A stretch of DNA of 64,000 nucleotides from Ancylobacter moscoviensis. Its GTDB lineage: Bacteria; Pseudomonadota; Alphaproteobacteria; Rhizobiales; Xanthobacteraceae. Of this stretch, positions 1 through 64,000 are shown in pieces; position 1 is the stretch's first letter, and each line of letters begins with the position of its first letter. The notes under the pieces are model-generated. The model saw only the letters and a list, made by a program, of their open reading frames with translations. It made no database searches and was not told the origin of the DNA. The DNA lies in the NCBI RefSeq assembly GCF_007559435.1, contig NZ_VMBP01000003.1, positions 372,001 through 436,000 of the forward strand, in the 5' to 3' direction. The position numbers were made by a program, and so were the translations under genes.

Positions 1-267
1 CGCCTGGCGGATCGTCCCGTCGAAGAAGCTCTGGCGGATCAGCGCGTCCGAGGCGGCGTCCTTGAACACCCCCGAGCCCGCCACCGCCGCCCGCTTCACC
101 CCGGCCCCGGCGAGCAGCTCGCGCCAGCGCCCGGCGCTCTCGGCGTGGGTCACGTCGACCGGCTCGGTGTTGAAGGCGATCTGCCGCGAGCGCAGCCCCG
201 CCACGCTCGCATAAGCCGTTCCGTCGTGGATCTTCAGCAGGAGATCCTTGCCCTTCTGCGCCGCCAT
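1..267 (-). CDS. GTA/phage major tail protein, TP901-1 family (g9), partial
   Basis: The visible 89 codons start at an ATG at 267 and run off the left edge. The translation begins MAAQKGKDLLLKI and contains VDVTHAESAGRWRELLAGAG, which I recognise as the N-terminal signature of the major tail protein (gp9) of RcGTA-like gene transfer agents, the subunit that builds the tail tube. It follows g8 in the same direction, matching the GTA order g6-g7-g8-g9. No long competing frame explains it. The C-terminal part and the remaining tail genes (g10-g15) would lie beyond position 1. Confidence 0.85.
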   Translation of the reverse strand, partial: MAAQKGKDLLLKIHDGTAYASVAGLRSRQIAFNTEPVDVTHAESAGRWRELLAGAGVKRAAVAGSGVFKDAASDALIRQSFFDGTIRQA

Positions 268-492
268 CGGCTCGATCCTTTCCTTGCAGGGGCTCGCGCC
301 CGTCGGTATTCAGAGACGGTTAACCGCGATGGGGTAGATTGCCTCCCATGCGGTGCCCGGATGCGCCGCGCGGACGCTGACGATCTGGTTCAGCAAACGC
401 CGCCAAGTCGCTTCATCTTCAGATTCAGATTCACGCAGATTCCCGAGTCCCCGGAGTCGCTTGCGGCCAGTTCCTCACACATCGGGAAAACC
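268..492. other. Intergenic g9/g8 spacer, no gene seen
   Basis: A 225-bp spacer between g8 and g9, long for a cluster whose neighbouring genes overlap by 4 bp. It is less GC-rich than its surroundings around 310-460. I see no convincing ORF, terminator or promoter. Confidence 0.5.
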
Positions 493-912
493 TCAATCGG
501 TTTCTGTCACCGCGCGAAACCGCAGCAGCGCGCGGTAGCTGCGTCCTCCCGGCTCGCGCCGGATCTCGGCGCTGGAAAAGCGCAGATTCACCAGCCGGTG
601 GCCGGGCAGCTCGAGCGCCGCGTCGTGCAGCGCCTGCTGCACCAGATGGGCGAGCGCGTGCGCCTCCCCGTGCCCGCCCTGGCGCGACCAGACGGCGAGC
701 GTCATCCGGTGCTCCTCCCCGCTCTCGGTGGCGGTGGACCAGTCGGTCACCTGCGCCTCGCCGAGCGTCACATAGGGGAAGTCCGGCGCGCCCGGCGGCA
801 CGTCATGCACCCGCCCGCCGCCCAGCGCGGCGGTCAGCGCCGCATCTCCCGCCAGCGCCGCATGGATCGCCCGGCGCAGCGCCACCGCCGCGCCCGCCAT
901 TGCCCCGCTCAT
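493..912 (-). CDS. GTA protein g8, DUF3168 family
   Basis: 139 aa, starting at the ATG of an ATGA overlap with the preceding mini-ORF. The protein matches the DUF3168 family of small phage/GTA head-tail joining or tail terminator proteins: an N-terminal helical part (ALRRAIHAALAGDAALTAAL), then V-x-P-G-A-P-D-F-P-Y-V and a beta-rich C-terminus ending in RALLRFRAVTE. In RcGTA the equivalent is gp8, part of the head-tail connection. Gene order and translational coupling support the call. Family recognition is by sequence pattern and context, not by a database search. Confidence 0.85.
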   Translation of the reverse strand: MSGAMAGAAVALRRAIHAALAGDAALTAALGGGRVHDVPPGAPDFPYVTLGEAQVTDWSTATESGEEHRMTLAVWSRQGGHGEAHALAHLVQQALHDAALELPGHRLVNLRFSSAEIRREPGGRSYRALLRFRAVTETD

Positions 913-1013
913 CGGCGCCCCCTCCCGTTCGGCCGCGCGGCCCGCCGCGCCGCCAGACCGGCCAGCCTGTCGCGCAGCGCTTCCAGTCCCCTCAGGCGGA
1001 TCGCGAACCTCAC
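909..1013 (-). CDS. 34-aa coupled mini-ORF between g7 and g8 (possible HK97 gp10-like remnant)
   Basis: A GTG at 1013 overlaps the g7 stop (GTGA) and the stop of this ORF overlaps the g8 start (ATGA), so it is stitched between the two genes by two 4-bp overlaps. The product starts MRFAIRLRGLEALRDRLAGL and ends in an Arg-rich tail. In many related prophages an HK97 gp10-family protein of over 100 aa sits exactly here and begins with a similar L-x-G-L-x-x-L-R pattern, so this may be a truncated remnant kept for translational coupling. That is inference; the product could also be a genuine micropeptide. Confidence 0.5.
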   Translation of the reverse strand: MRFAIRLRGLEALRDRLAGLAARRAARPNGRGRR

Positions 1014-1354
1014 GGCGTCTCCTCCCGGCAGTCGCAGACGAGCCGCCGCCCCCGCCCCTCGGGATCGCTCACCGCCTCCACCAGGAAGCGCCGCGCCCCC
1101 AGCCGCAGCCGGTCGCCCGGCTGCACCGTCGCCGGCGCCCGCAGGCTCACCCGGTGGCTCAGCACCGCGCCGGGCCGGTCGGCGATCTCCGCCGGAGCGG
1201 CGCCCGTTTCGATCGCGCCCCACAGCGCGTCCACGGCGAGGAAGGCGCGCGTCACCCCGCCCATGCCGTCCGCCGTCTCCACCGGCGTCTCGTGCACCAG
1301 CCGGTGCCGCAGCGCCCCCGTGCCCGTGCCCATGCCCCCGCCAGGCGCGCTCAT
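1010..1354 (-). CDS. GTA head-tail adaptor protein (g7)
   Basis: 114 aa, start ATG at 1354 inside an ATGA overlap with g6. The pattern L-R-H-R-L-V-H-E near the N-terminus, followed by a W-G-A-I-E segment, H-R-V-S-L-R, G-D-R-L-R-L-G-A-R-R-F and a Cys-x-Cys near the C-terminus, is that of phage head-tail joining/adaptor proteins (HK97 gp7/SPP1 gp16-like). In RcGTA this protein (gp7) forms the stopper between portal ring and tail. Position between g6 and g8 supports it. Confidence 0.85.
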   Translation of the reverse strand: MSAPGGGMGTGTGALRHRLVHETPVETADGMGGVTRAFLAVDALWGAIETGAAPAEIADRPGAVLSHRVSLRAPATVQPGDRLRLGARRFLVEAVSDPEGRGRRLVCDCREETP

Positions 1355-1917
1355 AGCCGCGTCACCCGGAAGGGCGCGACCAGCGCGTCGAGCCGGGCGG
1401 GAAAGGCCGCCCCCGGCCCCGGCACGTCGCGGTGCTCGTAGAAATGCGCCAGCACCACCCGCACCGCCTCGACCAGCGGCGAGGGCACGTGGTCGGCGCT
1501 CGCGCCATGCCCGGCCACGATGTCGATGGCGATGCCCGCCAGCGCCCGCCCCGGCGCCGGCACGCCGCCGCGCGCCACCCGGATCAGCCCGGGCAGCCGC
1601 GCCGTGTCGGCGGTGAAGGCGTCGGCCGGCACCGCCACCTCGGCGCCGCCGGCATCCACCACATGGACGGCGAGAATCTCCCGCAGCGGGTTCACCGGCA
1701 CGGGGATCAGCCCGCTCGCCGGCCAGGCGTCACGCACGATCCGCCAGTTCTGGTCGATCAGCGCCCGCCGCGTCAGCGCCTCCACGGTCGCCCGCGCGGC
1801 GGTGATCAGCGAGGCGATCAGCGCATCCTCGGCGTCGTGGTCGACGCGCAGATAGGTCTTGGCCTCGGCGAGCGTGATCGGCTCGGCCGCCGGCCCGGCG
1901 AGAAGGATCGCGGGCAT
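1351..1917 (-). CDS. GTA head-tail connector, HK97 gp6-like (g6)
   Basis: 188 aa. The ATG at 1917 is chosen because the family motif follows directly: P-I-T-L-A-E-A-K-T-Y-L-R-V-D-H-D-A-E-D at about residues 12-30, then I-A-S-L-I-T-A-A-R, the hallmark of the gp6-like head-tail connector family that forms the adaptor ring below the portal. The C-terminus carries the usual helix (VEAVRVVLAHFYEHRD). It is separated from the capsid gene by about 1.8 kb of plus-strand cassette, whereas in canonical GTA clusters g5 and g6 are adjacent. Confidence 0.9.
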   Translation of the reverse strand: MPAILLAGPAAEPITLAEAKTYLRVDHDAEDALIASLITAARATVEALTRRALIDQNWRIVRDAWPASGLIPVPVNPLREILAVHVVDAGGAEVAVPADAFTADTARLPGLIRVARGGVPAPGRALAGIAIDIVAGHGASADHVPSPLVEAVRVVLAHFYEHRDVPGPGAAFPARLDALVAPFRVTRL

Positions 1918-1960
1918 GGATGCTCCTGCAATATGTCTGGAAGGCCCGCCCCACACGGCG

Positions 1961-2055
1961 ACGTCATGGCCGGACGTGATCCGGCCATCCACGCGGTGCC
2001 GCCTGGACGCGCCTGGCAAAAAGATATGGATGCCCGGGTCAAGCCCGGGCATGAC
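1961..2055. repeat. Palindromic intergenic repeat, family A copy 1
   Basis: A double-hairpin element. The left arm has gtcatGGCCGGA...TCCGGCCatcca, the right arm gatgCCCGGG...CCCGGGcatgac. The ends gtcat/atgac are inverted. Shares the plan and end sequences of the copies at 5004, 6061, 7370 and 9936. Located between g6 and the protease gene. Confidence 0.8.
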
Positions 2056-2130
2056 CTCGTTCATGCGGGTGCCGATTGACGTCGCGCCCTGCCGCCGCCA
2101 CAACGGCGGCGCCCACACCCGGAATCTCCG

Positions 2131-2853
2131 ATGCGCCGCCTCATCCTCTCCGCCCTCGCCGCCTTCGTCTTCACTGTGCCCGCCCACGCCATCGTCGGCG
2201 GGCGCCCGGCGGATCCGGCGCTGAAGGCGGAAACGGCGATGATCGTCTCGACGCGCGGCGCCTCCTGCACCGGCGTGGTGCTGGCGCCGAACGCGCTGCT
2301 CACCGCCGCCCATTGCGTGCAGCCGGCGGCGGATTACGCGGTGGTGGTGTTCGAGGCCGGCGGCGCGCCGCGGCTGGTCCCCGTCACCCGCATCGCCCTG
2401 CACCCGGCCTATGATCCGAATTCCTTCGAGACCCGGCGCCCGACGCCGGACCTCGCCGTGGTCCGCCTCGCCGAAGGGCTGCCGTCGAGCTTCCGCCCGG
2501 CCGCGCTCTCCGACCAGCCGGCCCTGCCGGCCCGGCGCACCGCCTTCACCATCGCCGGCTTCGGCGTGACGAAGGACGGCGACGGCAAGTCGGCCGGCAC
2601 GCTGCGCAGTGTCGATCTGCCCAGCATCGGCACCACCGGCGGCATCATGGTCCGTCTGTCCGACGGCGCGGCCAAGGGCGGCTGCACCGGCGACAGCGGC
2701 GGCCCGGTGCTGCTCGACGGCGTGGTCGCCGGCATCATCGGCTGGTCCACGGCGGCCGGCGGCGCGCGTGGCTGCGGCGGCGTCACCGGCGCCACCCTCG
2801 TCGGCCCGCAGCGCGCCTGGATCGACGCCACCGCGCGCGGCATGGGCCGCTGA
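2131..2853 (+). CDS. Secreted S1 (chymotrypsin-fold) serine protease inside the GTA cluster
   Basis: 240 aa. A signal peptide (residues 1-20, ending A-H-A) is followed immediately by IVGG (21-24). The catalytic triad is clear: His61 in TAAHC, Asp107 in TPDLAVV, Ser189 in CTGDSGGP. Signal cleavage after Ala20 would leave Ile21 as the free N-terminus, the activated form of this fold, so there seems to be no activation propeptide. The residue six before the catalytic Ser (specificity position 189 of chymotrypsin) is Gly, so trypsin-like Lys/Arg preference is not expected. It is transcribed opposite to the GTA genes and lies between capsid (g5) and connector (g6). Role unknown: GTA-linked cargo, a release aid, or an unrelated insertion. 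Confidence 0.9.
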   Translation: MRRLILSALAAFVFTVPAHAIVGGRPADPALKAETAMIVSTRGASCTGVVLAPNALLTAAHCVQPAADYAVVVFEAGGAPRLVPVTRIALHPAYDPNSFETRRPTPDLAVVRLAEGLPSSFRPAALSDQPALPARRTAFTIAGFGVTKDGDGKSAGTLRSVDLPSIGTTGGIMVRLSDGAAKGGCTGDSGGPVLLDGVVAGIIGWSTAAGGARGCGGVTGATLVGPQRAWIDATARGMGR

Positions 2854-3013
2854 AGCGGCGCCCGCGCGGCGCCGACGCACCCCTCACGAACCGCCCGCGC
2901 CGGTCCGGCTCACCGCCTCCCGGTTCCCCGGCCCGTCCCGGGCCGGCCTGTCGAAAACGCCCGGCCGCTCCATCGTGGGGCAAGCCCCCGCTTCCCCGTC
3001 CGCACGGCCAATT

Positions 3014-3031
3014 CATTGCACATGCGCAATG
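3014..3031. promoter_or_regulatory. Inverted repeat upstream of the tandem small secreted genes
   Basis: cattgc-acat..-gcaatg forms a near-palindrome (attgcaCATgcgcaat) about 110 bp upstream of the first copy, in the otherwise gene-free 2854-3140 spacer. It could be an operator, but no family can be assigned and no clear -35/-10 pair was found beside it. Confidence 0.3.
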
Positions 3032-3140
3032 TCGTCAGCGCCATAACACAACTGGCAATGCAGCCGGGCCGAGCCTAGCTTCTCCTCATGAAAACGGCGC
3101 GGCCACAACGACCCGCCTCCACTCTTCAGGAGAAGTCACC

Positions 3141-3347
3141 ATGAACAAGATCCTCTTCGCCGCCGTCGCGCTGGCCACCTTCGGTTCCGTCGCCGCTCAG
3201 GCGGATGGCGGCCGCGATCCCAGCCTCTACGGCCGTCCGGCCGTGACGCAGATCGTCGAAGGCCGCAACGCCGCGGTCGCCGTCCCCACCGTCTCCGACG
3301 CCTACATCAAGGCCTCGGTCGCGCAGGATGCCCGCAGCAATCGCTGA
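3141..3347 (+). CDS. Small secreted protein, tandem copy 1
   Basis: 68 aa with a strong SD (caggagaag) upstream of ATG. A signal peptide of about 20-21 residues (MNKILFAAVALATFGSVAAQA) precedes a mature part of about 47 residues starting near DGGRDPSLYGRPAV. I do not recognise a named family, but the D-P-S-L-Y-G-R-P pattern resembles small periplasmic proteins (DUF4148-like) of Proteobacteria; that comparison is weak. The mature part has no cysteine. Same strand as the upstream protease and the second copy, opposite to the GTA genes. Confidence 0.75.
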   Translation: MNKILFAAVALATFGSVAAQADGGRDPSLYGRPAVTQIVEGRNAAVAVPTVSDAYIKASVAQDARSNR

Positions 3348-3423
3348 TCCCTTCCGACAACCCTTCCCGACAATCCGGCGCCCCCATGAGAGCGAGCGCC
3401 GGTCCCCGACAGGAGATTCCATC

Positions 3424-3630
3424 ATGAACAAAATCGTTCTTGCCGCCGTCGCGCTGGCCGCCTTCGGTTCCGTCGCCGCCCAGGCGGATGGCGGCCGCGA
3501 TCCCAGCCTCTACGGTCGTCCGGCCGTGACGCAGATCGTCGAAGGCCGCAACGCCGCGGTCGCCGTCCCCACCGTCTCCGACGCCTACATCAAGGCCTCG
3601 GTCGCGCAGGACGCCCGCAGCAATCGCTGA
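3424..3630 (+). CDS. Small secreted protein, tandem copy 2
   Basis: 68 aa, ATG at 3424 with SD aggag. It differs from copy 1 only at a few signal-peptide residues (ILF to IVL, ATF to AAF); the predicted mature part is identical residue for residue. The 76-bp spacer between the copies has no terminator, so the two are probably co-transcribed, ending at the hairpin at 3656. Identity confined to and complete in the mature part points to a recent duplication or gene conversion with selection on the exported product. Function unknown. Confidence 0.75.
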   Translation: MNKIVLAAVALAAFGSVAAQADGGRDPSLYGRPAVTQIVEGRNAAVAVPTVSDAYIKASVAQDARSNR

Positions 3631-3655
3631 TCCCGCATGACTGACCGTCTTGAAT

Positions 3656-3686
3656 GGGGCGCCCTTTCCGGGCGCCCCTTTTCTTT
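3656..3686 (+). terminator. Intrinsic terminator after the tandem small genes
   Basis: Perfect 9-bp stem GGGGCGCCC / GGGCGCCCC with a 5-base loop followed by ttttcttt. It ends the plus-strand cassette just before the convergent capsid gene. Confidence 0.9.
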
Positions 3687-3707
3687 ATGCCGTTCCCCGC
3701 ACCGGCG

Positions 3708-4982
3708 TCAGGCCGCGAACTTCAGCAGCTTGATGGCGTCGAAGTCCTGCACGCCGCCGCCCACGCGCTTCGTCGTGTAGAACAGCACATAGGGCTTGGC
3801 CGAATAGGGATCGCGCAGCACCCTCACCCCGGCCCGGTCCACCACCAGATAGCCGCGCCGGAAGTCGCCGAAGGCGATGGAAAGGCTGCCCGCGCCGATC
3901 TCCGGCACGTCCTCCGCCTCATGGACGGGGAAGCCGAGCAGGCTCGGCTGCGCCCCCGGCGCGGTCGGCGGCGCCCACAGATACTGGCCGTTCTCGTCCT
4001 TCAGCTTGCGCACCGCCCCTTGCGTGCGCCGACTCATCACGAAGCTGCCGTTCTGGCGGTAGCCGGCCTTCACCGCATAGACGAGGTCGACCAGCGGATC
4101 GGCCGGGCCGGCGGCGGGGAAGTCGCCGGCCGCCCCGGTGGCGATGAAGCCGAGCTTGCCCCATTCCCAGGCGTTCTCCGCCACCGTGTCATAGGCGAGG
4201 AAGCCCTTCGGCCGGGCGATCCCGTCGCCGGTCACGAAGGCGGTGCCCTCCTGGCTCGCGAAGGCCGCCTCCACCTCGATGGCGAGCCATTCGTCGATGT
4301 TCACCGCCGAATCGTCGAGCAGCGTCTGCGTCGCCGCCGGCATGGCGTAGAGTTCCATGGCCGGGAAGGCGATCTCGTCCAGCACCGGGCTCGCGGTCTG
4401 CGCCCGCGCCGCCGTTTCCGCCACCCAGCCGACCGCCGGGCCGGAGGTCATGAACGGCTTCTTGTAGGTGCCGGCGGAGATGGTGCGCACATCGGCGATA
4501 GCGCGGATCGGCGAGAGCGCGGTCAGGCGCTTGCCGATCTCGCGCTCGGTCTCGTGCGGCACGGTATAGCCGCCGTCCGCGCCGATGCCGGCGGAGAGCG
4601 CCTTGGCCTCCAGCCGCTTGAGCCCGGCCGCCTCGCCGGTGCGCACATAGGCGTCGAACGCCGCCTTGTGCTCGCGGGCGGCCAGATCGCTCACAAAGCC
4701 GGTCGCGAGATCGCCGCCGCCCAGCGCCGGGCGGCGGGCCTTGAGCGTCAGCTCGTCGATCAGCGCCTTCTGCGTGTCGAGGGCGGCGTTGATGCGCTCC
4801 ACCTTGTCGGCGGTCACCGCGTCGACGCCGCGCCGCTCCAGCTCGCCGAGCCGCTGGTCGTTGGCGTCCTTGAACGCCTCGAAGGCGCCCATGAACTCCT
4901 CGAACGCCGCCGCGACCTCCGGGCCGGCGACGGACTTCACTTCAGGGGCGGAATGGCTGAAATCCATGTTGCTCATGTCCAT
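3708..4982 (-). CDS. GTA major capsid protein, HK97 family (g5)
   Basis: 424 aa. An N-terminal helical scaffold-like domain (about residues 20-100, F-E-E-F-M-G-A-F-E-A-F-K-D-A-N-D) is followed by the HK97 capsid core. GGYTVPHETEREI marks the start of the mature protein, with GKRLTALSPIRAIA and, at the C-terminus, V-R-V-L-R-D-P-Y and V-L-F-Y-T-T-K-R-V-G-G-G-V. These are features of RcGTA gp5, which is cleaved by the g4 protease during head assembly. Three close in-frame ATGs exist (4982, 4976, 4967) with no strong SD; the first is given. Downstream in transcription, the expected g6 is displaced by the plus-strand cassette. Confidence 0.93.
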   Translation of the reverse strand: MDMSNMDFSHSAPEVKSVAGPEVAAAFEEFMGAFEAFKDANDQRLGELERRGVDAVTADKVERINAALDTQKALIDELTLKARRPALGGGDLATGFVSDLAAREHKAAFDAYVRTGEAAGLKRLEAKALSAGIGADGGYTVPHETEREIGKRLTALSPIRAIADVRTISAGTYKKPFMTSGPAVGWVAETAARAQTASPVLDEIAFPAMELYAMPAATQTLLDDSAVNIDEWLAIEVEAAFASQEGTAFVTGDGIARPKGFLAYDTVAENAWEWGKLGFIATGAAGDFPAAGPADPLVDLVYAVKAGYRQNGSFVMSRRTQGAVRKLKDENGQYLWAPPTAPGAQPSLLGFPVHEAEDVPEIGAGSLSIAFGDFRRGYLVVDRAGVRVLRDPYSAKPYVLFYTTKRVGGGVQDFDAIKLLKFAA

Positions 4983-5003
4983 GTTCGATATGACGAAAGA
5001 GCA

Positions 5004-5085
5004 CCGTCATCCCCGGGCCTGGCCCGGGGATCCACGCCTTCATCGGCAAGGTCATGGATGCCCGGAACAAGTCCGGGCATGACGG
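5004..5085. repeat. Palindromic intergenic repeat, family A copy 2
   Basis: 82-bp element with terminal inverted repeat ccgtcat/atgacgg and two internal hairpins: CCCCGGG-cct-gg-CCCGGGG and CCCGGA-acaag-TCCGGG. It lies between g5 and g4 and fills most of their spacer. Confidence 0.85.
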
Positions 5086-5098
5086 TCCGAAAAGGCCG

Positions 5099-5662
5099 CT
5101 AGGCCATCGCCGGCCGCAGCCCGGGAAGGGCGCGCAGGCGCCGGGCGCCGCGGCGGATGGCAGCGGCGAGCGGGGCGTGCTTCACGCCGGCGATGCGGGC
5201 GTCCGGCTGCATGGGAAAGGTCACCACCGACACCTCCCACAGATCGATGCGCGAGAGCCGCCGCACCCGCGTGCGCGGGTCGGTGCGCCCCTCCACCGCG
5301 CGGAAGCCGATGGAAAGCCCGTCGATCGCCCCCGCCCGCATCAGCGCCAGCACGTCGCGGGCGCGGGCGACGTCCAGCGTCAGCCGGCCGCGCACATGCA
5401 GCCCCACGCCGTCCTCGCGCAGCGACAGCCAGGTGCCGATCGGCTCGGCCGGATCATGCTGGAACAGCATGCGCACCCCCGGCGCGCCGCGCTCGGCGAG
5501 CGAGCGGGAGAAGGCGCCGGGCAGGATCAGGTCGCGGCCGAGATCGACCCGGCCGAACAGCGCCGCATAGCCCTCGAAACTGCCGTCCGGCTCGATCCGC
5601 GCCAGCGCGCCGGGCTGCGCCTTGGTCTGGATCGGCGCAGCGGGATGGGTCCACCCGTTCAT
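5099..5662 (-). CDS. GTA prohead protease, HK97 gp4-like, peptidase S78 (g4)
   Basis: 187 aa, ATG at 5662 overlapping the stop of the preceding small ORF (ATGA). Recognised by F-E-G-Y-A-A-L-F-G at about residues 29-37, His69 in MLFQHDP, Ser117 in DGLSIGF and Glu143 in LWEVSVVTFP, which match the His/Ser/Glu catalytic set of HK97-type prohead proteases. It would process the capsid protein encoded next in the cluster. Length is typical for the family. Confidence 0.92.
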   Translation of the reverse strand: MNGWTHPAAPIQTKAQPGALARIEPDGSFEGYAALFGRVDLGRDLILPGAFSRSLAERGAPGVRMLFQHDPAEPIGTWLSLREDGVGLHVRGRLTLDVARARDVLALMRAGAIDGLSIGFRAVEGRTDPRTRVRRLSRIDLWEVSVVTFPMQPDARIAGVKHAPLAAAIRRGARRLRALPGLRPAMA

Positions 5663-5844
5663 GCGCCCTCCCCGTCGCCGCGCGGGCGGCGGGTGGCGGC
5701 AGCGCGCTCCAGCCGGCTGAGCGTGTGGCCGAACCGGCGAAACACCTGCGGCGCGTCGCCGGCCCGGCTCGACACCGGCAGGCGGCCGCGCACCCCATGG
5801 AAACCGCCGGGCAGTAAGGCCCGGATGCGGGGCGTGGATGTCAT
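5659..5844 (-). CDS. Small coupled ORF between g3.5 and g4, unknown function
   Basis: 61 aa. Its ATG at 5844 overlaps the g3.5 stop and its stop overlaps the g4 ATG (both ATGA), so ribosomes could pass directly through g3.5, this ORF and g4. The product is basic and Arg/Ala/Gly-rich (TSTPRIRALLPGG at the start; QVFRRFGHTLSRLERAAA in the middle, a likely helix). I do not recognise a family and it is not part of the classic RcGTA gene list. The double overlap is the main evidence that it is translated. Confidence 0.55.
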   Translation of the reverse strand: MTSTPRIRALLPGGFHGVRGRLPVSSRAGDAPQVFRRFGHTLSRLERAAATRRPRGDGEGA

Positions 5845-6038
5845 TCCTCGTCTCCGAAATCGCCGAACAGGGCGTTGAAGCGCGCGATCTCGCGCACGAA
5901 GTCGTCGAAGCGCCGCACCGCGCGGCCAAGCTCGCGCAGCGCCAGCGCCGCCAGCGCCGAGGCGCCCAGCGCCCACATCAGCAGCGCGAGATGGGCGAGG
6001 TCCGCCTTGGCCGCGAATGCCTCGATGAGGGTGTTCAT
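5841..6038 (-). CDS. GTA small membrane-like head protein (g3.5-like)
   Basis: 65 aa from ATG 6038, preferred over the upstream GTG at 6053 because GGAGG lies 6 bases before the ATG. One hydrophobic helix (about residues 14-34, LAHLALLMWALGASALAALA) is followed by a basic/acidic helix with F-D-D-F-V-R-E-I-A-R-F-N. Position between portal (g3) and protease (g4), size and the single transmembrane-like segment match the small gene called g3.5 in RcGTA-type clusters, reported as needed for head formation. The exact role here is inferred from position. Confidence 0.75.
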   Translation of the reverse strand: MNTLIEAFAAKADLAHLALLMWALGASALAALALRELGRAVRRFDDFVREIARFNALFGDFGDEE

Positions 6039-6060
6039 GGATCGCCTCCACACAGATCGC

Positions 6061-6140
6061 CGTCATCCCTGGGCCTGACCCGGGGATCCACGCCTTCATC
6101 GGCCGAGGCGTGGATGCCCGGATCACGTCCGGGCATGACG
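6061..6140. repeat. Palindromic intergenic repeat, family A copy 3
   Basis: 80-bp element with perfect ends cgtcat/atgacg and two internal hairpins. The central part ggatccacgcc is mirrored by ggcgtggatgcc, so the whole element can also fold as one long stem. It occupies the g3.5/g3 spacer. Confidence 0.85.
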
Positions 6141-6151
6141 TCGTGTGTTTC

Positions 6152-7321
6152 CTAGTCCCGCGTCCCGTAGCCGACCGCCTGGCGCTTCTCCTCGTCGGTG
6201 AGGAAGTCCGCCTCGCTCACCCGGCGCCACAGCGCCTCGCGCTCGAAGCTCAGCGCCGCGATGGCGTCGAGGTCCGGCTCCAGCGCCAGCCGCGCCTCGC
6301 CGAAGGCGGGGGCCAGCCAGCCGGCCAGCTCCTGCCCCAGCCGGCGCGCCAGCGGCAGCACGGTCTGGCGCCAGAGCACCCGGCTCGCCTCGGCGTAATT
6401 GGCATAGGTGGCGTCGCCGGGAATGCCGATCAGCATCGGCGGCACGCCGAAGGCGAGCGCGATCTCCCGCGCCGCCGCGTTGCGCGCCTCGAGGAAATCC
6501 ATGTCCTTGGGCGAGAGCGAGAGCGGGCGCCAGTCCAGCCCGCCCTCCAGCAGCAGCGGCCGCCCGGCATTGGCGCTGCCGGAGAAATTCTGCTCCAGCT
6601 CCTCCTTCAGCCGGTCGAACTGCTCGTCGGAGAGGTTGCCCGCCCCGCCATAGACCAGCGCTCCGGAAGGCCGCGCCGCGTTGTCGATCAGCGCCTTGTT
6701 CCAGGCGCCGGCGGCGTTGTGGAGGTCGAGCGCCACCTGCGCCGCCTCCAGCGGCGGGGCGCCGTAATGGTCGTCGAGCGGGTGGAACAGCGCGATGTGC
6801 AGGATCGGCGCAACGGGCGCCCCACCCCCACCTTCCGGCGCGAAGCGCACGCTGCGCCCGCCCGCCGTGTATTCATAGGCCTGCGCCCACCCGTCCGCGC
6901 CGGGCACCACCCGCATGCGGTCGGGGCGCAGCACGTGCAGCTCGCGCAGCTCGCCGCCCAGCGCCACCGCCTCGACATAGGCGTTGCCGGCGATCATCAG
7001 ATGCGCCGCCAGCGCCTCCATCAGCCCGGTGCCGGAAAGGCGCGGGTTGGGGCGCGCCAGCAGTTCGGCGAGCGGATGCGCCTCGCTCTCCCGTCCGCCC
7101 TCCATCAGGGTGAAGCGCACCTCGCCCGCCGCCTGCGCGACGAGCCGCACGCAGCGATGCGCCACGGCGTTGCGCAGATAGCCCTCGCGCGCCAGCCCGG
7201 CATAGTCGCGCGGCGTCCATTGCGGCCGGTGTCCGGCGAGCAGCGCCACCAGCGCCTGGGTGCGCGAGGCCTTGGCCTCCGGCGGCGCCGCCGGCCGGCG
7301 CAGGAAAGGAAAGAGCTTCAT
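6152..7321 (-). CDS. GTA portal protein, HK97 family (g3)
   Basis: 389 aa from ATG 7321 with SD ggag. Portal features include N-A-V-A-H-R-C-V-R-L-V-A-Q-A (about 51-64), HPLAELLARPNP (about 83-94), a G-N-A-Y-V-E segment, L-R-P-D-R-M-R-V-V-P, then ALDLHNAAGAWNKALIDNAA and FGVPPMLIGIPGDATYANYA, which are strong HK97-type portal motifs. The protein forms the ring through which DNA is packaged by the terminase encoded just upstream in the cluster. A readable frame extends far upstream of the ATG, but SD and family length support this start. Confidence 0.93.
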   Translation of the reverse strand: MKLFPFLRRPAAPPEAKASRTQALVALLAGHRPQWTPRDYAGLAREGYLRNAVAHRCVRLVAQAAGEVRFTLMEGGRESEAHPLAELLARPNPRLSGTGLMEALAAHLMIAGNAYVEAVALGGELRELHVLRPDRMRVVPGADGWAQAYEYTAGGRSVRFAPEGGGGAPVAPILHIALFHPLDDHYGAPPLEAAQVALDLHNAAGAWNKALIDNAARPSGALVYGGAGNLSDEQFDRLKEELEQNFSGSANAGRPLLLEGGLDWRPLSLSPKDMDFLEARNAAAREIALAFGVPPMLIGIPGDATYANYAEASRVLWRQTVLPLARRLGQELAGWLAPAFGEARLALEPDLDAIAALSFEREALWRRVSEADFLTDEEKRQAVGYGTRD

Positions 7322-7369
7322 GGGGGCTCCTGATGTATCGAAACGGATCGCCGCTTCCGTAGGGATCGG

Positions 7370-7485
7370 CGTCATCCCCGGGCCTGGCCCGGGGATCCAC
7401 GACGTGCCTTTGCCTGGGCGATAGAGCTTGCCCTTGCCCGGGCGACGGAGAGGGCGTGGATGGCCGGGCCAGGCCCGGCCATGAC
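7370..7485. repeat. Palindromic intergenic repeat, family A copy 4 (expanded middle)
   Basis: Same ends and first hairpin as copies 2 and 3 (cgtcatCCCCGGGcctggCCCGGGGatccac). The centre is expanded by a tgcctttgcctgggcgat / cttgcccttgcccgggcga stretch, and the right arm reads gatGGCCGGGccaGGCCCGGCCatgac. It lies in the g3/g2 spacer. Confidence 0.8.
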
Positions 7486-7538
7486 AGCCGCTTGCTTCAG
7501 CCCACACCCGCCGCCGTGGGGGGCAGCAGAGTTTTGCG

Positions 7539-7647
7539 CTGGATCCCGGATCGGCGCTTCGGCTTCGCCTCCGCTGGTCCGGGACACGGTTCCGCTCTCC
7601 GTTTCCCGGACCAGCTGCGCGCAGCGCGGCGCCGAGCCGGGATCCAG
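7539..7647. repeat. Palindromic repeat, family B copy 1
   Basis: 109-bp element bounded by a perfect 11-bp inverted repeat CTGGATCCCGG / CCGGGATCCAG. Inside are tcggcgc / gcgccga and gtccggga / tcccggac arms. It is distinct from family A and related to the shorter copy at 10081. Confidence 0.75.
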
Positions 7648-7665
7648 GAAAACCCTTCGGCCGAC

Positions 7666-9039
7666 CTAAACCCGCCGCACCCGCGGCGCGGCCTCCCGCG
7701 GCCCCAGCGCCAGCGCCGTCACCGCCCAGACCAGCGCGTCCAGCCGGTCGGGCGAGCGCCCGTTCGACAGGCCCTCGGGGCCGAAATCGCACATCTCGTC
7801 CTCCAGCGCCGGAAAGGCGCCGGCATGGCGCACCCGGCCCTGCTCGTAGAGCGCGGCCACCGGCTCGGCGCGCAGCCATTTGCCGCGCGTCGCCCGCACC
7901 TCGCTCACCGGCACGGCGGGGTCGATCCCGGCGAGGATGGTCTTCACCATCTCCCCGCCCTGGTTCACCTCCACCACCACCCGGTCGGCCTCCAGCCGGT
8001 GGAACAGCCCCACCGCCCGGCCGCCCCAGCCGATGGGCGTCAGCCCCTGCGCACTCTCGTCGCCGAGCACGTGCACCATGCCGTCGCGGTCGATCCCCGC
8101 CGCCACGATCCCGCAGGCGTCGGCGTGCTTGCGCGAGGAGGCCGGCGGGTCCACCGCCACCACCACACGCTCCATTTGGCGGACGAGCTCCGGCGCCGCG
8201 CCTTCCCGCGCCGCCTCGATCGCCGCGCGGTTCCACAGCGCGTCCGGCCGGTCCTCGATCAGCTCGCCGTCCAGCTCCTGCCGGCCAAGCCGCGTGCCGG
8301 CATAGCGGCCGACCACCGTCTCCAGAAAGGTCGGCGCCAGATGCGCCGCGTTGGACGCCGTGCCCATCCGCGTCACCGCCGTGCGCGGATCGGCGATCAG
8401 CGCGCGGATCAGCGGGTTCGGGCGCGGCGTCGTGGTCGCCATCTGGCGCGGGCGGCGGCCCAGCCGCAGCCCGAATTGCAGCATGTCGAACGCCGCCTGC
8501 GCGTAGCGCCACTTGGCCAGCTCGTCGCACCAGGCGGCATGGAATTGCGGCCCGCGCAGGCTTTCCGGGTCGTCCGCCGAAAAGCCCTGCGCCACCGCCC
8601 CGTTCGGCCATTCGAGGCGCCGGCGCGTCGGTTCCCAGCTCGGCCGCTCGTGGCGCGGATGCACGCTGAGCAGGCCGGAGACGCCCTCCACCATCACCTC
8701 GCGCAGGTCGGCGAGGCTTTCCGCCACCAGCGCGATGCGCCCGGCCGGCGGCCCGGCCCGGCCGAACACCAGCGCGCGCACCCATTCGGCGCCGGCGCGG
8801 GTCTTGCCGGCCCCGCGCCCGCCCAGCACCAGCCAGGTCAGCCAGTCGCCGCCGCCCTGCGCCGCGCGCGGCGGCTGCTGCGCCGGCCGGCCGACCAGCG
8901 GCCAGTGGTGCAGCAGCCATTCCGCCGTTCCCGGCGGCAGCGCGGCGATGGCCTCAGGGAGCCTCCCCTGCCGCCAGCACACGTTCAAGAGTTTCGCCAA
9001 GCTCGCGTCGGAAGGCGTCGGCGTCACGGCTGGCGTCAT
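7666..9039 (-). CDS. GTA large terminase subunit (g2)
   Basis: 457 aa from the ATG at 9039 (later TTG/GTG starts near 8988/8982 are possible; the overlap with g1 would then shrink). ATPase domain: Walker A GGRGAGKT (73-80), Walker B FHAAWCDE (166-173) and coupling motif ATTTPRPN (201-208). The C-terminal nuclease domain has acidic residues in VVVAVDPP, VVEVNQGGEMV and DRLDALVWA. This is the packaging motor; in RcGTA it cuts and packages random host DNA. It lies between g1 and portal as expected. Confidence 0.93.
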   Translation of the reverse strand: MTPAVTPTPSDASLAKLLNVCWRQGRLPEAIAALPPGTAEWLLHHWPLVGRPAQQPPRAAQGGGDWLTWLVLGGRGAGKTRAGAEWVRALVFGRAGPPAGRIALVAESLADLREVMVEGVSGLLSVHPRHERPSWEPTRRRLEWPNGAVAQGFSADDPESLRGPQFHAAWCDELAKWRYAQAAFDMLQFGLRLGRRPRQMATTTPRPNPLIRALIADPRTAVTRMGTASNAAHLAPTFLETVVGRYAGTRLGRQELDGELIEDRPDALWNRAAIEAAREGAAPELVRQMERVVVAVDPPASSRKHADACGIVAAGIDRDGMVHVLGDESAQGLTPIGWGGRAVGLFHRLEADRVVVEVNQGGEMVKTILAGIDPAVPVSEVRATRGKWLRAEPVAALYEQGRVRHAGAFPALEDEMCDFGPEGLSNGRSPDRLDALVWAVTALALGPREAAPRVRRV

Positions 9040-9652
9040 TCTCGTCCCCGTCCGGCCCGTTGGTCTCCAGCGCCGACAATTCGCGCAGCGAGCGCACGAG
9101 CACCGCCAGCGTGCGCGCCGCGCGCTCGGTCTCGGCCACGCCGTCGGTCACGCGCTCGCAGCCCGCGCGGGCGATCAGCCGCTCGATGGCGGCGATCTCC
9201 GCCTCGATCCGCCGCACCAGCCGGGCGATCAGCTCGCCGCGCGGCAGCTTGTCCCGCCCCGCGACCGGCGTCCCCGCCGTCTCTCCGCCCGAAGCCTCGC
9301 CACCGGAAACCTTGCCGCCCGAAACCTCGCCGCCCAAAGCCTCCGGCACGCCGGCGGCCAACGCGGAAAAATCCGGCGCGGCGACGCCCGGCTGAACCGA
9401 AGCCGCCTCCGTCAAAGGCCCCGCCGGCACCGGCGTCTGCCCGGCGACGGCCGACGGCACCCGGCCGTCGAGAAGGCGCGAGCGCCATCCCTTGTGCCGG
9501 GCATGGCGATAGAGTGTCGTCTTGTGAATGCCGAGCAGCACCGCGATGCTCTCGACCGGCACGTTGGTCTCCTCATAGAGCTGCCGCGCCTCGATGAGCG
9601 CCGCCGGCGAGAGGTTCCGTCCACTCGGAGCGATGCGACTACCTGCCGACAT
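8954..9652 (-). CDS. GTA small terminase-like DNA-binding protein (g1)
   Basis: 232 aa from ATG 9652, chosen for its SD (gggagg) and because the family-like helix-turn-helix begins soon after: R-Q-L-Y-E-E-T-N-V-P-V-E-S-I-A-V-L-L-G and HKTTLYRHARHKGWRSR (about residues 23-59). A low-complexity middle holds repeats of SGGEV/SGGKV/SGGEA type, and the C-terminal half is helical (LIARLVRRIEAEIAAIERLI). In RcGTA gp1 is a divergent small terminase; position directly before g2 supports the same role. A longer frame reaches 9787 but would translate the terminator hairpin. Confidence 0.8.
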   Translation of the reverse strand: MSAGSRIAPSGRNLSPAALIEARQLYEETNVPVESIAVLLGIHKTTLYRHARHKGWRSRLLDGRVPSAVAGQTPVPAGPLTEAASVQPGVAAPDFSALAAGVPEALGGEVSGGKVSGGEASGGETAGTPVAGRDKLPRGELIARLVRRIEAEIAAIERLIARAGCERVTDGVAETERAARTLAVLVRSLRELSALETNGPDGDENDASRDADAFRRELGETLERVLAAGEAP

Positions 9653-9676
9653 GCCACCTCCCCGTATGAGGCTGGA

Positions 9677-9702
9677 AACAAAAAGCCGGCCCGAAGGCCG
9701 GC
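9677..9702 (-). terminator. Intrinsic terminator in the GTA leader, upstream of g1
   Basis: On the minus strand GCCGGCC-TTCG-GGCCGGC is followed at once by TTTTTGTTT: a 7-bp all-GC stem with a stable UUCG loop and U-tract. It sits about 25 bases upstream of the g1 start and about 85-110 bases downstream of the promoter at 9794-9822. No minus-strand gene lies just upstream for it to end, so it would terminate GTA transcripts unless bypassed. Confidence 0.85.
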
Positions 9703-9793
9703 CCCGGCGCGCCCGTCGGGCAGCGCCGCCAATCCCTATGCCCCGCACCGGAAGGACGCCCGGCCTCTCGACGCATTTGTGGAGCATGACGAA

Positions 9794-9822
9794 AACCTAC
9801 CCCGGCAGCGTCACGCTGTCAA
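9794..9822 (-). promoter_or_regulatory. Putative GTA cluster promoter
   Basis: On the minus strand TTGACA (9822-9817) and TAGGTT (9799-9794) are separated by 17 bases. The -35 is perfect; the -10 matches 3-4 of 6. Predicted start is near 9786, giving a leader of about 135 nt to g1 that contains the terminator at 9677. Confidence 0.65.
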
Positions 9823-9832
9823 GGACTATTTT

Positions 9833-9843
9833 CCTATCATAGG
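9833..9843. promoter_or_regulatory. Palindrome upstream of the GTA promoter (possible activator site)
   Basis: CCTATcATAGG, an 11-bp palindrome in an AT-rich stretch 10 bp upstream of the -35 hexamer. The position suits an activator of a GTA promoter (GafA/GafY-like) or an IHF-type architecture, but the binding protein is not identifiable from sequence. Confidence 0.45.
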
Positions 9844-9935
9844 ATTTATTGGCCAAAGCCGGAGCTGCAAGCGCGATATCCCGCCAAAGCCGCCCGTGCG
9901 GACGCCCTTCACAAGCAACCTTTCCGCCTCTCGCG

Positions 9936-10017
9936 GTCGTAGCCGGGCCCATCCCGGCCATCCACGCCTCCGACCCGGCGGAACGTCTGAATGCCCGGCC
10001 CAAGGCCGGGCATGACG
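9936..10017. repeat. Palindromic intergenic repeat, family A copy 5
   Basis: Degenerate copy: agCCGGGcccatCCCGGccatccacgcc on the left, gaatgCCCGGCCcaaGGCCGGGcatgacgg on the right. It lies in the 569-bp spacer between g1 (minus) and the molybdenum operon (plus). Confidence 0.7.
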
Positions 10018-10080
10018 GTGCACGGGGACGGCTCCCATCCGGTATGGGCGGCGCATCGCCCCATCGGCCGCGCGCCGCCG

Positions 10081-10127
10081 TGTCCCGGACAAGCGGCACG
10101 GCGTGCAGCGCCGATCCGGGACCCAGG
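10081..10127. repeat. Palindromic repeat, family B copy 2 (partial)
   Basis: TGTCCCGGAC...GCGCCGATCCGGGACCCAGG corresponds to the distal half of the 7539 element. Together with copy 5 of family A it fills most of the 9844-10180 spacer, in which I see no gene. Confidence 0.6.
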
Positions 10128-10186
10128 AAAGACTCTTCGGCCATGACCCCGCCCCACGCCGCGCATTGCCCCGGCAGGCGCCTTCA

Positions 10187-10204
10187 TATATCCCTTCGGA
10201 TATA
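10187..10204 (+). promoter_or_regulatory. Inverted repeat resembling a ModE Mo-box
   Basis: TATATCC-cttc-GGATATA, a perfect 7-bp inverted repeat 17 bases upstream of the ATG at 10222. ModE-type Mo-boxes are built on TATAT/ATATA half-sites with a short spacer. Since the operon encodes a Mop protein, a known ModE/MopA target in Rhodobacter, regulation by molybdate is a fair guess. The overlap with the leader suggests repression. Confidence 0.45.
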
Positions 10205-10221
10205 CCTTTGAGCACGTCCCC

Positions 10222-10743
10222 ATGCCCCTGCCCCGCCTGATCCCCGCGCTGCCGGTCCTTCTCGCGCTGCTCGCCGTCCCGGCGGCGGCGCGCGATCCGG
10301 TGATGCTCGCCGGGCCGGCGCCGGGACAGGAGGTCGCCCTCCCGCTCGACGCGCTGCGCGCCCTGCCGGCCGAGACGCGCGAAGTGTCCTTCCTCTCCTC
10401 CAAGGGCGAGGAAAGGGCGCGCTACACCGGCACGCGGCTGTGGGACCTGCTCGCCGGCCACGGCTTCGTCGATCCGGCGAACCATCCGGCGCTGCTGCGC
10501 ACCCTCGTCGTCGTCACCGCCGGCGACGGCTACACGCTCGTGCTGGCGGCCGCCGACCTCGCGCCGGAGCTGGGCGACACGCCCGTACTCCTCGCCTATG
10601 CGCGCGAGGGCGAGGCCCTCGCCGCCGATCGCCTTCCGCGCCTCATCGTGCCGGGCGACCGGCGCGGGGCGCGCAACGTCTTCGACATCGCGCGGATTTC
10701 CGTCCGCGTGCTCGATCCCATCCCACAGGAGAAAACGCCATGA
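10222..10743 (+). CDS. Periplasmic protein of the molybdopterin-dependent oxidoreductase fold
   Basis: 173 aa. Residues 1-23 form a signal peptide (LIPALPVLLALLAVPAAAR). The rest resembles the sulfite oxidase/YedY-like molybdopterin domain: a G-T-R-L-W-D-L-L-A-G-H-G segment (about 71-82), T-A-G-D-G-Y, an L-A-Y-A-R-E-G-E stretch and R-L-I-V-P-G-D-R-R-G-A-R-N-V (about 139-152). No cysteine ligand for Mo is visible, so it may be a non-catalytic or small single-domain member. Its stop overlaps the Mop start (ATGA), implying an operon and a molybdenum-related role. Confidence 0.7.
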   Translation: MPLPRLIPALPVLLALLAVPAAARDPVMLAGPAPGQEVALPLDALRALPAETREVSFLSSKGEERARYTGTRLWDLLAGHGFVDPANHPALLRTLVVVTAGDGYTLVLAAADLAPELGDTPVLLAYAREGEALAADRLPRLIVPGDRRGARNVFDIARISVRVLDPIPQEKTP

Positions 10744-10949
10744 AGCTCAGCGCCCGCAACATCGTCCCCGGCACCGTCCTCAAGGTCACCAAGGGCGCCA
10801 CCACCTCGCATGTGCGCATCGACATCGGCGGCGGTCAGGTCATCACCTCCTCCATCACCAACGAGGCGGTGGACGAGCTCGGCCTGAAGGAGGGCGGCAA
10901 GGCCTATGCCGTCATCAAGGCCTCCGACGTCATGATCGCCGTCGACTGA
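10740..10949 (+). CDS. mop: Molbindin (Mop), TOBE-domain molybdate-binding protein
   Basis: 69 aa, one complete Mop domain: M-K-L-S-A-R-N at the start, G-T-V-L-K-V-T-K-G-A-T-T-S-H-V, then S-S-I-T-N-E-A-V-D-E-L-G-L-K and A-Y-A-V-I-K-A-S-D-V-M-I. These single-domain proteins assemble as hexamers and bind molybdate or tungstate in the cytoplasm, acting as Mo buffer. ATG at 10740 overlaps the preceding stop by 4 bp with SD caggag. Its TGA is followed within 12 bases by the TrmO reading frame in the same phase. Confidence 0.9.
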   Translation: MKLSARNIVPGTVLKVTKGATTSHVRIDIGGGQVITSSITNEAVDELGLKEGGKAYAVIKASDVMIAVD

Positions 10950-10961
10950 GGGGAGGCCGGC

Positions 10962-11459
10962 ATCGTCCGTCTCAACGAGATCAGGGCCGGCGAGGTCGCC
11001 GTCGACCCGCCGGCCGCGCGCGATGCCGGCCTGGTCTTCATCGGCCGCATCCGCACGCCGTGGACCTCGCGGCTGGAGACCCCGCGCCTCGGCCGGCCGG
11101 ACGGGCCGCTTTGCCATGTCGAGATCTTCGAGCCGTGGCGGCGGGCGCTGGCCGGCATCGAGGCCTATGCGCGGATCGAGGTGCTGTACTGGATGCACCT
11201 GTCGCGCCGCGACCTCGTGCTGCAAAGCCCCGCCAATGACGGCGAGCTGCACGGCACGTTCTCGCTGCGCGCGCCGGTGCGGCCCAACCCCATTGGCACC
11301 GCCATCGCCCGCCTCATCAGCATCGACGGCGACGGCGTGCTGCTGGTGCGCGGGCTCGACTGCGTCGACGGCACCCCGCTCCTCGACCTGAAGCCCGATC
11401 GCGCCCTCTTCACCCCCATCGCCCCCGAGCAGCCCGGCGACCGGCAGGTGGGGGAGTGA
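10962..11459 (+). CDS. trmO: tRNA (N6-threonylcarbamoyladenosine(37)-N6)-methyltransferase TrmO (TsaA/VirR), apparent ATC start
   Basis: 165 codons with clear TsaA features: [33 protein letters not shown] and the C-terminal R-P-N-P-I-G. TrmO methylates t6A37 of tRNA-Thr. No ATG, GTG or TTG lies between the Mop stop and conserved sequence; the first such codon (GTG 11181) would delete nearly half the domain. The phase begins with ATC at 10962 preceded by GGGGAGG with 5-base spacing, so ATC is the most likely initiator. A sequencing error in that codon (ATG read as ATC) is the main alternative. Confidence 0.85.
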
Positions 11460-11468
11460 GCCCGCCGC

Positions 11469-13073
11469 TCACTGCCGCTCCAGCGTCCCCATCCCGAAGC
11501 CGTTCAGATCCTCGATCGTCACCGCCTCCGCCCGCCCGTCCGGGCCGAGGGCGAAGCTGACGCCGACCGGCATGTCCGGCAGCTCCGGCGTCGGCGTGTA
11601 GGTGAAGACGTCGCGGTTGAAATGGGTGAGCGTGAAGCGCGCCTTCCCCTCCGGCCCCAGCCGAAGTTCCAGCCCGTCGTCTGCCACCGCCACCTCGGCC
11701 GCGCCGACATAGGCGTTGGCGTAGCGCCCGGCATAGGCGGCGGGCGGCGCCGCCGGCAGCGGGTCCGGGCGCGGCGCGTAGCGCTTCTGCGCCGCCGCCA
11801 CCGCCGGGCCGAACAACCCCTCATAGCCGGCGTTCCACGGGCCGATCCAGTCCTTCTCCAGCCGGCCGTCGAAGGCGAGATCGAGGAAATTGTCGGCCAG
11901 CCCCTCCGGCACGCCGGTCGGGAAGGCGTTGGCCAGCACGACGATGCCGATCTTCGCCTCGGGGTAGATCGTCACCAGCGTGCGCGCGCCGACGCTGAAC
12001 GCCCCGGCATGGCCCCAGCTCAGCCCGTGCCGGCCGAACTCGACGTTCCAGCCGAGCGCGTAGAAGGAGGCGGCGCCCGTCACCGGGTTGTTGCCGCGCG
12101 CCATCACCGGCTGGTGGGTGGCGGCCAGCGCCTCCGGCGCGATCAGCCGCTTGCCGTCGAAAGTGCCGCCGGCGAGCTCCAGCCGCAGCCAGCGTGCGAG
12201 GTCGCGCGCGTTCGAGGAGACCCCGCCCGCCGGCGCCTGCGCGTCCGGCTCGCGCTTCAGCTTCGCCGCCCAGTGGCCGATGCCGCCGATATGCAGCGCG
12301 GCGCGGTTGTCGCGGGCGATGAAATCGGCGTAGCGCGCGGAGGTCGAGCCCATGCCGAGCGGCCCGAACAGCTTTTCCCGCGCCACCTCCTCCCACGGCT
12401 TGCCGGTCGGCGCGGCGGCGGCGAGGACCCCGGCGGTGTAGCCGAAATTCGAATAGGAATAGCCCGCCCGGAAGCTCGACGAGGGCGGCACCAGCCGCAG
12501 CCGCTCGAGGATCGTCGCGCGGTCGTAGCCGAGCGCCTCCAGCTCGTTGCCGGCATCGCCCGGCAGCCCCGAGCGGTGGGCGAGCAGGTCGCGCACCGTC
12601 ACCTGCTGGCTGGGATAGGCGTCGTGGAGCTGGAAGGCCGGGTCGAGCGCGGCGACGGTGTCGTCCCAGTCCGCCACGCCCTCGCTCACCAGCGCCGCGA
12701 CGATGGTGGCGGAGATCGGCTTGGAGAAGGAGGCGAGCTGGAACACCGTGTCCGCGTCCACCGCGCCGGACTTGCCCGCCTCGCGCAGGCCGTAGCCCTT
12801 GAGGAACACCACCTCGTCCTCGTGGACGATGGCGATGGAGAGCCCCGGCACCTGTCCATCCGCGACCGCCCTGGCGGCCATGGCGTCGAGCTGCGGCAGC
12901 GCCGCCTGGATCCGCTCGCGGGAGACGCCCTGCGCCGCGGCGGGCACGGCCAGCAGCGCGAGGCCGGTCAGGGTGGACGCCAGGCTGGCGGCAAGCAAGG
13001 CGGGCGCGCGACGGGCACGCGCAGAGCCGCCGGAGCGAAGGCGCGCCGATGTCGGTCGGGGCTGGCTGGGCAT
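11469..13073 (-). CDS. Serine hydrolase, class C beta-lactamase/PBP-like family
   Basis: 534 aa. The ATG at 13073 is preferred over 13088 because GGGGGAG lies 6-7 bases before it. N-terminal export signal (LAASLASTLTGLALLAVPAAAQ), then the AmpC-type fold: SxxK as S-F-S-K (about 115-118) and YxN as Y-S-N (about 207-209), with W-G-H-A-G later. A C-terminal lipocalin-like domain of about 110 aa starts after PAAPPAAYAGRYAN. Such proteins are often esterases or D-amino-acid peptidases rather than true beta-lactamases. Its 3' end converges on trmO with 9 bp between. Confidence 0.88.
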   Translation of the reverse strand: MPSQPRPTSARLRSGGSARARRAPALLAASLASTLTGLALLAVPAAAQGVSRERIQAALPQLDAMAARAVADGQVPGLSIAIVHEDEVVFLKGYGLREAGKSGAVDADTVFQLASFSKPISATIVAALVSEGVADWDDTVAALDPAFQLHDAYPSQQVTVRDLLAHRSGLPGDAGNELEALGYDRATILERLRLVPPSSSFRAGYSYSNFGYTAGVLAAAAPTGKPWEEVAREKLFGPLGMGSTSARYADFIARDNRAALHIGGIGHWAAKLKREPDAQAPAGGVSSNARDLARWLRLELAGGTFDGKRLIAPEALAATHQPVMARGNNPVTGAASFYALGWNVEFGRHGLSWGHAGAFSVGARTLVTIYPEAKIGIVVLANAFPTGVPEGLADNFLDLAFDGRLEKDWIGPWNAGYEGLFGPAVAAAQKRYAPRPDPLPAAPPAAYAGRYANAYVGAAEVAVADDGLELRLGPEGKARFTLTHFNRDVFTYTPTPELPDMPVGVSFALGPDGRAEAVTIEDLNGFGMGTLERQ

Positions 13074-13203
13074 TCGGGTCTCCCCCATGGCAAGGCGGCG
13101 GACATAGTGACCGAGCGCCCCGGCTTCTCAAGGGAAAACCGCTATCGGGAAAAGCGCTGTGCGGACAAGCGCCGGCAGGCCAATCCGCTCCCCCGAAACG
13201 CAA

Positions 13204-13236
13204 ATCCCGGAGACGGCCTGCCAGCCGCTCCGGGAT
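13204..13236. repeat. Palindromic repeat, family C copy 1
   Basis: atcCCGGAGacGGC-ctgcca-GCCgCTCCGGgat. The same element is found at 59532. It lies in the 225-bp spacer between the serine hydrolase and the FMN reductase, which holds no gene. Confidence 0.7.
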
Positions 13237-13298
13237 CGATCTGCGGGAAGGGATGCCGGCCAGCCGGCGCCCCCGTCATGCGCTCGTGGCGCCCGTCG

Positions 13299-13868
13299 TC
13301 ACGCGCTCTTGGCGAGCGCCGTCAGGCGGATTTCCTTCAGCAGCACGTCGACGCCGCCGGTCACGAAGCTCTGCGTCTTCTCGTCGGCGAACGCGCCGTC
13401 CTTGATCTTGTCGCCGACATTGGGAATGGCGAGGTGGGGATAGGTCACCACCCGCGCGCCGGCCGCGCTCAGCGATTCGCGCACCTGCGCCTGCGCGCGG
13501 ATGCCGCCGGTCGAGCCCGGCGAGGAGGTGATCACCAGCGCCGGCTTGCCGAGCAGCGCGCCCTTGGCATAGGGGCGCGAGCCCCAGTCGATGGCGTTCT
13601 TCAGCGCGCCCGAGGGGCCGTAATTATATTCCGGCGAGGCGAAGATCACGCCGTCCGCCGCCGCGATGGCCGCGCGCAGCGCCGCCGCGCCGGAAGGCTG
13701 CGTGGCGCCGTCCTCGTCCTGGTTGTAGAGCGGCACGTCGTTGAGGGTGAGCACGGTCAGCTCGGCCTTGGAAGCGATGGCGACCTTCAGGGCCTCCAGC
13801 ACGGCGGTGGAAAAGGCGCCGGAACGCAGGCTGCCGGAAATGCCGAGAAGCTTGGGAAGGCCAGACAT
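13299..13868 (-). CDS. NADPH-dependent FMN reductase family protein
   Basis: 189 aa. The flavodoxin-like fold is seen from G-I-S-G-S-L-R-S-G-A-F-S (about 8-19), the phosphate-binding loop of the NADPH-FMN reductase/ChrR group, followed by L-N-D-V-P-L-Y-N-Q-D and S-P-E-Y-N-Y-G-P-S-G-A-L-K-N-A-I-D-W. Members reduce quinones, chromate or azo dyes with NAD(P)H. The C-terminal helix region (VTGGVDVLLKEIRLTALAK) is typical. No operon partner. Confidence 0.9.
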   Translation of the reverse strand: MSGLPKLLGISGSLRSGAFSTAVLEALKVAIASKAELTVLTLNDVPLYNQDEDGATQPSGAAALRAAIAAADGVIFASPEYNYGPSGALKNAIDWGSRPYAKGALLGKPALVITSSPGSTGGIRAQAQVRESLSAAGARVVTYPHLAIPNVGDKIKDGAFADEKTQSFVTGGVDVLLKEIRLTALAKSA

Positions 13869-14097
13869 CGATCAGAAACTCCAATTGCTGCGCCCGGAAA
13901 CGGGCGGATCACATCGACGGTTACATTCGGGCGGCGCCGCGCGATGCTCAAGCCCGATTCATTGCATTCGCGCACAACGCTTCTTGCATGGCCGGGCATC
14001 CGGGCGTGCATGTGCCGCGCACCCCGCGCCGTTCCCCGGCCGGGAAAACCATGTTACCGATCCTGACGTTGCGCTGATCTGTGGAGAGCCGATCCCC

Positions 14098-14655
14098 TTG
14101 ATCCTGACCGACCGCGACATTCTCGACGCCATGGCCGAAGGCTCCGTCGCCATCGACCCCGCCCCTCCGGCCGAGTTCTACGCGCCCAATGGCGTGGACC
14201 TGCGCCTCGACAGCCGCCTCACCCTGTACCGCGATCCCGCCGAGGGCGAGGATCCGGTCATCGATCCCGCCGGGCCGGGCTACAGCTTCCGCGAAGCCAT
14301 CACCGGCATGGCCGACGATATCGAGATCGGCGACGGCGGCTTCGTGCTCGATCCCGGCCGGCTGGTGCTGGGCTGGACGCTGGAGCGGGTGGACCTGCGC
14401 GCCGGGGCGCGCCTCGCCGCGCGGGTGGAGGGCAAGAGTTCGCTCGCCCGCATCGGCCTCATCGTTCATCTCACCGCGCCGACCATCCATGCCGGCTCCA
14501 CCGGGCGCATCCAGCTCGAGATCATCAATCTCGGCCCGCGTCCCATCCGCCTGCGCGCCGGCATGAAGGTGTGCCAGCTCATCCTCGAACAGACGCTCGG
14601 CGTTCCCCAGCGCGGCTATGGCGGCCAGTTCGCCGGCCAGCGCGCGGCCGGCTGA
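14098..14655 (+). CDS. dcd: dCTP deaminase
   Basis: 185 aa from TTG 14098 (no ATG/GTG in a better place; a GGAGA is upstream). Motifs: I-L-T-D-R-D-I-L at the start, N-G-V-D-L-R-L-D-S (about 28-36), V-E-G-K-S-S-L-A-R-I-G-L (about 112-123) and the closing G-R-I-Q-L-E-I-I-N-L. This trimeric enzyme converts dCTP to dUTP for thymidylate synthesis. The VEGKSS...R stretch carries the catalytic Ser/Arg; the following glutamate is in QLEI. The family's usual length is about 185-190. Confidence 0.9.
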   Translation: MILTDRDILDAMAEGSVAIDPAPPAEFYAPNGVDLRLDSRLTLYRDPAEGEDPVIDPAGPGYSFREAITGMADDIEIGDGGFVLDPGRLVLGWTLERVDLRAGARLAARVEGKSSLARIGLIVHLTAPTIHAGSTGRIQLEIINLGPRPIRLRAGMKVCQLILEQTLGVPQRGYGGQFAGQRAAG

Positions 14656-14698
14656 CGCTGCCACGCAAGCGGCGCGAAGGCAGCAGCGCGAAGGCAAA

Positions 14699-14725
14699 CG
14701 GCGCGACGGGTGTCCCGCCGCGCCG
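14699..14725. terminator. Bidirectional terminator-like hairpin between convergent genes
   Basis: CGGCGCG-a-CGGG-tgt-CCCG-c-CGCGCCG between dcd (plus) and the DUF6481 gene (minus). A strong stem but no long U-tract on either side. Confidence 0.5.
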
Positions 14726-14756
14726 GTGAGGCGTTGTCTCTCTGGCTGGCCCGAGG

Positions 14757-15083
14757 CTAGCGCTGGCCGACGCGCGCCTTGCGGGCGGCGTAGCGCTCGT
14801 CGCGCTTGGCCTTCCGGGCCGCCTCGTCGGCGACCGCCTGCTCGGCGGCGGCGGCGCGCGCGGCTTCCGCGGCTGCGGCTGCGGCTTCCGCCGCGGCGGC
14901 GGCGGCTTCCTTGCGGGCGATCCGGGCGGCCTCGCGGGCTTCCGCCGCGGCCTTGCGCTCGGCGGCACGGGCGATCACGGCGGGGTCGTCCGCGCTGGGC
15001 CGTTCGGCGAGGCGGGCAACGAGACGGGCCTTCGCGGTGGCGGAGGCTTGCTGACGGTCTTGGAAGCGATCGAGTATTTTCAT
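14757..15083 (-). CDS. DUF6481-type Ala/Arg/Glu-rich small protein
   Basis: 108 aa, highly charged and alanine-rich. The N-terminal F-Q-D-R-Q-Q-A-S-A-T-A-K-A-R-L is a pattern I associate with DUF6481 proteins of Rhizobiales. The middle (about 35-95) is one long predicted helix or coiled coil of A/E/R/K heptads, and the C-terminus K-R-D-E-R-Y-A-A-R-K-A-R is basic, suggesting nucleic-acid or ribosome contact. Function unknown. Confidence 0.75.
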   Translation of the reverse strand: MKILDRFQDRQQASATAKARLVARLAERPSADDPAVIARAAERKAAAEAREAARIARKEAAAAAAEAAAAAAEAARAAAAEQAVADEAARKAKRDERYAARKARVGQR

Positions 15084-15181
15084 CGGCCTTCCCTACTCTC
15101 TAAACGGGCCGATGGACAGTCGCTCGCGGCGATCGGCGGCATTTTTCCGCTCCGCGCGCGCTCACGGCGACACGCGCCCGC

Positions 15182-15961
15182 TCACGGCGACAGAAGCGTG
15201 GAGCGGTTGAGCCGGCGCACCGCGAGGTCCACCCGCGCGGCGTCGCGCCGCGTCCGCTCCACCGTGTCGCCGGTGAATTTCAGGTGGTCGTAGATCGCCC
15301 TCTCCGCCGCCTCGCGGTCTCCCGCCACCACCGCCTCGCCGATCGCCTTGTGCTGGGTGAGCAGCGCGTCGCGGAACTCCGCCTGCGTGAACAGGCTGGT
15401 GCGGTTGAAGAAGATGTCCCGCCGCAGCATCTCCGAGAAGGCGCGCATGACGTGCAGGATGACGAGGTTGTGCGAGGCCGCGTAGACCAGCCGGTGCAGC
15501 ACGATGTCGGCTTCCGCCTCGCGGTCGGCCTCCTGTGCCTGATGCGCGGCCTCCATCTCGGCGAGGCAGTCGCGGATCGCCTGCCGCTCCGGCTCGGTGG
15601 CCCGCACGGCGGCGAGGCCGGCGGCGGTGCGCTCGACCGCGGCGCGATATTCGAAATAGTCCGCCGTCACCTGCTCGTTGGATTGCAGCAGCCCGGCGAG
15701 CGGGTCGGTCAGGCCGGAGAGGAACTGCGTGACGCGGGTGCCGTCGCGGCTCGTCGCCAGCAGCCCGCGCCGCTCCAGAATCTCCAGCGCGTCGCGCAGC
15801 GAAGGGCGCGAGACCTCCAGCCTTTCGGCGAGGTCGCGCTCGCTGGCCAGCTTCTCGCCGGGGCGCAGAACGCCTTCGAGAATGAGTCTTTCTATATGTT
15901 CGGCAATCGCCTCGGCGAGCTTCGGTGTCCGTAGCCTTTCCACGGTCGGCTCCCTCCCCAT
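15182..15961 (-). CDS. FadR/GntR-family transcriptional regulator of lactate genes (LldR-like)
   Basis: 259 aa from ATG 15961; a GTG at 15943 with SD GGAGGGAG is an equally good start. The N-terminal winged HTH has PGEKLASERDLAERLEVSRP and S-L-R-D-A-L-E-I-L-E (about 36-65). The C-terminal FCD domain of all-helical FadR type follows, with metal-ligand-like Asp/His in R-A-F-S-E-M and D-A-L-L-T-Q-H-K-A-I. It is divergent from lactate permease and dehydrogenase, so it probably senses L-lactate and controls them. Confidence 0.9.
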   Translation of the reverse strand: MGREPTVERLRTPKLAEAIAEHIERLILEGVLRPGEKLASERDLAERLEVSRPSLRDALEILERRGLLATSRDGTRVTQFLSGLTDPLAGLLQSNEQVTADYFEYRAAVERTAAGLAAVRATEPERQAIRDCLAEMEAAHQAQEADREAEADIVLHRLVYAASHNLVILHVMRAFSEMLRRDIFFNRTSLFTQAEFRDALLTQHKAIGEAVVAGDREAAERAIYDHLKFTGDTVERTRRDAARVDLAVRRLNRSTLLSP

Positions 15962-16033
15962 TGTTTTTCCTATATTATTTTCGGTCGTCCGCTGGCCGCA
16001 CTACAACCAATGGCTAAGCTGAGAACCAATTGA

Positions 16034-16064
16034 CTCGTCTGGTAAGACGAACTTACCAAACGAG
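16034..16064. promoter_or_regulatory. Putative operator of the lactate regulator
   Basis: Inverted repeat CTCGTCTGGTAAG-acgaa-CTTACCAaACGAG (12 of 13 positions paired) in the divergent spacer. It embeds the TGGT...ACCA core of FadR/LldR-type operators. Half-sites aaccaat also occur at about 16005 and 16024. It sits 115-145 bp before lldP and about 75-100 bp before the regulator. Confidence 0.65.
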
Positions 16065-16178
16065 ACTTTTTTGTAACCTCCTTCCAGCCTGGGAAGGTTG
16101 GCACGGTCGAGGCCGCGCCCAAGCATATTCGCCATAAGCGGAGAGCAACTCCGTTCCCCTGCCCCCGGAGAAACGCCC

Positions 16179-17861
16179 GTGACCTGGAACCAAGTATACG
16201 ATCCGTTCGGCAGCTTGGCGCTGTCGACGCTCTTCGCTGCGGTGCCGATTGTCGTCATGCTTGTCGGCCTCGGCTTCCTGCACATGAAGGCGCATGTCGC
16301 CGCCTTTGCCGGCCTTGTGGCCGCGTTCGTCATCGCCGTCTTCCTGTTTGGCATGCCGGCGGACAAGGCCGGTCTCGCCGCCGGTTATGGCGCCGCCTAC
16401 GGCCTGATGCCGATCGGCTGGATCGTTCTCAACATCATTTTCCTGCATCAGCTGACCGAGGCCAACGGGTCCTTCACGACGCTGCAGCGCTCCATCGCCG
16501 GCATCACCGGCGACCGCCGCCTGCAGCTGCTGCTGATCGCGTTCTCCTTCGGCGCCTTCTTCGAGGGCGCGGCGGGCTTCGGCACGCCGGTCGCCGTCAC
16601 CGCGGCGCTGCTCATCGGCCTCGGCTTCTCGCCGCTCGCCGCCTCGGGCCTGTCGCTGATCGCCAACACCGCCCCGGTCGCCTATGGCGCGCTCGGCACC
16701 CCGGTCATCGCGCTGGCGGCCGTCACCGGCCTCGACCTGCTCGACCTGTCGGCGATGATCGGCCGCCAGCTGCCGTTCTTCTCGCTGATCGTGCCGTTCT
16801 GGCTCATCTGGGCGTTCGCGGGCTGGCGCGGCATGATGGAGATCTGGCCGGCCATCCTGGTCTGCGGCGTCACCTTCGCCCTGCCGCAGTTCCTCGTCTC
16901 GAACTTCCACGGCCCGTGGCTGGTGGACGTGGTGGCGGCCATCGTGTCGATGCTGTGCCTCATCGCCTTCCTGCGCGTCTGGCAGCCGAAGAAGATCTGG
17001 ACCTCGACCGCGCTGAAGGGCCGCACGAACGGCGACGGCTCGGAAGGGCTCACCACCAAGACCGCCACCGACTTCTCGGCCGACCGTCCCACCGCCGGCG
17101 CGCTGGTGCGCGCGTGGCTGCCCTGGGCGATCCTGACCGTGTTCGTGTTCGCCTGGGGCATCCCGCAGGTGAAGACCGCGCTCGACGCCATCTTCATCTC
17201 GAAGATCCCGTTCGAGGGCCTGCACAACATGGTGTTCAAGGTGCCGCCGGTCGTCGCGACCGCGCACGCCGAGGCCGCCGTGTTCAACTTCAACATCCTG
17301 TCGATGACCGGCACCGGCATCTTCCTGTCGGCCATCGTCGGCGGCCTGCTGATGGGCTTCTCGCCGGTGGGTCTGGTGAAGATCTACGGCCGCACGATCT
17401 GGAAGGTGCGCTTCTCCCTGGCCACGATCGCCATCATGCTGGCGCTAGGCTTCCTAACCCGGTACTCGGGTCTGGATGCCACGCTGGGGCTGGCGTTTGC
17501 GATGACGGGGCCGTTCTACCCGCTGTTCGGCACCATGCTCGGCTGGCTGGGCGTTGCGCTTACGGGTTCGGACACGGCGTCGAACGTGCTGTTCGGCGGC
17601 CTGCAGAAGATCACCGCCGAGCAGCTCGGCCTGTCGCCTACGCTGATGGCCGCCGCCAACTCCTCGGGCGGCGTGATGGGCAAGATGATCGACGCGCAGT
17701 CGATCGTGGTCGCCTCCACCGCGACCGGCTGGCAGAACTCGGAAGGTACCATCCTGCGGTACGTGTTCTTCCATTCCATCGCGCTCGCGGTGCTGGTCGG
17801 ACTGCTGGTCACGCTCCAGGCCTATGTCTGGCCGTTCACCAGCCTCGTCATCCACCATTGA
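16179..17861 (+). CDS. lldP: L-lactate permease
   Basis: 560 aa from GTG 16179 (SD ggag 8 bases upstream). A polytopic membrane protein of the LctP family with about 12-14 hydrophobic segments. Starts T-W-N-Q-V-Y-D-P-F-G-S-L-A-L-S-T, the standard LldP N-terminus, and contains the conserved G-A-F-F-E-G-A-A-G-F-G-T-P-V-A-V and S-S-G-G-V-M-G-K-M-I motifs. It imports L-lactate, D-lactate and glycolate with protons. Upstream of lldD in the same direction with a 59-bp spacer containing a perfect hairpin. Confidence 0.95.
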   Translation: MTWNQVYDPFGSLALSTLFAAVPIVVMLVGLGFLHMKAHVAAFAGLVAAFVIAVFLFGMPADKAGLAAGYGAAYGLMPIGWIVLNIIFLHQLTEANGSFTTLQRSIAGITGDRRLQLLLIAFSFGAFFEGAAGFGTPVAVTAALLIGLGFSPLAASGLSLIANTAPVAYGALGTPVIALAAVTGLDLLDLSAMIGRQLPFFSLIVPFWLIWAFAGWRGMMEIWPAILVCGVTFALPQFLVSNFHGPWLVDVVAAIVSMLCLIAFLRVWQPKKIWTSTALKGRTNGDGSEGLTTKTATDFSADRPTAGALVRAWLPWAILTVFVFAWGIPQVKTALDAIFISKIPFEGLHNMVFKVPPVVATAHAEAAVFNFNILSMTGTGIFLSAIVGGLLMGFSPVGLVKIYGRTIWKVRFSLATIAIMLALGFLTRYSGLDATLGLAFAMTGPFYPLFGTMLGWLGVALTGSDTASNVLFGGLQKITAEQLGLSPTLMAAANSSGGVMGKMIDAQSIVVASTATGWQNSEGTILRYVFFHSIALAVLVGLLVTLQAYVWPFTSLVIHH

Positions 17862-17868
17862 CGTAAAC

Positions 17869-17894
17869 CGGGGGAGGCGTATCAGCCTCCCCCG
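17869..17894 (+). promoter_or_regulatory. Perfect intercistronic hairpin between lldP and lldD
   Basis: CGGGGGAGGC-gtatca-GCCTCCCCCG, a 10-bp perfect stem without U-tract, 27 bp before lldD. It could stabilise the lldP 3' end or reduce read-through, uncoupling the two genes. It is not a classic terminator. Confidence 0.6.
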
Positions 17895-17920
17895 AAACAC
17901 TTCTGCAAGGAGCCCGCACG

Positions 17921-19060
17921 ATGGTCACCGTCACCAACATCCAGGACCTGCGAGCCATCGCCAAGCGGAAGGTGCCGCGCGCCATCTTCCACTATGCCGA
18001 CCGCGGCTCCTATGACGAGACCACGCTCAGGGCCAACAAGGCCGACCTCGCCGCCATCCCGCTGCGCCAGCGCGTGATGATCGACGTCTCGGAGCGCTCG
18101 ACCGCGACAACGATGATCGGCGAGAAGGTCTCCCTCCCGCTCGCCATCGCCCCGACCGGCCTCACCGGCCTGTTCCACGGCGACGGTGAAATCCACGGCT
18201 GCCGCGCCGCGCACGCCGCGGGTATCCCCTTCACTCTTTCCACCATGTCGATCTGCTCGATCGAGGACGTGGCCGGCGCGGTGAACAAGCCCTTCTGGTT
18301 CCAGCTCTATGTGATGAAGGACCGCAAGTTCTCGGAATCGCTGATCGAGCGCGCCAAGGCCGCCAAGTGCTCGGCCCTCGTGCTGACGCTCGACCTGCAG
18401 ATCCAGGGCCAGCGCCACATGGACCTCAAGAACGGCCTCGCCGTTCCGCCCAAGCTCACCCTCGCCAATGCCATCGACGTCGCCACCAAGCCGGTCTGGG
18501 CGGCCAAGGTGCTGATGGGCAAGCGCCATTCCTTCGGCAATCTCGCCGAGCGCGTGCCGGGCGCCGACAGCCTCACCACCCTCTCGCAGTGGATCGCCGG
18601 CCAGTTCGACCCCTCCCTGTCGTGGAAGGATGTCGAATGGGTCCGCTCGATCTGGCCGGGCAAGCTCATCCTCAAGGGCGTGCTCGATGTGGAGGACGCG
18701 AAGATCGCCGCCTCCACCGGCGCGGACGCCATCGTCGTCTCCAACCATGGCGGCCGCCAGCTCGACGGCGCCGTGTCCTCGATCTCCGCGCTGCCGAAGA
18801 TCGTCGACGCCATCGGCGGCGGCAAGAGCGAGATCTGGTTCGACGGCGGCGTGCAGTCGGGTCAGGATGTCCTCAAGGCCGTCGCGCTCGGCGCCCGGGG
18901 CTGCATGATGGGCAAGGCCTTCCTGTGGTCACTGGCCGCCGGTGGCCAGGCGGGCGTGGCCAAGGGCATCGAGCTCATCCGCAAGGAGCTCGACGTCTCC
19001 ATGGCGCTCACCGGCGTCAAGGACATCACCCAGGTCGACAAGAGCGTCCTCGCCCTCTGA
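17921..19060 (+). CDS. lldD: FMN-dependent L-lactate dehydrogenase
   Basis: 379 aa alpha-hydroxy-acid dehydrogenase. N-terminal F-H-Y-A-D-R-G-S-Y-D-E-T-T, then L-A-I-A-P-T-G-L-T-G and F-Q-L-Y-V-M-K-D-R (FMN site). The catalytic base is His276 in SNHGGRQLDG, followed by FDGGVQSGQDVLKA for FMN phosphate binding. It oxidises L-lactate to pyruvate at the membrane, feeding electrons to the respiratory chain. SD aagga precedes ATG. Genomic pairing with lldP and the FadR-type regulator fixes the substrate as lactate with good probability. Confidence 0.95.
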   Translation: MVTVTNIQDLRAIAKRKVPRAIFHYADRGSYDETTLRANKADLAAIPLRQRVMIDVSERSTATTMIGEKVSLPLAIAPTGLTGLFHGDGEIHGCRAAHAAGIPFTLSTMSICSIEDVAGAVNKPFWFQLYVMKDRKFSESLIERAKAAKCSALVLTLDLQIQGQRHMDLKNGLAVPPKLTLANAIDVATKPVWAAKVLMGKRHSFGNLAERVPGADSLTTLSQWIAGQFDPSLSWKDVEWVRSIWPGKLILKGVLDVEDAKIAASTGADAIVVSNHGGRQLDGAVSSISALPKIVDAIGGGKSEIWFDGGVQSGQDVLKAVALGARGCMMGKAFLWSLAAGGQAGVAKGIELIRKELDVSMALTGVKDITQVDKSVLAL

Positions 19061-19086
19061 GAGGACCTGCCCCGAAGAGCGTCTCC

Positions 19087-19118
19087 CCCCGGCCTTCCGG
19101 CTCTGCCGGCGGCCGGGG
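19087..19118 (+). terminator. Stem-loop after lldD
   Basis: CCCCGGCC ... GGCCGGGG enclosing an inner CCGG/CCGG pair. A strong GC stem without U-run, 26 bp after the lldD stop; probable but not classic terminator. Confidence 0.45.
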
Positions 19119-19184
19119 CGACCGTCGGCGCCTAAGCAGAGCCCCCGATGCGGGCGCTCCGCGATCGCCGCTAGACAGGGCGGC

Positions 19185-19763
19185 ATGACCGATCCCGTCC
19201 TGTTCGTCCTCGCCGTCCTGGCGCTGCTGGCCACTCCCGGCCCAACCAACGCGCTGCTGGCCACGGCCGGCGCCGCGGCGGGATTCCGGCGCGCGCTGCC
19301 GCTCATTCCGGCAGAGGCGACGGGCTATCTCATCGCCATTTCACTCATCGGCTACCTGCTCGGCCCGGTGGTGGCGGCCTCGCCCGCGCTGGGGCTGACG
19401 CTGCGGCTTCTGGTCGGCCTCTATCTGCTGCACGTCGCGTGGAAGCTCTGGCGCGGCGCGGCGAGCCCTGCCGCCGGCGCGGGCATCGTCACGCCCGCCC
19501 GGGTCTTTCTGACCACGCTGCTCAATCCCAAGGCCATCGTCTTCGCCCTTGGCATCGTGCCGCTGCAGGCCGAGGCCGGTTGGCTCTATCTCGTGGCCTT
19601 TGCAGGCCTCACGGCCGGCGTCGCCCTCGGCTGGATCGGCGTCGGCGCCCTGATGGGACGGGCAGCGGAAGCGGCCGGCCGCACCGGATTGGTGCCGCGG
19701 GTCGGGGCCGCGGCTGTCAGCGCCTTTGCGGTTGTGCTTCTGACCGCGCCGCTTCTGCGCTAG
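19185..19763 (+). CDS. LysE family translocator
   Basis: 192 aa, ATG at 19185. Five to six hydrophobic segments. The N-terminal L-A-T-P-G-P-T-N-A-L-L-A-T-A-G-A-A-A-G (about 16-34) is the LysE/RhtB hallmark, and F-L-T-T-L-L-N-P-K-A-I-V-F is the conserved mid-protein motif. Such proteins export amino acids or derivatives by proton antiport. The substrate cannot be told from sequence. Its own upstream spacer suggests it is not in the lactate operon. Confidence 0.9.
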   Translation: MTDPVLFVLAVLALLATPGPTNALLATAGAAAGFRRALPLIPAEATGYLIAISLIGYLLGPVVAASPALGLTLRLLVGLYLLHVAWKLWRGAASPAAGAGIVTPARVFLTTLLNPKAIVFALGIVPLQAEAGWLYLVAFAGLTAGVALGWIGVGALMGRAAEAAGRTGLVPRVGAAAVSAFAVVLLTAPLLR

Positions 19764-19857
19764 ATGCCCGGACAGCCGCCCTTCACGCGCGGCTTTTCCA
19801 TTGCCCGCGGCGAGATGCCGATCCATGCTCGCTCTGCCGGGAGAGATGGAGATCGAC

Positions 19858-20145
19858 ATGTCCAAAGAGATGATGACGCGCCGTGACCTTTCGGCGCTCG
19901 CGGCGGGTGGCGCCCTCGCCGCAGCCTTCGCGACCCTGCCGGTGCTGCCGGCCTCCGCCTATCAGGGCAATATGGAACGGGCGCTGTCAGCGCTCTATTC
20001 CGCCTTGGCCTCCCTGCGCGAGGCGACGCCGAACAAGGGCGGCCACCGCGAGACGGCGATCGACCTGATCCAGCAGGCAATCCAGCAGGTTCAGAACGGC
20101 ATTGAATATGCCGACGAGCGCGGCGGCGGCGGCCCCACGCCCTGA
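19858..20145 (+). CDS. Small secreted protein with Tat-like signal, unknown function
   Basis: 95 aa from ATG 19858 (SD ggag). The N-terminus M-T-R-R-D-L-S-A-L-A-A-G-G looks like a twin-arginine signal with hydrophobic core ending A-S-A near residue 34. The mature part is about 60 aa and helical, with L-Y-S-A-L-A-S-L-R-E-A and H-R-E-T-A-I-D-L-I-Q-Q-A-I-Q-Q-V-Q-N-G-I (amphipathic) and a Gly-rich end. I do not recognise a named family with certainty. Confidence 0.75.
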   Translation: MSKEMMTRRDLSALAAGGALAAAFATLPVLPASAYQGNMERALSALYSALASLREATPNKGGHRETAIDLIQQAIQQVQNGIEYADERGGGGPTP

Positions 20146-20152
20146 TTGCCCG

Positions 20153-20668
20153 CTAGCGTCTGACCTTGCGCATCGCCCCACGCGGCAGGCGCACCGGCCA
20201 GCGCACCATGTGGTCGAGGTAATCCTCCAGCGGCAGTTCGTCCTCCAGCACCGGGACCCTGCCGCGCACGGAGACGCCCGCCGCATGCACGGTCTCGGCA
20301 TCGCCCGAGACCAGCGGGTGCCACCAGTAGAGGTCACGCCCCTCGGCAACCAGCCGGTAGCCGCAGGACGGCGGCAGCCAGCTCAGCGAGCGCACAGCCT
20401 CGGGCGTCAGGCGCACGCAATCGGGCACCTGCGCCTGCCGGTTGGGATAGTCGCGGCAACGGCAGCCGTCTTCGTCGAGCAATTTGCAGCCGATGTCGGT
20501 ATAGGCGATGGCGTCGGTGTCCTCGTCCTGCAGCTTGACGAGGCAGCAGCGGCCACAGCCGTCGCATAGGCTCTCCCACTCGGAAGAATTCATCTCTTCC
20601 AGAGACTTGGTGCGCCAGAACGGCGCTGCATCGCTATCGGCCGCATCCTCGGCCGTGTCGTAAGCCAT
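20153..20668 (-). CDS. YcgN-type cysteine cluster protein (UPF0260)
   Basis: 171 aa. C-D-G-C-G-R-C-C near residue 35, followed by C-K-L-L, C-R-C-R-D-Y and V-P-D-C, gives the metal-binding cysteine cluster of the YkgJ/YcgN family. [16 protein letters not shown] and [10 protein letters not shown] are UPF0260 signatures. Probably binds Zn or Fe-S; function not established. Monocistronic. Confidence 0.9.
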
Positions 20669-20819
20669 AAGGGTCGAGTTTCCGTCGGATAATCAGGAAG
20701 CCGGCCCCGCGCTTCACGAACCGGCAATCAAACCTTAGATAGCGTTGCACGTTCGCTCTGGCGAGCCTTCATGCCGCCCTCGTCCGACGGCACGGGCTTC
20801 GCTATAAGGGCGCGATGCC

Positions 20820-23099
20820 ATGAACGGAACGTCCGGGCGCCCCGGGAGTACGGGCTTGAACGATACGCCGAACACCGATCCGCCGGACAGCCGGCCGCAG
20901 GATACGCAGGAACCGCCCGAACGCGCGCCCGCACCGCGCACCGCCGGCAAGCGGATCCGCAATGCCCTGCTGGCGATCGATTCCTGGATCGACAGCACGA
21001 TCTATTCGGGCGGCGTGCGGCTGCGCGGAGCGTGGGATGGCTTCGTCGCCTTCACCGAGCGCTTCAACGTGCAGGGACCGGGACGCTGGGCGATCTCGCT
21101 CGCTTCCGAGGGCATGACGTGGGGCGCGGTCGGCGCCGTGCTCGTGCTCGCCCTCGCCGTGCCGGCCTTCCACGAGACCTCGGACGACTGGCTCAAGAAG
21201 GCGGAGCTCTCCGTCACCTTCCTCGACCGCTACGGCAACACCATCGGCGAGCGCGGCATCCGCCACAACGATACCGTGCCGCTGGAGGAGTTCCCCGATC
21301 ACCTGATCAAGGCGGTGCTCGCCACCGAGGACCGGCGCTTCTACGAGCATTTCGGCATCGACATCCCCGGCACCTTCCGCGCCGTGCTGTCGAACGCGCG
21401 CGCCGGCGGCGTCGTGCAGGGCGGCTCCTCGCTGACCCAGCAGCTCGCCAAGAACCTGTTCCTGTCGAACGAGCGCACGCTGGAGCGCAAGATCAAGGAA
21501 GCCTTCCTGGCGCTGTGGCTGGAGTTCCACCTCACCAAGAACCAGATCCTCAAGCTCTATCTCGACCGCGCCTACATGGGCGGCGGCGCCTTCGGCGTGG
21601 ACGCCGCGGCGCAGTACTATTTCGGCAAGTCCGCCCGCGACGTGAACCTCGCCGAGGCGGCCATGCTGGCCGGCCTGTTCAAGGCCCCGTCGAAGTTCGC
21701 CCCGCACGTCAACCTGCCGGCGGCGCGCGGACGCGCCAGCGTCGTACTCGACAATCTCGTCGACGCCGGTTTCATGACGGAGGGCCAGGTCTTCGGCGCC
21801 CGCCGCAACCCGGCGACACCCATCGACCGCAAGCAGGACGACCTGCCGGAATACTATCTCGACTACGCCTTCGATCAGGTGAAGCAGATCGTCGACACCC
21901 TGCCCAGAGGCTATGCCGAGCGCTCCTTCGTCGTGCGCACGGCGCTCGATCCCAATATCCAGAAGGCCGCAGACACCGCCATCCGCGACAGCCTCAAGCA
22001 GTTCGGCAAGGACTACGGCGCCAAGCAGTCGGCCATGGTGGTGATGGAGCCGAACGGCGCGGTGCGCGCCATGGTGGGCGGGCGCGACTATGGCGAGAGC
22101 CAGTTCAACCGCGCCACCGACGCGCTGCGCCAGCCCGGCTCCTCGTTCAAGCCGTTCGTCTACACGGCGGCGCTGATGACCGGTAAATACAAGCCCACCA
22201 CCATCGTGGTCGACGGGCCGATCTGCATCGGCAACTGGTGCCCGCAGAATTACGGCCGCTCCTATGCCGGCTCGATCCAGCTCATCGGCGCCCTCACCCG
22301 CTCGCTCAACACGGTGGCGGTGAAGCTCGCCGAGGCGATCGGGCGCGGGCGCATCGTCGACCTCGCCCATGCGATGGGCCTGCGCACGGAACTCAAGATC
22401 ACCCGCGCCCTGCCGCTCGGCGCGGCGGAGGTGACGGTAGTCGACATGGCGACCGCCTACTCGGTCTTCGCCTCCGGAGGTTATTCGGTCGACCCCCACG
22501 CCATCGTCGAGATGCGCACCCCGGCGGGCGATCCGGTGTGGAGCTTTGCGCAGAACGCGCCCAAGCCGAAGCAGATCATCCCGCCCGAGATCATCGCCAT
22601 GATCAACCCGATGCTGAACAGCGTGGTGGAGAACGGCACCGGCCGGCGCGCCATGATCCCGGGCACCAAGGTCTCCGGCAAGACCGGCACCACCAACGCC
22701 TATCGCGATGCCTGGTTCGTCGGCTTCACCGGCAACTATGTGGGGGCGATCTGGTTCGGCAATGACGACTATGCCTCGACGAAGAAGATGACCGGCGGCT
22801 CGCTCCCGGCCATGACCTGGCAGAAGGTGATGGCCTTCGCCCATCAGGGCATCGAGCTGAAGCCCACGCCCGGCCTCGGCAACCAGCCCGCGCCGAAGCT
22901 CGACGGCGCGGTCGCGCAGGCGGCACCGCTCGAGATCGAGGGCGTGCAGCGTCCCGTCACCCTCACACCCGCTTCCGCCGAACGGCTGATGGGCCTGTCC
23001 GCCCGGCTGCGCGAGGCGGCGGGGCAACCGGTTCGCCGTCCGACCGCCGCCGCCGAACCGGTGGCGGTGCCCGGCTCACCCCAGGCCGGAAACAACTGA
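20820..23099 (+). CDS. Penicillin-binding protein 1A family, bifunctional transglycosylase/transpeptidase
   Basis: 759 aa. One transmembrane segment near residues 100-125 (GAVGAVLVLALAVPAFH). Glycosyltransferase family 51 domain: catalytic Glu170 in ATEDRRFYEHFGID and G-G-S-S-L-T-Q-Q-L-A-K-N. Transpeptidase domain: S441-S-F-K444, S-L-N in TRSLNTVAVKL, and K621-T-G in SGKTGTTNAY. It polymerises and crosslinks peptidoglycan in the periplasm. The C-terminal 60 residues are Pro/Ala-rich and poorly conserved. Confidence 0.95.
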   Translation: MNGTSGRPGSTGLNDTPNTDPPDSRPQDTQEPPERAPAPRTAGKRIRNALLAIDSWIDSTIYSGGVRLRGAWDGFVAFTERFNVQGPGRWAISLASEGMTWGAVGAVLVLALAVPAFHETSDDWLKKAELSVTFLDRYGNTIGERGIRHNDTVPLEEFPDHLIKAVLATEDRRFYEHFGIDIPGTFRAVLSNARAGGVVQGGSSLTQQLAKNLFLSNERTLERKIKEAFLALWLEFHLTKNQILKLYLDRAYMGGGAFGVDAAAQYYFGKSARDVNLAEAAMLAGLFKAPSKFAPHVNLPAARGRASVVLDNLVDAGFMTEGQVFGARRNPATPIDRKQDDLPEYYLDYAFDQVKQIVDTLPRGYAERSFVVRTALDPNIQKAADTAIRDSLKQFGKDYGAKQSAMVVMEPNGAVRAMVGGRDYGESQFNRATDALRQPGSSFKPFVYTAALMTGKYKPTTIVVDGPICIGNWCPQNYGRSYAGSIQLIGALTRSLNTVAVKLAEAIGRGRIVDLAHAMGLRTELKITRALPLGAAEVTVVDMATAYSVFASGGYSVDPHAIVEMRTPAGDPVWSFAQNAPKPKQIIPPEIIAMINPMLNSVVENGTGRRAMIPGTKVSGKTGTTNAYRDAWFVGFTGNYVGAIWFGNDDYASTKKMTGGSLPAMTWQKVMAFAHQGIELKPTPGLGNQPAPKLDGAVAQAAPLEIEGVQRPVTLTPASAERLMGLSARLREAAGQPVRRPTAAAEPVAVPGSPQAGNN

Positions 23100-23137
23100 C
23101 ACTACGCCCACGATTGACCTTCGTGCCGCATGCGCCC

Positions 23138-23767
23138 ATGCATGAGGCGCCCCGCTTCACCGGATTGCTGCCGACCGTGCGTTCCCTGCTGTTCCTTCTG
23201 ACCTTGGCTATCGGCGCCGCCGTCGGGCTCGGCCTCACCTGGATCACCACGGTGAACGGCTACGGCCCCGGCCTGGTGCGCTCCGGCCCGTGGGAGACCT
23301 GGCCGAAGGCCGGTACGGAAACGGCGGATCCCTATGCGCGCGCCGCCCTCGCGCGGGCCGGCGAACTGCCGCTCGAACTGGCGGACGGCATCGCCTTCAC
23401 CGCCGCCGTCGATGCGAACGGGCGGGCGCTCGACGGGCGCTGCGACATCCGGCTGTCCGGCAGCGTGCCGCAGGCGCGCCTGTGGACGCTCACCGCGACC
23501 GACGCCCAGGGCCGGCTGATCGAGAACGCCGCCGATCGTTCGGGCTTCACCAGCACCGAAGTGGTCTGGAACCGCGACGGTACGCTCGACGTGCTGCTCG
23601 GGCCGCGGGCGCGGCCGGGCAACTGGCTGCCGACCGGCGCGCGCGACCGCATCGTGCTGACCCTGCGCCTCTACGACACCCCGGTGGGCCTCGCCAACCG
23701 CACCAGCGATGCGCCCCAGATGCCCAATCTGGTGACGGAGCGCTGCCCGTGGGACCGCCCGTCATGA
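23138..23767 (+). CDS. DUF1214 domain membrane-anchored protein
   Basis: 209 aa from ATG 23138 (a TTG at 23114 would add 8 residues). One N-terminal membrane segment (S-L-L-F-L-L-T-L-A-I-G-A-A-V-G-L-G-L-T-W) and then the DUF1214 beta-sandwich: W-P-K-A-G-T-E-T-A-D-P-Y-A-R-A, L-D-G-R-C-D-I-R-L-S-G, and N-W-L-P-T-G near the end. Followed by a DUF1254 gene, the standard pair in Rhizobiales. Biochemical role unknown. Confidence 0.9.
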   Translation: MHEAPRFTGLLPTVRSLLFLLTLAIGAAVGLGLTWITTVNGYGPGLVRSGPWETWPKAGTETADPYARAALARAGELPLELADGIAFTAAVDANGRALDGRCDIRLSGSVPQARLWTLTATDAQGRLIENAADRSGFTSTEVVWNRDGTLDVLLGPRARPGNWLPTGARDRIVLTLRLYDTPVGLANRTSDAPQMPNLVTERCPWDRPS

Positions 23768-23825
23768 GCGCCCTTGTCCCGTCGCCCGCCCACCGCCTCC
23801 CCTCGCTTCGCGGGAGCGCCCGCCG

Positions 23826-24371
23826 ATGACCCGCCTCATCCTGCCCATCGTCGCGGGCATCGTGCTCGGCGCCATCGTTCATCTGGTGGCGGTGCTGATG
23901 CTGCCCTATCTCGCCGAGCAGGACGCCTATGCGCGCCTTTCCGCCGTCGGCAGCCCCAATATGGTGGCACAGATCGACGATCCCTCCGCGCTCGGCGCGG
24001 TGCTGCCGGCGGCCGATCCGGCCTTCATCTCGGCGGTGTGCCTCTACGATCTCGGCGAGGGGCCGTTGAAGGTGCGGGTGCCGACGACCGAGGACTACAC
24101 CTCGGTGTCGTTCTACACGCGCTACGGCATGCCCTTCTACGCCATCAACGACCGCTCGGCCGGGCGCAGCATCATCGAGCTCGATCTGATGAATGCCAAG
24201 CAGCGCGCCGCGCTGCCGGAGGACGAAGAGGTGACGGCGGCTGACCGCCTGATCGTCGAATCGCCCAGCGACGAGGGCATCGTCATCATCCGCGCGCTGG
24301 TGCGCGAGCGCGGCGCCCGCGACGAGGTTCGGGCGCGGATGGATGCCGCGACCTGCGGCCCCGCCTCATAG
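23826..24371 (+). CDS. DUF1254 domain membrane-anchored protein
   Basis: 181 aa. An N-terminal membrane helix (LILPIVAGIVLGAIVHLVAVL) is followed by L-P-Y-L-A-E-Q-D-A-Y-A-R-L, F-I-S-A-V-C-L-Y-D-L and Y-T-S-V-S-F-Y-T-R-Y-G, matching the short DUF1254 proteins that neighbour DUF1214 proteins. Probably co-transcribed with 23138 (58-bp gap). Its end overlaps a convergent small ORF by 6 bp. Confidence 0.88.
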   Translation: MTRLILPIVAGIVLGAIVHLVAVLMLPYLAEQDAYARLSAVGSPNMVAQIDDPSALGAVLPAADPAFISAVCLYDLGEGPLKVRVPTTEDYTSVSFYTRYGMPFYAINDRSAGRSIIELDLMNAKQRAALPEDEEVTAADRLIVESPSDEGIVIIRALVRERGARDEVRARMDAATCGPAS

Positions 24372-24560
24372 CGGCTCGCGGATCGGGGCACTGACCTTGA
24401 TGCGAGACTTTTTGGCGGCGGGCACCAGAGGCACCTGTTCCGGCCGCACGAACTGCACGACCTGAAGAATGACGATTTCGCCCGTCATATCGGGCGGCAC
24501 ACGGACGCCGCGGGTTTTCCCCTGCGCCCGACGGATCGGAAACGGCACCACCGCGCCCAT
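24366..24560 (-). CDS. Small hypothetical protein
   Basis: 64 aa, basic. It starts M-G-A-V-V-P-F-P-I-R-R-A-Q-G and contains G-E-I-V-I-L-Q-V-V-Q-F-V-R-P. The beta-strand-like segment ahead of a basic tail suggests a compact small protein, but no family is recognised. Support is the plausible start, position in an otherwise free 332-bp gap, and a weak resemblance to small conserved Rhizobiales proteins. Confidence 0.5.
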   Translation of the reverse strand: MGAVVPFPIRRAQGKTRGVRVPPDMTGEIVILQVVQFVRPEQVPLVPAAKKSRIKVSAPIREPL

Positions 24561-24703
24561 CGCGCCCTCCGTTGCTCCGTCAACCGGACCTGATCCCCAG
24601 TACGGGTCATTATGGTTAACGGCTTTCTAACGTTCGCCGCCTAGCTTGGTTTCGCGCTTCCCGTCGGAAGTGTCAGATACCATTCGCGAGCGCTCCGCCG
24701 TCC

Positions 24704-25906
24704 ATGCCTTCCACCCCCGGCTTCGGCCCATCCGATCCGATCGACCCGGCGCGGCGCGTCCATCCGGACTCGCTCGGGGACACGCGCCCGGACATGCTGC
24801 GGCTGCTCGTTCAGGAGTTCCTTCGGCATCCCGTCCAGAACGAGGCGGCCGAGGCGCGATTCGTCACCCTCGCCATACGCCTCATCGAAGCGGTCGAGGT
24901 GCCGGTCGCCGCCAAGCACATCCGTGAACTGGCGCCGAATCCGGCGATGCCGCGTGCACTGGCCCTTTATCTCGCGACCGCGCCGCTCTCCCTCGCCGGC
25001 CCCGTCCTCCGCCTCTCGCCGGTATTGAGCGAAGCCGATCTCGCCGATCTGGCCGAGCGCGCGGCCCCGGCGCACCTCGCCGCCATCGCGGCGCGCCGCG
25101 ACGTCTCTCCCGCCCTCGCCCGTCGCATCGCCGAGTTGGTGCACCACCGCCGGGAACAGGGAGAGCGGGAGGATTCACCGGACGGGACGAGCGAGATGGC
25201 GGAGGAACCCGCCACCTCCCCATCCCCGGCAGCTGCCGTCGACGACATGGGGCATGCCCCTCCCCCGGTCGCGGTGACGGCGGAACCCACCGAGGTTTCG
25301 GCTGCCGCCGACGCCGAAGCCGAAACGGGAACTCCCGGGGCCCACCTGCCCGACCCCGAGAGCGCGCCCGCGCCAGCCATCGATTTCTTCGCCGCCGGCC
25401 CAGAGGAGCGTGCCGCCCTCATCGCCCGGCTCGTCACCCTGCCACCGCTGCCGCTTGTCGAGCGCGCCGTCGTTCCCCCGGCCGGCTTCATCGATGCCCT
25501 GCTCGACGCGGCCAAGGCGACCGGCACCGGCGAGTTGGCCCGGCTCATCGAACGCACGCTCAGTGTCACGCCAGAGAATGCCGCCCGCATCGTGGCGGAC
25601 CCCACCGGCCAGGCGATGGCGGTCGCCGCACGGACGCTCGGCCTGTCCTTCGCCATCCTTTCGCGGGTCCTGTTCCGCCTGCATCCGGCCACCGGCCGTT
25701 CGGCGGAGGAAATGGCACGCCTTGCCGAGATGTTCGATTCGCTTCCGCTCGCCAGTGCCCAGCATCTGGTGGCGTCCTGGCGTTCCGGCCGGCGCCCGAC
25801 GCGCGAGCGGCCGGAAGATGCGCCCTCGATGCGCAGCTATGCCGTTCCGCACTCCGCCGCCCAGGCCCCGCCGGAAACCGCCGAGGACCGGCGCCGCAAC
25901 GGCTAG
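24704..25906 (+). CDS. DUF2336 domain protein
   Basis: 400 aa. N-terminal part (M-L-R-L-L-V-Q-E-F-L, F-V-T-L-A-I-R-L-I-E-A-V-E-V-P-V) and helical repeats like L-S-L-A-G-P-V-L-R-L-S-P-V-L-S-E-A-D-L resemble DUF2336, a HEAT-like alphaproteobacterial family. A Pro/Ala/Glu-rich linker (about 160-225) separates this from a second helical half ending in R-P-S-A-E-E-M-A-R-L-A-E-M-F. Some members have been linked to stress or cell-cycle control; nothing here specifies that. Its stop overlaps the convergent DUF1491 gene by 4 bp. Confidence 0.85.
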   Translation: MPSTPGFGPSDPIDPARRVHPDSLGDTRPDMLRLLVQEFLRHPVQNEAAEARFVTLAIRLIEAVEVPVAAKHIRELAPNPAMPRALALYLATAPLSLAGPVLRLSPVLSEADLADLAERAAPAHLAAIAARRDVSPALARRIAELVHHRREQGEREDSPDGTSEMAEEPATSPSPAAAVDDMGHAPPPVAVTAEPTEVSAAADAEAETGTPGAHLPDPESAPAPAIDFFAAGPEERAALIARLVTLPPLPLVERAVVPPAGFIDALLDAAKATGTGELARLIERTLSVTPENAARIVADPTGQAMAVAARTLGLSFAILSRVLFRLHPATGRSAEEMARLAEMFDSLPLASAQHLVASWRSGRRPTRERPEDAPSMRSYAVPHSAAQAPPETAEDRRRNG

Positions 25907-26253
25907 TCCGTCGCCAGATCGAGGAAGGACCGGCCTTCCCGGTCCTCGATCTCGACGAACCACAGGTCAGAATCGTAACGCATCTCGCGCGCCATCCGCT
26001 CTTCCGCGTCGCGTTCCGGGCTGCCCGGCGGCAGCAGCGGCGTGAACAGCCGCTCTCCCGGCTCGGGTTCACGATCGAGCGAGGGCAGGGCTGGCCCGTA
26101 GAGCGCGGCGTTGCCGTCGAGCGTCGCCACCTTCACGAAGATCGCACCGGCCTCCTCGGCCCCGCGCCGACGCACGGCGGCGAAGGCGCCCGCGCCATTC
26201 GCGCGGCGCACGAGGGCGGAGACCCAGATCGCGCTCTTGAGGCGGCTCGTCAT
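25903..26253 (-). CDS. DUF1491 family protein
   Basis: 116 aa. Characteristic strings are W-V-S-A-L-V-R-R-A-N-G, G-A-I-F-V-K-V, L-Y-G-P-A-L-P and, near the C-terminus, R-Y-D-S-D-L-W-F-V-E-I-E-D-R-E-G, all diagnostic of DUF1491, a small alphaproteobacterial family of unknown function. It follows the peptidoglycan-binding gene at 26255, overlap-like spacing of 1 bp, so the two are probably co-transcribed. Confidence 0.88.
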   Translation of the reverse strand: MTSRLKSAIWVSALVRRANGAGAFAAVRRRGAEEAGAIFVKVATLDGNAALYGPALPSLDREPEPGERLFTPLLPPGSPERDAEERMAREMRYDSDLWFVEIEDREGRSFLDLATD

Positions 26254-26254
26254 C

Positions 26255-26947
26255 CTACTGGATGGAAAGGCCCGCGACCGCGTTCAGTTCGCGGATCACG
26301 CGGTCGGAAAGCTGCCCGGTCACCGGCAGCCGGCGGTCGCGCTCGAAGCGCTGGATAGCCTCTTCGGTCGTCGTCCCCAGCTTTCCGTCGATGCGGATGG
26401 GACCGTAGCCGAGCCGCGCCAGCGCCTTCTGGACATCCATGATGCGCGGCGACACCGGCACCTCGCCGGGCGGAACGAGCCCGGCCGGCGACGCATTCGC
26501 CACAGGGGCGGGCGCAGGCAGCGCGGCGGGGGCCGCCGCAACGGCGGCCGGGCGCGGCGCAGGAGGAGCAGGCTTGATCGGCGGCAGCGGCGCCACGGCG
26601 AGCGAGGCCGGAGGCGTCTCGGGCTGCGCGGGAGCCGAGGCTGCGGGCGCGGCTTGCGGCGCGCTGGTCGCGGCCTGCGGCGCGGCACCGCCGGAACCAT
26701 TCACCTGACGGATGTCGGCGGGCGCGGCCGTAGGAGTCGGTGCCGCCGCCTGACGCGGCATGGTGCCCGACCGCCCCTGCTGCAGCCCCAGCGCATTGAA
26801 CAGGATCGCCGTGCTGGCGGCAGCGGCGAGGACCATCATGAACAGGTCCGAGCGGCGCCAGCCGGCACGAAAGGAAGGAATCGCGACGCGCTCGCTTCCA
26901 AGGTCGATTTCGTCCACCAGAAGGTCGCTTGCGTAGGATCGGGGCAT
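26255..26947 (-). CDS. Membrane-anchored peptidoglycan-binding domain protein
   Basis: 230 aa from ATG 26947. Cytoplasmic N-terminus, one membrane helix (about 33-52, LFMMVLAAAASTAILFNAL), a long Ala/Pro-rich linker (about 60-160) and a C-terminal PG_binding_1 domain (about 165-225: D-V-Q-K-A-L-A-R-L-G-Y-G-P-I-R-I-D-G-K-L-G and F-E-R-D-R-R-L-P-V-T-G). It should span the periplasm and touch the cell wall. Same transcription unit as the DUF1491 gene. Upstream ATG at 27001 is less likely. Confidence 0.88.
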   Translation of the reverse strand: MPRSYASDLLVDEIDLGSERVAIPSFRAGWRRSDLFMMVLAAAASTAILFNALGLQQGRSGTMPRQAAAPTPTAAPADIRQVNGSGGAAPQAATSAPQAAPAASAPAQPETPPASLAVAPLPPIKPAPPAPRPAAVAAAPAALPAPAPVANASPAGLVPPGEVPVSPRIMDVQKALARLGYGPIRIDGKLGTTTEEAIQRFERDRRLPVTGQLSDRVIRELNAVAGLSIQ

Positions 26948-27165
26948 GACAACCGTTTCGTGGCAACCGTTTCGGGAGGCATCCGTGCCGTCGCGAGGCA
27001 CTCTGCCATGCAGGGGTTTAAGCGAACCCTAAAACGGCGACGTCCTTAACAGCCGCTTTCCGCGATCGTCGGAATTTTCGTGATTCCGACACCGGTTGAG
27101 CAACCCGGAGCCCTTATTCTGCGGCACCTGAAGAACCATCGAGGCGAGCTTCCGCGAGACGGATC

Positions 27166-27663
27166 ATGTTTTTCCTGTTGCGCATCGGTTTCTGGCTGAC
27201 CGTCGTCTTCCTGCTGCTGCCCGCAGTGGTAGGCGGGCCGTCGTCGAACGGCACCACGGCAGTCACGGATTCGAAGGTCAGCGCAATGGACGCGCTCTCG
27301 GCCGCCACTTCGGCTGTCGCCGACGCGAGCGGCTTCTGCGCGCGCCAGCCCAATGCCTGTGCCATCGGCGCGGGGCTCATCGAGGTCATCGGCGAGCGCG
27401 CGGAAGCCGGCGCCCGCTTCGCCCTGAGCTATCTGTCCGAACAGATCATCGAGGAAAAGCGCAAGGCGGCCGCCCGCGCCGCGGGCACGCCCGCCGGCGA
27501 CACGCTGAACGCCCACGACCTCAGCCCGGGATGGCAGGGTCCGCGCCAGCCGGCCGCGTCCCTGCCGCTCACACCGCCCGCCGTCACCGGCGCATCGCCG
27601 GCGGAAGCCCCCGCCGAGCCGGCAGCCGGCGCCGTGCCGCGTCCTCCCCGGCGCCCGGCCTGA
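27166..27663 (+). CDS. DUF5330-type membrane protein
   Basis: 165 aa. N-terminal membrane segment F-L-L-R-I-G-F-W-L-T-V-V-F-L-L-L-P, then S-A-V-A-D-A-S-G-F-C-A-R-Q-P-N-A-C (two cysteines), G-A-R-F-A-L-S-Y-L, and a Pro/Ala-rich tail ending in R-P-P-R-R-P-A. These are DUF5330 features of Rhizobiales. Function unknown; divergent from the peptidoglycan-binding protein. Confidence 0.85.
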   Translation: MFFLLRIGFWLTVVFLLLPAVVGGPSSNGTTAVTDSKVSAMDALSAATSAVADASGFCARQPNACAIGAGLIEVIGERAEAGARFALSYLSEQIIEEKRKAAARAAGTPAGDTLNAHDLSPGWQGPRQPAASLPLTPPAVTGASPAEAPAEPAAGAVPRPPRRPA

Positions 27664-27757
27664 GCATCAGCCGCCGCGACGAAAGAGCGGGCGCGCAGCG
27701 GCCCCAGCCATTGCGCTCGCCCCCACGGCGCCCCTATATGCGGCTGAAGAGGCGCCG

Positions 27758-28192
27758 ATGACATCAAAGATCGACAGCATCATCGAGGACTTCGAGCTTC
27801 TCGATAATTGGGACGACCGCTACCGCTACCTGATCGAGCTCGGCCGTACCCTGCCGCCCTTTCCGGAGGAGCGACGCACCGAGCAGTCGAAGGTGCAGGG
27901 TTGCGCCAGCCAGGTCTGGCTGGTGAGCGAGGCCCGGCCGGACAACGATGGCCCGCACCTCGTCTTCCTCGGCGACTCCGACGCCCACATCGTGCGTGGC
28001 CTCGTCGCCATCCTTCTGGCGCTTTATTCCGGCCGTCCGGCCCATGACATCGCCGCCACCGATCCGACCTCGGTGTTCGAGCGCATCGGCCTCAAGGAAC
28101 ACCTGACGCCCCAGCGTTCCAACGGCCTGCGCTCCATGGTCGAGCGCATCCGCGCCGAGGCGCGGCGGGTCCTCGCCGACGCGGTTCACTGA
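27758..28192 (+). CDS. sufE: SufE family sulfur-transfer protein
   Basis: 144 aa. D-F-E-L-L-D-N-W-D-D-R-Y-R-Y-L-I-E-L-G-R near the start and Cys49 in S-K-V-Q-G-C-A-S-Q-V-W-L, the persulfide acceptor loop. SufE takes sulfane sulfur from the cysteine desulfurase SufS and passes it to the SufBCD scaffold. Isolated here from suf genes, common in Rhizobiales. The 3' end overlaps the convergent DUF6456 gene by 7 bp. Confidence 0.92.
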   Translation: MTSKIDSIIEDFELLDNWDDRYRYLIELGRTLPPFPEERRTEQSKVQGCASQVWLVSEARPDNDGPHLVFLGDSDAHIVRGLVAILLALYSGRPAHDIAATDPTSVFERIGLKEHLTPQRSNGLRSMVERIRAEARRVLADAVH

Positions 28193-28734
28193 GACGCATC
28201 ACCCGTCACGTCGCCCGCCCTCCAGGCGCGGCTGCGTGTTCGTTCCGGCCCCTGCGCCACTTCCGCCAGCCCGTAGTGGCGGGCCAGCCGACCCAGCGCA
28301 AGCGACAGGACGACCTTGGCGGTGCGCGCCGGCCAGCCCCTCTCCCGCTCGATCTGCTCCACCCCCTTGAGAAAGCAGCACACATCCAAGAGAAGGCCGG
28401 AGAATTCCGGTCCCGTCGCCTCCAGCGCACGTGACAGGCGCTGACGCGCCGCCAGCATCGCTTCCGACGCATTGAGACCGGGGACGAGCCCCCGCCGGCT
28501 GCCACGCGCCACCGCCTCCCAGTCGGCGCCGAGGCGCGGTGTCATTCCCGCGCGGGTAAAATCCACCCGGAGCCGCTCGCCGGCGATGAGCTGCACCGGT
28601 GAGACGAAGCTGCGTCCGTCCCGCCCGCGCCGACGCGCGAGCCAGCCGAGCGGGCTTTCCTCAAGGTCCACGGCGACGCGTGTCCGCGCACCGTCGATCT
28701 CGATCTCGACATGGTCGATCCGCGGCTCAGACAT
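28186..28734 (-). CDS. DUF6456 domain protein
   Basis: 182 aa from the ATG at 28734, which overlaps the 3' end of the DnaA-like gene by 8 bp. The conserved core is S-P-L-G-W-L-A-R-R-R-G-R-D-G, Q-L-I-A-G-E-R-L-R-V-D-F-T-R-A and T-P-R-L-G-A-D-W, the DUF6456 signature, followed by a helical C-terminal half with C-C-F-L-K-G-V-E-Q-I-E and R-S/T-A-K-V-V-L-S-L-A-L-G-R-L-A. The family is found near a DnaA domain IV-like gene in Rhizobiales; DNA binding is suspected but unproven. Confidence 0.85.
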   Translation of the reverse strand: MSEPRIDHVEIEIDGARTRVAVDLEESPLGWLARRRGRDGRSFVSPVQLIAGERLRVDFTRAGMTPRLGADWEAVARGSRRGLVPGLNASEAMLAARQRLSRALEATGPEFSGLLLDVCCFLKGVEQIERERGWPARTAKVVLSLALGRLARHYGLAEVAQGPERTRSRAWRAGDVTGDASQ

Positions 28735-29113
28735 GCGCGCCTCCCGACATAGGGGCACCCGCCAGCCCGCGCACGCTCTCTTCCAGCGCGGCCACCCAGC
28801 GGTCCCAGCCGGCAACCTCGCGACGTTCCTCGATCTTGCGGCAGGCATGGGCGACGGTGGAGCGGTGACGGCCAAAACCGGCCGCGACGCGGGTCATCGG
28901 TAGTCCAAGCCCGACATGGGCCAGATACATTCCCAGCGCCCGCGCCGAGGTGCAGCGGCTATCACGCCGGCGCGACCCGATGACGACATCGACCGGCACG
29001 CCCACCGCTTCCGCGGCATGCATCGCCGCCACAAGGCAAGGTTCTCTGCGGGGGGCGTCGGTATGGAATGGATGGGTGGAATCGGCCGTTTCGACTTCGC
29101 TGCGTGGGAGCAT
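28727..29113 (-). CDS. Stand-alone DnaA domain IV-like helix-turn-helix protein
   Basis: 128 aa from ATG 29113, SD AAGGAGG 7 bases upstream. The C-terminal two thirds resembles domain IV of DnaA: R-R-R-D-S-R-C-T-S-A-R-A-L-G-M-Y-L-A, then G-L-P-M-T-R-V-A-A-G-F-G-R-H-R-S-T-V-A-H-A-C-R-K-I-E, which mirrors the G-R-D-H-T-T-V-x-H-A DnaA-box reader. It has no ATPase domain. It could compete with DnaA for boxes or regulate transcription. Coupled to the DUF6456 gene. Confidence 0.85.
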   Translation of the reverse strand: MLPRSEVETADSTHPFHTDAPRREPCLVAAMHAAEAVGVPVDVVIGSRRRDSRCTSARALGMYLAHVGLGLPMTRVAAGFGRHRSTVAHACRKIEERREVAGWDRWVAALEESVRGLAGAPMSGGAHV

Positions 29114-29184
29114 GGGGCTGCCTCCTTGATAGGAATACAAGCCTATAATCCATGCCGCCCGCAATCAAGAACAAAAAGAGAACA

Positions 29185-29243
29185 TTGTACACAGAAGCCA
29201 CAATCAGAACTGCGCCGTTCAGAAAATAGGAAATTTATCCGCA
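29185..29243. promoter_or_regulatory. Two near-consensus DnaA boxes upstream of the DnaA-IV gene
   Basis: TTGTACACA (29185-29193) and TTATCCGCA (29235-29243) each differ from TTATNCACA at one position, on the same strand, 42 bp apart, in an AT-rich spacer directly upstream of the DnaA-like HTH gene. Chance occurrence of single near-boxes is not rare, so the pair is only suggestive. Confidence 0.4.
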
Positions 29244-29293
29244 CCCCTCGCCACCTTGCCGATACTGGCGCGCATGGATCAGCGAGGTTGAAC

Positions 29294-29596
29294 ATGCACA
29301 CCCGTCGAGCCCGCCGCATCCGGGCGGTACGAAGCGATGAGCCGGCGGAAGCCATCGCCGCCCGGGCCGCCTCGTTGCGGCCCTTTCTGGGACAATCCGG
29401 CGAGGAGCGCGGTATCAATCTGCGCCGAATGCTTCGCCTGGAGCGCCGCGCGGCCCGCTGCGGCGTGGGATATGACGCCCTGCGTCACGCGGCCCTGCGC
29501 CGGCTGCTTGCTGAGGCGGAAGGCCCATCACCAGTTGTCGGCGCAACACAGGAGTACGCCGACGTGCGCAACGAAAAAGGCCGCCACCCCAGGTGA
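29294..29596 (+). CDS. Small basic hypothetical protein
   Basis: 100 aa from ATG 29294. Arg/Ala-rich with two helical parts: E-A-I-A-A-R-A-A-S-L-R-P-F-L and R-G-I-N-L-R-R-M-L-R-L-E-R-R-A-A-R-C-G-V-G-Y-D-A-L-R-H-A. Divergent from the DnaA-like gene, with which it shares the box-containing spacer. No family recognised; a partner role in the same control circuit is speculative. The last codons enter the terminator of the convergent mucR gene. Confidence 0.55.
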   Translation: MHTRRARRIRAVRSDEPAEAIAARAASLRPFLGQSGEERGINLRRMLRLERRAARCGVGYDALRHAALRRLLAEAEGPSPVVGATQEYADVRNEKGRHPR

Positions 29597-29603
29597 CGGC
29601 CTT
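29573..29603 (-). terminator. Terminator of mucR (minus), usable in both directions
   Basis: Minus strand AAGGCCGTCACC-tggg-GTGGCGGCCTT followed by TTTCGTT. The plus side is followed by ccgttctctttc, weaker. Confidence 0.75.
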
Positions 29604-29652
29604 CCGTTCTCTTTCATGCCGGCGAACCGGCCGCGCGTCTCAGCTTTGTGTC

Positions 29653-30075
29653 TCAACCGCGCGCGGAACGCCGACGCTGCTGGCCGAGGCCCATCTCCTT
29701 GGCCAGCGCCGAGCGCGCCGCCGCATAGTTGGGCGCGACCATCGGATAGTCGGACGGCAGACCCCACTTCTCGCGGTATTCTTCCGGCGTGAGGTTGTAC
29801 TGCGTGCGCAGGTGGCGCTTCAGCGACTTGAACTTCTTTCCGTCCTCGAGGCAGACGATGTAGTCCGGCATGACGGACTTCTTGACCGGCACCGCCGGCT
29901 TCAGCGGCTCCACGACTGGCTCGGCCTGGCCCTTGTCCACGCGCTGCAGGGCGCCGTGCACATCGCCGATGAGGGCGGTCAGATCATTGGCCGAAACCGC
30001 ATTGTTGCTCACATATGCCGAGACGATGTCGGCGGCCAGTTCGATATAGCTGTCAGCGTCCTTGGTGTCGCTCAT
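29653..30075 (-). CDS. mucR: MucR/Ros family zinc-finger transcriptional regulator
   Basis: 140 aa from ATG 30075. N-terminal helical oligomerisation part ([16 protein letters not shown]), then the Ros/MucR finger: [32 protein letters not shown] and Y-P-M-V-A-P-N-Y-A. MucR proteins are global repressors of exopolysaccharide, motility and cell-cycle genes in alphaproteobacteria, binding AT-rich DNA. Here the usual histidine after R-H-L-R-T is Gln (R-T-Q-Y-N), a variation that could change the zinc site. Confidence 0.93.
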
Positions 30076-30441
30076 GGCTCGTTCTTCAAATGACATCGAT
30101 AAACCGTGACGCCACATGTGGGCGCCGTGCCGCATCCGCAGACGTGCAGGGGAATACGTCACGTCGGCGCATCTTCATTCGGCGCCTGGATACAATCTGA
30201 TAGATAGACTTCGCGCCCGCCGATAACAAGATTTTTCGAACAAATTCCAACACAATTCTGCGTGCTGACCCAGGGGCGCCAGACTGTCCCTGAGCTAGAT
30301 CAAGCTCAAGTTGGACAAGCTGCCTATTTTCAAGCTGGCTCCGGCCTCTTGCGGGGCAAGGCAAGACTTCGTGAAGGGCACCAACACTTGCCGGAGCGGG
30401 AGGGGACGATTATCTCTGCGGAAAACCTCAAGGATTCCGCG
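30076..30441. other. 366-bp spacer between mucR and msrB, no gene seen
   Basis: Holds the mucR leader and both promoters. AT-rich patches around 30215-30260 would suit MucR autoregulation. It includes several direct caagct/aagttg words around 30296-30330. No ORF with a credible start was found. Confidence 0.6.
30201..30229 (-). promoter_or_regulatory. Candidate mucR promoter
   Basis: Minus strand TTGTTA and TATCTA separated by 17 bases, about 120 bp upstream of the mucR ATG. Both boxes are imperfect. Confidence 0.35.
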
Positions 30442-30879
30442 ATGAACCAGCCCTCCCGCCGACCCAGAGTGGTGAAGACGGACGCGCAGTGGCGTGCCGA
30501 ACTGACCCCCGAGCAGTACCGCGTGACGCGCGGCCACGGTACCGAATGCGCCTTCAGCGGCCCGCATCTGGCGCAGAAGGAACCCGGTCTCTACAGCTGC
30601 GTCTGCTGCGGTGCGCCGCTGTTCCGCTCCAACGCCAAGTTCGAATCGGGCACCGGCTGGCCGAGCTTCTTCCAGCCGGTCGATGCCGAGGCGGTCACCG
30701 AATATCACGACCATTCCTACGGCATGCACCGCATCGAGGTGCGCTGCGCCACCTGCGACGCCCATCTCGGCCATGTCTTCCCGGATGGCCCGCGCCCGAC
30801 GGGGCAACGCTTCTGCATCAACGGCGTCGCCCTCTCCTTCAAGGCCGATGAGCCCGACGCGCCGGGTGCCGCCTCGTGA
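30442..30879 (+). CDS. msrB: Peptide-methionine (R)-S-oxide reductase MsrB
   Basis: 145 aa from ATG 30442. Zinc ligands C53-x2-C56 and C102-x2-C105, substrate motif S-G-T-G-W-P-S-F (69-76), [10 protein letters not shown] (108-117) and catalytic Cys125 in R-F-C-I-N-G. It reduces methionine-R-sulfoxide in proteins using thioredoxin. The stop overlaps the start of the oligopeptidase gene (GTGA), forming a two-gene operon of oxidised-protein repair and peptide turnover. Confidence 0.95.
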
Positions 30880-32987
30880 ACACGCGCCCCGCCGTGACGG
30901 CCCCCACCCATCCGCCGCTGGTCCGCAGCTTCCATGGCCAGACCCTTGTCGACCCGCACGCCTGGCTTCGCGCCGATAACTGGCGCGAGGTCATGCGCGA
31001 CCCGTCCGTGCTCGATGCCGACATCCGGGCCTTCCTGGAGGCGGAGAACGCGGCCGCCGATGCCTGGCTCGCCCCGCATGCCGATCTGCGCCGCACCCTC
31101 GTCAAGGAGATGCGTGCGCGCATCAAGGAAGACGACGCATCCGTTCCGGCGACGGACGGTCCCTACGCCTATTTCACCCGCTTCCGCGAAGGTGGCCAGC
31201 ACCCGCTGATCTGCCGGCGGCCGGCAGGCGCCGTCGCGGGCGAAACGATACTGCTCGACGGCGATGCCCTGGCCGAGGGCAAGGCCTATTTCCAGTTCGG
31301 CGACGCCCAGCAGTCGCCCGACCACGCGCTGTACGCCTGGACGGCCGACGAGGCCGGGTCGGAGTACTACACGCTGCGCATCCGCGACATCGCCGCCGGC
31401 ACCGACCTGCCGGACGTGGTCACCGAGACCACCGGAGACGTGCTCTGGAGTGCGGACGGCCGGCACATCTATTACATCCGCCGCGACGCCGAGCACCGGC
31501 CGAGCTTCGTCTACCGCCACCTGCTCGGCTCGGACCCGGCCAACGACGTGCTCATCTACGAGGAGCCGGACAAGGGCTTCTTCGTCTCGCTCGGGCGCAC
31601 GCAGTCCGGCCGCTTCGGCCTCATCTCCTGCGGCGACCACGACACCAGCGAGGTCTGGCTGCTCGACCTGCACGCGCCGCTCGCCCCGCCGGTCCGCGTG
31701 GAGCCGCGCGAGCCGGGCCTGCGCTACGGGGTCGAGCACCACCCCTCCCTCGGAGGCGTGGAGAGCCTGATCATCGAGACCAACGCCGACGAGGCCGAGG
31801 ACTTCAAGATCGTCACCGCCCCGCTTGCCAGCCCCGGGCGCGCCAGCTGGCGCGATCTGGTGCCGCACAAGCCGGGCAGGCTCCTGCTCTCGCAGAGCGC
31901 GTTCCGCGATCATCTGGTCCGGCTGGAGCGCGAGGATGGCCTGCCGCGCATCGTGGTGCGCGCACTCAAGGACGGATCGGAGCATGTCGTCGCCTTCGCC
32001 GAGGAGGCCTACGCGCTCGGCTTCGACCCCGGTTACGGTTTCGACAAGACCGAGATCCGTTTCACCTATTCCTCGATGACCACCCCTTCCGAGGTGTGGG
32101 ACTATGACGTCGAGAGCCGCGCCCGCGTGCTGCGCAAGCGCCAGGAAGTGCCCTCCGGGCACGATCCGGCGCGCTACGTCACCCGCCGGCTGATGGCCCC
32201 GGCGCCGGACGGTGAACTCATTCCCGTCTCGCTGCTCTTCGCCAGGGAGACGCCGCTCGACGGCACCGCCCCCTGCCTCCTCTATGGCTACGGCGCCTAC
32301 GGCATCTCCATTCCCGCGAGCTTCTCCACCTCGCGCCTGTCACTAGTGGATCGCGGCTTCGTCTACGCCATCGCCCATATACGCGGCGGCACGGAGAAGG
32401 GCTGGCGCTGGTACCGGGAAGGCAAGCTGGCGAAGAAGACCAACAGCTTCACCGACTTCATCGCCGCCGGCGAACATCTGGTGGCCGAGAAGATCGTCGC
32501 GCCCGACCGCATCGTCGCCCATGGCGGCTCGGCCGGCGGCATGTTGATGGGTGCCGTCGCGAACATGCGGCCAGAGCTTTTTGCCGGCATCGTCGCGGAA
32601 GTGCCTTTCGTCGACGTGCTCAATACCATGCTCGACGACACGCTGCCCCTTACCCCGCCGGAATGGCCGGAATGGGGAAACCCGATCACCGACGCGGAAG
32701 CCTTCGCCACCATCCGCGCCTATTCGCCCTACGACAATGTCGCGGCGAAGGACTATCCGGCGATCTTCGCGCTCGCCGGCCTCACCGATCCGCGGGTGAC
32801 CTATTGGGAGCCGGCGAAATGGGTGACGCGGCTGCGCGAGATGAAGACCGACAGTCGGCCCCTCCTGCTGCGCACGAATATGGAAGCCGGCCATGGAGGC
32901 GCCGCCGGGCGCTTCGACCGGCTGGAAGAAACCGCCATGGTCTACGCCTTCGCCCTGGCCATGGCAGGGGCCGCGACAGGGCTTTGA
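30876..32987 (+). CDS. ptrB: Oligopeptidase B-like S9 family peptidase
   Basis: 703 aa from GTG 30876 coupled to msrB. N-terminal beta-propeller (about 70-400, with repeats such as [10 protein letters not shown] and Y-Y-T-L-R-I-R-D). C-terminal alpha/beta hydrolase domain: [20 protein letters not shown], catalytic Ser552 in G-G-S-A-G-G, Asp in the L-T-D-P-R-V segment and His in E-A-G-H-G-G. Cleaves short peptides after basic residues; cytoplasmic. Followed by a clear terminator. Confidence 0.93.
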
Positions 32988-32994
32988 AACGACG

Positions 32995-33022
32995 AAGGGC
33001 GCCGCGAGGCGCCCTTCCTTTT
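32995..33022 (+). terminator. Intrinsic terminator of msrB-ptrB
   Basis: AAGGGCGCC-gcga-GGCGCCCTT followed by ccttttat; 9-bp perfect stem, 8 bp after the ptrB stop. Confidence 0.88.
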
Positions 33023-33041
33023 ATGTCATCGGCTGGTCGGT

Positions 33042-34103
33042 TCAGGCGCGATTGGCGCCGCCGGACACATGGTCGCGCAACTCCTGCAGCGAGGCGAAGC
33101 GCAGCGTGCCGTCGGGCAGGTCCGCCTCGATCGAGCCGTCCGAATAAAGCTTGTAGGCCATGCCGCCGATGGTGCCGGACTTCAGCACCGTGACGTCGGG
33201 CTCCGCCTCCGGCTCCTCCACTTCCGGCTCGCCGGAGAGAAGATCGGCATCGCGCAGGAACGCCGGCGGCTCGGCGGGAGCCTCCTCCGGCGGCCGCGAC
33301 GGGCGCGGCTCGGGAGGGCGCGGCTCAGAAAGGCGCGTTTCGGGAGCACGGGGTTCAGGAGCGCGGGGGTCGGGCAGACGCGGCTCGGGTACGCGAGGCT
33401 CGAAGGTCTCGCCCCCGAGACCCGGCGCCGGGCGCTCGGGCGAGCCCGTGCGAAGGAAGGGCGGCGGCTCGCGGCGCGGAGGCTCGATACGGGAAGATTC
33501 GACCCGCGACGGCTCCGGCCGCACGGGCTCCGCGCGAAACGGTTCCGCAGGAGCCGGGCGGGGCGAGGGAAGCGAATCGAAATCAGGCGCCGGCTCGCGC
33601 ACGAGCGGCGAAGCCTCGGGCTCCAGCTCCACCTCCTCGTCCCGTGCCAGCCCGGCCTCTTCCTGACGCTTGCGGCGGAACCAGGACGGCAGTCCACGCT
33701 CCTCCGCCGTCGGCTCTTCGATCAGGGCAGGCTCGTCTTCCGGGAGGGCGGTCGAAACGGCGACGAATTCCTCTTCTTCCACGACACGGGCGGACGCCGC
33801 GGAAGCCGCTCCCGGAGCATGGCCGGCGGCGACGTAGCCCGCCGGGCCGTGGCCGGTGTGGAACTCGTCTTCCTCCGGCTCGAAATGCACCGCGCCTTCC
33901 AGCTTGTCGGCGATTTCACGCAAGACCCGCAGAATGGAACCGAGGGCAACGAGCAGAAGTCCACCAATAAAAATGGAACTGCCGACCGTCATCATGCGGC
34001 CTGCTCCGGCCGTCTCCGAAGAGCCGTAGCCCATCGCTCCCAGGACGAACCCAAGCACGGCAAGCGCCGCCCCGATTCCGATGACTATTGCACCCATCAA
34101 CAA
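33042..34103 (-). CDS. Membrane protein with long Pro/Glu/Arg repeat region and small C-terminal domain
   Basis: 353 aa. Two N-terminal membrane helices (about 4-27 and 40-60), then about 230 residues of acidic/proline-rich low complexity including a run of P-E-P-R / P-D-P-R / P-E-T-R units (about 220-275). The C-terminal 50 residues look conserved (S-G-T-I-G-G-M-A-Y-K-L-Y-S-D-G-S-I-E-A-D-L-P): a small beta module seen in other Rhizobiales proteins. Localisation at the inner membrane with a disordered cytoplasmic or periplasmic arm is likely; function unknown. Confidence 0.75.
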   Translation of the reverse strand: MLMGAIVIGIGAALAVLGFVLGAMGYGSSETAGAGRMMTVGSSIFIGGLLLVALGSILRVLREIADKLEGAVHFEPEEDEFHTGHGPAGYVAAGHAPGAASAASARVVEEEEFVAVSTALPEDEPALIEEPTAEERGLPSWFRRKRQEEAGLARDEEVELEPEASPLVREPAPDFDSLPSPRPAPAEPFRAEPVRPEPSRVESSRIEPPRREPPPFLRTGSPERPAPGLGGETFEPRVPEPRLPDPRAPEPRAPETRLSEPRPPEPRPSRPPEEAPAEPPAFLRDADLLSGEPEVEEPEAEPDVTVLKSGTIGGMAYKLYSDGSIEADLPDGTLRFASLQELRDHVSGGANRA

Positions 34104-34373
34104 ACTCCACGGGACCGATTCGCAGCCGGTCCTTCATTATGAGACCTTACGTCTAGTGTCGCTTTAACGAAAGCGCCGTGCCTCTCCCCTACGGCCGCCT
34201 CTTTTCCACCCCTCCGAAGGCGGGGGAAGAAATCGGGCGCGCGCGATGCTTTTGGTTGTCCGCGGGTCGATACCGACCTATCTAATCAGCGCCGATCTTT
34301 CGCGGTGCTCGCGCACCCGTGGAAGCTCCCGCGCCGGGGTTCGGCCGGATTTCATTTCGCGGAGACAGATTCG

Positions 34374-34970
34374 ATGTCCTTCACGCTTCCTGATCTTCCC
34401 TATTCCTACGACGCTCTCGCCCCGTACATGTCGCGCGAGACGCTGGAATACCACCACGACAAGCACCACCTGGCCTATGTCAACAACGGCAACAACCTGC
34501 TGAAGGGCACGGAGTGGGAAGGCAAGTCGCTGGAGGAGATCGTCAAGGGCTCCTACGGCAAGAACGCCGGCCTCTTCAACAATGCCGGCCAGCACTACAA
34601 CCACCTGCACTTCTGGAACTGGCTGAAGCCGAATGGCGGCGGCGCCATCCCGGGTGAGCTCGAGAAGAAGATCGTCGAGGACCTCGGCTCGGTCGAGAAG
34701 TTCAAGGAAGACTTCGTCCAGGCCGGCGTCACCCAGTTCGGCTCCGGCTGGGCGTGGCTCGCGGTCAAGGACGGCAAGCTCGTCATCGACAAGACCCCGA
34801 ACGGCGAGAGCCCGCTGGTCAAGGGCGCGACCCCGATCCTCGGCGTCGACGTGTGGGAGCACTCCTATTACATCGACTACCGCAACCGCCGCCCCGACTA
34901 CCTCAAGGCCTTCGTCGACAACCTGGTGAACTGGGAATATGTCGCCCAGCTCTATTCCAAGGCCGTCTGA
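34374..34970 (+). CDS. sodB: Superoxide dismutase, Fe type
   Basis: 198 aa from ATG 34374, SD ggaga. Metal ligands His27 (LEYHHDKHH), His77 (NHLHFWN), Asp159 and His163 (DVWEHSYYIDY). Gln73 in N-N-A-G-Q lies at the FeSOD outer-sphere position and the MnSOD Gln of the later N-Q-D-S-P-L motif is replaced (N-G-E-S-P-L), favouring iron. Cytoplasmic dismutation of superoxide. Own terminator downstream. Confidence 0.96.
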   Translation: MSFTLPDLPYSYDALAPYMSRETLEYHHDKHHLAYVNNGNNLLKGTEWEGKSLEEIVKGSYGKNAGLFNNAGQHYNHLHFWNWLKPNGGGAIPGELEKKIVEDLGSVEKFKEDFVQAGVTQFGSGWAWLAVKDGKLVIDKTPNGESPLVKGATPILGVDVWEHSYYIDYRNRRPDYLKAFVDNLVNWEYVAQLYSKAV

Positions 34971-35000
34971 GCCTTTGGGCCGTTCGCAGGTCCCGCATGG

Positions 35001-35032
35001 ACGCCGCTGCCCGACCGGGCGGCGGCGTTTTG
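35001..35032 (+). terminator. Intrinsic terminator of sodB
   Basis: CGCCGctGCCCG-acc-GGGCggCGGCG followed by TTTTGCGTT, 31 bp after the stop codon. Confidence 0.8.
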
Positions 35033-35036
35033 CGTT

Positions 35037-35408
35037 CTACTGGCCCTGCGTGCGCGGGCGCCATCCGCGCGGCGCGGGCGGCCATCCCCTGACGCAGTAG
35101 TCGTTCCAGAAATTGAGCTGCCAGGCCGAGCGCCACTGGTAGAGCCAGTTGTCGCATTCCGCCTTGGTGCGAAAGCAGCCGTCCACCGTCCGGCCCTCGA
35201 TGAAGTCCACATTCCAGGGCGACTGCCGGCGGCCGGTAAAATGGCCGTACCAGAGCTTCGCCGGCGGTGTGGACGCCGCCATCCGGCGGCAGTCTCCCCC
35301 CGGGAAGGTGCCGGTAAACTCATAGGCCTTCGCCGTCGGCGCTCCGGCAGCGACCACCAGAATCGTCGCCAGCACTCCGGCACAGCCGATCGGAATCACG
35401 CGCGTCAT
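35037..35408 (-). CDS. Small secreted Cys-containing protein, unknown
   Basis: 123 aa. Signal peptide 1-28 (GVLATILVVAAGAPTAKA). The mature part is rich in aromatic residues and has four cysteines (G-G-D-C-R-R, D-G-C-F-R-T, A-E-C-D-N-W, D-Y-C-V-R-G), so probably two disulfides. W-L-Y-Q-W-R-S-A-W-Q-L-N-F-W resembles small periplasmic proteins of Rhizobiales of unknown role. SD ggag on the minus strand. Confidence is for being a real secreted protein. Confidence 0.8.
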   Translation of the reverse strand: MTRVIPIGCAGVLATILVVAAGAPTAKAYEFTGTFPGGDCRRMAASTPPAKLWYGHFTGRRQSPWNVDFIEGRTVDGCFRTKAECDNWLYQWRSAWQLNFWNDYCVRGWPPAPRGWRPRTQGQ

Positions 35409-35492
35409 GACACGCTCCTCCCGCGGAAGAGGCGACCTTCGCGGCTTCCGCCCGTTTTCAATGTAATACCGCCGGCCCGGGCGGAAAGGGAC

Positions 35493-36479
35493 CTACAGCC
35501 AGCGTATCGCGCGCAGAAACGCGACGAGACCGACGCCGAGAAGCGCCGCCAGCACCGTCACCCCCCAGAAACCGTTCGGGTCCTGGGAGCCGGGTATGCC
35601 CTCGACGTTCATCCCCATCAGGCCGGTGATCAGCGTCAACGGCGCGAAGATCACCGTCACGGCGGCGAGGATGAGCATGGAGCGGTTCATCTGCTCGGCG
35701 CGACGCTCCACCATCTGGTCGTGGATCACAGCCGCCCGGTCGCGCACCGAGTCGAGTTCCTCGGCGAAGCGCGTCACCCGGTCTGCGGCCTCGCGAAGCC
35801 GGTTGCGGTCGCGCGGCGAGAGCCATTCGGCATCTTCCAGCGAGAAATGGTTCAGCGCCTCGCGCTGCGGGGCGATGTAGCGGCGCAGGATGATGGCGAC
35901 GCGCCGGACCTCCGAGACCTTCGGACTGAGATTGGACAGCGTGGCGCTGAGCACCAGCTCTTCGAGCTCGTCGGCGTCCTCGGCAAGCGCGGTGATCACC
36001 GTGTCCATCCGGTCCACCAGCCGCATGGACAGGTCGGCGACGAACTCGCCTTGCGTGCGCGGGGCCCGCCCGCGCGCAATCGCATCCTCGAAATCGCCCA
36101 CCGCCGAGAGCGAGCGCTTGCGCACCGAAACGATACGGCGGGGCTCCACCCAGAAGCGGATCGAGTGCATCTCGTCCGGCAGCGAATAGGGCATCAGGTT
36201 GATGCCGCGCAGATTGAGGAAGGCACCATTGTCGAACAGTGCGCAGCGCGGGCGCGTCTCGGCCGCGTTCAGCGACTCGACGATGGACGGATCGATGCCG
36301 CTGTCATCGGACAGCCAGGTCCGGCCATGCGCATGATCGAGTTGCTGGAGATGGATCCAGTCGAAGCCGTTTCCGTCCGGCGGCCCGCGCCGGATCTCGT
36401 CCCAGTCGATCCGCCGCGCTCCACCCGCGCCGTCGAATGCCCAGGCGCTTACGAGACCTTCCCTATCGTAGTCCGGCAA
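35493..36479 (-). CDS. zntB: CorA-family zinc transporter ZntB-like
   Basis: 328 aa. N-terminal cytoplasmic funnel (W-I-H-L-Q-Q-L-D-H, F-L-N-L-R-G-I-N), long helix (about 180-265) and two C-terminal membrane helices. The pore signature G-M-N is present in G-L-M-G-M-N-V-E-G-I-P-G, close to the ZntB form GMNVGGIPG with one Gly replaced by Glu, next to the pore mouth. Forms homopentamers for Zn2+ (or Mg2+) transport. Closely related CorA function cannot be excluded. Confidence 0.88.
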   Translation of the reverse strand: MPDYDREGLVSAWAFDGAGGARRIDWDEIRRGPPDGNGFDWIHLQQLDHAHGRTWLSDDSGIDPSIVESLNAAETRPRCALFDNGAFLNLRGINLMPYSLPDEMHSIRFWVEPRRIVSVRKRSLSAVGDFEDAIARGRAPRTQGEFVADLSMRLVDRMDTVITALAEDADELEELVLSATLSNLSPKVSEVRRVAIILRRYIAPQREALNHFSLEDAEWLSPRDRNRLREAADRVTRFAEELDSVRDRAAVIHDQMVERRAEQMNRSMLILAAVTVIFAPLTLITGLMGMNVEGIPGSQDPNGFWGVTVLAALLGVGLVAFLRAIRWL

Positions 36480-36658
36480 AGCTGCGCTCCTGATTTCCGG
36501 GATGAACGCCGGATGAACGGACGGATTGGAATGCGTTCAGTTTGATGAACCTTTTGCAACAGCCGGTTCAGTTTGGGTTCGGGGGACGGGAGCTAGCTTT
36601 GCCTCCATCAACGGCCAATCCCGGCCGCGAGCGACTAGCAGAGTTTACCGAGGACGTC

Positions 36659-36991
36659 ATGATCCGCTACCCGAAGGCTACCAAGCTCGCCGCGCTCGCC
36701 CTGGCGGGCCTCACCCTCGCTTCCACCGTTCCCGCCGCAGCCGATGGCTGGCGCGGCCACGGCCGCGGTTGGGGCGGCCCGGGCTGGGGAGGACCTGGCT
36801 ACTACTACGGCCACCGTCGCCACAATAACGGCGCGGCCGTCGCCGCCGGCATCATCGGTGGCCTGGTGGTGGGCGGCCTCGCCGCCGGAGCCGCGAACAA
36901 CTATTATCGCCCGCGCTGCTGGACCGAGACCCAGACCTTCTACAACCGCTGGGGCGAGCCGCGTTACCGCAATGTCGAGGTCTGCCGCTGA
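36659..36991 (+). CDS. Small secreted glycine-rich protein
   Basis: 110 aa from ATG 36659 (SD gagg). Signal peptide 1-28 (ALALAGLTLASTVPAAA), then G-H-G-R-G-W-G-G-P-G-W-G-G-P-G-Y-Y-Y-G-H repeats, a hydrophobic glycine-zipper-like stretch (AAVAAGIIGGLVVGGLAAGA) and a C-terminal part with two cysteines (C-W-T-E-T-Q, E-V-C-R). Resembles periplasmic glycine-zipper proteins of Rhizobiales. Function unknown. Confidence 0.85.
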   Translation: MIRYPKATKLAALALAGLTLASTVPAAADGWRGHGRGWGGPGWGGPGYYYGHRRHNNGAAVAAGIIGGLVVGGLAAGAANNYYRPRCWTETQTFYNRWGEPRYRNVEVCR

Positions 36992-37009
36992 CGGCACCTC
37001 GGATCCAAG

Positions 37010-37038
37010 GGCGGCGGAGCGATCCGCCGCCTTTTGCG
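37010..37038 (+). terminator. Intrinsic terminator of the glycine-rich protein gene
   Basis: GGCGGCGGA-gcga-TCCGCCGCC followed by TTTTGCGTTT; 9-bp perfect stem. Confidence 0.9.
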
Positions 37039-37053
37039 TTTCCGCACCGCCCG

Positions 37054-37593
37054 TCAATAGGTCACGGGCTGGGGATCGACCTTCACGATGCCGCTGCGGT
37101 CGAGCTTCTCCAGTGCCGCGCGGACCGGCACGCCCTGCACCACGAGATCCGGCGCCAGTTCGGCCAGCGGAATCAGCGCAAAGGCGCGCTCCATCATGCG
37201 CGGATGGGGAATTTCGAGATCCGGCTCTGCCACCACCTCGTCGCCGTAGAGCAGGATGTCGATGTCGATCGTACGCGGCCCGAAGCGCACCTCGCGGGTG
37301 CGGTCACGCCCGAAGGCGTGCTCGACGCCGAGCAGCATGTTGAGCAGCTCGCGGGCGGAAAGCTCCGTCTCGACCGCCACCACCATATTGAGATACGGCC
37401 CCTGCGGCACCGGCCCCCAGGGCGGCGTCTCGTAGAGCGACGAGCGCGCGATGATCTTCAACCCGGTGCGGGCGATCAGCCCCACCGCCTTCGCCATGGT
37501 CCCCGCCCGGTCGCCGAGATTGGAGCCGAGGCAGAGATAGGCGATGCGCCTCTCGACCTTGCGCGGCCGGCGGATAAAAAATTCAGGAGGCAT
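37054..37593 (-). CDS. folK: 2-amino-4-hydroxy-6-hydroxymethyldihydropteridine diphosphokinase
   Basis: 179 aa. A-Y-L-C-L-G-S-N-L-G-D-R (about 19-30), S-S-L-Y-E-T-P-P-W-G, Y-L-N-M-V-V-A-V-E-T, then F-G-P-R-T-I-D-I-D-I-L-L-Y-G, which contains the Mg-binding D-x-D, and L-E-I-P-H-P-R-M-M-E-R. Transfers pyrophosphate from ATP to the pterin before FolP acts. It overlaps folP by 11 bp, downstream in the same operon. Confidence 0.95.
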   Translation of the reverse strand: MPPEFFIRRPRKVERRIAYLCLGSNLGDRAGTMAKAVGLIARTGLKIIARSSLYETPPWGPVPQGPYLNMVVAVETELSARELLNMLLGVEHAFGRDRTREVRFGPRTIDIDILLYGDEVVAEPDLEIPHPRMMERAFALIPLAELAPDLVVQGVPVRAALEKLDRSGIVKVDPQPVTY

Positions 37594-38425
37594 GAAGGAT
37601 CGCCTCCGTCACCCGCGCCGCCTGCACATGGGCGGCGACGTCATGGACGCGGATGATGGCGCAGCCAGCCGCAATGCCGAGCACGTTGGACGCGATGGTT
37701 CCCGGCAGCCGCTCGGCCGGCGTCGTCTCGATCACTTTGCCGATCAGCGATTTGCGCGAAGTGCCCAGCAGGATCGGGAAGCCGAGCCGGACGAACTCCC
37801 CGAGCGCGGAGAGGGCGCGCAGGTTCTGCTCGAAGGTCTTGCCGAAGCCGATGCCGGGGTCGAGGCTCATGCGCTCGGGCCGGATACCGGCGCGCGCCGC
37901 GCGCTCCAGCGACTGCTCGAAGAAGGCCACGATATCGGCGACGATATCCACGGCCGGATCGACATTGGTCCGGTTGTGCATGGCCACCACGCCCGCATCG
38001 TAGGCGGCGGCGACGCGCGCCATCTCCGGATCGCCCATCAGCCCCCATATGTCGTTGACGATGGCCGCGCCGCGCTGAAGCGCCGCTTCGGCCACCGATG
38101 CCTTCTGCGTGTCGATGGAGATCGGCACCGGCAGCTCGGCCAGCGCCTCGACCGCCGGCAGCACGCGCCGCAATTCTTCTTCCGCCGGCACGGGCGTATG
38201 GCCGGGTCGGGTCGATTCCCCACCGATGTCGAGAATGTCCGCGCCCTCGTCGACCAATCGCCAGGCATTGGTCACCGCGTCCGACAGGGCCGCGCTCCGC
38301 CCGCCGTCGGAGAAGGAATCGGGCGTGACGTTGAGGATGCCCATCACCAGCGTGCGGTCGGCATAATCGAGCCGGCGGCCGCGCGCGTCGAAGAGGCGTT
38401 GGGTGGGCGGGGTGAGGCAGGCCAT
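37583..38425 (-). CDS. folP: Dihydropteroate synthase
   Basis: 280 aa from ATG 38425. V-M-G-I-L-N-V-T-P-D-S-F-S-D-G-G (about 27-42), D-I-G-G-E-S-T-R-P-G, S-I-D-T-Q-K, A-I-V-N-D-I-W-G, D-P-G-I-G-F-G-K and G-T-S-R-K-S are the complete set of DHPS motifs. It condenses the pterin pyrophosphate with p-aminobenzoate and is the sulfonamide target. A folB gene, common in this operon, is absent. Classic translational overlap with folK. Confidence 0.96.
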   Translation of the reverse strand: MACLTPPTQRLFDARGRRLDYADRTLVMGILNVTPDSFSDGGRSAALSDAVTNAWRLVDEGADILDIGGESTRPGHTPVPAEEELRRVLPAVEALAELPVPISIDTQKASVAEAALQRGAAIVNDIWGLMGDPEMARVAAAYDAGVVAMHNRTNVDPAVDIVADIVAFFEQSLERAARAGIRPERMSLDPGIGFGKTFEQNLRALSALGEFVRLGFPILLGTSRKSLIGKVIETTPAERLPGTIASNVLGIAAGCAIIRVHDVAAHVQAARVTEAILHAS

Positions 38426-38624
38426 GATGTTCCCGGCGTTGCGGTCTTTCGTTCCAAATCGCGCGCCGTAACGCGGAACGCAAGCCGCTCGATGGTCGAG
38501 GCCACGATTGAGACGGCGGTGAGCGTGCGGCACCGCTTGCCGAACCGCCCCCGCCTGCGCTCTAAAGGTGGCCGAGGAAGCGCGCATGGTTCGCGCGTTC
38601 ACAGTTCGCTGGCAGGAGGCGGCC

Positions 38625-40154
38625 ATGTCCGGAGACATCGACGGCAAGATATTCGTCGGCAAGAGCGAAAAGCCGGAATATCTCACTCTCAGGCTGGCGA
38701 ACCGCCACGGCCTCGCCACCGGCGCCACCGGCACCGGCAAGACCGTCACGCTGCAGACGCTGGCGGAAGGCTTCTCCCGTGCCGGCGTGCCGGTCTTCGC
38801 CGCCGACATCAAGGGCGATCTCTCCGGCATCGCCATGCCCGGCGAAGGCCAGGAATGGATCATCAAGCGCTGCGAGGAAATCGGCGTCGACTACGTGCCG
38901 GACGAATTCCCGGTCATCTTCTGGGACCTGTTCGGCGAGCAGGGCCATCCCGTTCGCGCCACCGTGTCCGAGATGGGGCCGCTGCTGCTGGCGCGGCTGA
39001 TGAACCTCAACGAGGTGCAGGAAGGCGTGCTCAACGTCGTCTTCCGCATCGCCGACGAGCAGGGCCTGTTGCTGCTGGACCTCAAGGACCTGCGCTCCAT
39101 GCTCGCCTTCACGGCGGAGAACGCGGCCAAGCTCACCACCACCTATGGCAATGTCTCCGCCGCCACGGTGGGTGCCATCCAGCGCTCGCTGCTGGTGCTG
39201 GAGAATCAGGGCGCCGACAAGTTCTTCGGCGAGCCGGCGCTGAAGATCAGCGACCTGATGCGCATCGACCCGCGCTCGGGCTACGGAACGATCTCGCTGC
39301 TCGCCGCCGACAAGCTCATGGGCTCGCCGCAGCTCTACGCCACCTTCCTGCTCTGGCTGCTCTCCGAGCTGTTCGAAGAACTTCCCGAGGTCGGCGACCC
39401 GGACAAGCCCAAGCTCGTCTTCTTCTTCGACGAGGCGCATCTCGTGTTCAACGAGGCGCCCAAGGCGCTGCTGCAGAAGGTCGAGCAGGTGGTGCGCCTC
39501 ATCCGCTCGAAGGGCGTCGGCGTCTATTTCGTCACGCAGAGCCCGCTCGACGTGCCTGAGAGCGTGCTCGCCCAGCTCGGCAACCGCGTGCAGCACGCCC
39601 TGCGCGCCTTCACACCGCGCGACCAGAAGGCGGTCAAGGCGGCGGCCGATACCTTCCGCCCCAACCCCAAGCTCGATACCGCTCAGGTCATCACCGAGCT
39701 CGGCAAGGGCGAGGCGCTGATCTCCATGCTGGAGGGCAACGGCACGCCCTCCATGGTCGAGCGCACGCTGATCGCCCCGCCCGCTGGCCGCGTCGGGCCG
39801 ATCACGCCGGAGCTGCGCCAGCTCGCCATCCAGCAGAGCCCGGTGCGCGATGTCTACGATCAGACGCTGGACCGCGAATCCGCCTATGAGGTGCTGACTA
39901 AGCGCGCCGAGGAGACCGCGCCGGCCGAGGCCGCGCCGACGCCCGCCTCGCGCAACGCCCCCGCCCCCACCGAGGCTGATGCCACGGCCGGCGGCGGCCT
40001 GCTGGAAAGCGTGCTCGGCGGCCTGTTCGGCACGCGCCCGCGCGGCCGCATGAGCGTCGGCGAGCAGGTCACGCGGCAGGTCACCCGCGAAGTCACCAAT
40101 CAAGTCACCAAGGCGATCCTGCGCAACGTGCTCGGCGGCGCCCGGCGCCGCTAG
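38625..40154 (+). CDS. yjgR: HerA/YjgR-like ATPase (DUF853)
   Basis: 509 aa from ATG 38625 with SD aggagg. Walker A G-A-T-G-T-G-K-T (33-40), D-I-K-G-D-L-S-G (56-63), Walker B with Asp269-Glu270 in F-F-F-D-E-A-H, S-K-G-V-G-V-Y-F-V-T-Q-S-P-L-D (sensor) and an acidic/Ala-Pro tail before a C-terminal amphipathic helix with repeated Q-V-T-R/K units (Q-V-T-R-Q-V-T-R-E-V-T-N-Q-V-T). Belongs to the HerA/FtsK ATPase superfamily; biological role unknown. Divergent from folP. Confidence 0.92.
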   Translation: MSGDIDGKIFVGKSEKPEYLTLRLANRHGLATGATGTGKTVTLQTLAEGFSRAGVPVFAADIKGDLSGIAMPGEGQEWIIKRCEEIGVDYVPDEFPVIFWDLFGEQGHPVRATVSEMGPLLLARLMNLNEVQEGVLNVVFRIADEQGLLLLDLKDLRSMLAFTAENAAKLTTTYGNVSAATVGAIQRSLLVLENQGADKFFGEPALKISDLMRIDPRSGYGTISLLAADKLMGSPQLYATFLLWLLSELFEELPEVGDPDKPKLVFFFDEAHLVFNEAPKALLQKVEQVVRLIRSKGVGVYFVTQSPLDVPESVLAQLGNRVQHALRAFTPRDQKAVKAAADTFRPNPKLDTAQVITELGKGEALISMLEGNGTPSMVERTLIAPPAGRVGPITPELRQLAIQQSPVRDVYDQTLDRESAYEVLTKRAEETAPAEAAPTPASRNAPAPTEADATAGGGLLESVLGGLFGTRPRGRMSVGEQVTRQVTREVTNQVTKAILRNVLGGARRR

Positions 40155-40280
40155 CCCTCCCCGATGCCATGTCCCGGCGGGCGGCATCACCGCGGCGCCG
40201 GGACTACTCCCCCGAACCGGCCCTTCCGACGCCAGCCGACACCGCGCCGGGACGACTTTTCCAGGACAAGGACCCCGGCC

Positions 40281-41663
40281 ATGGCCGATCTCGACCGCGT
40301 TCTCGCCACCGTGGACGCCGATCTCGATGCCTCCATCGAGCGCCTTTTCGCCTTCCTGCGCATCCCCTCCATCTCGACCGACCGCGCCTATGCCGCAGAG
40401 TGCCGCCGCGCCGGCCAGTGGCTGGCGGACGACCTCGCCTCGCTAGGCTTCGCCACGAAGCTGAACGACACGCCCGGCCACCCCATTGTGACCGCCGCCT
40501 CGAACGGCGGCGCCGCGCGGCGCGTGATGTTCTACGGCCATTACGACGTACAGCCGGTCGATCCGCTGGACCTGTGGGAGAGCCCGCCCTTCGAGCCGCG
40601 CATCGTCGAGAACGCGGAGGGCGTGAAGCGCATCGTCGCCCGCGGCTCGGCCGACGATAAGGGACAGGTGATGACCTTCGTCGAGGCCTGCCGCGCCTTC
40701 GTCAAGGCGACCGGCAAGCTCCCCGTCGAGGTCACGGTGATGGTCGAGGGCGAGGAAGAGAGCGGCTCCGCCAATATCGGCCCCTTCGTCGCCGCGCATA
40801 AGGACGAACTGAAGGCCGACCTCGCGCTCGTCTGCGACACCGGCATGTGGGACGCGCAGACGCCCTCCATCATCCTGTCGCTGCGCGGCCTGATGCATGA
40901 CGAGATTGTCGTCCACGCCGCCGACCGCGACCTGCACTCGGGCTATTATGGCGGTGCTGCCGCCAATCCGCTGCACGTGCTCTCCAAGGCCATCGCCGCC
41001 GTGCACGACGCCAATGGCCACGTCGCCATTCCCGGCTTCTACGACGGCGTCGTCGAGCCGCCGGACTACATGAAGGCCGCGTGGTCGAAGCTCGACCTCA
41101 CGCCGGAGAACTTCCTCGGGCCGGTCGGCCTTTCGCTGCCCTCCGGCGAGAAGGACCGGCTGCTGATCGAGCTCATCTCCTCGCGTCCCACCTTCGAGGT
41201 GAACGGCATGTGGGGCGGCTATATCGGCGAAGGCTCGAAGACGGTCATCCCCTCCATCGCCACCGCCAAGATCTCCTGCCGCCTCGTGGCGAACCAGGAT
41301 CCGGTTCAGGTGCGCGACGCGGTGCGCGCCTTCATCCGCGCGCAAATCCCCGCCGACTGCTCGGTCGAGTTCCTCGGCGGCGAGGGCAGCCCGGCCGTCG
41401 CCGTGACGCACGACAATCCCGATCTCGCGAAGGCCGCCAAGGCGCTGGGGGACGAGTGGGGCACGCCGCCGGTCACGGTGGGCGAAGGCGGTTCCATCCC
41501 GGTCGTCGGGCAGTTCAAGAAGGTGCTCGGGCAGGACACGCTGCTTGTCGGCTTCTCGCTCGACGACGACCGCATCCACTCGCCGAACGAGAAGTACGAC
41601 CTCACCTCGTTCCACAAGGGCATCCGGAGCTGGGTCCGCATCCTCGCGGCGCTGGCGCAGTAG
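40281..41663 (+). CDS. M20 family dipeptidase/deacylase
   Basis: 460 aa from ATG 40281. Zinc-binding motifs G-H-Y-D-V-Q-P-V-D-P, G-S-A-D-D-K-G-Q, catalytic Glu in G-E-E-E-S-G-S, C-D-T-G-M-W-D and the C-terminal H-S-P-N-E-K. Y-H dimerisation insert with H-S-G-Y-Y-G-G-A-A-A-N-P. Length and motifs match cytoplasmic M20 dipeptidases (CPG2/PepV-like, carnosinase subgroup). The aminotransferase gene follows 11 bp later, so the two may share a transcript. Confidence 0.93.
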   Translation: MADLDRVLATVDADLDASIERLFAFLRIPSISTDRAYAAECRRAGQWLADDLASLGFATKLNDTPGHPIVTAASNGGAARRVMFYGHYDVQPVDPLDLWESPPFEPRIVENAEGVKRIVARGSADDKGQVMTFVEACRAFVKATGKLPVEVTVMVEGEEESGSANIGPFVAAHKDELKADLALVCDTGMWDAQTPSIILSLRGLMHDEIVVHAADRDLHSGYYGGAAANPLHVLSKAIAAVHDANGHVAIPGFYDGVVEPPDYMKAAWSKLDLTPENFLGPVGLSLPSGEKDRLLIELISSRPTFEVNGMWGGYIGEGSKTVIPSIATAKISCRLVANQDPVQVRDAVRAFIRAQIPADCSVEFLGGEGSPAVAVTHDNPDLAKAAKALGDEWGTPPVTVGEGGSIPVVGQFKKVLGQDTLLVGFSLDDDRIHSPNEKYDLTSFHKGIRSWVRILAALAQ

Positions 41664-41674
41664 GAGGCGCGCCC

Positions 41675-42532
41675 ATGTCACGACACTCGCAGACCTGGAC
41701 CTATTTCGACGGCGCGTGGCACGAGGGCAACGTGCCGATCATGGGCGTGCGCACCCATGCCGCCTGGCTGGGCACCTCGGTCTTCGACGGCGCCCGCGCC
41801 TTCGAGGGCGTGACGCCCGACCTCGACCTGCACTGCCTGCGCATCAACCGCTCGGCGGTCGCCATGGGGCTGAAGCCGGTCGTCTCCGTCGAGAAGTGGG
41901 TCGAACTCACCCATGCCGGGCTGAAGCGCTTCCCGCCGGACGCCGCGCTCTATATCCGTCCCATGTACTGGGCCGAGTATCCCGGCGCGCGCACGGTCGA
42001 CGCCGACCCGGAATCGACCCGCTGGTGCCTCAGCATCTACGACGCGGCCATGCCCGATCCGACGCGCGGCACCTCCATCACCCTGTCTCGCTACCGCCGC
42101 CCGACCATCGAATGCGCCGTCACCGACGCCAAGGCGGGCTGCCTCTACCCCAACAACAGCCGCGCGCTGGTTGAGGCCCGTAGCCGAGGCTTCGACAATG
42201 CCGCCCTGTGCGACATGCTCGGCAATGTGGCGGAGCTCGCCACCGCCAACATCTTCATCGTGAAGGACGGTGTCGCCCTGACGCCGGCTGCCAACGGCAC
42301 CTTCCTTGCCGGCATCACCCGCACCCGCACCATCGGCCTGCTGCGCGAGGCCGGCGTCGAGGTGATCGAAGGCACGCTCAGCTGGGCCGATTTCAAGAGC
42401 GCAGACGAGATCTTCACGACGGGCAACTACTCCAAGGTCTCGCCGATCACCCGCATCGAGGAGCGCGACCTTCAGCCGGGGCCGGTCTACCGCAAAGCCC
42501 GCAAGCTCTACTGGGATTTCGCCCATCCCTGA
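41675..42532 (+). CDS. ilvE: Branched-chain amino acid aminotransferase
   Basis: 285 aa, PLP fold type IV. T-H-A-A-W-L-G-T-S-V-F-D-G-A-R-A-F near the N-terminus, R-P-M-Y-W-A-E-Y, the Schiff-base Lys in D-A-K-A-G-C-L-Y-P-N-N, L-G-N-V-A-E-L-A-T-A-N-I-F, and E-I-F-T-T-G-N-Y-S-K-V-S-P. Transfers the amino group to and from Val/Leu/Ile keto acids. ATG 41675 with SD ggagg 6 bases away. Confidence 0.92.
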   Translation: MSRHSQTWTYFDGAWHEGNVPIMGVRTHAAWLGTSVFDGARAFEGVTPDLDLHCLRINRSAVAMGLKPVVSVEKWVELTHAGLKRFPPDAALYIRPMYWAEYPGARTVDADPESTRWCLSIYDAAMPDPTRGTSITLSRYRRPTIECAVTDAKAGCLYPNNSRALVEARSRGFDNAALCDMLGNVAELATANIFIVKDGVALTPAANGTFLAGITRTRTIGLLREAGVEVIEGTLSWADFKSADEIFTTGNYSKVSPITRIEERDLQPGPVYRKARKLYWDFAHP

Positions 42533-42537
42533 CGCAA

Positions 42538-42564
42538 AGCCCCCCCGCCGGAAGGCGGGGGGCT
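42538..42564. terminator. Strong hairpin between convergent ilvE and the CsbD gene
   Basis: AGCCCCCC-cgccggaaggcg-GGGGGGCT; in the minus direction it is followed by TTTGCG, in the plus direction by gcgttcc. Likely shared terminator. Confidence 0.7.
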
Positions 42565-42602
42565 GCGTTCCGGTCGCGCATCGTACCGCATGCGCGATGC
42601 CG

Positions 42603-42806
42603 TCACATCTTGAAGCGGCGGGTCCAGTCGTCGATCTGCCGGTTGGCCTCATCCTTGGCGAGGCCGTAGCGCTCCTGCAGCACGCCCTCCAGCTCCTCCC
42701 GCTTGCCGTGCAGGCGGTCGATATCGTCGTCGGTCAGCTTGCCCCATTGCTGGCGCACCTGACCCTTGAGCTGTTTCCAGTTGCCTTCAATCCGATCCCA
42801 GTTCAT
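42603..42806 (-). CDS. CsbD family stress protein
   Basis: 67 aa. M-N-W-D-R-I-E-G-N-W-K-Q-L-K-G-Q-V-R-Q-Q-W-G-K-L-T-D-D is the unmistakable CsbD N-terminus; the rest is helical and charged (H-G-K-R-E-E-L-E-G-V-L-Q-E-R-Y-G). Small abundant proteins of this family appear in general stress regulons; molecular function unknown. Confidence 0.93.
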   Translation of the reverse strand: MNWDRIEGNWKQLKGQVRQQWGKLTDDDIDRLHGKREELEGVLQERYGLAKDEANRQIDDWTRRFKM

Positions 42807-42903
42807 GGGGCTCTCCCTGTTGAGATAAGGTTCGTGCCTCGTCGGGCAGGGGTGGCTGCCGGAGCCGTCGCCCGTTCGGATGGCTGGACCACCCTCGCGG
42901 AAG

Positions 42904-42979
42904 GAAAATGCTCTAGTTTCAAGAGCCTGGAGTACATCTTCCCGTCCAGACGATTTTCTCGCCTGGGGAAATGCTCTAG
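42904..42979. repeat. Direct repeat gaaaatgctctag / gaaatgctctag
   Basis: Two copies 63 bp apart (42904-42916 and 42968-42979) in the CsbD-meaB spacer, with gtttcaagagcctgg and gttttctcgcctgg-like words between. This looks like a small repeat element common in rhizobial intergenic DNA. Confidence 0.55.
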
Positions 42980-43009
42980 CATCCCCCCGACAACGCGCAG
43001 GTCCCCGAT

Positions 43010-44002
43010 TTGATCCACGCCCAGCCCCTCCCCTCGCTCGACGATCTCGTGGAAGGCGTGCGCGCCGGCCGCCGCGCCATGCTGGCGCGGGCCATCACGC
43101 TCGTGGAATCGCGCAAGGCCGAGCATCGCGCGCTGGCGGAGCAGCTTCTGCAGGCGCTGCTGCCCTTCACCGGAGCGGCGATGCGCGTCGGCATCACCGG
43201 TGTGCCGGGCGTTGGCAAGTCCACCACCATCGATGCGCTCGGCAGCTATCTGCTCGATCAGGGCCATCGCGTCGCGGTGCTGGCCGTGGACCCCTCCTCC
43301 ACCCGCACGGGTGGGTCGATCCTCGGCGACAAGACCCGCATGGCCCGCCTCTCGATGGACGAGCGGGCCTTCGTGCGCCCCTCGCCTTCGGCCGGCACGC
43401 TCGGCGGCGTTGCGGCGCGCACCCGCGAGACGATGCTGCTGTGCGAGGCCGCCGGCTACGATGTCATCCTCGTGGAGACGGTCGGCGTCGGCCAGTCGGA
43501 AACCGCCGTCGCCGACATGACCGACACCTTCCTCGTGCTCATGCTTCCTGGCGCCGGCGATGAGCTTCAGGGCATCAAGAAGGGCATCATCGAGCTTGCC
43601 GACATCGTGGCGGTGAACAAGGCGGACGGCGCCAACGCCACCCGAGCCAAGGCGGCGGCCAGCGAATATCGCGCCGCACTGCACGTGCTCGGCGGACGCG
43701 AGGCGCACTGGTCGACGCCGGTGCTCACCTATTCCGGCCTCACCGGCGCCGGCATCGAGGAGCTGTGGTCGCAGGTGCGGCTGCATCGCGAGCGCGCGGA
43801 GCTCGCGGGCGCATTCGCGGACAAGCGCAGCGCCCAGCAGGTCAAGTGGATGTGGACGCTGTTCGACGACCGCCTGCGCGACCGCATGCGCGCCGATGCC
43901 ACGCTGCGGGCCGAGCTTCCGGCGATCGAGCGCGCCGTCGCCGCCGGCACGCTGTCGCCCACGCTCGGGGCCTCGAAGATCGCGCGTCTCTTCGGCTGGT
44001 AG
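43010..44002 (+). CDS. meaB: Methylmalonyl-CoA mutase-associated GTPase MeaB
   Basis: 330 aa from TTG 43010. Walker A G-V-P-G-V-G-K-S (64-71), [18 protein letters not shown], switch-like [10 protein letters not shown], and GTP base motif N-K-A-D-G. MeaB protects and loads adenosylcobalamin on methylmalonyl-CoA mutase. No mutase gene is next to it here. The TTG start lacks a strong SD; no better start exists before the conserved N-terminus. Confidence 0.94.
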
Positions 44003-44111
44003 CCGGCGCGCAAAAAAGCCCGATTGGCGGTAAACTATTCATTAACCACAAAATGCCGCTGCCGGATCGGGGCCGGCTGTGGATGCCTGGGGCGAAGGGG
44101 TAACGGGGCGA

Positions 44112-44498
44112 ATGGACGAGCGGCGCGAGCTGGCCGGACAGCGTGTCTTCATTGTCGAGGACGAAACGCTGGTCGCCGCGATGATCGAAGCCATGGTGGA
44201 AGAGCTGGGCGCCGTCGTTGTCGGCACCGAAAGCCGGATCGCCGGCGCGCTGAATTTCGTCGCCGCCCGTCATCGTGACTTCGACGTCGCCGTGCTCGAC
44301 CTCAATCTGGGCGAGGGGCACAGCTACGACATCGCCCGTGCCGTCACCGGCCACGGCATCCCCATTGTCTTCTCCACCGGCTACACCGGCTGCGCCATCG
44401 ACGAGGCGTGGCGCGATCGCCCGCTGCTGAACAAGCCGTTCCAGCTCGCCGATCTCGAGAACGCGCTGGCGCGGGCGCTCGCCGAGCGCACCGGTTGA
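44112..44498 (+). CDS. Single-domain response regulator (receiver only)
   Basis: 128 aa from ATG 44112 (GTG 44079 possible). Receiver motifs: acidic pocket Glu16-Asp17 in F-I-V-E-D-E, phosphoacceptor Asp63 in V-L-D-L-N-L, Ser88-Thr89 in V-F-S-T-G-Y and Lys108 in L-L-N-K-P-F. No output domain, like CpdR/DivK-type or PhyR-linked receivers of alphaproteobacteria. No histidine kinase nearby. It lies 1 bp upstream of the pyroglutamyl peptidase gene, probably one transcript. Confidence 0.88.
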   Translation: MDERRELAGQRVFIVEDETLVAAMIEAMVEELGAVVVGTESRIAGALNFVAARHRDFDVAVLDLNLGEGHSYDIARAVTGHGIPIVFSTGYTGCAIDEAWRDRPLLNKPFQLADLENALARALAERTG

Positions 44499-44499
44499 G

Positions 44500-45156
44500 A
44501 TGCCGCACGGCACCGGCCCGCGCATCCTCGTCACTGGCTTCGGCCCCTTTCCCGGCATGCCGCGCAACCCCTCCGCGGTGCTGGCGGGCGCCCTGACCCG
44601 CAGCCCGCAGCTCAGGCCGGCCGACTTCACCCTGAGCATCCTGCCGACGAGTTGGGCCGAGGCGGAGGCCTTCGCCGCGACCCTCGACGCTTTCGATCCG
44701 GACATCGTGCTGATGCTCGGCGTCGCCGGGCGCCGCCGCCATGTCGCCATCGAGACGCTGGCCCGCAACGCCACCGGCCCTTTTCCGGATGTGACCCGCA
44801 AGCGTCCCGCCGCACGTCTCCTGGAGACGGGGGCACCGGCCAGCCGCCGGATTGCGGCGGCGCCAATGCCGCTGCTCCGGGCCCTGCGCGAAGCCGGCGT
44901 GCCGGCGCGCCTCTCGCGCGATGCCGGCCGCTATATCTGCAACGCTCTCGCCTGGCGTGCCTATGGCTGGGCGAGGGCTGGGCGACGGGCCGACGGCGGA
45001 CCGCGCCTCGCCGTCTTCGTCCATATCCCGCTGCCGCGCCCCGGCGCGCTTTCGCAGGCACGGCTTCGAAGGGCGCTGGAAGCGCTGCTCGTCGCCCTCG
45101 CCGGCCAGTGTCGTCCCGCCATTCCGGCCACCGTCAGGGCAGCGGCTGAACGGTGA
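44500..45156 (+). CDS. pcp: Pyroglutamyl-peptidase I (peptidase C15)
   Basis: 218 aa. The catalytic triad of the family is visible: Glu85 in H-V-A-I-E-T-L-A-R-N, Cys147 in D-A-G-R-Y-I-C-N and His175 in V-F-V-H-I-P. N-terminal I-L-V-T-G-F-G-P-F is the usual start. It removes N-terminal pyroglutamate from peptides in the cytoplasm. The two-gene unit with a lone receiver protein is unusual. The 3' end overlaps the convergent cytochrome gene by 23 bp. Confidence 0.9.
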   Translation: MPHGTGPRILVTGFGPFPGMPRNPSAVLAGALTRSPQLRPADFTLSILPTSWAEAEAFAATLDAFDPDIVLMLGVAGRRRHVAIETLARNATGPFPDVTRKRPAARLLETGAPASRRIAAAPMPLLRALREAGVPARLSRDAGRYICNALAWRAYGWARAGRRADGGPRLAVFVHIPLPRPGALSQARLRRALEALLVALAGQCRPAIPATVRAAAER

Positions 45157-45460
45157 CAGGGATGGAAGCGAACCAGGCCGCGAGGTTGGCGATATCGGCG
45201 TCGGACAGGCCCTTGGCGACCACCGTCATCATCTCGTTCTCGCGCTTGCCGGAGCGAAAGTCCTCCAGCGCCTTGACGAGATAGAGTTCCTGCTGGCCGG
45301 CGAGATTTGCCGCGGTCGGCATCTGGGCGACGCCGTTCTGCCCGTGGCAGACGGCGCATTGGGCCGAAGCCTTGGCCCGCCCGACCTTCGCATCCTGCGC
45401 CATGGCCGGCGCGCACAACATCGATGCCGCGAGGAGCGGCATGAAGAAAGACCATTTCAT
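45134..45460 (-). CDS. Small c-type cytochrome
   Basis: 108 aa. Signal peptide 1-21, heme motif C-A-V-C-H (35-39) in G-R-A-K-A-S-A-Q-C-A-V-C-H-G, and a candidate Met axial ligand in N-E-M-M-T-V-V, the class I pattern. Downstream of the sorbosone dehydrogenase-like gene with a 63-bp gap, so it is probably the periplasmic electron acceptor for that enzyme. Confidence 0.92.
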   Translation of the reverse strand: MKWSFFMPLLAASMLCAPAMAQDAKVGRAKASAQCAVCHGQNGVAQMPTAANLAGQQELYLVKALEDFRSGKRENEMMTVVAKGLSDADIANLAAWFASIPVTVQPLP

Positions 45461-45522
45461 AAGCTGTTCCCGGCGATCGATGGAATGCTCCCGCCGCCCG
45501 TGGGCAGCGGGAGCGAGGCGGC

Positions 45523-46809
45523 TCAGTTGCCGTAAGAGATGCGGTAGATCGCGCCGGACGTGTCGTCCGACACCAGCAGCGAACCGTCATTGAGCTGCGC
45601 CACCGAGGCCGGGCGGCCAAGATATTCGCCGTTCGGCGTCAGCCAGCCCTCCGCGAACACCTCCGGCTTGCCGGCGGTGCCATCCTCCTTCACCGGTGTG
45701 AACATGACCCGTGCGCCCACCGGCGTGGTGCGGTTCCACGAGCCGTGCTGCACCGAGAAGATGCCGCCGCGGTATTTCTGCGGGAACTGCTGGCCGGTAT
45801 AGAAGGTCATGCCGAGATCGGCGGCGTGCGCCGGCATCTCGACCTCCGGTTTCACCGCGTCGGCCGGCGGCTGCTGGTCCTTGTATTCGGCAGTGCGGAC
45901 CGAGCCGCCGCCGAAATAGGGAAAGCCGAAATTCTGGCCCGCCTTGGTGGCCCGGTTCAGCTCGCCGGGCGGGATGTCGTCACCCATGCCGTCGACCTGG
46001 TTGTCGGTGAACCAGAGGGTCTTGTCCTTCGGGTTGAAGTCCATGCCCACCGAGTTGCGGATGCCCCACGCATAGACCTCTCGGTTCTTGCCATCGCGAT
46101 CGAAGCGCACGATGCCGCCGATGCCGTTCTTCTTGTAGAGATCGAACTTCTCCGGCGCGAACACGTTGAAGGGGTTTCCGAGCGTGATGTAGAGCTTGTC
46201 GTCCGGCCCGATACGGCAGACACGCGCCGTATGGTTGAACGATTCCTCGTTCGGCGGGATCAGGTCGCCCTGCTTGACGACGTTGAAGGCCGCGACGTCC
46301 GGCCCCTCATAGAAGAACTCCGCCGCCGGGAAGAGCAGGACACGGTTCTGCTCGGCCACGAACAGGAAGCCGTCCTTGGAGAAGCACACGCCGTGCGGCA
46401 GCTTGAACTGGATCGACGGCGCGAAGACCTTCACCTCGTCGGCCACCCGGTCCTTGTCGCGGTCCGTCACCGCCCAGACCTTCGCCTTGCGGGTGCCCAC
46501 GAAGACGACGCCCGTCGTCGGGCCGACCGCCATCTCGCGCGCATCCGGCACGATGGCGTAGAGCGAGATCTTGAAGCCGTCCGGCAGCTTGATGCCCGAG
46601 AGCGTCTTGTTGAACGCATCGACGCGCGGGCCGGTCTGCGGCACCGTCTCCATTTCCATGGAGGCGCCGGTGGACTGGAAATTGGACAGCTTTTCGAGAT
46701 TGTCGGTCGACTGCTGCGCCTGCGTCGGAGCCGCGATCATCATGACGCCCGCGAGCATGGTCGACGCCAGCAGCACAGCGGAACGCTGGCCACGCCGGAT
46801 TATGGACAT
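45523..46809 (-). CDS. PQQ-dependent sugar/sorbosone dehydrogenase family protein
   Basis: 428 aa. Signal peptide 1-31 (SAVLLASTMLAGVMMIAAPTQA). Six-bladed beta-propeller of the glucose/sorbosone dehydrogenase family: P-D-G-F-K-I-S-L-Y-A, P-H-G-V-C-F, L-Y-I-T-L-G-N-P, G-I-R-N-S-V-G-M-D-F, L-W-F-T-D-N-Q, H-G-S-W-N-R-T-T-P-V-G, and R-P-A-S-V-A-Q-L-N-D-G-S-L-L-V-S-D-D. Likely oxidises a sugar or related alcohol in the periplasm and passes electrons to the neighbouring cytochrome. Exact substrate unknown. Confidence 0.9.
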   Translation of the reverse strand: MSIIRRGQRSAVLLASTMLAGVMMIAAPTQAQQSTDNLEKLSNFQSTGASMEMETVPQTGPRVDAFNKTLSGIKLPDGFKISLYAIVPDAREMAVGPTTGVVFVGTRKAKVWAVTDRDKDRVADEVKVFAPSIQFKLPHGVCFSKDGFLFVAEQNRVLLFPAAEFFYEGPDVAAFNVVKQGDLIPPNEESFNHTARVCRIGPDDKLYITLGNPFNVFAPEKFDLYKKNGIGGIVRFDRDGKNREVYAWGIRNSVGMDFNPKDKTLWFTDNQVDGMGDDIPPGELNRATKAGQNFGFPYFGGGSVRTAEYKDQQPPADAVKPEVEMPAHAADLGMTFYTGQQFPQKYRGGIFSVQHGSWNRTTPVGARVMFTPVKEDGTAGKPEVFAEGWLTPNGEYLGRPASVAQLNDGSLLVSDDTSGAIYRISYGN

Positions 46810-46957
46810 TGGTTTCCTCCTAGAATCCCGGACCTCGTGCGGGTCCGTTGACGCTCGCAGGCTAGCACGCGCCCCGCTGACGTTAAGTCAGAAATCATGC
46901 CCTATGCGAATAATTCCTAATAATAATCTTGAAACGATCGCAAACGCCTCGAATATG

Positions 46958-46973
46958 TAGCATTATAATACTA
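46958..46973. promoter_or_regulatory. AT-rich palindrome upstream of the TauE-like exporter
   Basis: TAGCATTATAATACTA is a 16-bp palindrome with a single mismatched pair and contains TATAAT on one strand and ATTATA on the other. It suits a repressor site overlapping a -10 box. Confidence 0.4.
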
Positions 46974-47062
46974 CACGCATTGCCTCTAAATGATAATTTA
47001 ATTACGAATAATAATGTATTACATAACGAAACCGGTTGCCCTCGCGCGCGCTTGCGCGAGAG

Positions 47063-47076
47063 GGCCGCATGCGGCC
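47063..47076. repeat. Perfect 14-bp palindrome GGCCGCATGCGGCC
   Basis: It follows a second inverted repeat CCCTCGCGC...GCGCGAGAGGG at 47039-47064 directly, in the leader of the TauE-like gene. Confidence 0.5.
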
Positions 47077-47146
47077 GGTCACCCGCTGTTAGCCAAATGC
47101 TGCTAAATCCTGCGCGGAAGCGACGCCCGCCTGCGGGAACCATTCT

Positions 47147-48073
47147 GTGACGATCTACCTTCCGATTGCGGAACTGCCGGTGAACATCTTCACCCTCCTC
47201 GCCATGGGGATCGCGGTGGGCTTCATCTCGGGCATGTTCGGTGTGGGCGGCGGCTTCCTGATGACGCCCCTGCTCATCTTCCTCGGCGTGCCCCCGGCCG
47301 TCGCGGTGGCGAGCGTCTCCACCCACATGGCCGCCTCGTCCTTCTCCGGTACGCTGACCTATATGCGGCGCAAGCTGGTGGATGTGCAGCTCGGCCTGGT
47401 GCTTCTAACGGGAGGTCTGACAGGAACGCTGGCGGGCGTCGTCACCTTCATGGTGCTGCGCCGCTTCGGCCAGCTCGATCTCGTCATCGCCATCACCTAC
47501 ATCGTCCTTCTCGGCACCATCGGCACGTTGATGGTGGTCGAGAGCCTGCGCGCCCTGCTGCGCGAGTGGCGGGGCGAGAAGGCGAGCGTGAAGCGGCCAG
47601 GGGCGCACCCGTGGTTCCTGCGCATGCCGTTCAAGATGCGCTTCCGCCAGTCGCGGATCTATGTCTCCGCCATCCCGGTGGTGACGATCGGCTTCGCCAT
47701 CGGCTTCCTCGGCGCGCTGATGGGCATCGGCGGCGGCTTCCTGCTGGTGCCGGCGCTCATCTACCTCCTGCGCGTGCCCACGCTGACCTCGGTCGCGACC
47801 TCGCTGATGCTCACGCTGGTGACGATGGTCGCCGCCATCGTCATGCACGCGGTGCTCAACCAGACCGTGGACGCCGTTCTCGGGCTCGTCCTGATGGTCG
47901 GCGGCACCATCGGCACGCAGTTCGGCACCCGCGCCGGACAGTCGATGAAGGCGGAGAACCTGCGGCTGCTGCTCGGCCTCCTCGTGCTCGCGGTCGGCAT
48001 CCGCGTGGCGGTGGACCAGACCACCCGCCCGGCCGATCTCTACGCCGTCACCATCGACGAGCGCGCGCGATGA
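47147..48073 (+). CDS. TauE/SafE family sulfite/anion exporter
   Basis: 308 aa from GTG 47147. Eight to nine membrane segments, two repeats each with G-x-G-G-G-F: F-G-V-G-G-G-F-L-M-T-P-L in the first and L-M-G-I-G-G-G-F-L-L-V-P in the second, the TauE/SafE duplication. Exports sulfite or sulfoacetate-like anions. Its stop overlaps the next gene by 4 bp (ATGA), and TIGR02186 proteins typically accompany this subgroup. Confidence 0.92.
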   Translation: MTIYLPIAELPVNIFTLLAMGIAVGFISGMFGVGGGFLMTPLLIFLGVPPAVAVASVSTHMAASSFSGTLTYMRRKLVDVQLGLVLLTGGLTGTLAGVVTFMVLRRFGQLDLVIAITYIVLLGTIGTLMVVESLRALLREWRGEKASVKRPGAHPWFLRMPFKMRFRQSRIYVSAIPVVTIGFAIGFLGALMGIGGGFLLVPALIYLLRVPTLTSVATSLMLTLVTMVAAIVMHAVLNQTVDAVLGLVLMVGGTIGTQFGTRAGQSMKAENLRLLLGLLVLAVGIRVAVDQTTRPADLYAVTIDERAR

Positions 48074-48834
48074 GCCGGGCGCTCGCACTTTTCCTCCTCC
48101 TGGCGCTTGCCGCTCCGGCGCAGGCGGAGGGCCTCGTGCTGTCGCTCTCCAAGTCGCGCGTCACCATTACGTCGAGTTTCGCCGGCGAGAGCATTGTACT
48201 GTTCGGCGTCATCGGCGCGGACGAGGCACGCCGGGATTCGCGCCTCTATGACGTCGTCGTTACCGTTCGCGGGCCGAACGAGAGCTTCGTCACCTGGCGC
48301 AAGGAGCGCCGGCTCGGCCTGTGGGTCAATGTCGACAGTCGTTCCTTTCTCGCGGCCCCTTCCTACCTCGCCGTGCTGAGCAACCGCGATCCCGCCCTGA
48401 TGGCCGATGCCGAGGTGCTACGGCAGGAGCAGGCCGGCTTCGCCAACAATCACCTGCTTCAGCGCGTGGGCAGCGACTATGCCGACGTCGTAGCGGGCGA
48501 TCCGTTCCGGCAGGCCTTCCTCCGGGTGAAACAGGCTCAGGGCCTCTATGTCGAGAAGACCGATGGCGTCGAGTTCATCGCGCCGCATGTTTTCCGCGCC
48601 GCCATCCCCATCCCCGGCACGGCGCCGATCGGTACCTATGACGTGGTGGTGAAGACCTTCGCCGATGGAGCCCTCTCCGAACGAGGGGCGCTGACGCTGG
48701 AAGTGGCGAAGATCGACTTCGAGCAAACCGTCGCCAGCACGGCGCAGGGTCACCCCTGGCTCTATGGCATCGTCACCGCGCTCGGCGCCCTCGCCGTCGG
48801 CTTCGTCGCCAACCTCGCTTTCCGGCGCGATTGA
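48070..48834 (+). CDS. TIGR02186 family periplasmic/membrane protein
   Basis: 254 aa. Signal peptide 1-18 (LALFLLLALAAPAQA), a beta-rich periplasmic domain (S-R-V-T-I-T-S-S-F-A-G-E-S-I-V-L-F-G, V-V-V-T-V-R-G-P), and a C-terminal membrane helix (L-Y-G-I-V-T-A-L-G-A-L-A-V-G-F-V-A-N-L-A-F). The architecture matches TIGR02186, conserved beside TauE-type exporters in alphaproteobacteria. Coupled to the exporter by overlap, so it is likely a component or assembly factor. Confidence 0.9.
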   Translation: MSRALALFLLLALAAPAQAEGLVLSLSKSRVTITSSFAGESIVLFGVIGADEARRDSRLYDVVVTVRGPNESFVTWRKERRLGLWVNVDSRSFLAAPSYLAVLSNRDPALMADAEVLRQEQAGFANNHLLQRVGSDYADVVAGDPFRQAFLRVKQAQGLYVEKTDGVEFIAPHVFRAAIPIPGTAPIGTYDVVVKTFADGALSERGALTLEVAKIDFEQTVASTAQGHPWLYGIVTALGALAVGFVANLAFRRD

Positions 48835-48942
48835 AGACCTTCTCCCCGCCCCGTCGCATTCTTGTCCACGGCCTGCACGAAGCGGACGCGGCGGTCTTGC
48901 AAAGCGCGGGCCGCCAAAGTAGGTTCCGCGCCGTTCTGGCAC

Positions 48943-49019
48943 GCAGCTGTAGCTCAGTTGGTTAGAGCGCCGGTCTGTGGAACCGGAGGTCGGTGGTTCG
49001 AGCCCACCCAGCTGTACCA
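48943..49019 (+). tRNA. tRNA-His (GTG anticodon)
   Basis: 77 nt with encoded CCA. Acceptor GCAGCTG / CAGCTGT, D arm gctc...gagc, anticodon stem ccggt/accgg with loop ctGTGga, variable loop aggtc, T arm ggtgg-ttcgagc-ccacc. The 1:72 pair is G-U, the discriminator is A73, and the base before G1 is C, so no encoded G-1:C73 pair. This is the alphaproteobacterial form of tRNA-His. Confidence 0.96.
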
Positions 49020-49145
49020 GATAAGCTTTCACGCACATTTCCGCCCCTAAGCTTCCTGCCGGTATTGCCGGACGGGCCGATTGCGTTCTTCTCGCTTGAC
49101 CCCTGGCGTCCTCATTCGCCAGAGATGGCGGGAGGAGAGATGGTC

Positions 49146-49535
49146 ATGGCGCGCAATCCGGTCTTTGTCTTCGGCTCGAATCTCGCCGGCATCCACGGCG
49201 GCGGCGCCGCCCGCTGGGCCTACGAGAATCGCGGGGCGGAATGGGGCGTCGGCTTCGGCCTCACCGGCACGAGCTTCGCCATTCCGACCAAGGACTGGAA
49301 CATCGAGACGCTGCCGCTCGGCGAGATCGAGAAATTCGTCCGAAGGTTCCTCAAATTCGCCCGGGCGCGGCCCGATCTCACTTTTCAGCTCACGCCGATC
49401 GGCTGCGGCCATGCCGGCTACACGCCGGAGCAGATCGCGCCGATGTTCAAGGAGGCGCCGGAGAACGTGATGCTACCGGACGAGTTCCGCGCCGTTCTCT
49501 CGCCCGACAACCCCGACACCGCCAAGGACGGCTAG
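49146..49535 (+). CDS. Macro-like phage-type protein (A1S_2505-like)
   Basis: 129 aa from ATG 49146, where GGAGGAG has 8-base spacing (ATG 49140 is too close). F-V-F-G-S-N-L-A-G-I-H-G-G-G-A-A at the start, F-A-I-P-T-K-D and L-T-P-I-G-C-G-H-A-G-Y are the hallmarks of a small family seen in phages and bacteria and resembling the macro-domain nucleotide-binding fold. Probable ADP-ribose or nucleotide binder. No other phage gene is adjacent. Confidence 0.75.
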   Translation: MARNPVFVFGSNLAGIHGGGAARWAYENRGAEWGVGFGLTGTSFAIPTKDWNIETLPLGEIEKFVRRFLKFARARPDLTFQLTPIGCGHAGYTPEQIAPMFKEAPENVMLPDEFRAVLSPDNPDTAKDG

Positions 49536-49681
49536 CGCGCGTCGCAGATGTAGAGCGACATGTCCGCGCCGGCCTCCCGCAGCTCCCGCCACACGTCGGG
49601 CCGCACGCGAACGCGCCCGCCCCGCTTGCGTGCATAGGCAGCGGCGAAGGCATCCACCGCACGCGCCCGTTCTTTCGACAT
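49532..49681 (-). CDS. Very small hypothetical protein
   Basis: 49 aa from ATG 49681 (SD gagga). Basic N-terminal helix (K-E-R-A-R-A-V-D-A-F-A-A-A-Y-A-R-K-R-G) and D-V-W-R-E-L-R-E-A-G-A-D-M-S-L-Y. Its stop overlaps the end of the convergent macro-like gene. A similar ORF layout could arise by chance, so only modest support. Confidence 0.4.
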   Translation of the reverse strand: MSKERARAVDAFAAAYARKRGGRVRVRPDVWRELREAGADMSLYICDAR

Positions 49682-49777
49682 GGCCGGACCTCCTCGTCTG
49701 AACCGCCGCGCAGCGACCATGCAAGCGCGCGGCCAGATGATGGCCGGTCCGGTGTCTATCGAAGGCGCGAGTTCTGC

Positions 49778-50884
49778 TCAGGGAGCCAGCACCTCGGCGC
49801 CCGCCACCGGCTGTGGATAGGGCAGATCATCCACCAGCTTCGCGCTCGGCTTGTCCTGCGCGAACAGCGGGGCGAGGTCGATGGTCAGATAGTTCAGCCG
49901 GTGCGCGTAGTCGGCGATCATCAGGCGGTTATTGGTCAGGTCCTTGACCACTACCCACTGCGTGTAGTCCGAGCCCAGCGTGCCGTCCGGCTGCTTGAAC
50001 TCGGCGATGCCGAGCGGGATATCGACATTGTTGAGGATGTGACCCACGGCCTGCGCCGCCTCGGCCGCATCTTTCGGTTGGGTGACGTTGTGGCGCAGCA
50101 TCGTCGCGCGCACGAAGCGCGAGGGCGGCGTGTAGTCGCCCGGCAGGCCGATCAGTCCGCCGCCCTGCCCGAGCTCTGTGACGTTGGTGGTGCCGACCCG
50201 CTGGCTCGCCACCGCGACCGTGGAGAGGCTGAGATAGTTGCGCACATTGTTCAGGTGCCAGTCATAGGTCGGCGCGTTGGTCAGCACGTGCGCGGCGTTG
50301 TCATGGATCTTCAGCTCGCCGCCGACATATTCGACCACGATGCCCGCGCCGCTCCGGTCGACGAAGACGAAATGCAGCGTCGCCGGCGTCGGGCCGGTAG
50401 GCAGCGTATCGTCGGCCCACACCCTCATCCCCGGCAGGGCGGTCCGCAGCTCGGCGACGCTGGCGAAGCCGCCCAGCGCCCAGGCTCCGAAGGTCAGCAC
50501 GGACTGATAGGCCTTATCGTTCTTCGTCACCGTCTGGTACTGCGTGAAGCCGGGCAGGAAGTTGCCGCTCATGGAGAGGCCTTCGGAATTCTGCCCGTCG
50601 AGCAGCGCGCCTCCAGGAATGATGGCCGCGCTCACGCCGACCACCGCGTATTTCGTGGTGAAGCTCACCGGCGGCAGGCCGCTCGCCTTCGGCGCGGTCA
50701 GCGTCAGCGTGGTGCCCCTGGGCTGGCTCACCAACGTCCATTTCATGTCGAACGCCCATTCCATGGTGCGTCCGGCAATGACGCTGCCGTCGGCCGCGGC
50801 AAGGTCGACCGCGGTACAGGCGACGGACATGTTGATCGTGGCCATCAAGGCCAGCGCGGTCGCGAGAACTCGTTTCATCGTCAT
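49778..50884 (-). CDS. Linear amide C-N hydrolase, choloylglycine hydrolase family (Ntn)
   Basis: 368 aa from ATG 50884 (SD gggggaa). Signal peptide about 1-22 ending S-V-A, followed at once by Cys-Thr (C-T-A-V-D-L-A-A-A-D-G), so signal cleavage would expose the catalytic N-terminal cysteine of this Ntn-hydrolase family. Also G-R-T-M-E-W, L-D-G-Q-N-S-E-G-L-S-M-S, V-L-T-N-A-P-T-Y-D-W-H-L-N-N and R-F-V-R-A. Periplasmic bile-salt-hydrolase/penicillin V acylase-like enzyme, possibly an N-acyl homoserine lactone or penicillin acylase. Confidence 0.92.
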   Translation of the reverse strand: MTMKRVLATALALMATINMSVACTAVDLAAADGSVIAGRTMEWAFDMKWTLVSQPRGTTLTLTAPKASGLPPVSFTTKYAVVGVSAAIIPGGALLDGQNSEGLSMSGNFLPGFTQYQTVTKNDKAYQSVLTFGAWALGGFASVAELRTALPGMRVWADDTLPTGPTPATLHFVFVDRSGAGIVVEYVGGELKIHDNAAHVLTNAPTYDWHLNNVRNYLSLSTVAVASQRVGTTNVTELGQGGGLIGLPGDYTPPSRFVRATMLRHNVTQPKDAAEAAQAVGHILNNVDIPLGIAEFKQPDGTLGSDYTQWVVVKDLTNNRLMIADYAHRLNYLTIDLAPLFAQDKPSAKLVDDLPYPQPVAGAEVLAP

Positions 50885-50981
50885 TTCCCCCACCCTTGCC
50901 GCTCGAGCGCCAGACGGCCTCGACGCGACGAGCCGACGCTGCCACGCGCCGCTTTAAGATCGACTTTCGGCAAGCCCGCCT

Positions 50982-51012
50982 AAAAGAAAGGCCCGGCGCG
51001 AGCGCCGGGCCT
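50982..51012 (-). terminator. Intrinsic terminator of the universal stress protein gene
   Basis: Minus strand AGGCCCGGCG-ctcg-CGCCGGGCCT followed by TTCTTTTA, 25 bp after the stop codon. Confidence 0.9.
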
Positions 51013-51037
51013 GATTGAACCCAACTCCTGCGGCGCC

Positions 51038-51877
51038 TCAATGCGCCAGCAGCAGCGGCACCGTCATGCGCTCCAGCATGTCGCGCGTGACGCCGCCGAG
51101 CACGAATTCGCGCAGCCGCGAATGGCCGTAGCCGCCCATGACCACGATATCGATGTCGCGCGCCGCCACTTCCTTCAGCAGTACGTCGACGATGCTCTCG
51201 TCGGCGCCCGGTACCAGCCGGCGCAGCTCGACGGTCTTCTCGTGGCGCGCGAGATGGCGGGCGAGGTCGGCACCGGGAAGATCGATGCCCTTCCGGGACT
51301 TGCCGCTGTCCACCACCACCGCCTCGACCAGATTGGCATGGGCGAGCAGGGGACGGGCCTCCGCGACCGCGCGCGCCGACGCGCGCCCGCCGTCCCACGC
51401 CACGAGAATGCGCTTGGCGGAGAATGGCTTCTGCTGCTTGCGCGGCACGATCAGCACCGGCCGCCCGGAATCGAACAGCACCGCCTCGGTGATCACCTCT
51501 TCGGCGCCCATGCGGTCGGGATCGGCCTGACCGACGATGGCGAGATCATAGAGGCGGGCCATCACGCCGATCTGCTCGGCCGCGCCGCCCGGCGTGCCGT
51601 CGATCAGGCGCACTTCGCCGGACAGCCCCACCGAGCGGGCCGCCTCGCCGAAATATTCCACCGCCTGCTGCGCGAGCCGCTGGCTTTCCGCCCGCTGCGC
51701 CTCGATGAAATCCGTCGAGAAGGCTTCCGTGTAGACCGGCGGCACATCGATCTCGTAGCTCACCGCCACGCCGGTGAGATGCGCACCCAGCGCCGCCGCG
51801 GCCGATGCCGCATAATCCACGGCAACGTCGCCCGGTCCCTCACCCACGCGCAGGCTGACGAGAATGTCCTTGATCAT
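51038..51877 (-). CDS. Universal stress protein, two-domain
   Basis: 279 aa from ATG 51877 (SD gagga). Two UspA-like halves: the first starts I-K-D-I-L-V-S-L-R-V-G and lacks a clear nucleotide loop; the second starts R-I-L-V-A-W-D-G-G-R-A-S-A-R-A-V and ends V-M-G-G-Y-G-H-S-R-L-R-E-F-V-L-G-G-V-T-R, the G-2x-G-9x-G-S/T ATP-binding motif. Tandem-type cytoplasmic stress protein. Regulation by anaerobiosis or starvation is common in this family, but no certain site is seen. Confidence 0.93.
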   Translation of the reverse strand: MIKDILVSLRVGEGPGDVAVDYAASAAAALGAHLTGVAVSYEIDVPPVYTEAFSTDFIEAQRAESQRLAQQAVEYFGEAARSVGLSGEVRLIDGTPGGAAEQIGVMARLYDLAIVGQADPDRMGAEEVITEAVLFDSGRPVLIVPRKQQKPFSAKRILVAWDGGRASARAVAEARPLLAHANLVEAVVVDSGKSRKGIDLPGADLARHLARHEKTVELRRLVPGADESIVDVLLKEVAARDIDIVVMGGYGHSRLREFVLGGVTRDMLERMTVPLLLAH

Positions 51878-52038
51878 CGGTTCCTCCTCTCTGTCCCTTT
51901 GAAATATTGTTCCAATCAAGTGTCGTCCCATTGACGGCCGTCAAGTAGTCCCGCACCGCTTCGGCCCGACGGCGGCAACGGTCGCGCAGCCGCCGCCCGC
52001 CGACTATAAGTGCTGTAACTGATGTAGGAATTCGCCGC

Positions 52039-52791
52039 ATGGCCGCCATAGGGCGCGCGCTCGCCATCACCTTCGTGCTTCTGGCCCTGTGGGAAGGCGC
52101 CGTCCGGCTGTTCGGCCTGCCGGCCTACATCCTGCCGGGCCCGCTGCGGATCGGCCTCGCCATGTGGAACAACGCGGACATCCTCGCCCACAACGCGGCC
52201 ATCACGCTGGGCGAGATGTTGCTCGGACTCATCTGCGGCTCGGCGCTGGGCATCGTCTGCGCGCTGGCCATGGCGGCCTCGCCGCTGGCGCGGCGCGCAA
52301 TGCGGCCGGTGCTGCTGGTGGCGCAGGCGTTGCCGGTGTTCGCCATCGCGCCGCTGCTCGTCATCTGGTTCGGCTTCGGCCTCGCCTCGAAGATCGTGAT
52401 GGCGAGCCTTATCATCTTCTTTCCCGTCGCCTCGGCCTTCCATGACGGCCTTGCCCGCACCGAGCAGGGCCTCGTCGACCTCGCGCGGCTGAACGGCGCC
52501 GGCATCGCGCAGACGCTGCGCTTCATCCGCATTCCCGCCGCCCTGCCGGCGCTGGCCTCGGGCCTGCGCGTCGCCACCGCCGTCTCGCCCATCGGCGCGG
52601 TGGTGGGCGAATGGGTCGGCGCCTCGGCGGGCCTGGGCTATCTCATGCTCTACTCCAACGCGCGGATGCAGACCGACATGGTCTTTGCCGCGCTCGCCAT
52701 CCTGCTCGCCGTGGCGCTCCTGCTCTTCACCCTCGTCGACCGCGTACTGACCCGCCTGCTCCCCTGGGCCCCGGAAACCGTCCTGGCGTAG
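52039..52791 (+). CDS. thiX: ABC transporter permease, ThiX-like (SsuC/TauC family)
   Basis: 250 aa. Six membrane helices with the BPD_transp_1 EAA-like loop: R-L-N-G-A-G-I-A-Q-T-L-R-F-I-R-I-P-A-A-L-P (about 152-172) and A-V-V-G-E-W-V-G-A-S-A-G-L-G-Y. Starts A-I-G-R-A-L-A-I-T-F-V. The nearby ThiY binding protein under a TPP riboswitch 1.5 kb downstream suggests uptake of a pyrimidine (HMP) thiamin precursor. No ATPase gene (ThiZ) lies in the window, so the symbol is by inference. Confidence 0.7.
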   Translation: MAAIGRALAITFVLLALWEGAVRLFGLPAYILPGPLRIGLAMWNNADILAHNAAITLGEMLLGLICGSALGIVCALAMAASPLARRAMRPVLLVAQALPVFAIAPLLVIWFGFGLASKIVMASLIIFFPVASAFHDGLARTEQGLVDLARLNGAGIAQTLRFIRIPAALPALASGLRVATAVSPIGAVVGEWVGASAGLGYLMLYSNARMQTDMVFAALAILLAVALLLFTLVDRVLTRLLPWAPETVLA

Positions 52792-52852
52792 CCTCCCCGA
52801 TTGGGCGCATTCCGGCGCTTGGAACAAAGAGGGAACTTTGCCAAGATGCGGC

Positions 52853-54055
52853 ATGGCGATTCACCTCTCCAACTCCGACGCCCGCCGCATCTTTCTTGCC
52901 AAGCAGGAACTCAGCCGGGCGCGCGGCAAGCTCACCAAGGCGGGACTGCTGGAACTCGTCCGCGACCTCGGCTTCGTGCAGGTGGACAGCATCGCGACGG
53001 TCGAGCGAGCACACCACCATATTCTGTTCTCGCGCAATCCGACCTACCGGCGCGAACATCTTGCCGCCCTGCTTGAGAAGGATGGCGAGCTCTTCGAGCA
53101 TTGGACGCACGACGCGGCCATCATCCCGAGCGCCTTCTTCGCCTATTGGAAGCACCGCTTCGCCCGGGCCCGCGAGACGCTGGCGGACCGCTGGCGCTCC
53201 TGGCACGAGAACGGCTTCGAGAGCTATGTCGACCACGTGCTGGAGCGGGTGCGGGCGGAAGGCCGCCTCATGGCCCGCGACTTCGAGCAGGATACCGAAT
53301 CCCCGAAGCGCCCGCCGGGTGGCTGGTGGAACTGGCACCCGGAGAAGACCGCGCTCGAATATCACTGGCGCACCGGCAACCTCGCCATCGCCGGGCGCGA
53401 AGGCTTCCAGAAGGTCTACGATCTCGCCGAGCGCGTGATCCCCTCCCGCCACTACGGGGGCGAGGTGACGCGTGAGGCCTTCGTCGACTGGGCCTGCACC
53501 TCTGCGCTGGAAAGGCTCGGCTTCGCTACCCATGGCGAGATCGCCGCCTTCTGGGGGCTCATCTCGCCGGAGGAAGCCCGCCAGTGGGTGGCCGGCAACG
53601 CCGCGCGGCTGGAACCGGTGCTGATCGCCCCGGCGGACGGCTCGCGCCCCCGCGCCTCGCACGCCTTCGCCGGCAGCGCCGAGATTTTCACGACGCTGCC
53701 GCCGCCACCCGCCCGACTGCGCGTGCTCAACCCGTTCGACCCGCTGCTGCGCGACCGCAACCGGGCGGAGCGGCTGTTTGGCTTCAATTACCGCATCGAG
53801 GTCTTCGTGCCCGCGCCGAAACGGGTCTATGGCTATTACGTCTTCCCCCTGCTGGAGGGTGATCGACTGGTCGGGCGCATCGACATGAAAGCCGACCGCA
53901 AGGCCGGCACGCTCGACGTGCGCCGGCTGTGGCTGGAGCCGGGCGTGCGCGCCTCCACGGCCCGCCTTTCCGCCCTCGACGCCGAGCTCTCCCGCCTCGG
54001 CCGCTTTGCCGGGGTGGAACGCACCGTCTATCTCGATGGCTGGCGCGGAGAGTGA
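52853..54055 (+). CDS. YcaQ/AlkZ-like winged-helix protein, putative DNA crosslink glycosylase
   Basis: 400 aa from ATG 52853 (TTG 52838 possible). The family opens with L-S-N-S-D-A-R-R-I-F-L-A-K-Q, followed by the QxD catalytic-type motif in V-Q-V-D-S-I (about 43-48), then H-H-I-L-F-S-R and E-H-W-T-H-D-A-A-I-I-P. Triple winged-helix HTH_42 fold, with V-L-N-P-F-D-P-L-L-R-D-R and G-R-I-D-M-K-A-D-R near the C-terminus. AlkZ/YcaQ excise alkylated or crosslinked bases. It sits between thiX and thiY without visible link to thiamin. Confidence 0.9.
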   Translation: MAIHLSNSDARRIFLAKQELSRARGKLTKAGLLELVRDLGFVQVDSIATVERAHHHILFSRNPTYRREHLAALLEKDGELFEHWTHDAAIIPSAFFAYWKHRFARARETLADRWRSWHENGFESYVDHVLERVRAEGRLMARDFEQDTESPKRPPGGWWNWHPEKTALEYHWRTGNLAIAGREGFQKVYDLAERVIPSRHYGGEVTREAFVDWACTSALERLGFATHGEIAAFWGLISPEEARQWVAGNAARLEPVLIAPADGSRPRASHAFAGSAEIFTTLPPPPARLRVLNPFDPLLRDRNRAERLFGFNYRIEVFVPAPKRVYGYYVFPLLEGDRLVGRIDMKADRKAGTLDVRRLWLEPGVRASTARLSALDAELSRLGRFAGVERTVYLDGWRGE

Positions 54056-54103
54056 GCGCCGGCTCCCATTTGCCCTGGCATGCCAGCGATGCTAGCGTGC
54101 TGG

Positions 54104-54203
54104 CGTCCGAGGGGTGTCCCGCCGGCCGAAAGGCCGAAGGGGCTGAGATGGCAACCGCCAGACCCTTTGAACCTGATCCGGGTCATGCCGGCGAAGGGAC
54201 GGA
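54104..54203 (+). ncRNA. TPP riboswitch (THI element)
   Basis: Conserved parts appear in order: GAGGGGTG, variable hairpin P3a (gccggccgaaaggccg), GGCTGAGATGG, ACCCTTTGAACCTGATCC, GGGTCATGCCGGCGAAGGGA. P1, P2 and P4-P5 arms pair as expected (CTGATCCGGGTCATGCC core). Thiamin diphosphate binding should repress the downstream thiY gene. Confidence 0.97.
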
Positions 54204-54272
54204 ACGATGGCGGAGCCCGATCCACGCAGAGCGTGGCGCCCGCGCCGGATTTCCCCCGAGAGCTCATGCGCC

Positions 54273-54296
54273 GGATCTCCAGATGGGAGGAGATCC
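54273..54296 (+). promoter_or_regulatory. SD-sequestering hairpin of the thiY riboswitch
   Basis: GGATCTCC-agatggga-GGAGATCC, a perfect 8-bp stem whose 3' arm ends at the base before the thiY ATG. The SD GGGAGG (54285-54290) lies partly in the loop and partly in the stem. This fits a translational off-switch; no U-tract terminator is seen. Confidence 0.75.
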
Positions 54297-55247
54297 ATGT
54301 TCAAGAAATTCGCCGCGCAGACGGCCGGCCTGCTATTCGTCCTCGCGCTCGGCCTCGTCCCCGTCAGCGCCGCCGACAGGCTCACCGTCCTGCTCGACTG
54401 GTACGTCAACCCGGACCACGCGCCGCTGATCATCGCGAAGGAGAAGGGTTTCTTCGACGCGCACGGCCTCGATGTCGAGCTGGTGCCGCCCGCCGATCCC
54501 TCCGCCCCCCCGCGCCTCGTCGCCGCCGGGCAGGCGGACATCGCGGTCAGCTATCAGCCGAACCTCTATCTCTCGGTGAAGGAGGGGCTGCCGCTCGCGC
54601 GCATCGGCACGCTGGTCTCCACCCCGCTCACCGCGCTGGTCGTGCTGAAGGACGGGCCGGTCAAGTCCATCGCCGATCTGAAAGGCAAGACGGTCGGCTA
54701 TTCCGTGGCCGGTTTCGAGGACGCGCTGCTCGGCACCATGCTGGCGAGCGCCGGGCTCAAGCCGGGCGACGTCACCATGATCAACGTCAATTTCGCCCTC
54801 TCGCCCGCCCTCGTCTCCGGCAAGGTCGATGCAGTGATCGGCGCCTATCGCAATTTCGAGCTCACCCAGATCCGGCTGGAGGGCAAGGAAGGCCGCGCTT
54901 TCTTCCCCGAAGAGCACGGCGTGCCAGTATTCGACGAGCTCATCTACGTCGCCCACAAGGACAAGCTCGCCGATCCCCGCCTCAAGCGCTTCCTCGCCGC
55001 GGTGGAGGACGCCACGATCTATGTCCTCAACCATCCCGACGAGGCATGGGGCATCTTCGTGAAAGCCAACCCCAAGCTCGACGACGAGCTGAACCGCACC
55101 GCCTGGACGGACACGCTGCGCCGCTTCGCCCACGCGCCGGCCGCGCTGGACGGCGAACGCTACGCCCGCTTCGGTGAATTCATGAAGAGCCACAAGCTCA
55201 TCGACACGGTCGAGCCGGTCTCCACCTACGCGCCGGCTCTGCCCTGA
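54297..55247 (+). CDS. thiY: ABC transporter substrate-binding protein, ThiY-like (HMP precursor)
   Basis: 316 aa from ATG 54297. Signal peptide 1-25 (GLLFVLALGLVPVSAA). NMT1/THI5-like fold: L-L-D-W-Y-V-N-P-D-H-A-P-L-I-I-A-K-E-K-G-F-F near the N-terminus, I-A-V-S-Y-Q-P-N-L-Y, L-K-G-K-T-V-G-Y-S-V-A-G-F-E-D and D-A-V-I-G-A-Y-R-N-F-E. Binds N-formyl-4-amino-5-aminomethyl-2-methylpyrimidine-type compounds for thiamin salvage. The upstream TPP riboswitch supports this substrate class strongly. Confidence 0.92.
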   Translation: MFKKFAAQTAGLLFVLALGLVPVSAADRLTVLLDWYVNPDHAPLIIAKEKGFFDAHGLDVELVPPADPSAPPRLVAAGQADIAVSYQPNLYLSVKEGLPLARIGTLVSTPLTALVVLKDGPVKSIADLKGKTVGYSVAGFEDALLGTMLASAGLKPGDVTMINVNFALSPALVSGKVDAVIGAYRNFELTQIRLEGKEGRAFFPEEHGVPVFDELIYVAHKDKLADPRLKRFLAAVEDATIYVLNHPDEAWGIFVKANPKLDDELNRTAWTDTLRRFAHAPAALDGERYARFGEFMKSHKLIDTVEPVSTYAPALP

Positions 55248-55388
55248 GCCGCCCACCTTTCCCGCGGAAACCCCGTCGGCGCATCGCAGGATGCGGCATC
55301 GGGACCGCCTGAAAACGGCCCGCGATCCTTCCGGCTCCCGACCTGCAATGCTACCGATGCACCACAGGTCGGGAGCATGGGGGAAGGC

Positions 55389-56705
55389 ATGAAGGCGGGC
55401 GCAGGAAACGGAGCTTATTACATCGTGGCCGCGCTGGTCGGCACGGTCGTCGGCGTTCTCGGCTCCGCCTTCCATGCCGGCGTGAATGGGTTGGGGGCCG
55501 CCTGGCCCGCCTATCTGCAGGGCACGCTCCGGCTGGAAGGCCCCGCACTCTATGCCGCCGCGGCCGTCGTCGCCGCCATCATGACCCTCGTCTCACTCTG
55601 GCTGGTACGCCGCTTCGCGCCGGAGGCCAGCGGCTCGGGCGTGCCGGAGATCGAGGGCGCGATGGAGGGGCTGCGCGAGGTGCGCTGGCATCTCGTGCTG
55701 CCGGTGAAGTTCGTCGGCGGTCTGCTGTCGCTCTCCTCCGGCCTGGTTCTCGGCCGGGAAGGACCGACGATCCATATCGGCGCCTCGGTCGCCAAGGCCG
55801 CGTCGGACCTGATGAAATGGTCGTCGGAAGACATGCGAGGCCTGCTGGCGGCCGGCGGCGCGGCCGGACTCGCCGCCGCCTTCAACGCTCCCCTGGCCGC
55901 GGTACTGTTCGTCATCGAGGAGACGCGGCGGCAATTTCCCTACAGCTCGCGCACCTACATCGCGGTCGTCCTCGCCTCCATCGCGAGCGCCGTGGTGACC
56001 GAGTATCTGACCGGCGACACGCCCTACATGCTGCTCGAGGTCTCGACGATGCCCTATGGGCTGCTGCCGGCCTTCATCGGCCTCGGCGTGCTGCTCGGCG
56101 TGGTCGGCGTCGCGTTCAACCGTACGCTGGTCTGGTCGCTGGACCGCGTGCGCGCACTCGGCCTGCGGCACTCCTTCTACATCTTCCCCGCCATCGTCGG
56201 CCTCATGATCGGCGTACTCGTGCTGGTACTGCCCGAAGCGACGCAGGGCGGCGAACTGCTCGCCGTCGAGCTGACCAGGGAAGGCCGGCCGCTCGCCATC
56301 CTCGCCGTCATCGTCCTGCTGCGCTTCGTCATGACCATGGCGAGCTATTCCACCGGCGTCGCCGGCGGCATCTTCGCGCCGATCCTCGCGCTCGCCACCA
56401 CCGTCGGCCTTTGCTACGGCTCGGCGCTGGCGACCGTGCTGCCCCTGCCCGAGCAGGCGCAGACCGCCTTCGCGATCACGGCCATGGGCGGCCTGTTCGC
56501 CGCCACCATCGGCGCGCCGCTGGTCGGGATGGTACTGGTGTTGGAGCTCACCGGCGCCTACGCCGTGCTGGTGCCGGTGATGCTCACCGCCATCTTCGCC
56601 AACATGACCTCGCAATGGCTCGGTGGCCGGCCGATCTACGAGATCCTGCTGGAACGCACGCTGGCGATCGAGGCGGAAGGCCGCGCCTCCCACGCGCCGC
56701 GCTGA
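55389..56705 (+). CDS. clcA: ClC-family H+/Cl- antiporter
   Basis: 438 aa from ATG 55389 (SD ggggga). Selectivity motifs G-S-G-V-P-E-I-E-G, G-R-E-G-P-T-I-H-I-G with the gating Glu, A-A-F-N-A-P-L-A-A-V-L-F-V-I-E-E containing the proton Glu (E203 in E. coli numbering), and Y-S-T-G-V-A-G-G-I-F-A-P. Transporter rather than channel, because both glutamates are kept. Acid-resistance role is typical. No partner genes. Confidence 0.95.
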   Translation: MKAGAGNGAYYIVAALVGTVVGVLGSAFHAGVNGLGAAWPAYLQGTLRLEGPALYAAAAVVAAIMTLVSLWLVRRFAPEASGSGVPEIEGAMEGLREVRWHLVLPVKFVGGLLSLSSGLVLGREGPTIHIGASVAKAASDLMKWSSEDMRGLLAAGGAAGLAAAFNAPLAAVLFVIEETRRQFPYSSRTYIAVVLASIASAVVTEYLTGDTPYMLLEVSTMPYGLLPAFIGLGVLLGVVGVAFNRTLVWSLDRVRALGLRHSFYIFPAIVGLMIGVLVLVLPEATQGGELLAVELTREGRPLAILAVIVLLRFVMTMASYSTGVAGGIFAPILALATTVGLCYGSALATVLPLPEQAQTAFAITAMGGLFAATIGAPLVGMVLVLELTGAYAVLVPVMLTAIFANMTSQWLGGRPIYEILLERTLAIEAEGRASHAPR

Positions 56706-56712
56706 GGTCGCG

Positions 56713-58455
56713 TCACGCCGTGGCGAGGCGGGCGGCCTCAAGCCGGGCCGGCCCCTGCCCGTCACGCCGCAGCTCAATGTGCCGCTCATGCAGGCCGAGC
56801 AGGGTGGAGCGGTGGCCGATCGACAGCAACGCCGTCTCCGGCAGCTTCTCCCGCAGCACGCGATAGAGCGCCGCCTCCCCCGGCTCGTCGAGGGCAGAGG
56901 TCGCCTCGTCGAGCAGCAGCACGTCGGGCTTCATCAGCAGGGCGCGGGCGATGGCCAGCCGCTGCTGCTCGCCACCCGACATGATGGCCGGCCACAGGCC
57001 CTGTTCGTCCAAACGCGCGGCAAAGCCCGGCAGACCGACGGTCTCCAGCACCTCGCGCAACCGCTCGCTACCGTACTTTCCCTCCGGGTCGGGGTAAGCC
57101 AGTGCGCCGCGCAGCGAGCCGATGGGCAGGTAAGGTCGCTGCGGCAGCGTCAGCACGCGCGCGCCCGGCGCACGCGACACCTCGCCACGCCCGTAGGGCC
57201 AGATGCCGGCGATGGCGCGGAACAGCGTGCTCTTACCGCTGCCGGAAGGGCCGGTCAGCAGCACGCGCTCGCCCCGGTGGATCTCCAGACCGTCGACGGT
57301 GAGCAAGGCCCGCCCGTCCGGCAGGCGGACTTCCATATCGGCAAGCTCCAGAGGTGCGCTCCCTTTCGCCGGCATCTGGCGAAACTGGCTGCGCAGCGTC
57401 TCCGCCTGCGTCGCCATCACCGACTTCTCGAAGCCGACCAGACGATCGACCACCGACTTCCATTCCGCCAGCGTCGAATAGGCGCCGATGAAGAAGGAGA
57501 ACGATCCCTGCACCCGTTCGAAGGCAGAGGAGGTCTGCATGAGCTGGCCGAGCTGGATGGAGCCGAAGAAATAGGCCGGGGCCACGACGACGAAGGGAAA
57601 GATCACCGAGAGTTGGCCATAGCCGGCGGTGAACCAGGTCAGCCGCTTCTGGGCGATCATGATGCCCCAGAAATTGTGCACCACATGCCCGAAGCGCCCC
57701 AGCAGCCGCTCGCGCTCCACTGGCTCGCCGTTCATCAGCGCGATCTGCTCGCCATTCTCGCGCACGCGCACCAGATCGACGCGGTAATCCGCCTCGTAGC
57801 GCTGCTGGTCGAAATTCAACTTCACCAGCACCCGGCCGATGAGATGGGCAATCAGCGTGCCGAGCGCCGCATAGGCGAAGGCCGCCCAGACGAGATAACC
57901 GGGAATGTCCCAGCTCTTGCCGAAGAGATTGAACGAGAAATTTCCCGACAGGCCCCAGAGTATCACCGCGAAGGAGGCCAGCGTCATCACCGCGTTGAGC
58001 AGCCCGATGAACAGGCTGATGGTCTGGCCGATATAGGTGCGGATGTCCTCGGCGATGCGCTGGTCGGGGTTGTCCGCCGTGTCGCCCTTCAGCCGCATCC
58101 GATAGTGCGTCTCATGGGCCAGCCAGGCGGTGAGGTACTTCTCCGTCATCCAGGTGCGCCAGCGGATCTCCAGCCATTGGCGCAGATAGACCTGGTAGAC
58201 CGCCACGGCGATGGCGCAGGCGGCGTAGAAGGAGAACAGCCAGAGCTGGTGGGTAAAGGCCGCGTAGTCCTTCTCCTGGATCGCGTTGTAGAAGGCGTTG
58301 TTCCACTCGTTGATCAGCACGGTCGCGTAGACCCAGCCGACCTCCATCGCGACCACGCCCGCGAGCAGCGCGCCGCCCCGCCATCGGTCCTCGCCACGGA
58401 AATAGGGGATGGAAAGCCGCCAGACATCGGCAAGCAGGGAGAGGATGGCGCGCAA
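56713..58455 (-). CDS. ABC transporter, BacA/SbmA-YddA type with fused ATPase
   Basis: 580 aa. N-terminal SbmA/BacA-like membrane domain (about 1-350; [17 protein letters not shown] and [10 protein letters not shown] are its signatures, six helices), then an ABC ATPase: Walker [20 protein letters not shown], signature S-G-G-E-Q-Q-R, Walker B V-L-L-L-D-E-A. Related to YddA and to BclA of rhizobia, which take up antimicrobial peptides, and to peroxisomal ABCD proteins. Substrate here unknown. Confidence 0.92.
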
Positions 58456-58560
58456 GGAAGCTTCTCCGGGAACGGCGGGTTCCCGCCATCTAGGCGCGCC
58501 GATACTGGCCGGACAGTGGCCGCCAGATTAAGGTTTGGAGAGGTTTCGGCGCCTGCCCGT

Positions 58561-59403
58561 TCAGATGAACTTCTTGCGGACGCGCTGGCTGACCATGTCG
58601 AGCACGGAAACCGTCAGCACGACGATGATCAGGATCGCGGAGGCCTGCGAATAGAGGAAGCCGCGCATGGTCTCGTTGAAGGTCATGCCGATGCCGCCGC
58701 CGCCGACGATGCCGAGCACGGTCGCGGAGCGGACATTGGATTCGAAGCGGTACAGCGCGTAGGAGATCCACAGCGGCAGAACCTGCGGCAGCACGCCGTA
58801 GATGATCTCCTGCAGCCAGGTGCCGCCGGTGCCGCGAATGCCCTCCACCGGCGCCGGGTCGATGGCCTCGACCGCCTCGGAGAACAGCTTCGCCACCACG
58901 CCCGTGGTGTGCACGAACAGCGCCAGCACGCCGGCGAAGGGGCCGAGGCCCACGGCGGCGATGAAGATCAGCGCGAAGACCAGCTCGTTGATGGCGCGGC
59001 AGGCGTCCATCAGCCGGCGCACGAGGAAGACCAGCCAGTGCGGCGCCACGTTGTCGGCCGAGAGAATGCCCAGCGGGATGCCCGCGATCACGGCGAGCAG
59101 CGTGCCCCAGATGGCGATCGCCAGCGTCTCCAGCATGGCGTTCACATAGACGTCCCAGTCGGTGAAGTCGGGACGCAGGAAGTCGGCACCGAGGGTCGCC
59201 ATGTTGCCGGCGTCGCGCATCAGCTGCGCCGGGTTCATCTCTGCCTCGTGCCAGGCAAAGACCAGGATGACAACGGCGACGGCGGCGAGCGCGAGATGCG
59301 TCAGCCGCGTGGCGAGCGGCGTCACCGGCGGGGCCGGCATGGTGCGCTCGACAGCACGCTCGGCAGCGCGATGGGCGGAACGGTCGGTCTCGGTGGCAAA
59401 CAT
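58561..59403 (-). CDS. phnE: Phosphonate ABC transporter permease PhnE
   Basis: 280 aa from ATG 59403 (a longer frame reaches 59448). Six membrane helices, [14 protein letters not shown], permease loop [19 protein letters not shown] and [15 protein letters not shown], which are PhnE features. Last gene of phnCDE. A 206-bp spacer with a palindromic repeat separates it from phnD, wider than usual. Confidence 0.93.
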
Positions 59404-59531
59404 CGCGGTGTCCCTGTCGTCAGCCCGGCCGCGTCGAGGCGGCGGCAAGGATCATGTCCCGTTGCCGGGCGTCTCGGTTCGGCGGTCTCGGCCGATGATC
59501 CGGCCGTGGTCTCGGTCGTCTTCTTGCGGCG

Positions 59532-59563
59532 ATCCCGGAGACGGCCTTTCAGCCGCTCCGGGA
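59532..59563. repeat. Palindromic repeat, family C copy 2
   Basis: atcCCGGAGacGGC-cttttca-GCCgCTCCGGgac-like hairpin, matching the 13204 copy with changes only in the loop region. It lies inside the phnCDE operon between phnD and phnE. Confidence 0.75.
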
Positions 59564-59609
59564 CCCGTCTTTCCGGCAGGCATGGCAGGCGCACCGCGCC
59601 CGCCGCGGC

Positions 59610-60614
59610 TCACATGGCCGGCAGCTTCTTCTGCTGGGCCTCGAGATCGGCGAGCTGGGCGTCGATTTTCTTGAGCTGCGCGACCTTGTCGTCGGCCGAG
59701 ATCTTCTCGTCCTTCTCGACCTTCACGCGGGTCTTGAACAGCTCGAGCTGGCGGATCGGGAGAAGCTGGGCGTCGGAGGAGGCGAGGAAGGGACCCCAGC
59801 CGTCCGAGGTCTTGGCCAGGACTTCACGCGCATGCGCGACTTCTTCCGGCGTGCCGTTGCGGCCATAGGTCATGAAGAAGGTGTAGATCTTGGCCTTCAG
59901 GTCGGCCGGCAGGTCCTTGCGCCACACGATCGGATCGCCGGCGATCATCGGCGAGCGCCACACTTCCTTGATCTTCTTCGCCTCTTCCGGACGGGTCGCC
60001 TGGAGGCGCGAGACGTTCTCGGTGTTGTTGGTGGCGAAATCGACCTGCTTGTTGGCGACCGCCAGCAGGTTACCCTCGTGGTTCGAGGTCACGACACGCT
60101 TGTAGCACTTGTTCGGGTCGACATTGTTCAGCGCGAACACATAGTAGCTCGGGACGAGGAAGCCCGAGGTGGAGTTCGGATCGCCGTTGCCGAAGTTGTA
60201 GCCCTTCGAGCAGTCGAGCACGTCCTTGAGATCGTTGATGTCGTTGCGGTCGACATTGGTGACGATCAGCGAATAGTAACCCGAGGAACCGTCCGGCTTG
60301 GCGGTCTTCACGAAGACTTCGCCGTTGGCGCGGTCCACCGCTTCCATGGCCGACTTGTTGCCGAACCAGCCGATATCGACCTTCTTGAAGCGCATACCCT
60401 CGATCACGCCGGCATAGTCGCCGACGAAGAAGGGCTTCACCGGCACGCCGATCGCCTTCTCGAGATCCTTCAGAAGGGGCTCGAAGCTCTTGGCGAGGTT
60501 GGCGGAGGACTCGGTGGAGATGAAGCCGAAGTTCAGCTCCTTCACTTCCTCGGCACGCGCCGGAGCGCTGGCGAGGGCAGCCAGCGCAAGGCCGGCGACG
60601 ATCAGGCGTTTCAT
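59610..60614 (-). CDS. phnD: Phosphonate ABC transporter substrate-binding protein PhnD
   Basis: 334 aa from ATG 60614. Signal peptide 1-21. E-L-N-F-G-F-I-S-T-E-S-S, G-V-P-V-K-P-F-F-V-G-D-Y-A-G-V-I-E-G-M and K-V-D-I-G-W-F-G-N-K-S are typical PhnD. T-S-G-F-L-V-P-S-Y-Y-V-F and the C-terminal charged helix with K-K-I-D-A-Q-L follow. Binds phosphonates or related anions in the periplasm; this subgroup can also take 2-aminoethylphosphonate or phosphite-like ligands. Confidence 0.94.
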   Translation of the reverse strand: MKRLIVAGLALAALASAPARAEEVKELNFGFISTESSANLAKSFEPLLKDLEKAIGVPVKPFFVGDYAGVIEGMRFKKVDIGWFGNKSAMEAVDRANGEVFVKTAKPDGSSGYYSLIVTNVDRNDINDLKDVLDCSKGYNFGNGDPNSTSGFLVPSYYVFALNNVDPNKCYKRVVTSNHEGNLLAVANKQVDFATNNTENVSRLQATRPEEAKKIKEVWRSPMIAGDPIVWRKDLPADLKAKIYTFFMTYGRNGTPEEVAHAREVLAKTSDGWGPFLASSDAQLLPIRQLELFKTRVKVEKDEKISADDKVAQLKKIDAQLADLEAQQKKLPAM

Positions 60615-60628
60615 GGACGTAGCTCCTG

Positions 60629-61471
60629 TCAGGATACGGTCTGGGAAAGGACGGCCTCGGCCGGCGGCGGCGTCACCGCGAACTGGCTCGGCAGGATCAG
60701 TTCCTCGGCGCTGGCGCCATAGAGTTCGGTAAGGAAGCCGGCGTTGATGCGGGAAGCCGGGCCGTCGAACACGACGCGGCCGGCATTCATCGCGATCACG
60801 CGGTCGAAATAGGTCGTCGCGTAGTCCACCTGATGCAGCGAGACGACCAGCGCGATGCCGTGGTCGCGGCTCATCGTCACCAGCGTGTCCATCACGCGCT
60901 TGGCCGACTTCGGGTCGAGCGAGGCGATGGGCTCGTCCGCCAGAACGAGCCGGGCACCCTGCACCAGGGCGCGGGCGATGGCGACGCGCTGCTGCTGGCC
61001 ACCGGAAAGCTCGCGCGCACGCTTGGCGGCGTGCTGGGCGATGCCGACCTCGGCAAGGGCCGCATAGGCGGTGCGACGCTCGTCGGAATTGAAGAGGCCG
61101 AGTGTGCCGCGCAGTGCGTTCATCCGCCCCAGCGCGCCCACCATCACATTGGTCATCACCGACAGGCGCCCGGCGAGAGCGAACTGCTGGAAGACGAGGC
61201 CGATGTTGCGGCGCGCCGAACGTACCTCGGCAGACAGTCGGCCGGCTTCCTGCACCTTGACGCCGAAGGCATGCACGGCGCCGGTGCCCCGCCCTTGCGA
61301 GTCGGCGAGGATCAGCCCGGAAGCGAGCCGGATCAGCGTCGATTTTCCCGAGCCCGAAGCGCCGATCAGCGCCACGCGTTCGCCTTCCCGTATCGTGAGC
61401 GAGACATCGTCCACGGCGCGCATCGCGCCGTAGGTCTTGCTCACACGATCGAGTTGCAGCGCTGCCGCCAT
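60629..61471 (-). CDS. phnC: Phosphonate ABC transporter ATP-binding protein PhnC
   Basis: 280 aa from ATG 61471 (SD ggaga). Walker A G-A-S-G-S-G-K-S (about 37-44), N-I-G-L-V-F-Q-Q-F-A-L, signature L-S-G-G-Q-Q-Q-R, Walker B L-V-L-A-D-E-P-I-A-S-L-D, and H-loop in V-V-S-L-H-Q-V-D. First gene of phnCDE; no C-P lyase genes are in the window, so only uptake is encoded here. Confidence 0.95.
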   Translation of the reverse strand: MAAALQLDRVSKTYGAMRAVDDVSLTIREGERVALIGASGSGKSTLIRLASGLILADSQGRGTGAVHAFGVKVQEAGRLSAEVRSARRNIGLVFQQFALAGRLSVMTNVMVGALGRMNALRGTLGLFNSDERRTAYAALAEVGIAQHAAKRARELSGGQQQRVAIARALVQGARLVLADEPIASLDPKSAKRVMDTLVTMSRDHGIALVVSLHQVDYATTYFDRVIAMNAGRVVFDGPASRINAGFLTELYGASAEELILPSQFAVTPPPAEAVLSQTVS

Positions 61472-61531
61472 CGGATCTCCCGCCGGCCTGTTGAAGTCCG
61501 GCTTGGGGTAGCGGCGCGTCGTGACGGGTGG

Positions 61532-61560
61532 ATGAAGCTGATGTTACAGTTCCGTGACGA
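61532..61560 (-). promoter_or_regulatory. Possible Pho box upstream of phnC
   Basis: Minus strand TCGTCAC-ggaa-CTGTAAC-atca-GCTTCAT: three heptamers at 11-base period resembling CTGTCAT (4, 5 and 4 of 7 matches), 60-90 bp before the phnC ATG. PhoB sites have this period. Confidence 0.45.
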
Positions 61561-61764
61561 GCCACCGACGGGGCATGGCGTGCCCTTGCGCGTCGTGGGC
61601 GCCCATCCCGCTGGAGTCGGGCGCGCCATCACCTTTTTTTTCGCGAAGACTCTTACTCCCCTGACGGAAACGGCGAGGACGACGCCCTCGCCGTCGTTGA
61701 CTCTGCCTCGCACGCGTTCGCACATTCGCGCGGGGTCCGCGTGGTCGGAACGGTGGGGGATTCG

Positions 61765-62226
61765 ATGTATTATGTGATCGTCTTGCTGACGATGGTGGTC
61801 GCGCCGCTGATCAGCATCGGCACGGAGATGGCCACGACCACGGGCATTGGCGGCTTCCTCGCCGTGGCCACCAAGTGGTTCGTCTTCTGGGCGGTCGGCG
61901 TGCGCCTGCTCGTCGCCGGCCTCTCGCAGATCTTCCGGCCCGGCTACACGGCGAAGACGATCCTCGGCATCGACGAGCCGCGCGTGCACGTGCTGGCGCA
62001 GGAACTCGGCTTCGCCAACGTGTCGACGGGCCTCGCCGGCGTGCTGTCGATCGTCTTCTCGATCTGGGCGCTGCCCGTCGCCTTCATCGGCGGGCTGTTC
62101 CTCGGCCTCGCCGGCGTCAACCACCTCCTGCGCCCGAACCGGAACATGCGCGAGAATGTGGCGATGATCACCGATTTCTGGGGCGCCATCGTCCTGCTCG
62201 CCGCCTTCGTGCTCAGCCTGTTCTAG
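61765..62226 (+). CDS. DUF6790-type membrane protein
   Basis: 153 aa from ATG 61765. Four hydrophobic segments (Y-V-I-V-L-L-T-M-V-V-A-P-L, W-F-V-F-W-A-V-G-V-R-L-L-V-A-G, G-V-L-S-I-V-F-S-I-W-A-L-P, and the C-terminal I-V-L-L-A-A-F-V-L) with the motif I-F-R-P-G-Y-T-A-K-T-I-L in the loop, a signature of DUF6790 proteins. Inner-membrane protein, function unknown. Its stop overlaps the convergent pepsin-like gene. Confidence 0.85.
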   Translation: MYYVIVLLTMVVAPLISIGTEMATTTGIGGFLAVATKWFVFWAVGVRLLVAGLSQIFRPGYTAKTILGIDEPRVHVLAQELGFANVSTGLAGVLSIVFSIWALPVAFIGGLFLGLAGVNHLLRPNRNMRENVAMITDFWGAIVLLAAFVLSLF

Positions 62227-63245
62227 CGCTGGCGGAAGCCCACATAGCCGCCCTCCCCGTCGAACAGCACGTCATAGCCGTTCAGCAGGTGGAAACTGGT
62301 GTTGACGAAAGTCCGGTCCTCCGCCACCCGCAGGTGGATGGCGCTCGGGGCGAGCGGTGAGCCGTCTCCCACCGCGAAGCCGTAGAGCGGGAAGGCCGCC
62401 TCGCCCCGGCCGACGCGGATCGCCACCTGCGTGCCCGGCGGCAGCGTGCCTTCGGCACCGGCGGCCTGCGCAGCCGGCACGGTCATGTACATGACCGACA
62501 CGCCGGTATCGACGAGCGCCGTGCCACACGCCGGCGGCGTTGCTCCACCGAGCGAGATGCAGGCCGGCGTCGCCTGCCAGTCCGTCCCGTCCGGCCGGCG
62601 GTCGAGCTTGAGGTAGCGGAAGGCCTCGCGCGTGTTGGCGGGGGTGAGGCCGACATGCACGCCCTCGGAGGCGAGGATATAGCCCTGCCGGCGGGGCCCC
62701 GCGCCGCCCGCGATGCGCAGCAGCGGGTTCTTGTCCGGCGTGCTCTGGTTCTGCTGGTCGCCCTCGCGGGCGAAACCGACACCCACCATGGCGACGTTGC
62801 GCGGGCTGGTCGTCGGCGTGCAGTCGCGCGCACGGTCGAGGCACTGCACCTCGGTCACCACCAGCACCGGCATCGGCTCGGTCTGCACGCTCGCCCCCTC
62901 GCGGCCGACCAGCGACACAGGCGTCACGACCCACTGCCCGAGCATCACGCGGCCGGAGCTCGTATAGGTGAGCCGGGCCGGCCCCTGCGACGGCAATTGT
63001 TCGAAGCCGGGCAGGAATTCCGCCGCGACCACGATCCCCGTCGAGCCGGAATCGAGCTCCGCCCGCAACGGCTCGCCGCCGAAGGAGACGCCGATGCGCG
63101 GTACGGCGTCGAGCGCGCCCGGCTCGGCATTCAGGTAGCGCAGGAACAATCCTTCGCGGTAGCGGCCGTAGTCGGGTGCTTCCTGGGCCACGGCGGAGGA
63201 AGCAAGGCCGGCGACGAGAAGCGCTGCGAGAAGCCGTGCCGGCAT
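62223..63245 (-). CDS. Secreted pepsin-like (A1-type) aspartic protease
   Basis: 340 aa. Signal peptide 1-20 ending V-A. Two active-site triads, Asp65-Ser-Gly in A-E-L-D-S-G-S-T-G-I-V-V and Asp246-Thr-Gly in A-L-V-D-T-G-V-S-V-M-Y-M, 181 residues apart (183 in pepsin). A flap-like Y94-T-S-S-G...L-G-Q-W, V-A-M-V-G-V-G-F (pepsin GILGLGY region) and the closing V-L-F-D-G-E-G-G-Y-V-G-F complete the bilobal pattern. Four cysteines. Such enzymes are rare in bacteria. Lies 7 bp after the ETF-QO stop, so it is probably co-transcribed with it. Confidence 0.75.
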   Translation of the reverse strand: MPARLLAALLVAGLASSAVAQEAPDYGRYREGLFLRYLNAEPGALDAVPRIGVSFGGEPLRAELDSGSTGIVVAAEFLPGFEQLPSQGPARLTYTSSGRVMLGQWVVTPVSLVGREGASVQTEPMPVLVVTEVQCLDRARDCTPTTSPRNVAMVGVGFAREGDQQNQSTPDKNPLLRIAGGAGPRRQGYILASEGVHVGLTPANTREAFRYLKLDRRPDGTDWQATPACISLGGATPPACGTALVDTGVSVMYMTVPAAQAAGAEGTLPPGTQVAIRVGRGEAAFPLYGFAVGDGSPLAPSAIHLRVAEDRTFVNTSFHLLNGYDVLFDGEGGYVGFRQR

Positions 63246-63252
63246 GCCAGCC

Positions 63253-64000
63253 TCACATGTTCGGGTAGTTCGGACCGCCGCCGCCCTCGGGCGCCACCCA
63301 GGTGATGTTCTGGTTGGGGTCCTTGATGTCGCACGTCTTGCAGTGAACGCAATTCTGCGCGTTGATCACGTAGCGCGCGCCGCCGGACGCCTCCCCCTCC
63401 TCGACCCATTCATAGACCCCTGCCGGGCAATAGCGGGCCGAGGGGCCGCCATAGACCTCGTGCTCCGACGCCTTCTGCAGCGCCGGGTCGGCGACCTTGA
63501 GGTGGATCGGCTGATCCTCCTCGTGATTGGTGTTCGACAGGAACACGGAGGAGAGCCGGTCGAATGAGACGACGCCGTCGGGCCGGGGATAATCGATCCT
63601 CTGCGCCTTGTCGGCCGGCGCCAGCGTCGCGTGGTCCGGCTTGCCGTGACCGAGCGTGCCGAAGAGCGAAAAACCGAAAAGCGTGTTCGTCCACATGTCG
63701 AGCCCGCCCAACGCGATGCCGACATAGGTACCGAATTTCGACCAGAGCGGCTTGGCATTGCGCACCTTCCACAGGTCGCGGCCAATATCGGAGCCGCGCC
63801 ATCCGGCCTCGTAGCCCTCCAATACGTCGTGCGCGCGGCCGTCGGCGAGGGCCCTCGCCACCTCCTCGGCGGCGAGCATGCCCGAGAGCACCGCGTTGTG
63901 GCTGCCCTTGATGCGCGGCACGTTGACGAAGCCGGCCGCACAGCCGACGAGCGCCCCGCCGGGGAAGACCAGCTTCGGCACCGACTGGAAGCCTCCCTCG
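63253..64000 (-). CDS. Electron transfer flavoprotein-ubiquinone oxidoreductase, C-terminal part
   Basis: About 248 C-terminal residues; the gene runs off the right edge. Features: L-V-G-C-A-A-G-F-V-N-V-P-R-I-K-G-S-H-N-A (FAD/ubiquinone domain), T-L-F-G-F, then the [4Fe-4S] ferredoxin-like end with C-P-A-G-V-Y-E, N-A-Q-N-C-V-H-C-K-T-C-D-I-K-D-P. It passes electrons from ETF to the quinone pool during fatty-acid and amino-acid oxidation. Confidence 0.95.
   Translation of the reverse strand, partial: EGGFQSVPKLVFPGGALVGCAAGFVNVPRIKGSHNAVLSGMLAAEEVARALADGRAHDVLEGYEAGWRGSDIGRDLWKVRNAKPLWSKFGTYVGIALGGLDMWTNTLFGFSLFGTLGHGKPDHATLAPADKAQRIDYPRPDGVVSFDRLSSVFLSNTNHEEDQPIHLKVADPALQKASEHEVYGGPSARYCPAGVYEWVEEGEASGGARYVINAQNCVHCKTCDIKDPNQNITWVAPEGGGGPNYPNM

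Follow-up and report, generated by a model that had tools for sequence, protein, structure and literature searches.

Antitermination is already known as a kind of GTA control. The promoter of the Caulobacter crescentus GTA, CcGTA, is PgtaT; it is controlled by GafY, GafZ, and IHF and is accompanied by terGTA. An inverted repeat between the -35 and -10 elements is required both for GafZ enrichment and for GTA production; GafZ associates with RNA polymerase and Nus factors as an antiterminator, part of the polymerase then passing terGTA, and the rrnB T1 terminator of E. coli gave a similar response. The promoter itself has a poor -35 element and needs GafY plus IHF, and with a near-consensus -35 it becomes about sixfold weaker and independent of GafYZ (excerpts of PMC11150451). 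To judge by its title, a 2025 paper by Korotaev et al. in eLife (cited in PMC13236601) describes control of the Bartonella BaGTA by antitermination as well.

What switches GTA production on in a cell is a topic of current research. We analyzed a 64,000-nucleotide stretch of the Ancylobacter moscoviensis genome (the window), in which the GTA promoter differs from that of Caulobacter by a consensus -35 element and by a terminator placed before gene 1. What is new is this variant, with a testable cis signature present in many families of the order, the Hyphomicrobiales: about 60 bases with a predicted GafZ site, a putative pause site, and a terminator. The titles, abstract openings, and passages sampled from the GTA-regulation literature mention neither a terminator in the leader of a GTA promoter nor a pause element there.

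The GTA cluster, its promoter block, and its leader

An RcGTA-type head-tail gene set lies on one strand, with terL, portal, protease, capsid, head and tail completion, and tail tube genes all present, followed on the same strand by genes for Phage_TAC_11 (GTA-gp10), DUF2460, NlpC/P60, and GTA_TIM with Rcc01698_C (Table 1). The cluster is 18.2 kb long and continues beyond the window edge, up to the GTA_TIM/Rcc01698_C gene. Its first gene, g1, has no match in Pfam, NCBIfam, or PHROG; homologues are found in 28 of 30 genomes of the genus, that of A. moscoviensis included.

Table 1. Positions of the features discussed in the text, counted from the first base of the window
Feature	Positions	Strand	Remarks
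GTA head-completion and tail-completion genes	493..1354	-	
GTA major capsid	3708..4982	-	Pfam Phage_capsid, 3e-88
GTA prohead protease	5099..5641	-	phrog_80, 7e-55; start codon not settled
GTA portal	6152..7300	-	Pfam Phage_portal, 1e-89; start codon not settled
GTA large terminase	7666..9039	-	Pfam Terminase_6N/6C
g1	8954..9652	-	ATG at 9652 after GGAGGT; N terminus HTH-like by eye
Leader intrinsic terminator, GGGGCCGGCC-TTCG-GGCCGGCTTTTTGTTT	9676..9705	-	ahead of g1
Conserved initially transcribed sequence, CATGCTCCACAAATGCGTC	9770..9788	-	
-10-like hexamer CATGCT, -1 to +5	9783..9788	-	candidate sigma-dependent pause element
-10 element, TAGGTT	9794..9799	-	TAGCTT or TAGGTT in the genus, once TAGATT
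Palindrome CAGCGT-G-ACGCTG, CAGCGTGACGCTG	9806..9818	-	candidate GafZ-binding element (ZBE/QBE-like)
-35 element, TTGACA	9817..9822	-	identical in 28/28 genus loci
Element TAGGAAAATAGTCC, directly 5' of the -35	9823..9836	-	candidate GafY (or repressor) site
gafZ-like gene (DUF6456)	28186..28734	-	PF20057, 2e-47; only match in the genome
gafY-like gene, DnaA domain IV-like HTH	28727..29113	-	Pfam Bac_DnaA_C, 1e-10; one of two matches in the genome

The -35 and -10 elements are separated by 17 bases and read toward g1, with the letters and coordinates that an earlier note on this DNA had given for the promoter. TAGGTT agrees with TATAAT at only three of six positions, and a program scan of 20 kb listed no promoter at TTGACA/TAGGTT. 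From the sequence alone, the start is predicted at about 9787 on the minus strand, and the numbering of the -10-like hexamer from -1 to +5 rests on this prediction. The final two bases of the -35 element belong to the palindrome as well. Throughout the genus (28 of 28 loci) the block reads, with small variations, TAGGAAAATAGTCC-TTGACA-GCGTGACGCTGGCCGGG-TAG(C/G)TT-tnnntCATGCTCCACAnnTGCGTCG, and the palindrome arms CAGCG/CGCTG are kept in 26 of these loci. The GGAA of the upstream element is conserved at 100/100/100/96% over its four positions in the 28 genus loci and at 84/100/94/96% in 70 loci of the order; this TAGGA element is a putative site of GafY action.

The two regulator genes lie in the same window as the GTA promoter (28,186-29,113), the ATG of gafZ overlapping the end of gafY, and have mucR and sufE as neighbors, the same neighbors that are described for gafA genes of Hyphomicrobiales (excerpts of PMC9638019). 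We take DUF6456 to be the GafA/GafZ domain because it is given as such in Table 1 of PMC9765227 and in PMC9638019, because GafZ is reported to be homologous to the C-terminal part of GafA (PMC9632790; excerpts of all three papers), and because Caulobacter was the sole DUF6456 match among 14 control genomes. The earlier note had suggested a search of the genome for a Gaf-like gene; one DUF6456 gene was found, directly behind a DnaA-C-like gene. The AlphaFold model of GafZ is weak (mean pLDDT of 55.7). Upstream of gafY, at 29130-29145 and 29227-29240 of the window, the genus-conserved sequences TAGG-N8-CCTA and GGATAAATTTCCTA somewhat resemble the TAGGAAAATAGTCC element, and the motifs at gafY and at the GTA promoter are a candidate shared site for GafY or RogA.

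Between the promoter and g1 stands a G+C hairpin of 7 to 10 pairs with a TTCG loop and a T run; it ends at 9676, 23 bases 5' of g1, and lies ~80 to 110 nt past the predicted start. The plus-strand side of the hairpin has no T run. The earlier note had the letters and coordinates of its GCCGGCC-TTCG-GGCCGGC stem right. The nearest likely upstream gene, an ORF at 10222-10743, is divergent, on the plus strand. It is by its conservation that the layout exceeds chance; this single locus by itself would not, a terminator of this kind being unremarkable (8 terminator-like sites in 20 kb versus 7.2 in shuffles). A terminator was called at most 170 nt from the start in 23 of the 28 leaders of the genus; 20 rounds of shuffling yielded a mean of 1.6 and a maximum of 4, and the same scan gave 0/28 on the reverse strand and 0/28 upstream of the promoter. 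The leader of locus L027 has a long T-run hairpin of different sequence that the scan missed, the hairpins of L012 and L026 are followed by poor tails, and the scan shows no hairpin in L007 or L011.

Two genomes of the genus, G006 and G018, have no leader hairpin; they have gafZ and a long terL, and gafY is absent, dnaA being the sole DnaA-C match in each, whereas the other 26 of 28 genomes have a gafY match beside gafZ. The direction fits a loss of part of GafYZ together with the obstacle. Because G006 and G018 look like sister species, they are counted as one event.

Occurrence of the block and of gafYZ in other genomes

The block was searched for with a sequence model made from the 28 genus blocks. 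Six block-bearing genomes of the genus each gave one site above noise (best E values of 7e-24 to 1.5e-18, the next at least 0.03); such a lone site fits the single target reported for GafZ in Caulobacter (excerpts of PMC11150451). Of the 30 genomes of the genus, 28 have DUF6456, and the two from which it is absent (G021 and G022) have no g1 either and give nothing above noise with the block model. Each of these two has two extra DnaA-C matches, in frames of 241 to 254 amino acids.

Across the order, 126 of 297 genomes match the block model and 125 of these 126 have DUF6456; among the 219 genomes with terL, the block is present in 121, all of them with DUF6456, and in none of the nine that have terL without DUF6456, although these counts ignore kinship and relatives are not independent. 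A further 89 genomes have terL and DUF6456 without a model match, so the block is either not universal or has drifted beyond the model. We compared the places of 102 block sites from 96 genomes with those of terL, leaving out many extra rows of the Phreatobacter type: 73 lie ahead of terL on the same strand, at 295-2900 nt (median, 627), 11 do not, and 18 have no terL place for comparison. In this sample of the order the block marks GTA promoters, and so predicts the places at which GafZ should bind in those genomes.

Removal of two Ancylobacter genomes from the 73 terL-linked loci leaves 71 loci of the order outside the genus. The palindrome arms CAGCG/CGCTG are present in 35 of these. Both arms are altered in five, to CACCG/CGGTG in four (two families) and to GAGCG/CGCTC in one, and a single arm is altered to CGCTC in nine and to CGGTG in eight, the other 14 being scattered. 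By eye, 41 aligned GafZ proteins (that of G285 in the wrong frame) revealed no changes tracking the palindrome arms beyond kinship. In the start region, A+1 is found in 70/70 loci, T+5 in 63/70, C-1 in 57/70, and T+2 in 56/70; conservation here is biased upward, since the model was built on genus loci with the start region included. These 70 loci omit L283, which is out of register and is kept in the arm counts.

With terminators counted by distance from the start, not by position relative to the first start codon, 18 of the 71 leaders have one, in ten other families (shuffles, 2.2; maximum, 6), compared with 0/71 on the reverse strand and 2/71 in a stretch 1 kb further down. They are mostly unlike between families, and because the same scan finds none in the other 53, the leader hairpin is not universal. 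What the order keeps as its conserved core is thus the promoter block, not the hairpin.

A pattern of 21 fixed block bases, expected by chance about 0.1 times in the 84,980 genomes searched (2 x 257 Gb / 4^21), gave 52 matches in 51 stretches. The genera named in the titles of these stretches are ones that we take to belong to the Hyphomicrobiales; the one title that names no such genus, isolate PHREA1, corresponds to G262, a genome of the same order. Phreatobacter-type genomes account for 21 of the 51; of the other 30, 28 have same-strand GTA genes behind the block, and one (L132) is cut off soon after it. L113, from Hansschlegelia zhihuaiae, has a perfect block at 1113-1141(-) and no g1, terL, or portal match in the next 1.1 kb.

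In genomes of the Phreatobacter type, the GTA promoter block is scattered as 67-bp copies with sharp boundaries, up to about 20 per genome (loci L100, L102, L105, L107, L112, L115, L116, L123-L127, L129, L131, L134, L137, and L140-L144; L145-L164); at E values up to 0.5, G262 has 22 matches and G298 has 19. Two of the 21 copies in the named set precede terL; others face uvrA or different genes, and several are seemingly antisense. Either an expansion of the GafZ regulon or an element that has dispersed could account for such copies. Four genomes of family code f23, genus g70 (G104, G139, G170, and G243), have six to nine weaker model matches each (best E values of 1e-7 to 3e-6), possibly a second expansion of the block. 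In contig G051:C13, three same-strand blocks lie 6 to 7 kb apart, at 347471, 354749, and 361078, the first just ahead of terL.

Phage relatives of the promoter were sought in a phage record collection, and no phage source was found. The only two matches, L329 (MW091529.1) and L330 (MW462191.1), are filed in GenBank as 'Bacteriophage sp.'; because both hold GTA clusters, and MW462191.1 also a sufE-gafZ-gafY-regulator group, they look like misfiled bacterial DNA. GafZ itself is matched weakly in 21 Rhodobacter and 4 Roseobacter phage records (phrog_31864; OP009271.1 and others). The 19 Rhodobacter matches listed have 34-38% identity over 41-51% of the GafZ query, with E values of 3e-4 to 3e-3, and are mostly annotated as HTH proteins; these phage HTH proteins are possible relatives of the GafZ regulator.

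A proposed antitermination switch weighed against other readings

We consider it probable that this leader supplies the cis half of a switch that controls the GTA cluster by antitermination of the Q/AlpA type. The argument is drawn from the anatomy of the leader and its conservation, from the strand-specific terminators, and from the co-occurrence with gafZ, together with the published work on Caulobacter GafZ. Judged from the letters, all three cis parts used in Q/AlpA-type antitermination have counterparts here: the palindrome as a candidate binding element, the -10-like start hexamer as a candidate pause element, and a downstream terminator. RNA polymerase would start at about 9787 from a sigma-70-type promoter, and without GafZ most transcripts would stop at the hairpin as RNAs of roughly 105-112 nt, which would keep the cluster off. 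Once gafYZ is expressed, GafZ would occupy the palindrome between the -35 and -10 elements while the polymerase is held at the -10-like sequence (-1 to +5); it would then load onto the polymerase and, with Nus factors, carry it past the leader terminator to transcribe g1 and the ~18-kb cluster.

The earlier note had proposed a two-step antitermination switch on the Caulobacter pattern. This idea gains support from the gafYZ pair, the palindrome, the 125 of 126 block genomes with DUF6456, and the response of Caulobacter GafZ at rrnB T1, an intrinsic terminator; we infer antitermination itself, as we do GafZ binding, the pause, the start site, and early termination in Ancylobacter. The note needs amending in two respects: in Caulobacter the terminator follows the first gene instead of standing in the leader, and across the order it is the promoter block, not the hairpin, that is conserved.

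GafYZ could instead be activators of initiation only at this promoter; the palindrome would then simply be an operator, and the hairpin would passively insulate or tune, with part of the polymerase escaping it. GafA of RcGTA is described as acting through the omega subunit of RNA polymerase (excerpts of PMC9638019), loss of gafZ in Caulobacter lowered a reporter without terGTA about fourfold too (excerpts of PMC11150451), and 53 of 71 loci outside the genus have no leader terminator. We nevertheless hold this reading to be unlikely, because a strong hairpin just 5' of g1, which 23 of 28 species retain, should also restrain an activated promoter unless it were relieved, and because relief of termination by GafZ has been shown in Caulobacter (excerpts of PMC11150451). 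Little credence is given to the reading that the hairpin arose by chance or was inherited and plays no part in GTA control: the number of terminator-like sites per 20 kb is near expectation, as that reading would have it, but strand-specific terminators in 23 of the 28 leaders of the genus and in 18 of the 71 outside it, versus 1.6 and 2.2 expected, argue against it.

A promoter followed by a terminator also resembles an sRNA gene, and the product might be the short terminated RNA itself, a small RNA of ~110 nt from a constitutive promoter, with g1 served by read-through. This seems very improbable: the stretch from about +20 to the hairpin lacks conservation, the whole leader folds no better than shuffles (z of -0.51), and the leader of A. 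moscoviensis (L054) has no Rfam match up to an E value of 1. Three other loci gave five weak Rfam matches, all below the gathering score and none over the block. Promoter, leader, and terminator form the usual layout of an attenuator too, and yet attenuation by a riboswitch or leader peptide is hardly credible, given the absence of a conserved aptamer-like stretch, the same lack of an Rfam match in the A. moscoviensis leader, and the replacement of the recurrent ATG at +1 by ATA in two species (L016 and L020). A riboswitch or sRNA family and a leader peptide were rejected as candidates on these grounds.

The antitermination switch is thus the reading that we prefer, and we extend it tentatively, as a possibility somewhat short of probable, to GTA promoters across much of the Hyphomicrobiales: these may be poised lambda-PR'-like units with a promoter GafZ site, a sigma-dependent pause element (-1 to +5), and a leader terminator gained more than once. 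If the proposed switch is real, commitment to GTA production and lysis would be a matter of elongation control by GafZ, the consensus -35 in Ancylobacter would have moved control from initiation to elongation, and GafZ would add a further unrelated protein family to the Q/AlpA loading route. Should loading of GafZ take place at a sigma pause, unrelated proteins would have converged on a terminator-proof polymerase in phages, in a lysis cassette, and in domesticated prophages.

Comparison with described systems

Ancylobacter and Caulobacter have in common a gafY-gafZ pair, an inverted repeat between the -35 and -10 elements of the first-gene promoter, an untranslated leader, and a terminator between the promoter and most of the cluster. 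The -10 elements are close (TATCTTT at Caulobacter gtaT, TAG(C/G)TTT in Ancylobacter), whereas the -35 is AATCAT in Caulobacter and consensus in Ancylobacter, the palindrome is GCGCCCG-CTGGCGC in the former and CAGCG-N3-CGCTG in the latter, and termination falls to three 150-bp repeats behind gene 1 as opposed to a single intrinsic hairpin before it (excerpts of PMC11150451). Ancylobacter also has the conserved -10-like start region; the words 'pause', 'pausing', and 'leader' are absent from PMC11150451. The poor -35 of the Caulobacter promoter, its need for GafY and IHF, and the effect of a near-consensus -35 limit how far the two promoters can be equated (excerpts of PMC11150451). Since a near-consensus -35 made the Caulobacter promoter independent of GafYZ, the Ancylobacter promoter may fire by itself, with the decision taken at the terminator.

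RcGTA of Rhodobacter capsulatus has a homologous cluster, and the GafZ-like C-terminal domain of its GafA binds a fragment containing the -35, the -10, and the start; gafA is a single fused gene there, with reported activation through RNA polymerase omega, while the split gaf genes of Hyphomicrobiales, with mucR and sufE as neighbors, match the arrangement in the Ancylobacter window (excerpts of PMC9638019). The main text of PMC9638019 contains no word beginning with 'terminat'. BaGTA, by the title already cited (in PMC13236601), is a chimeric GTA of diverse phage origin and is not there called RcGTA-like.

The lambdoid Q late promoters (PR' with tR'; excerpts of PMC6606751) and the AlpA promoter PalpB (excerpts of PMC9371919) have a binding element between the -35 and -10, a -10-like start region, and an intrinsic terminator downstream; the Ancylobacter promoter has a candidate binding element at that place, a -10-like sequence in the predicted start region, and likewise a downstream intrinsic terminator. 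They differ in what is driven, a GTA in Ancylobacter and a phage or lysis cassette in the Q/AlpA systems, and in the form of the site, an inverted repeat here as against a direct repeat for 21Q (excerpts of PMC6606751); models of GafZ are without similarity to the Q and AlpA antiterminators, as stated in excerpts of PMC11150451. If the Ancylobacter start is as predicted, positions -1 to +5 read CATGCT, compared with CACGAT at Pseudomonas PalpB, where substitution of A+1 or T+5 impaired antitermination by AlpA (excerpts of PMC9371919).
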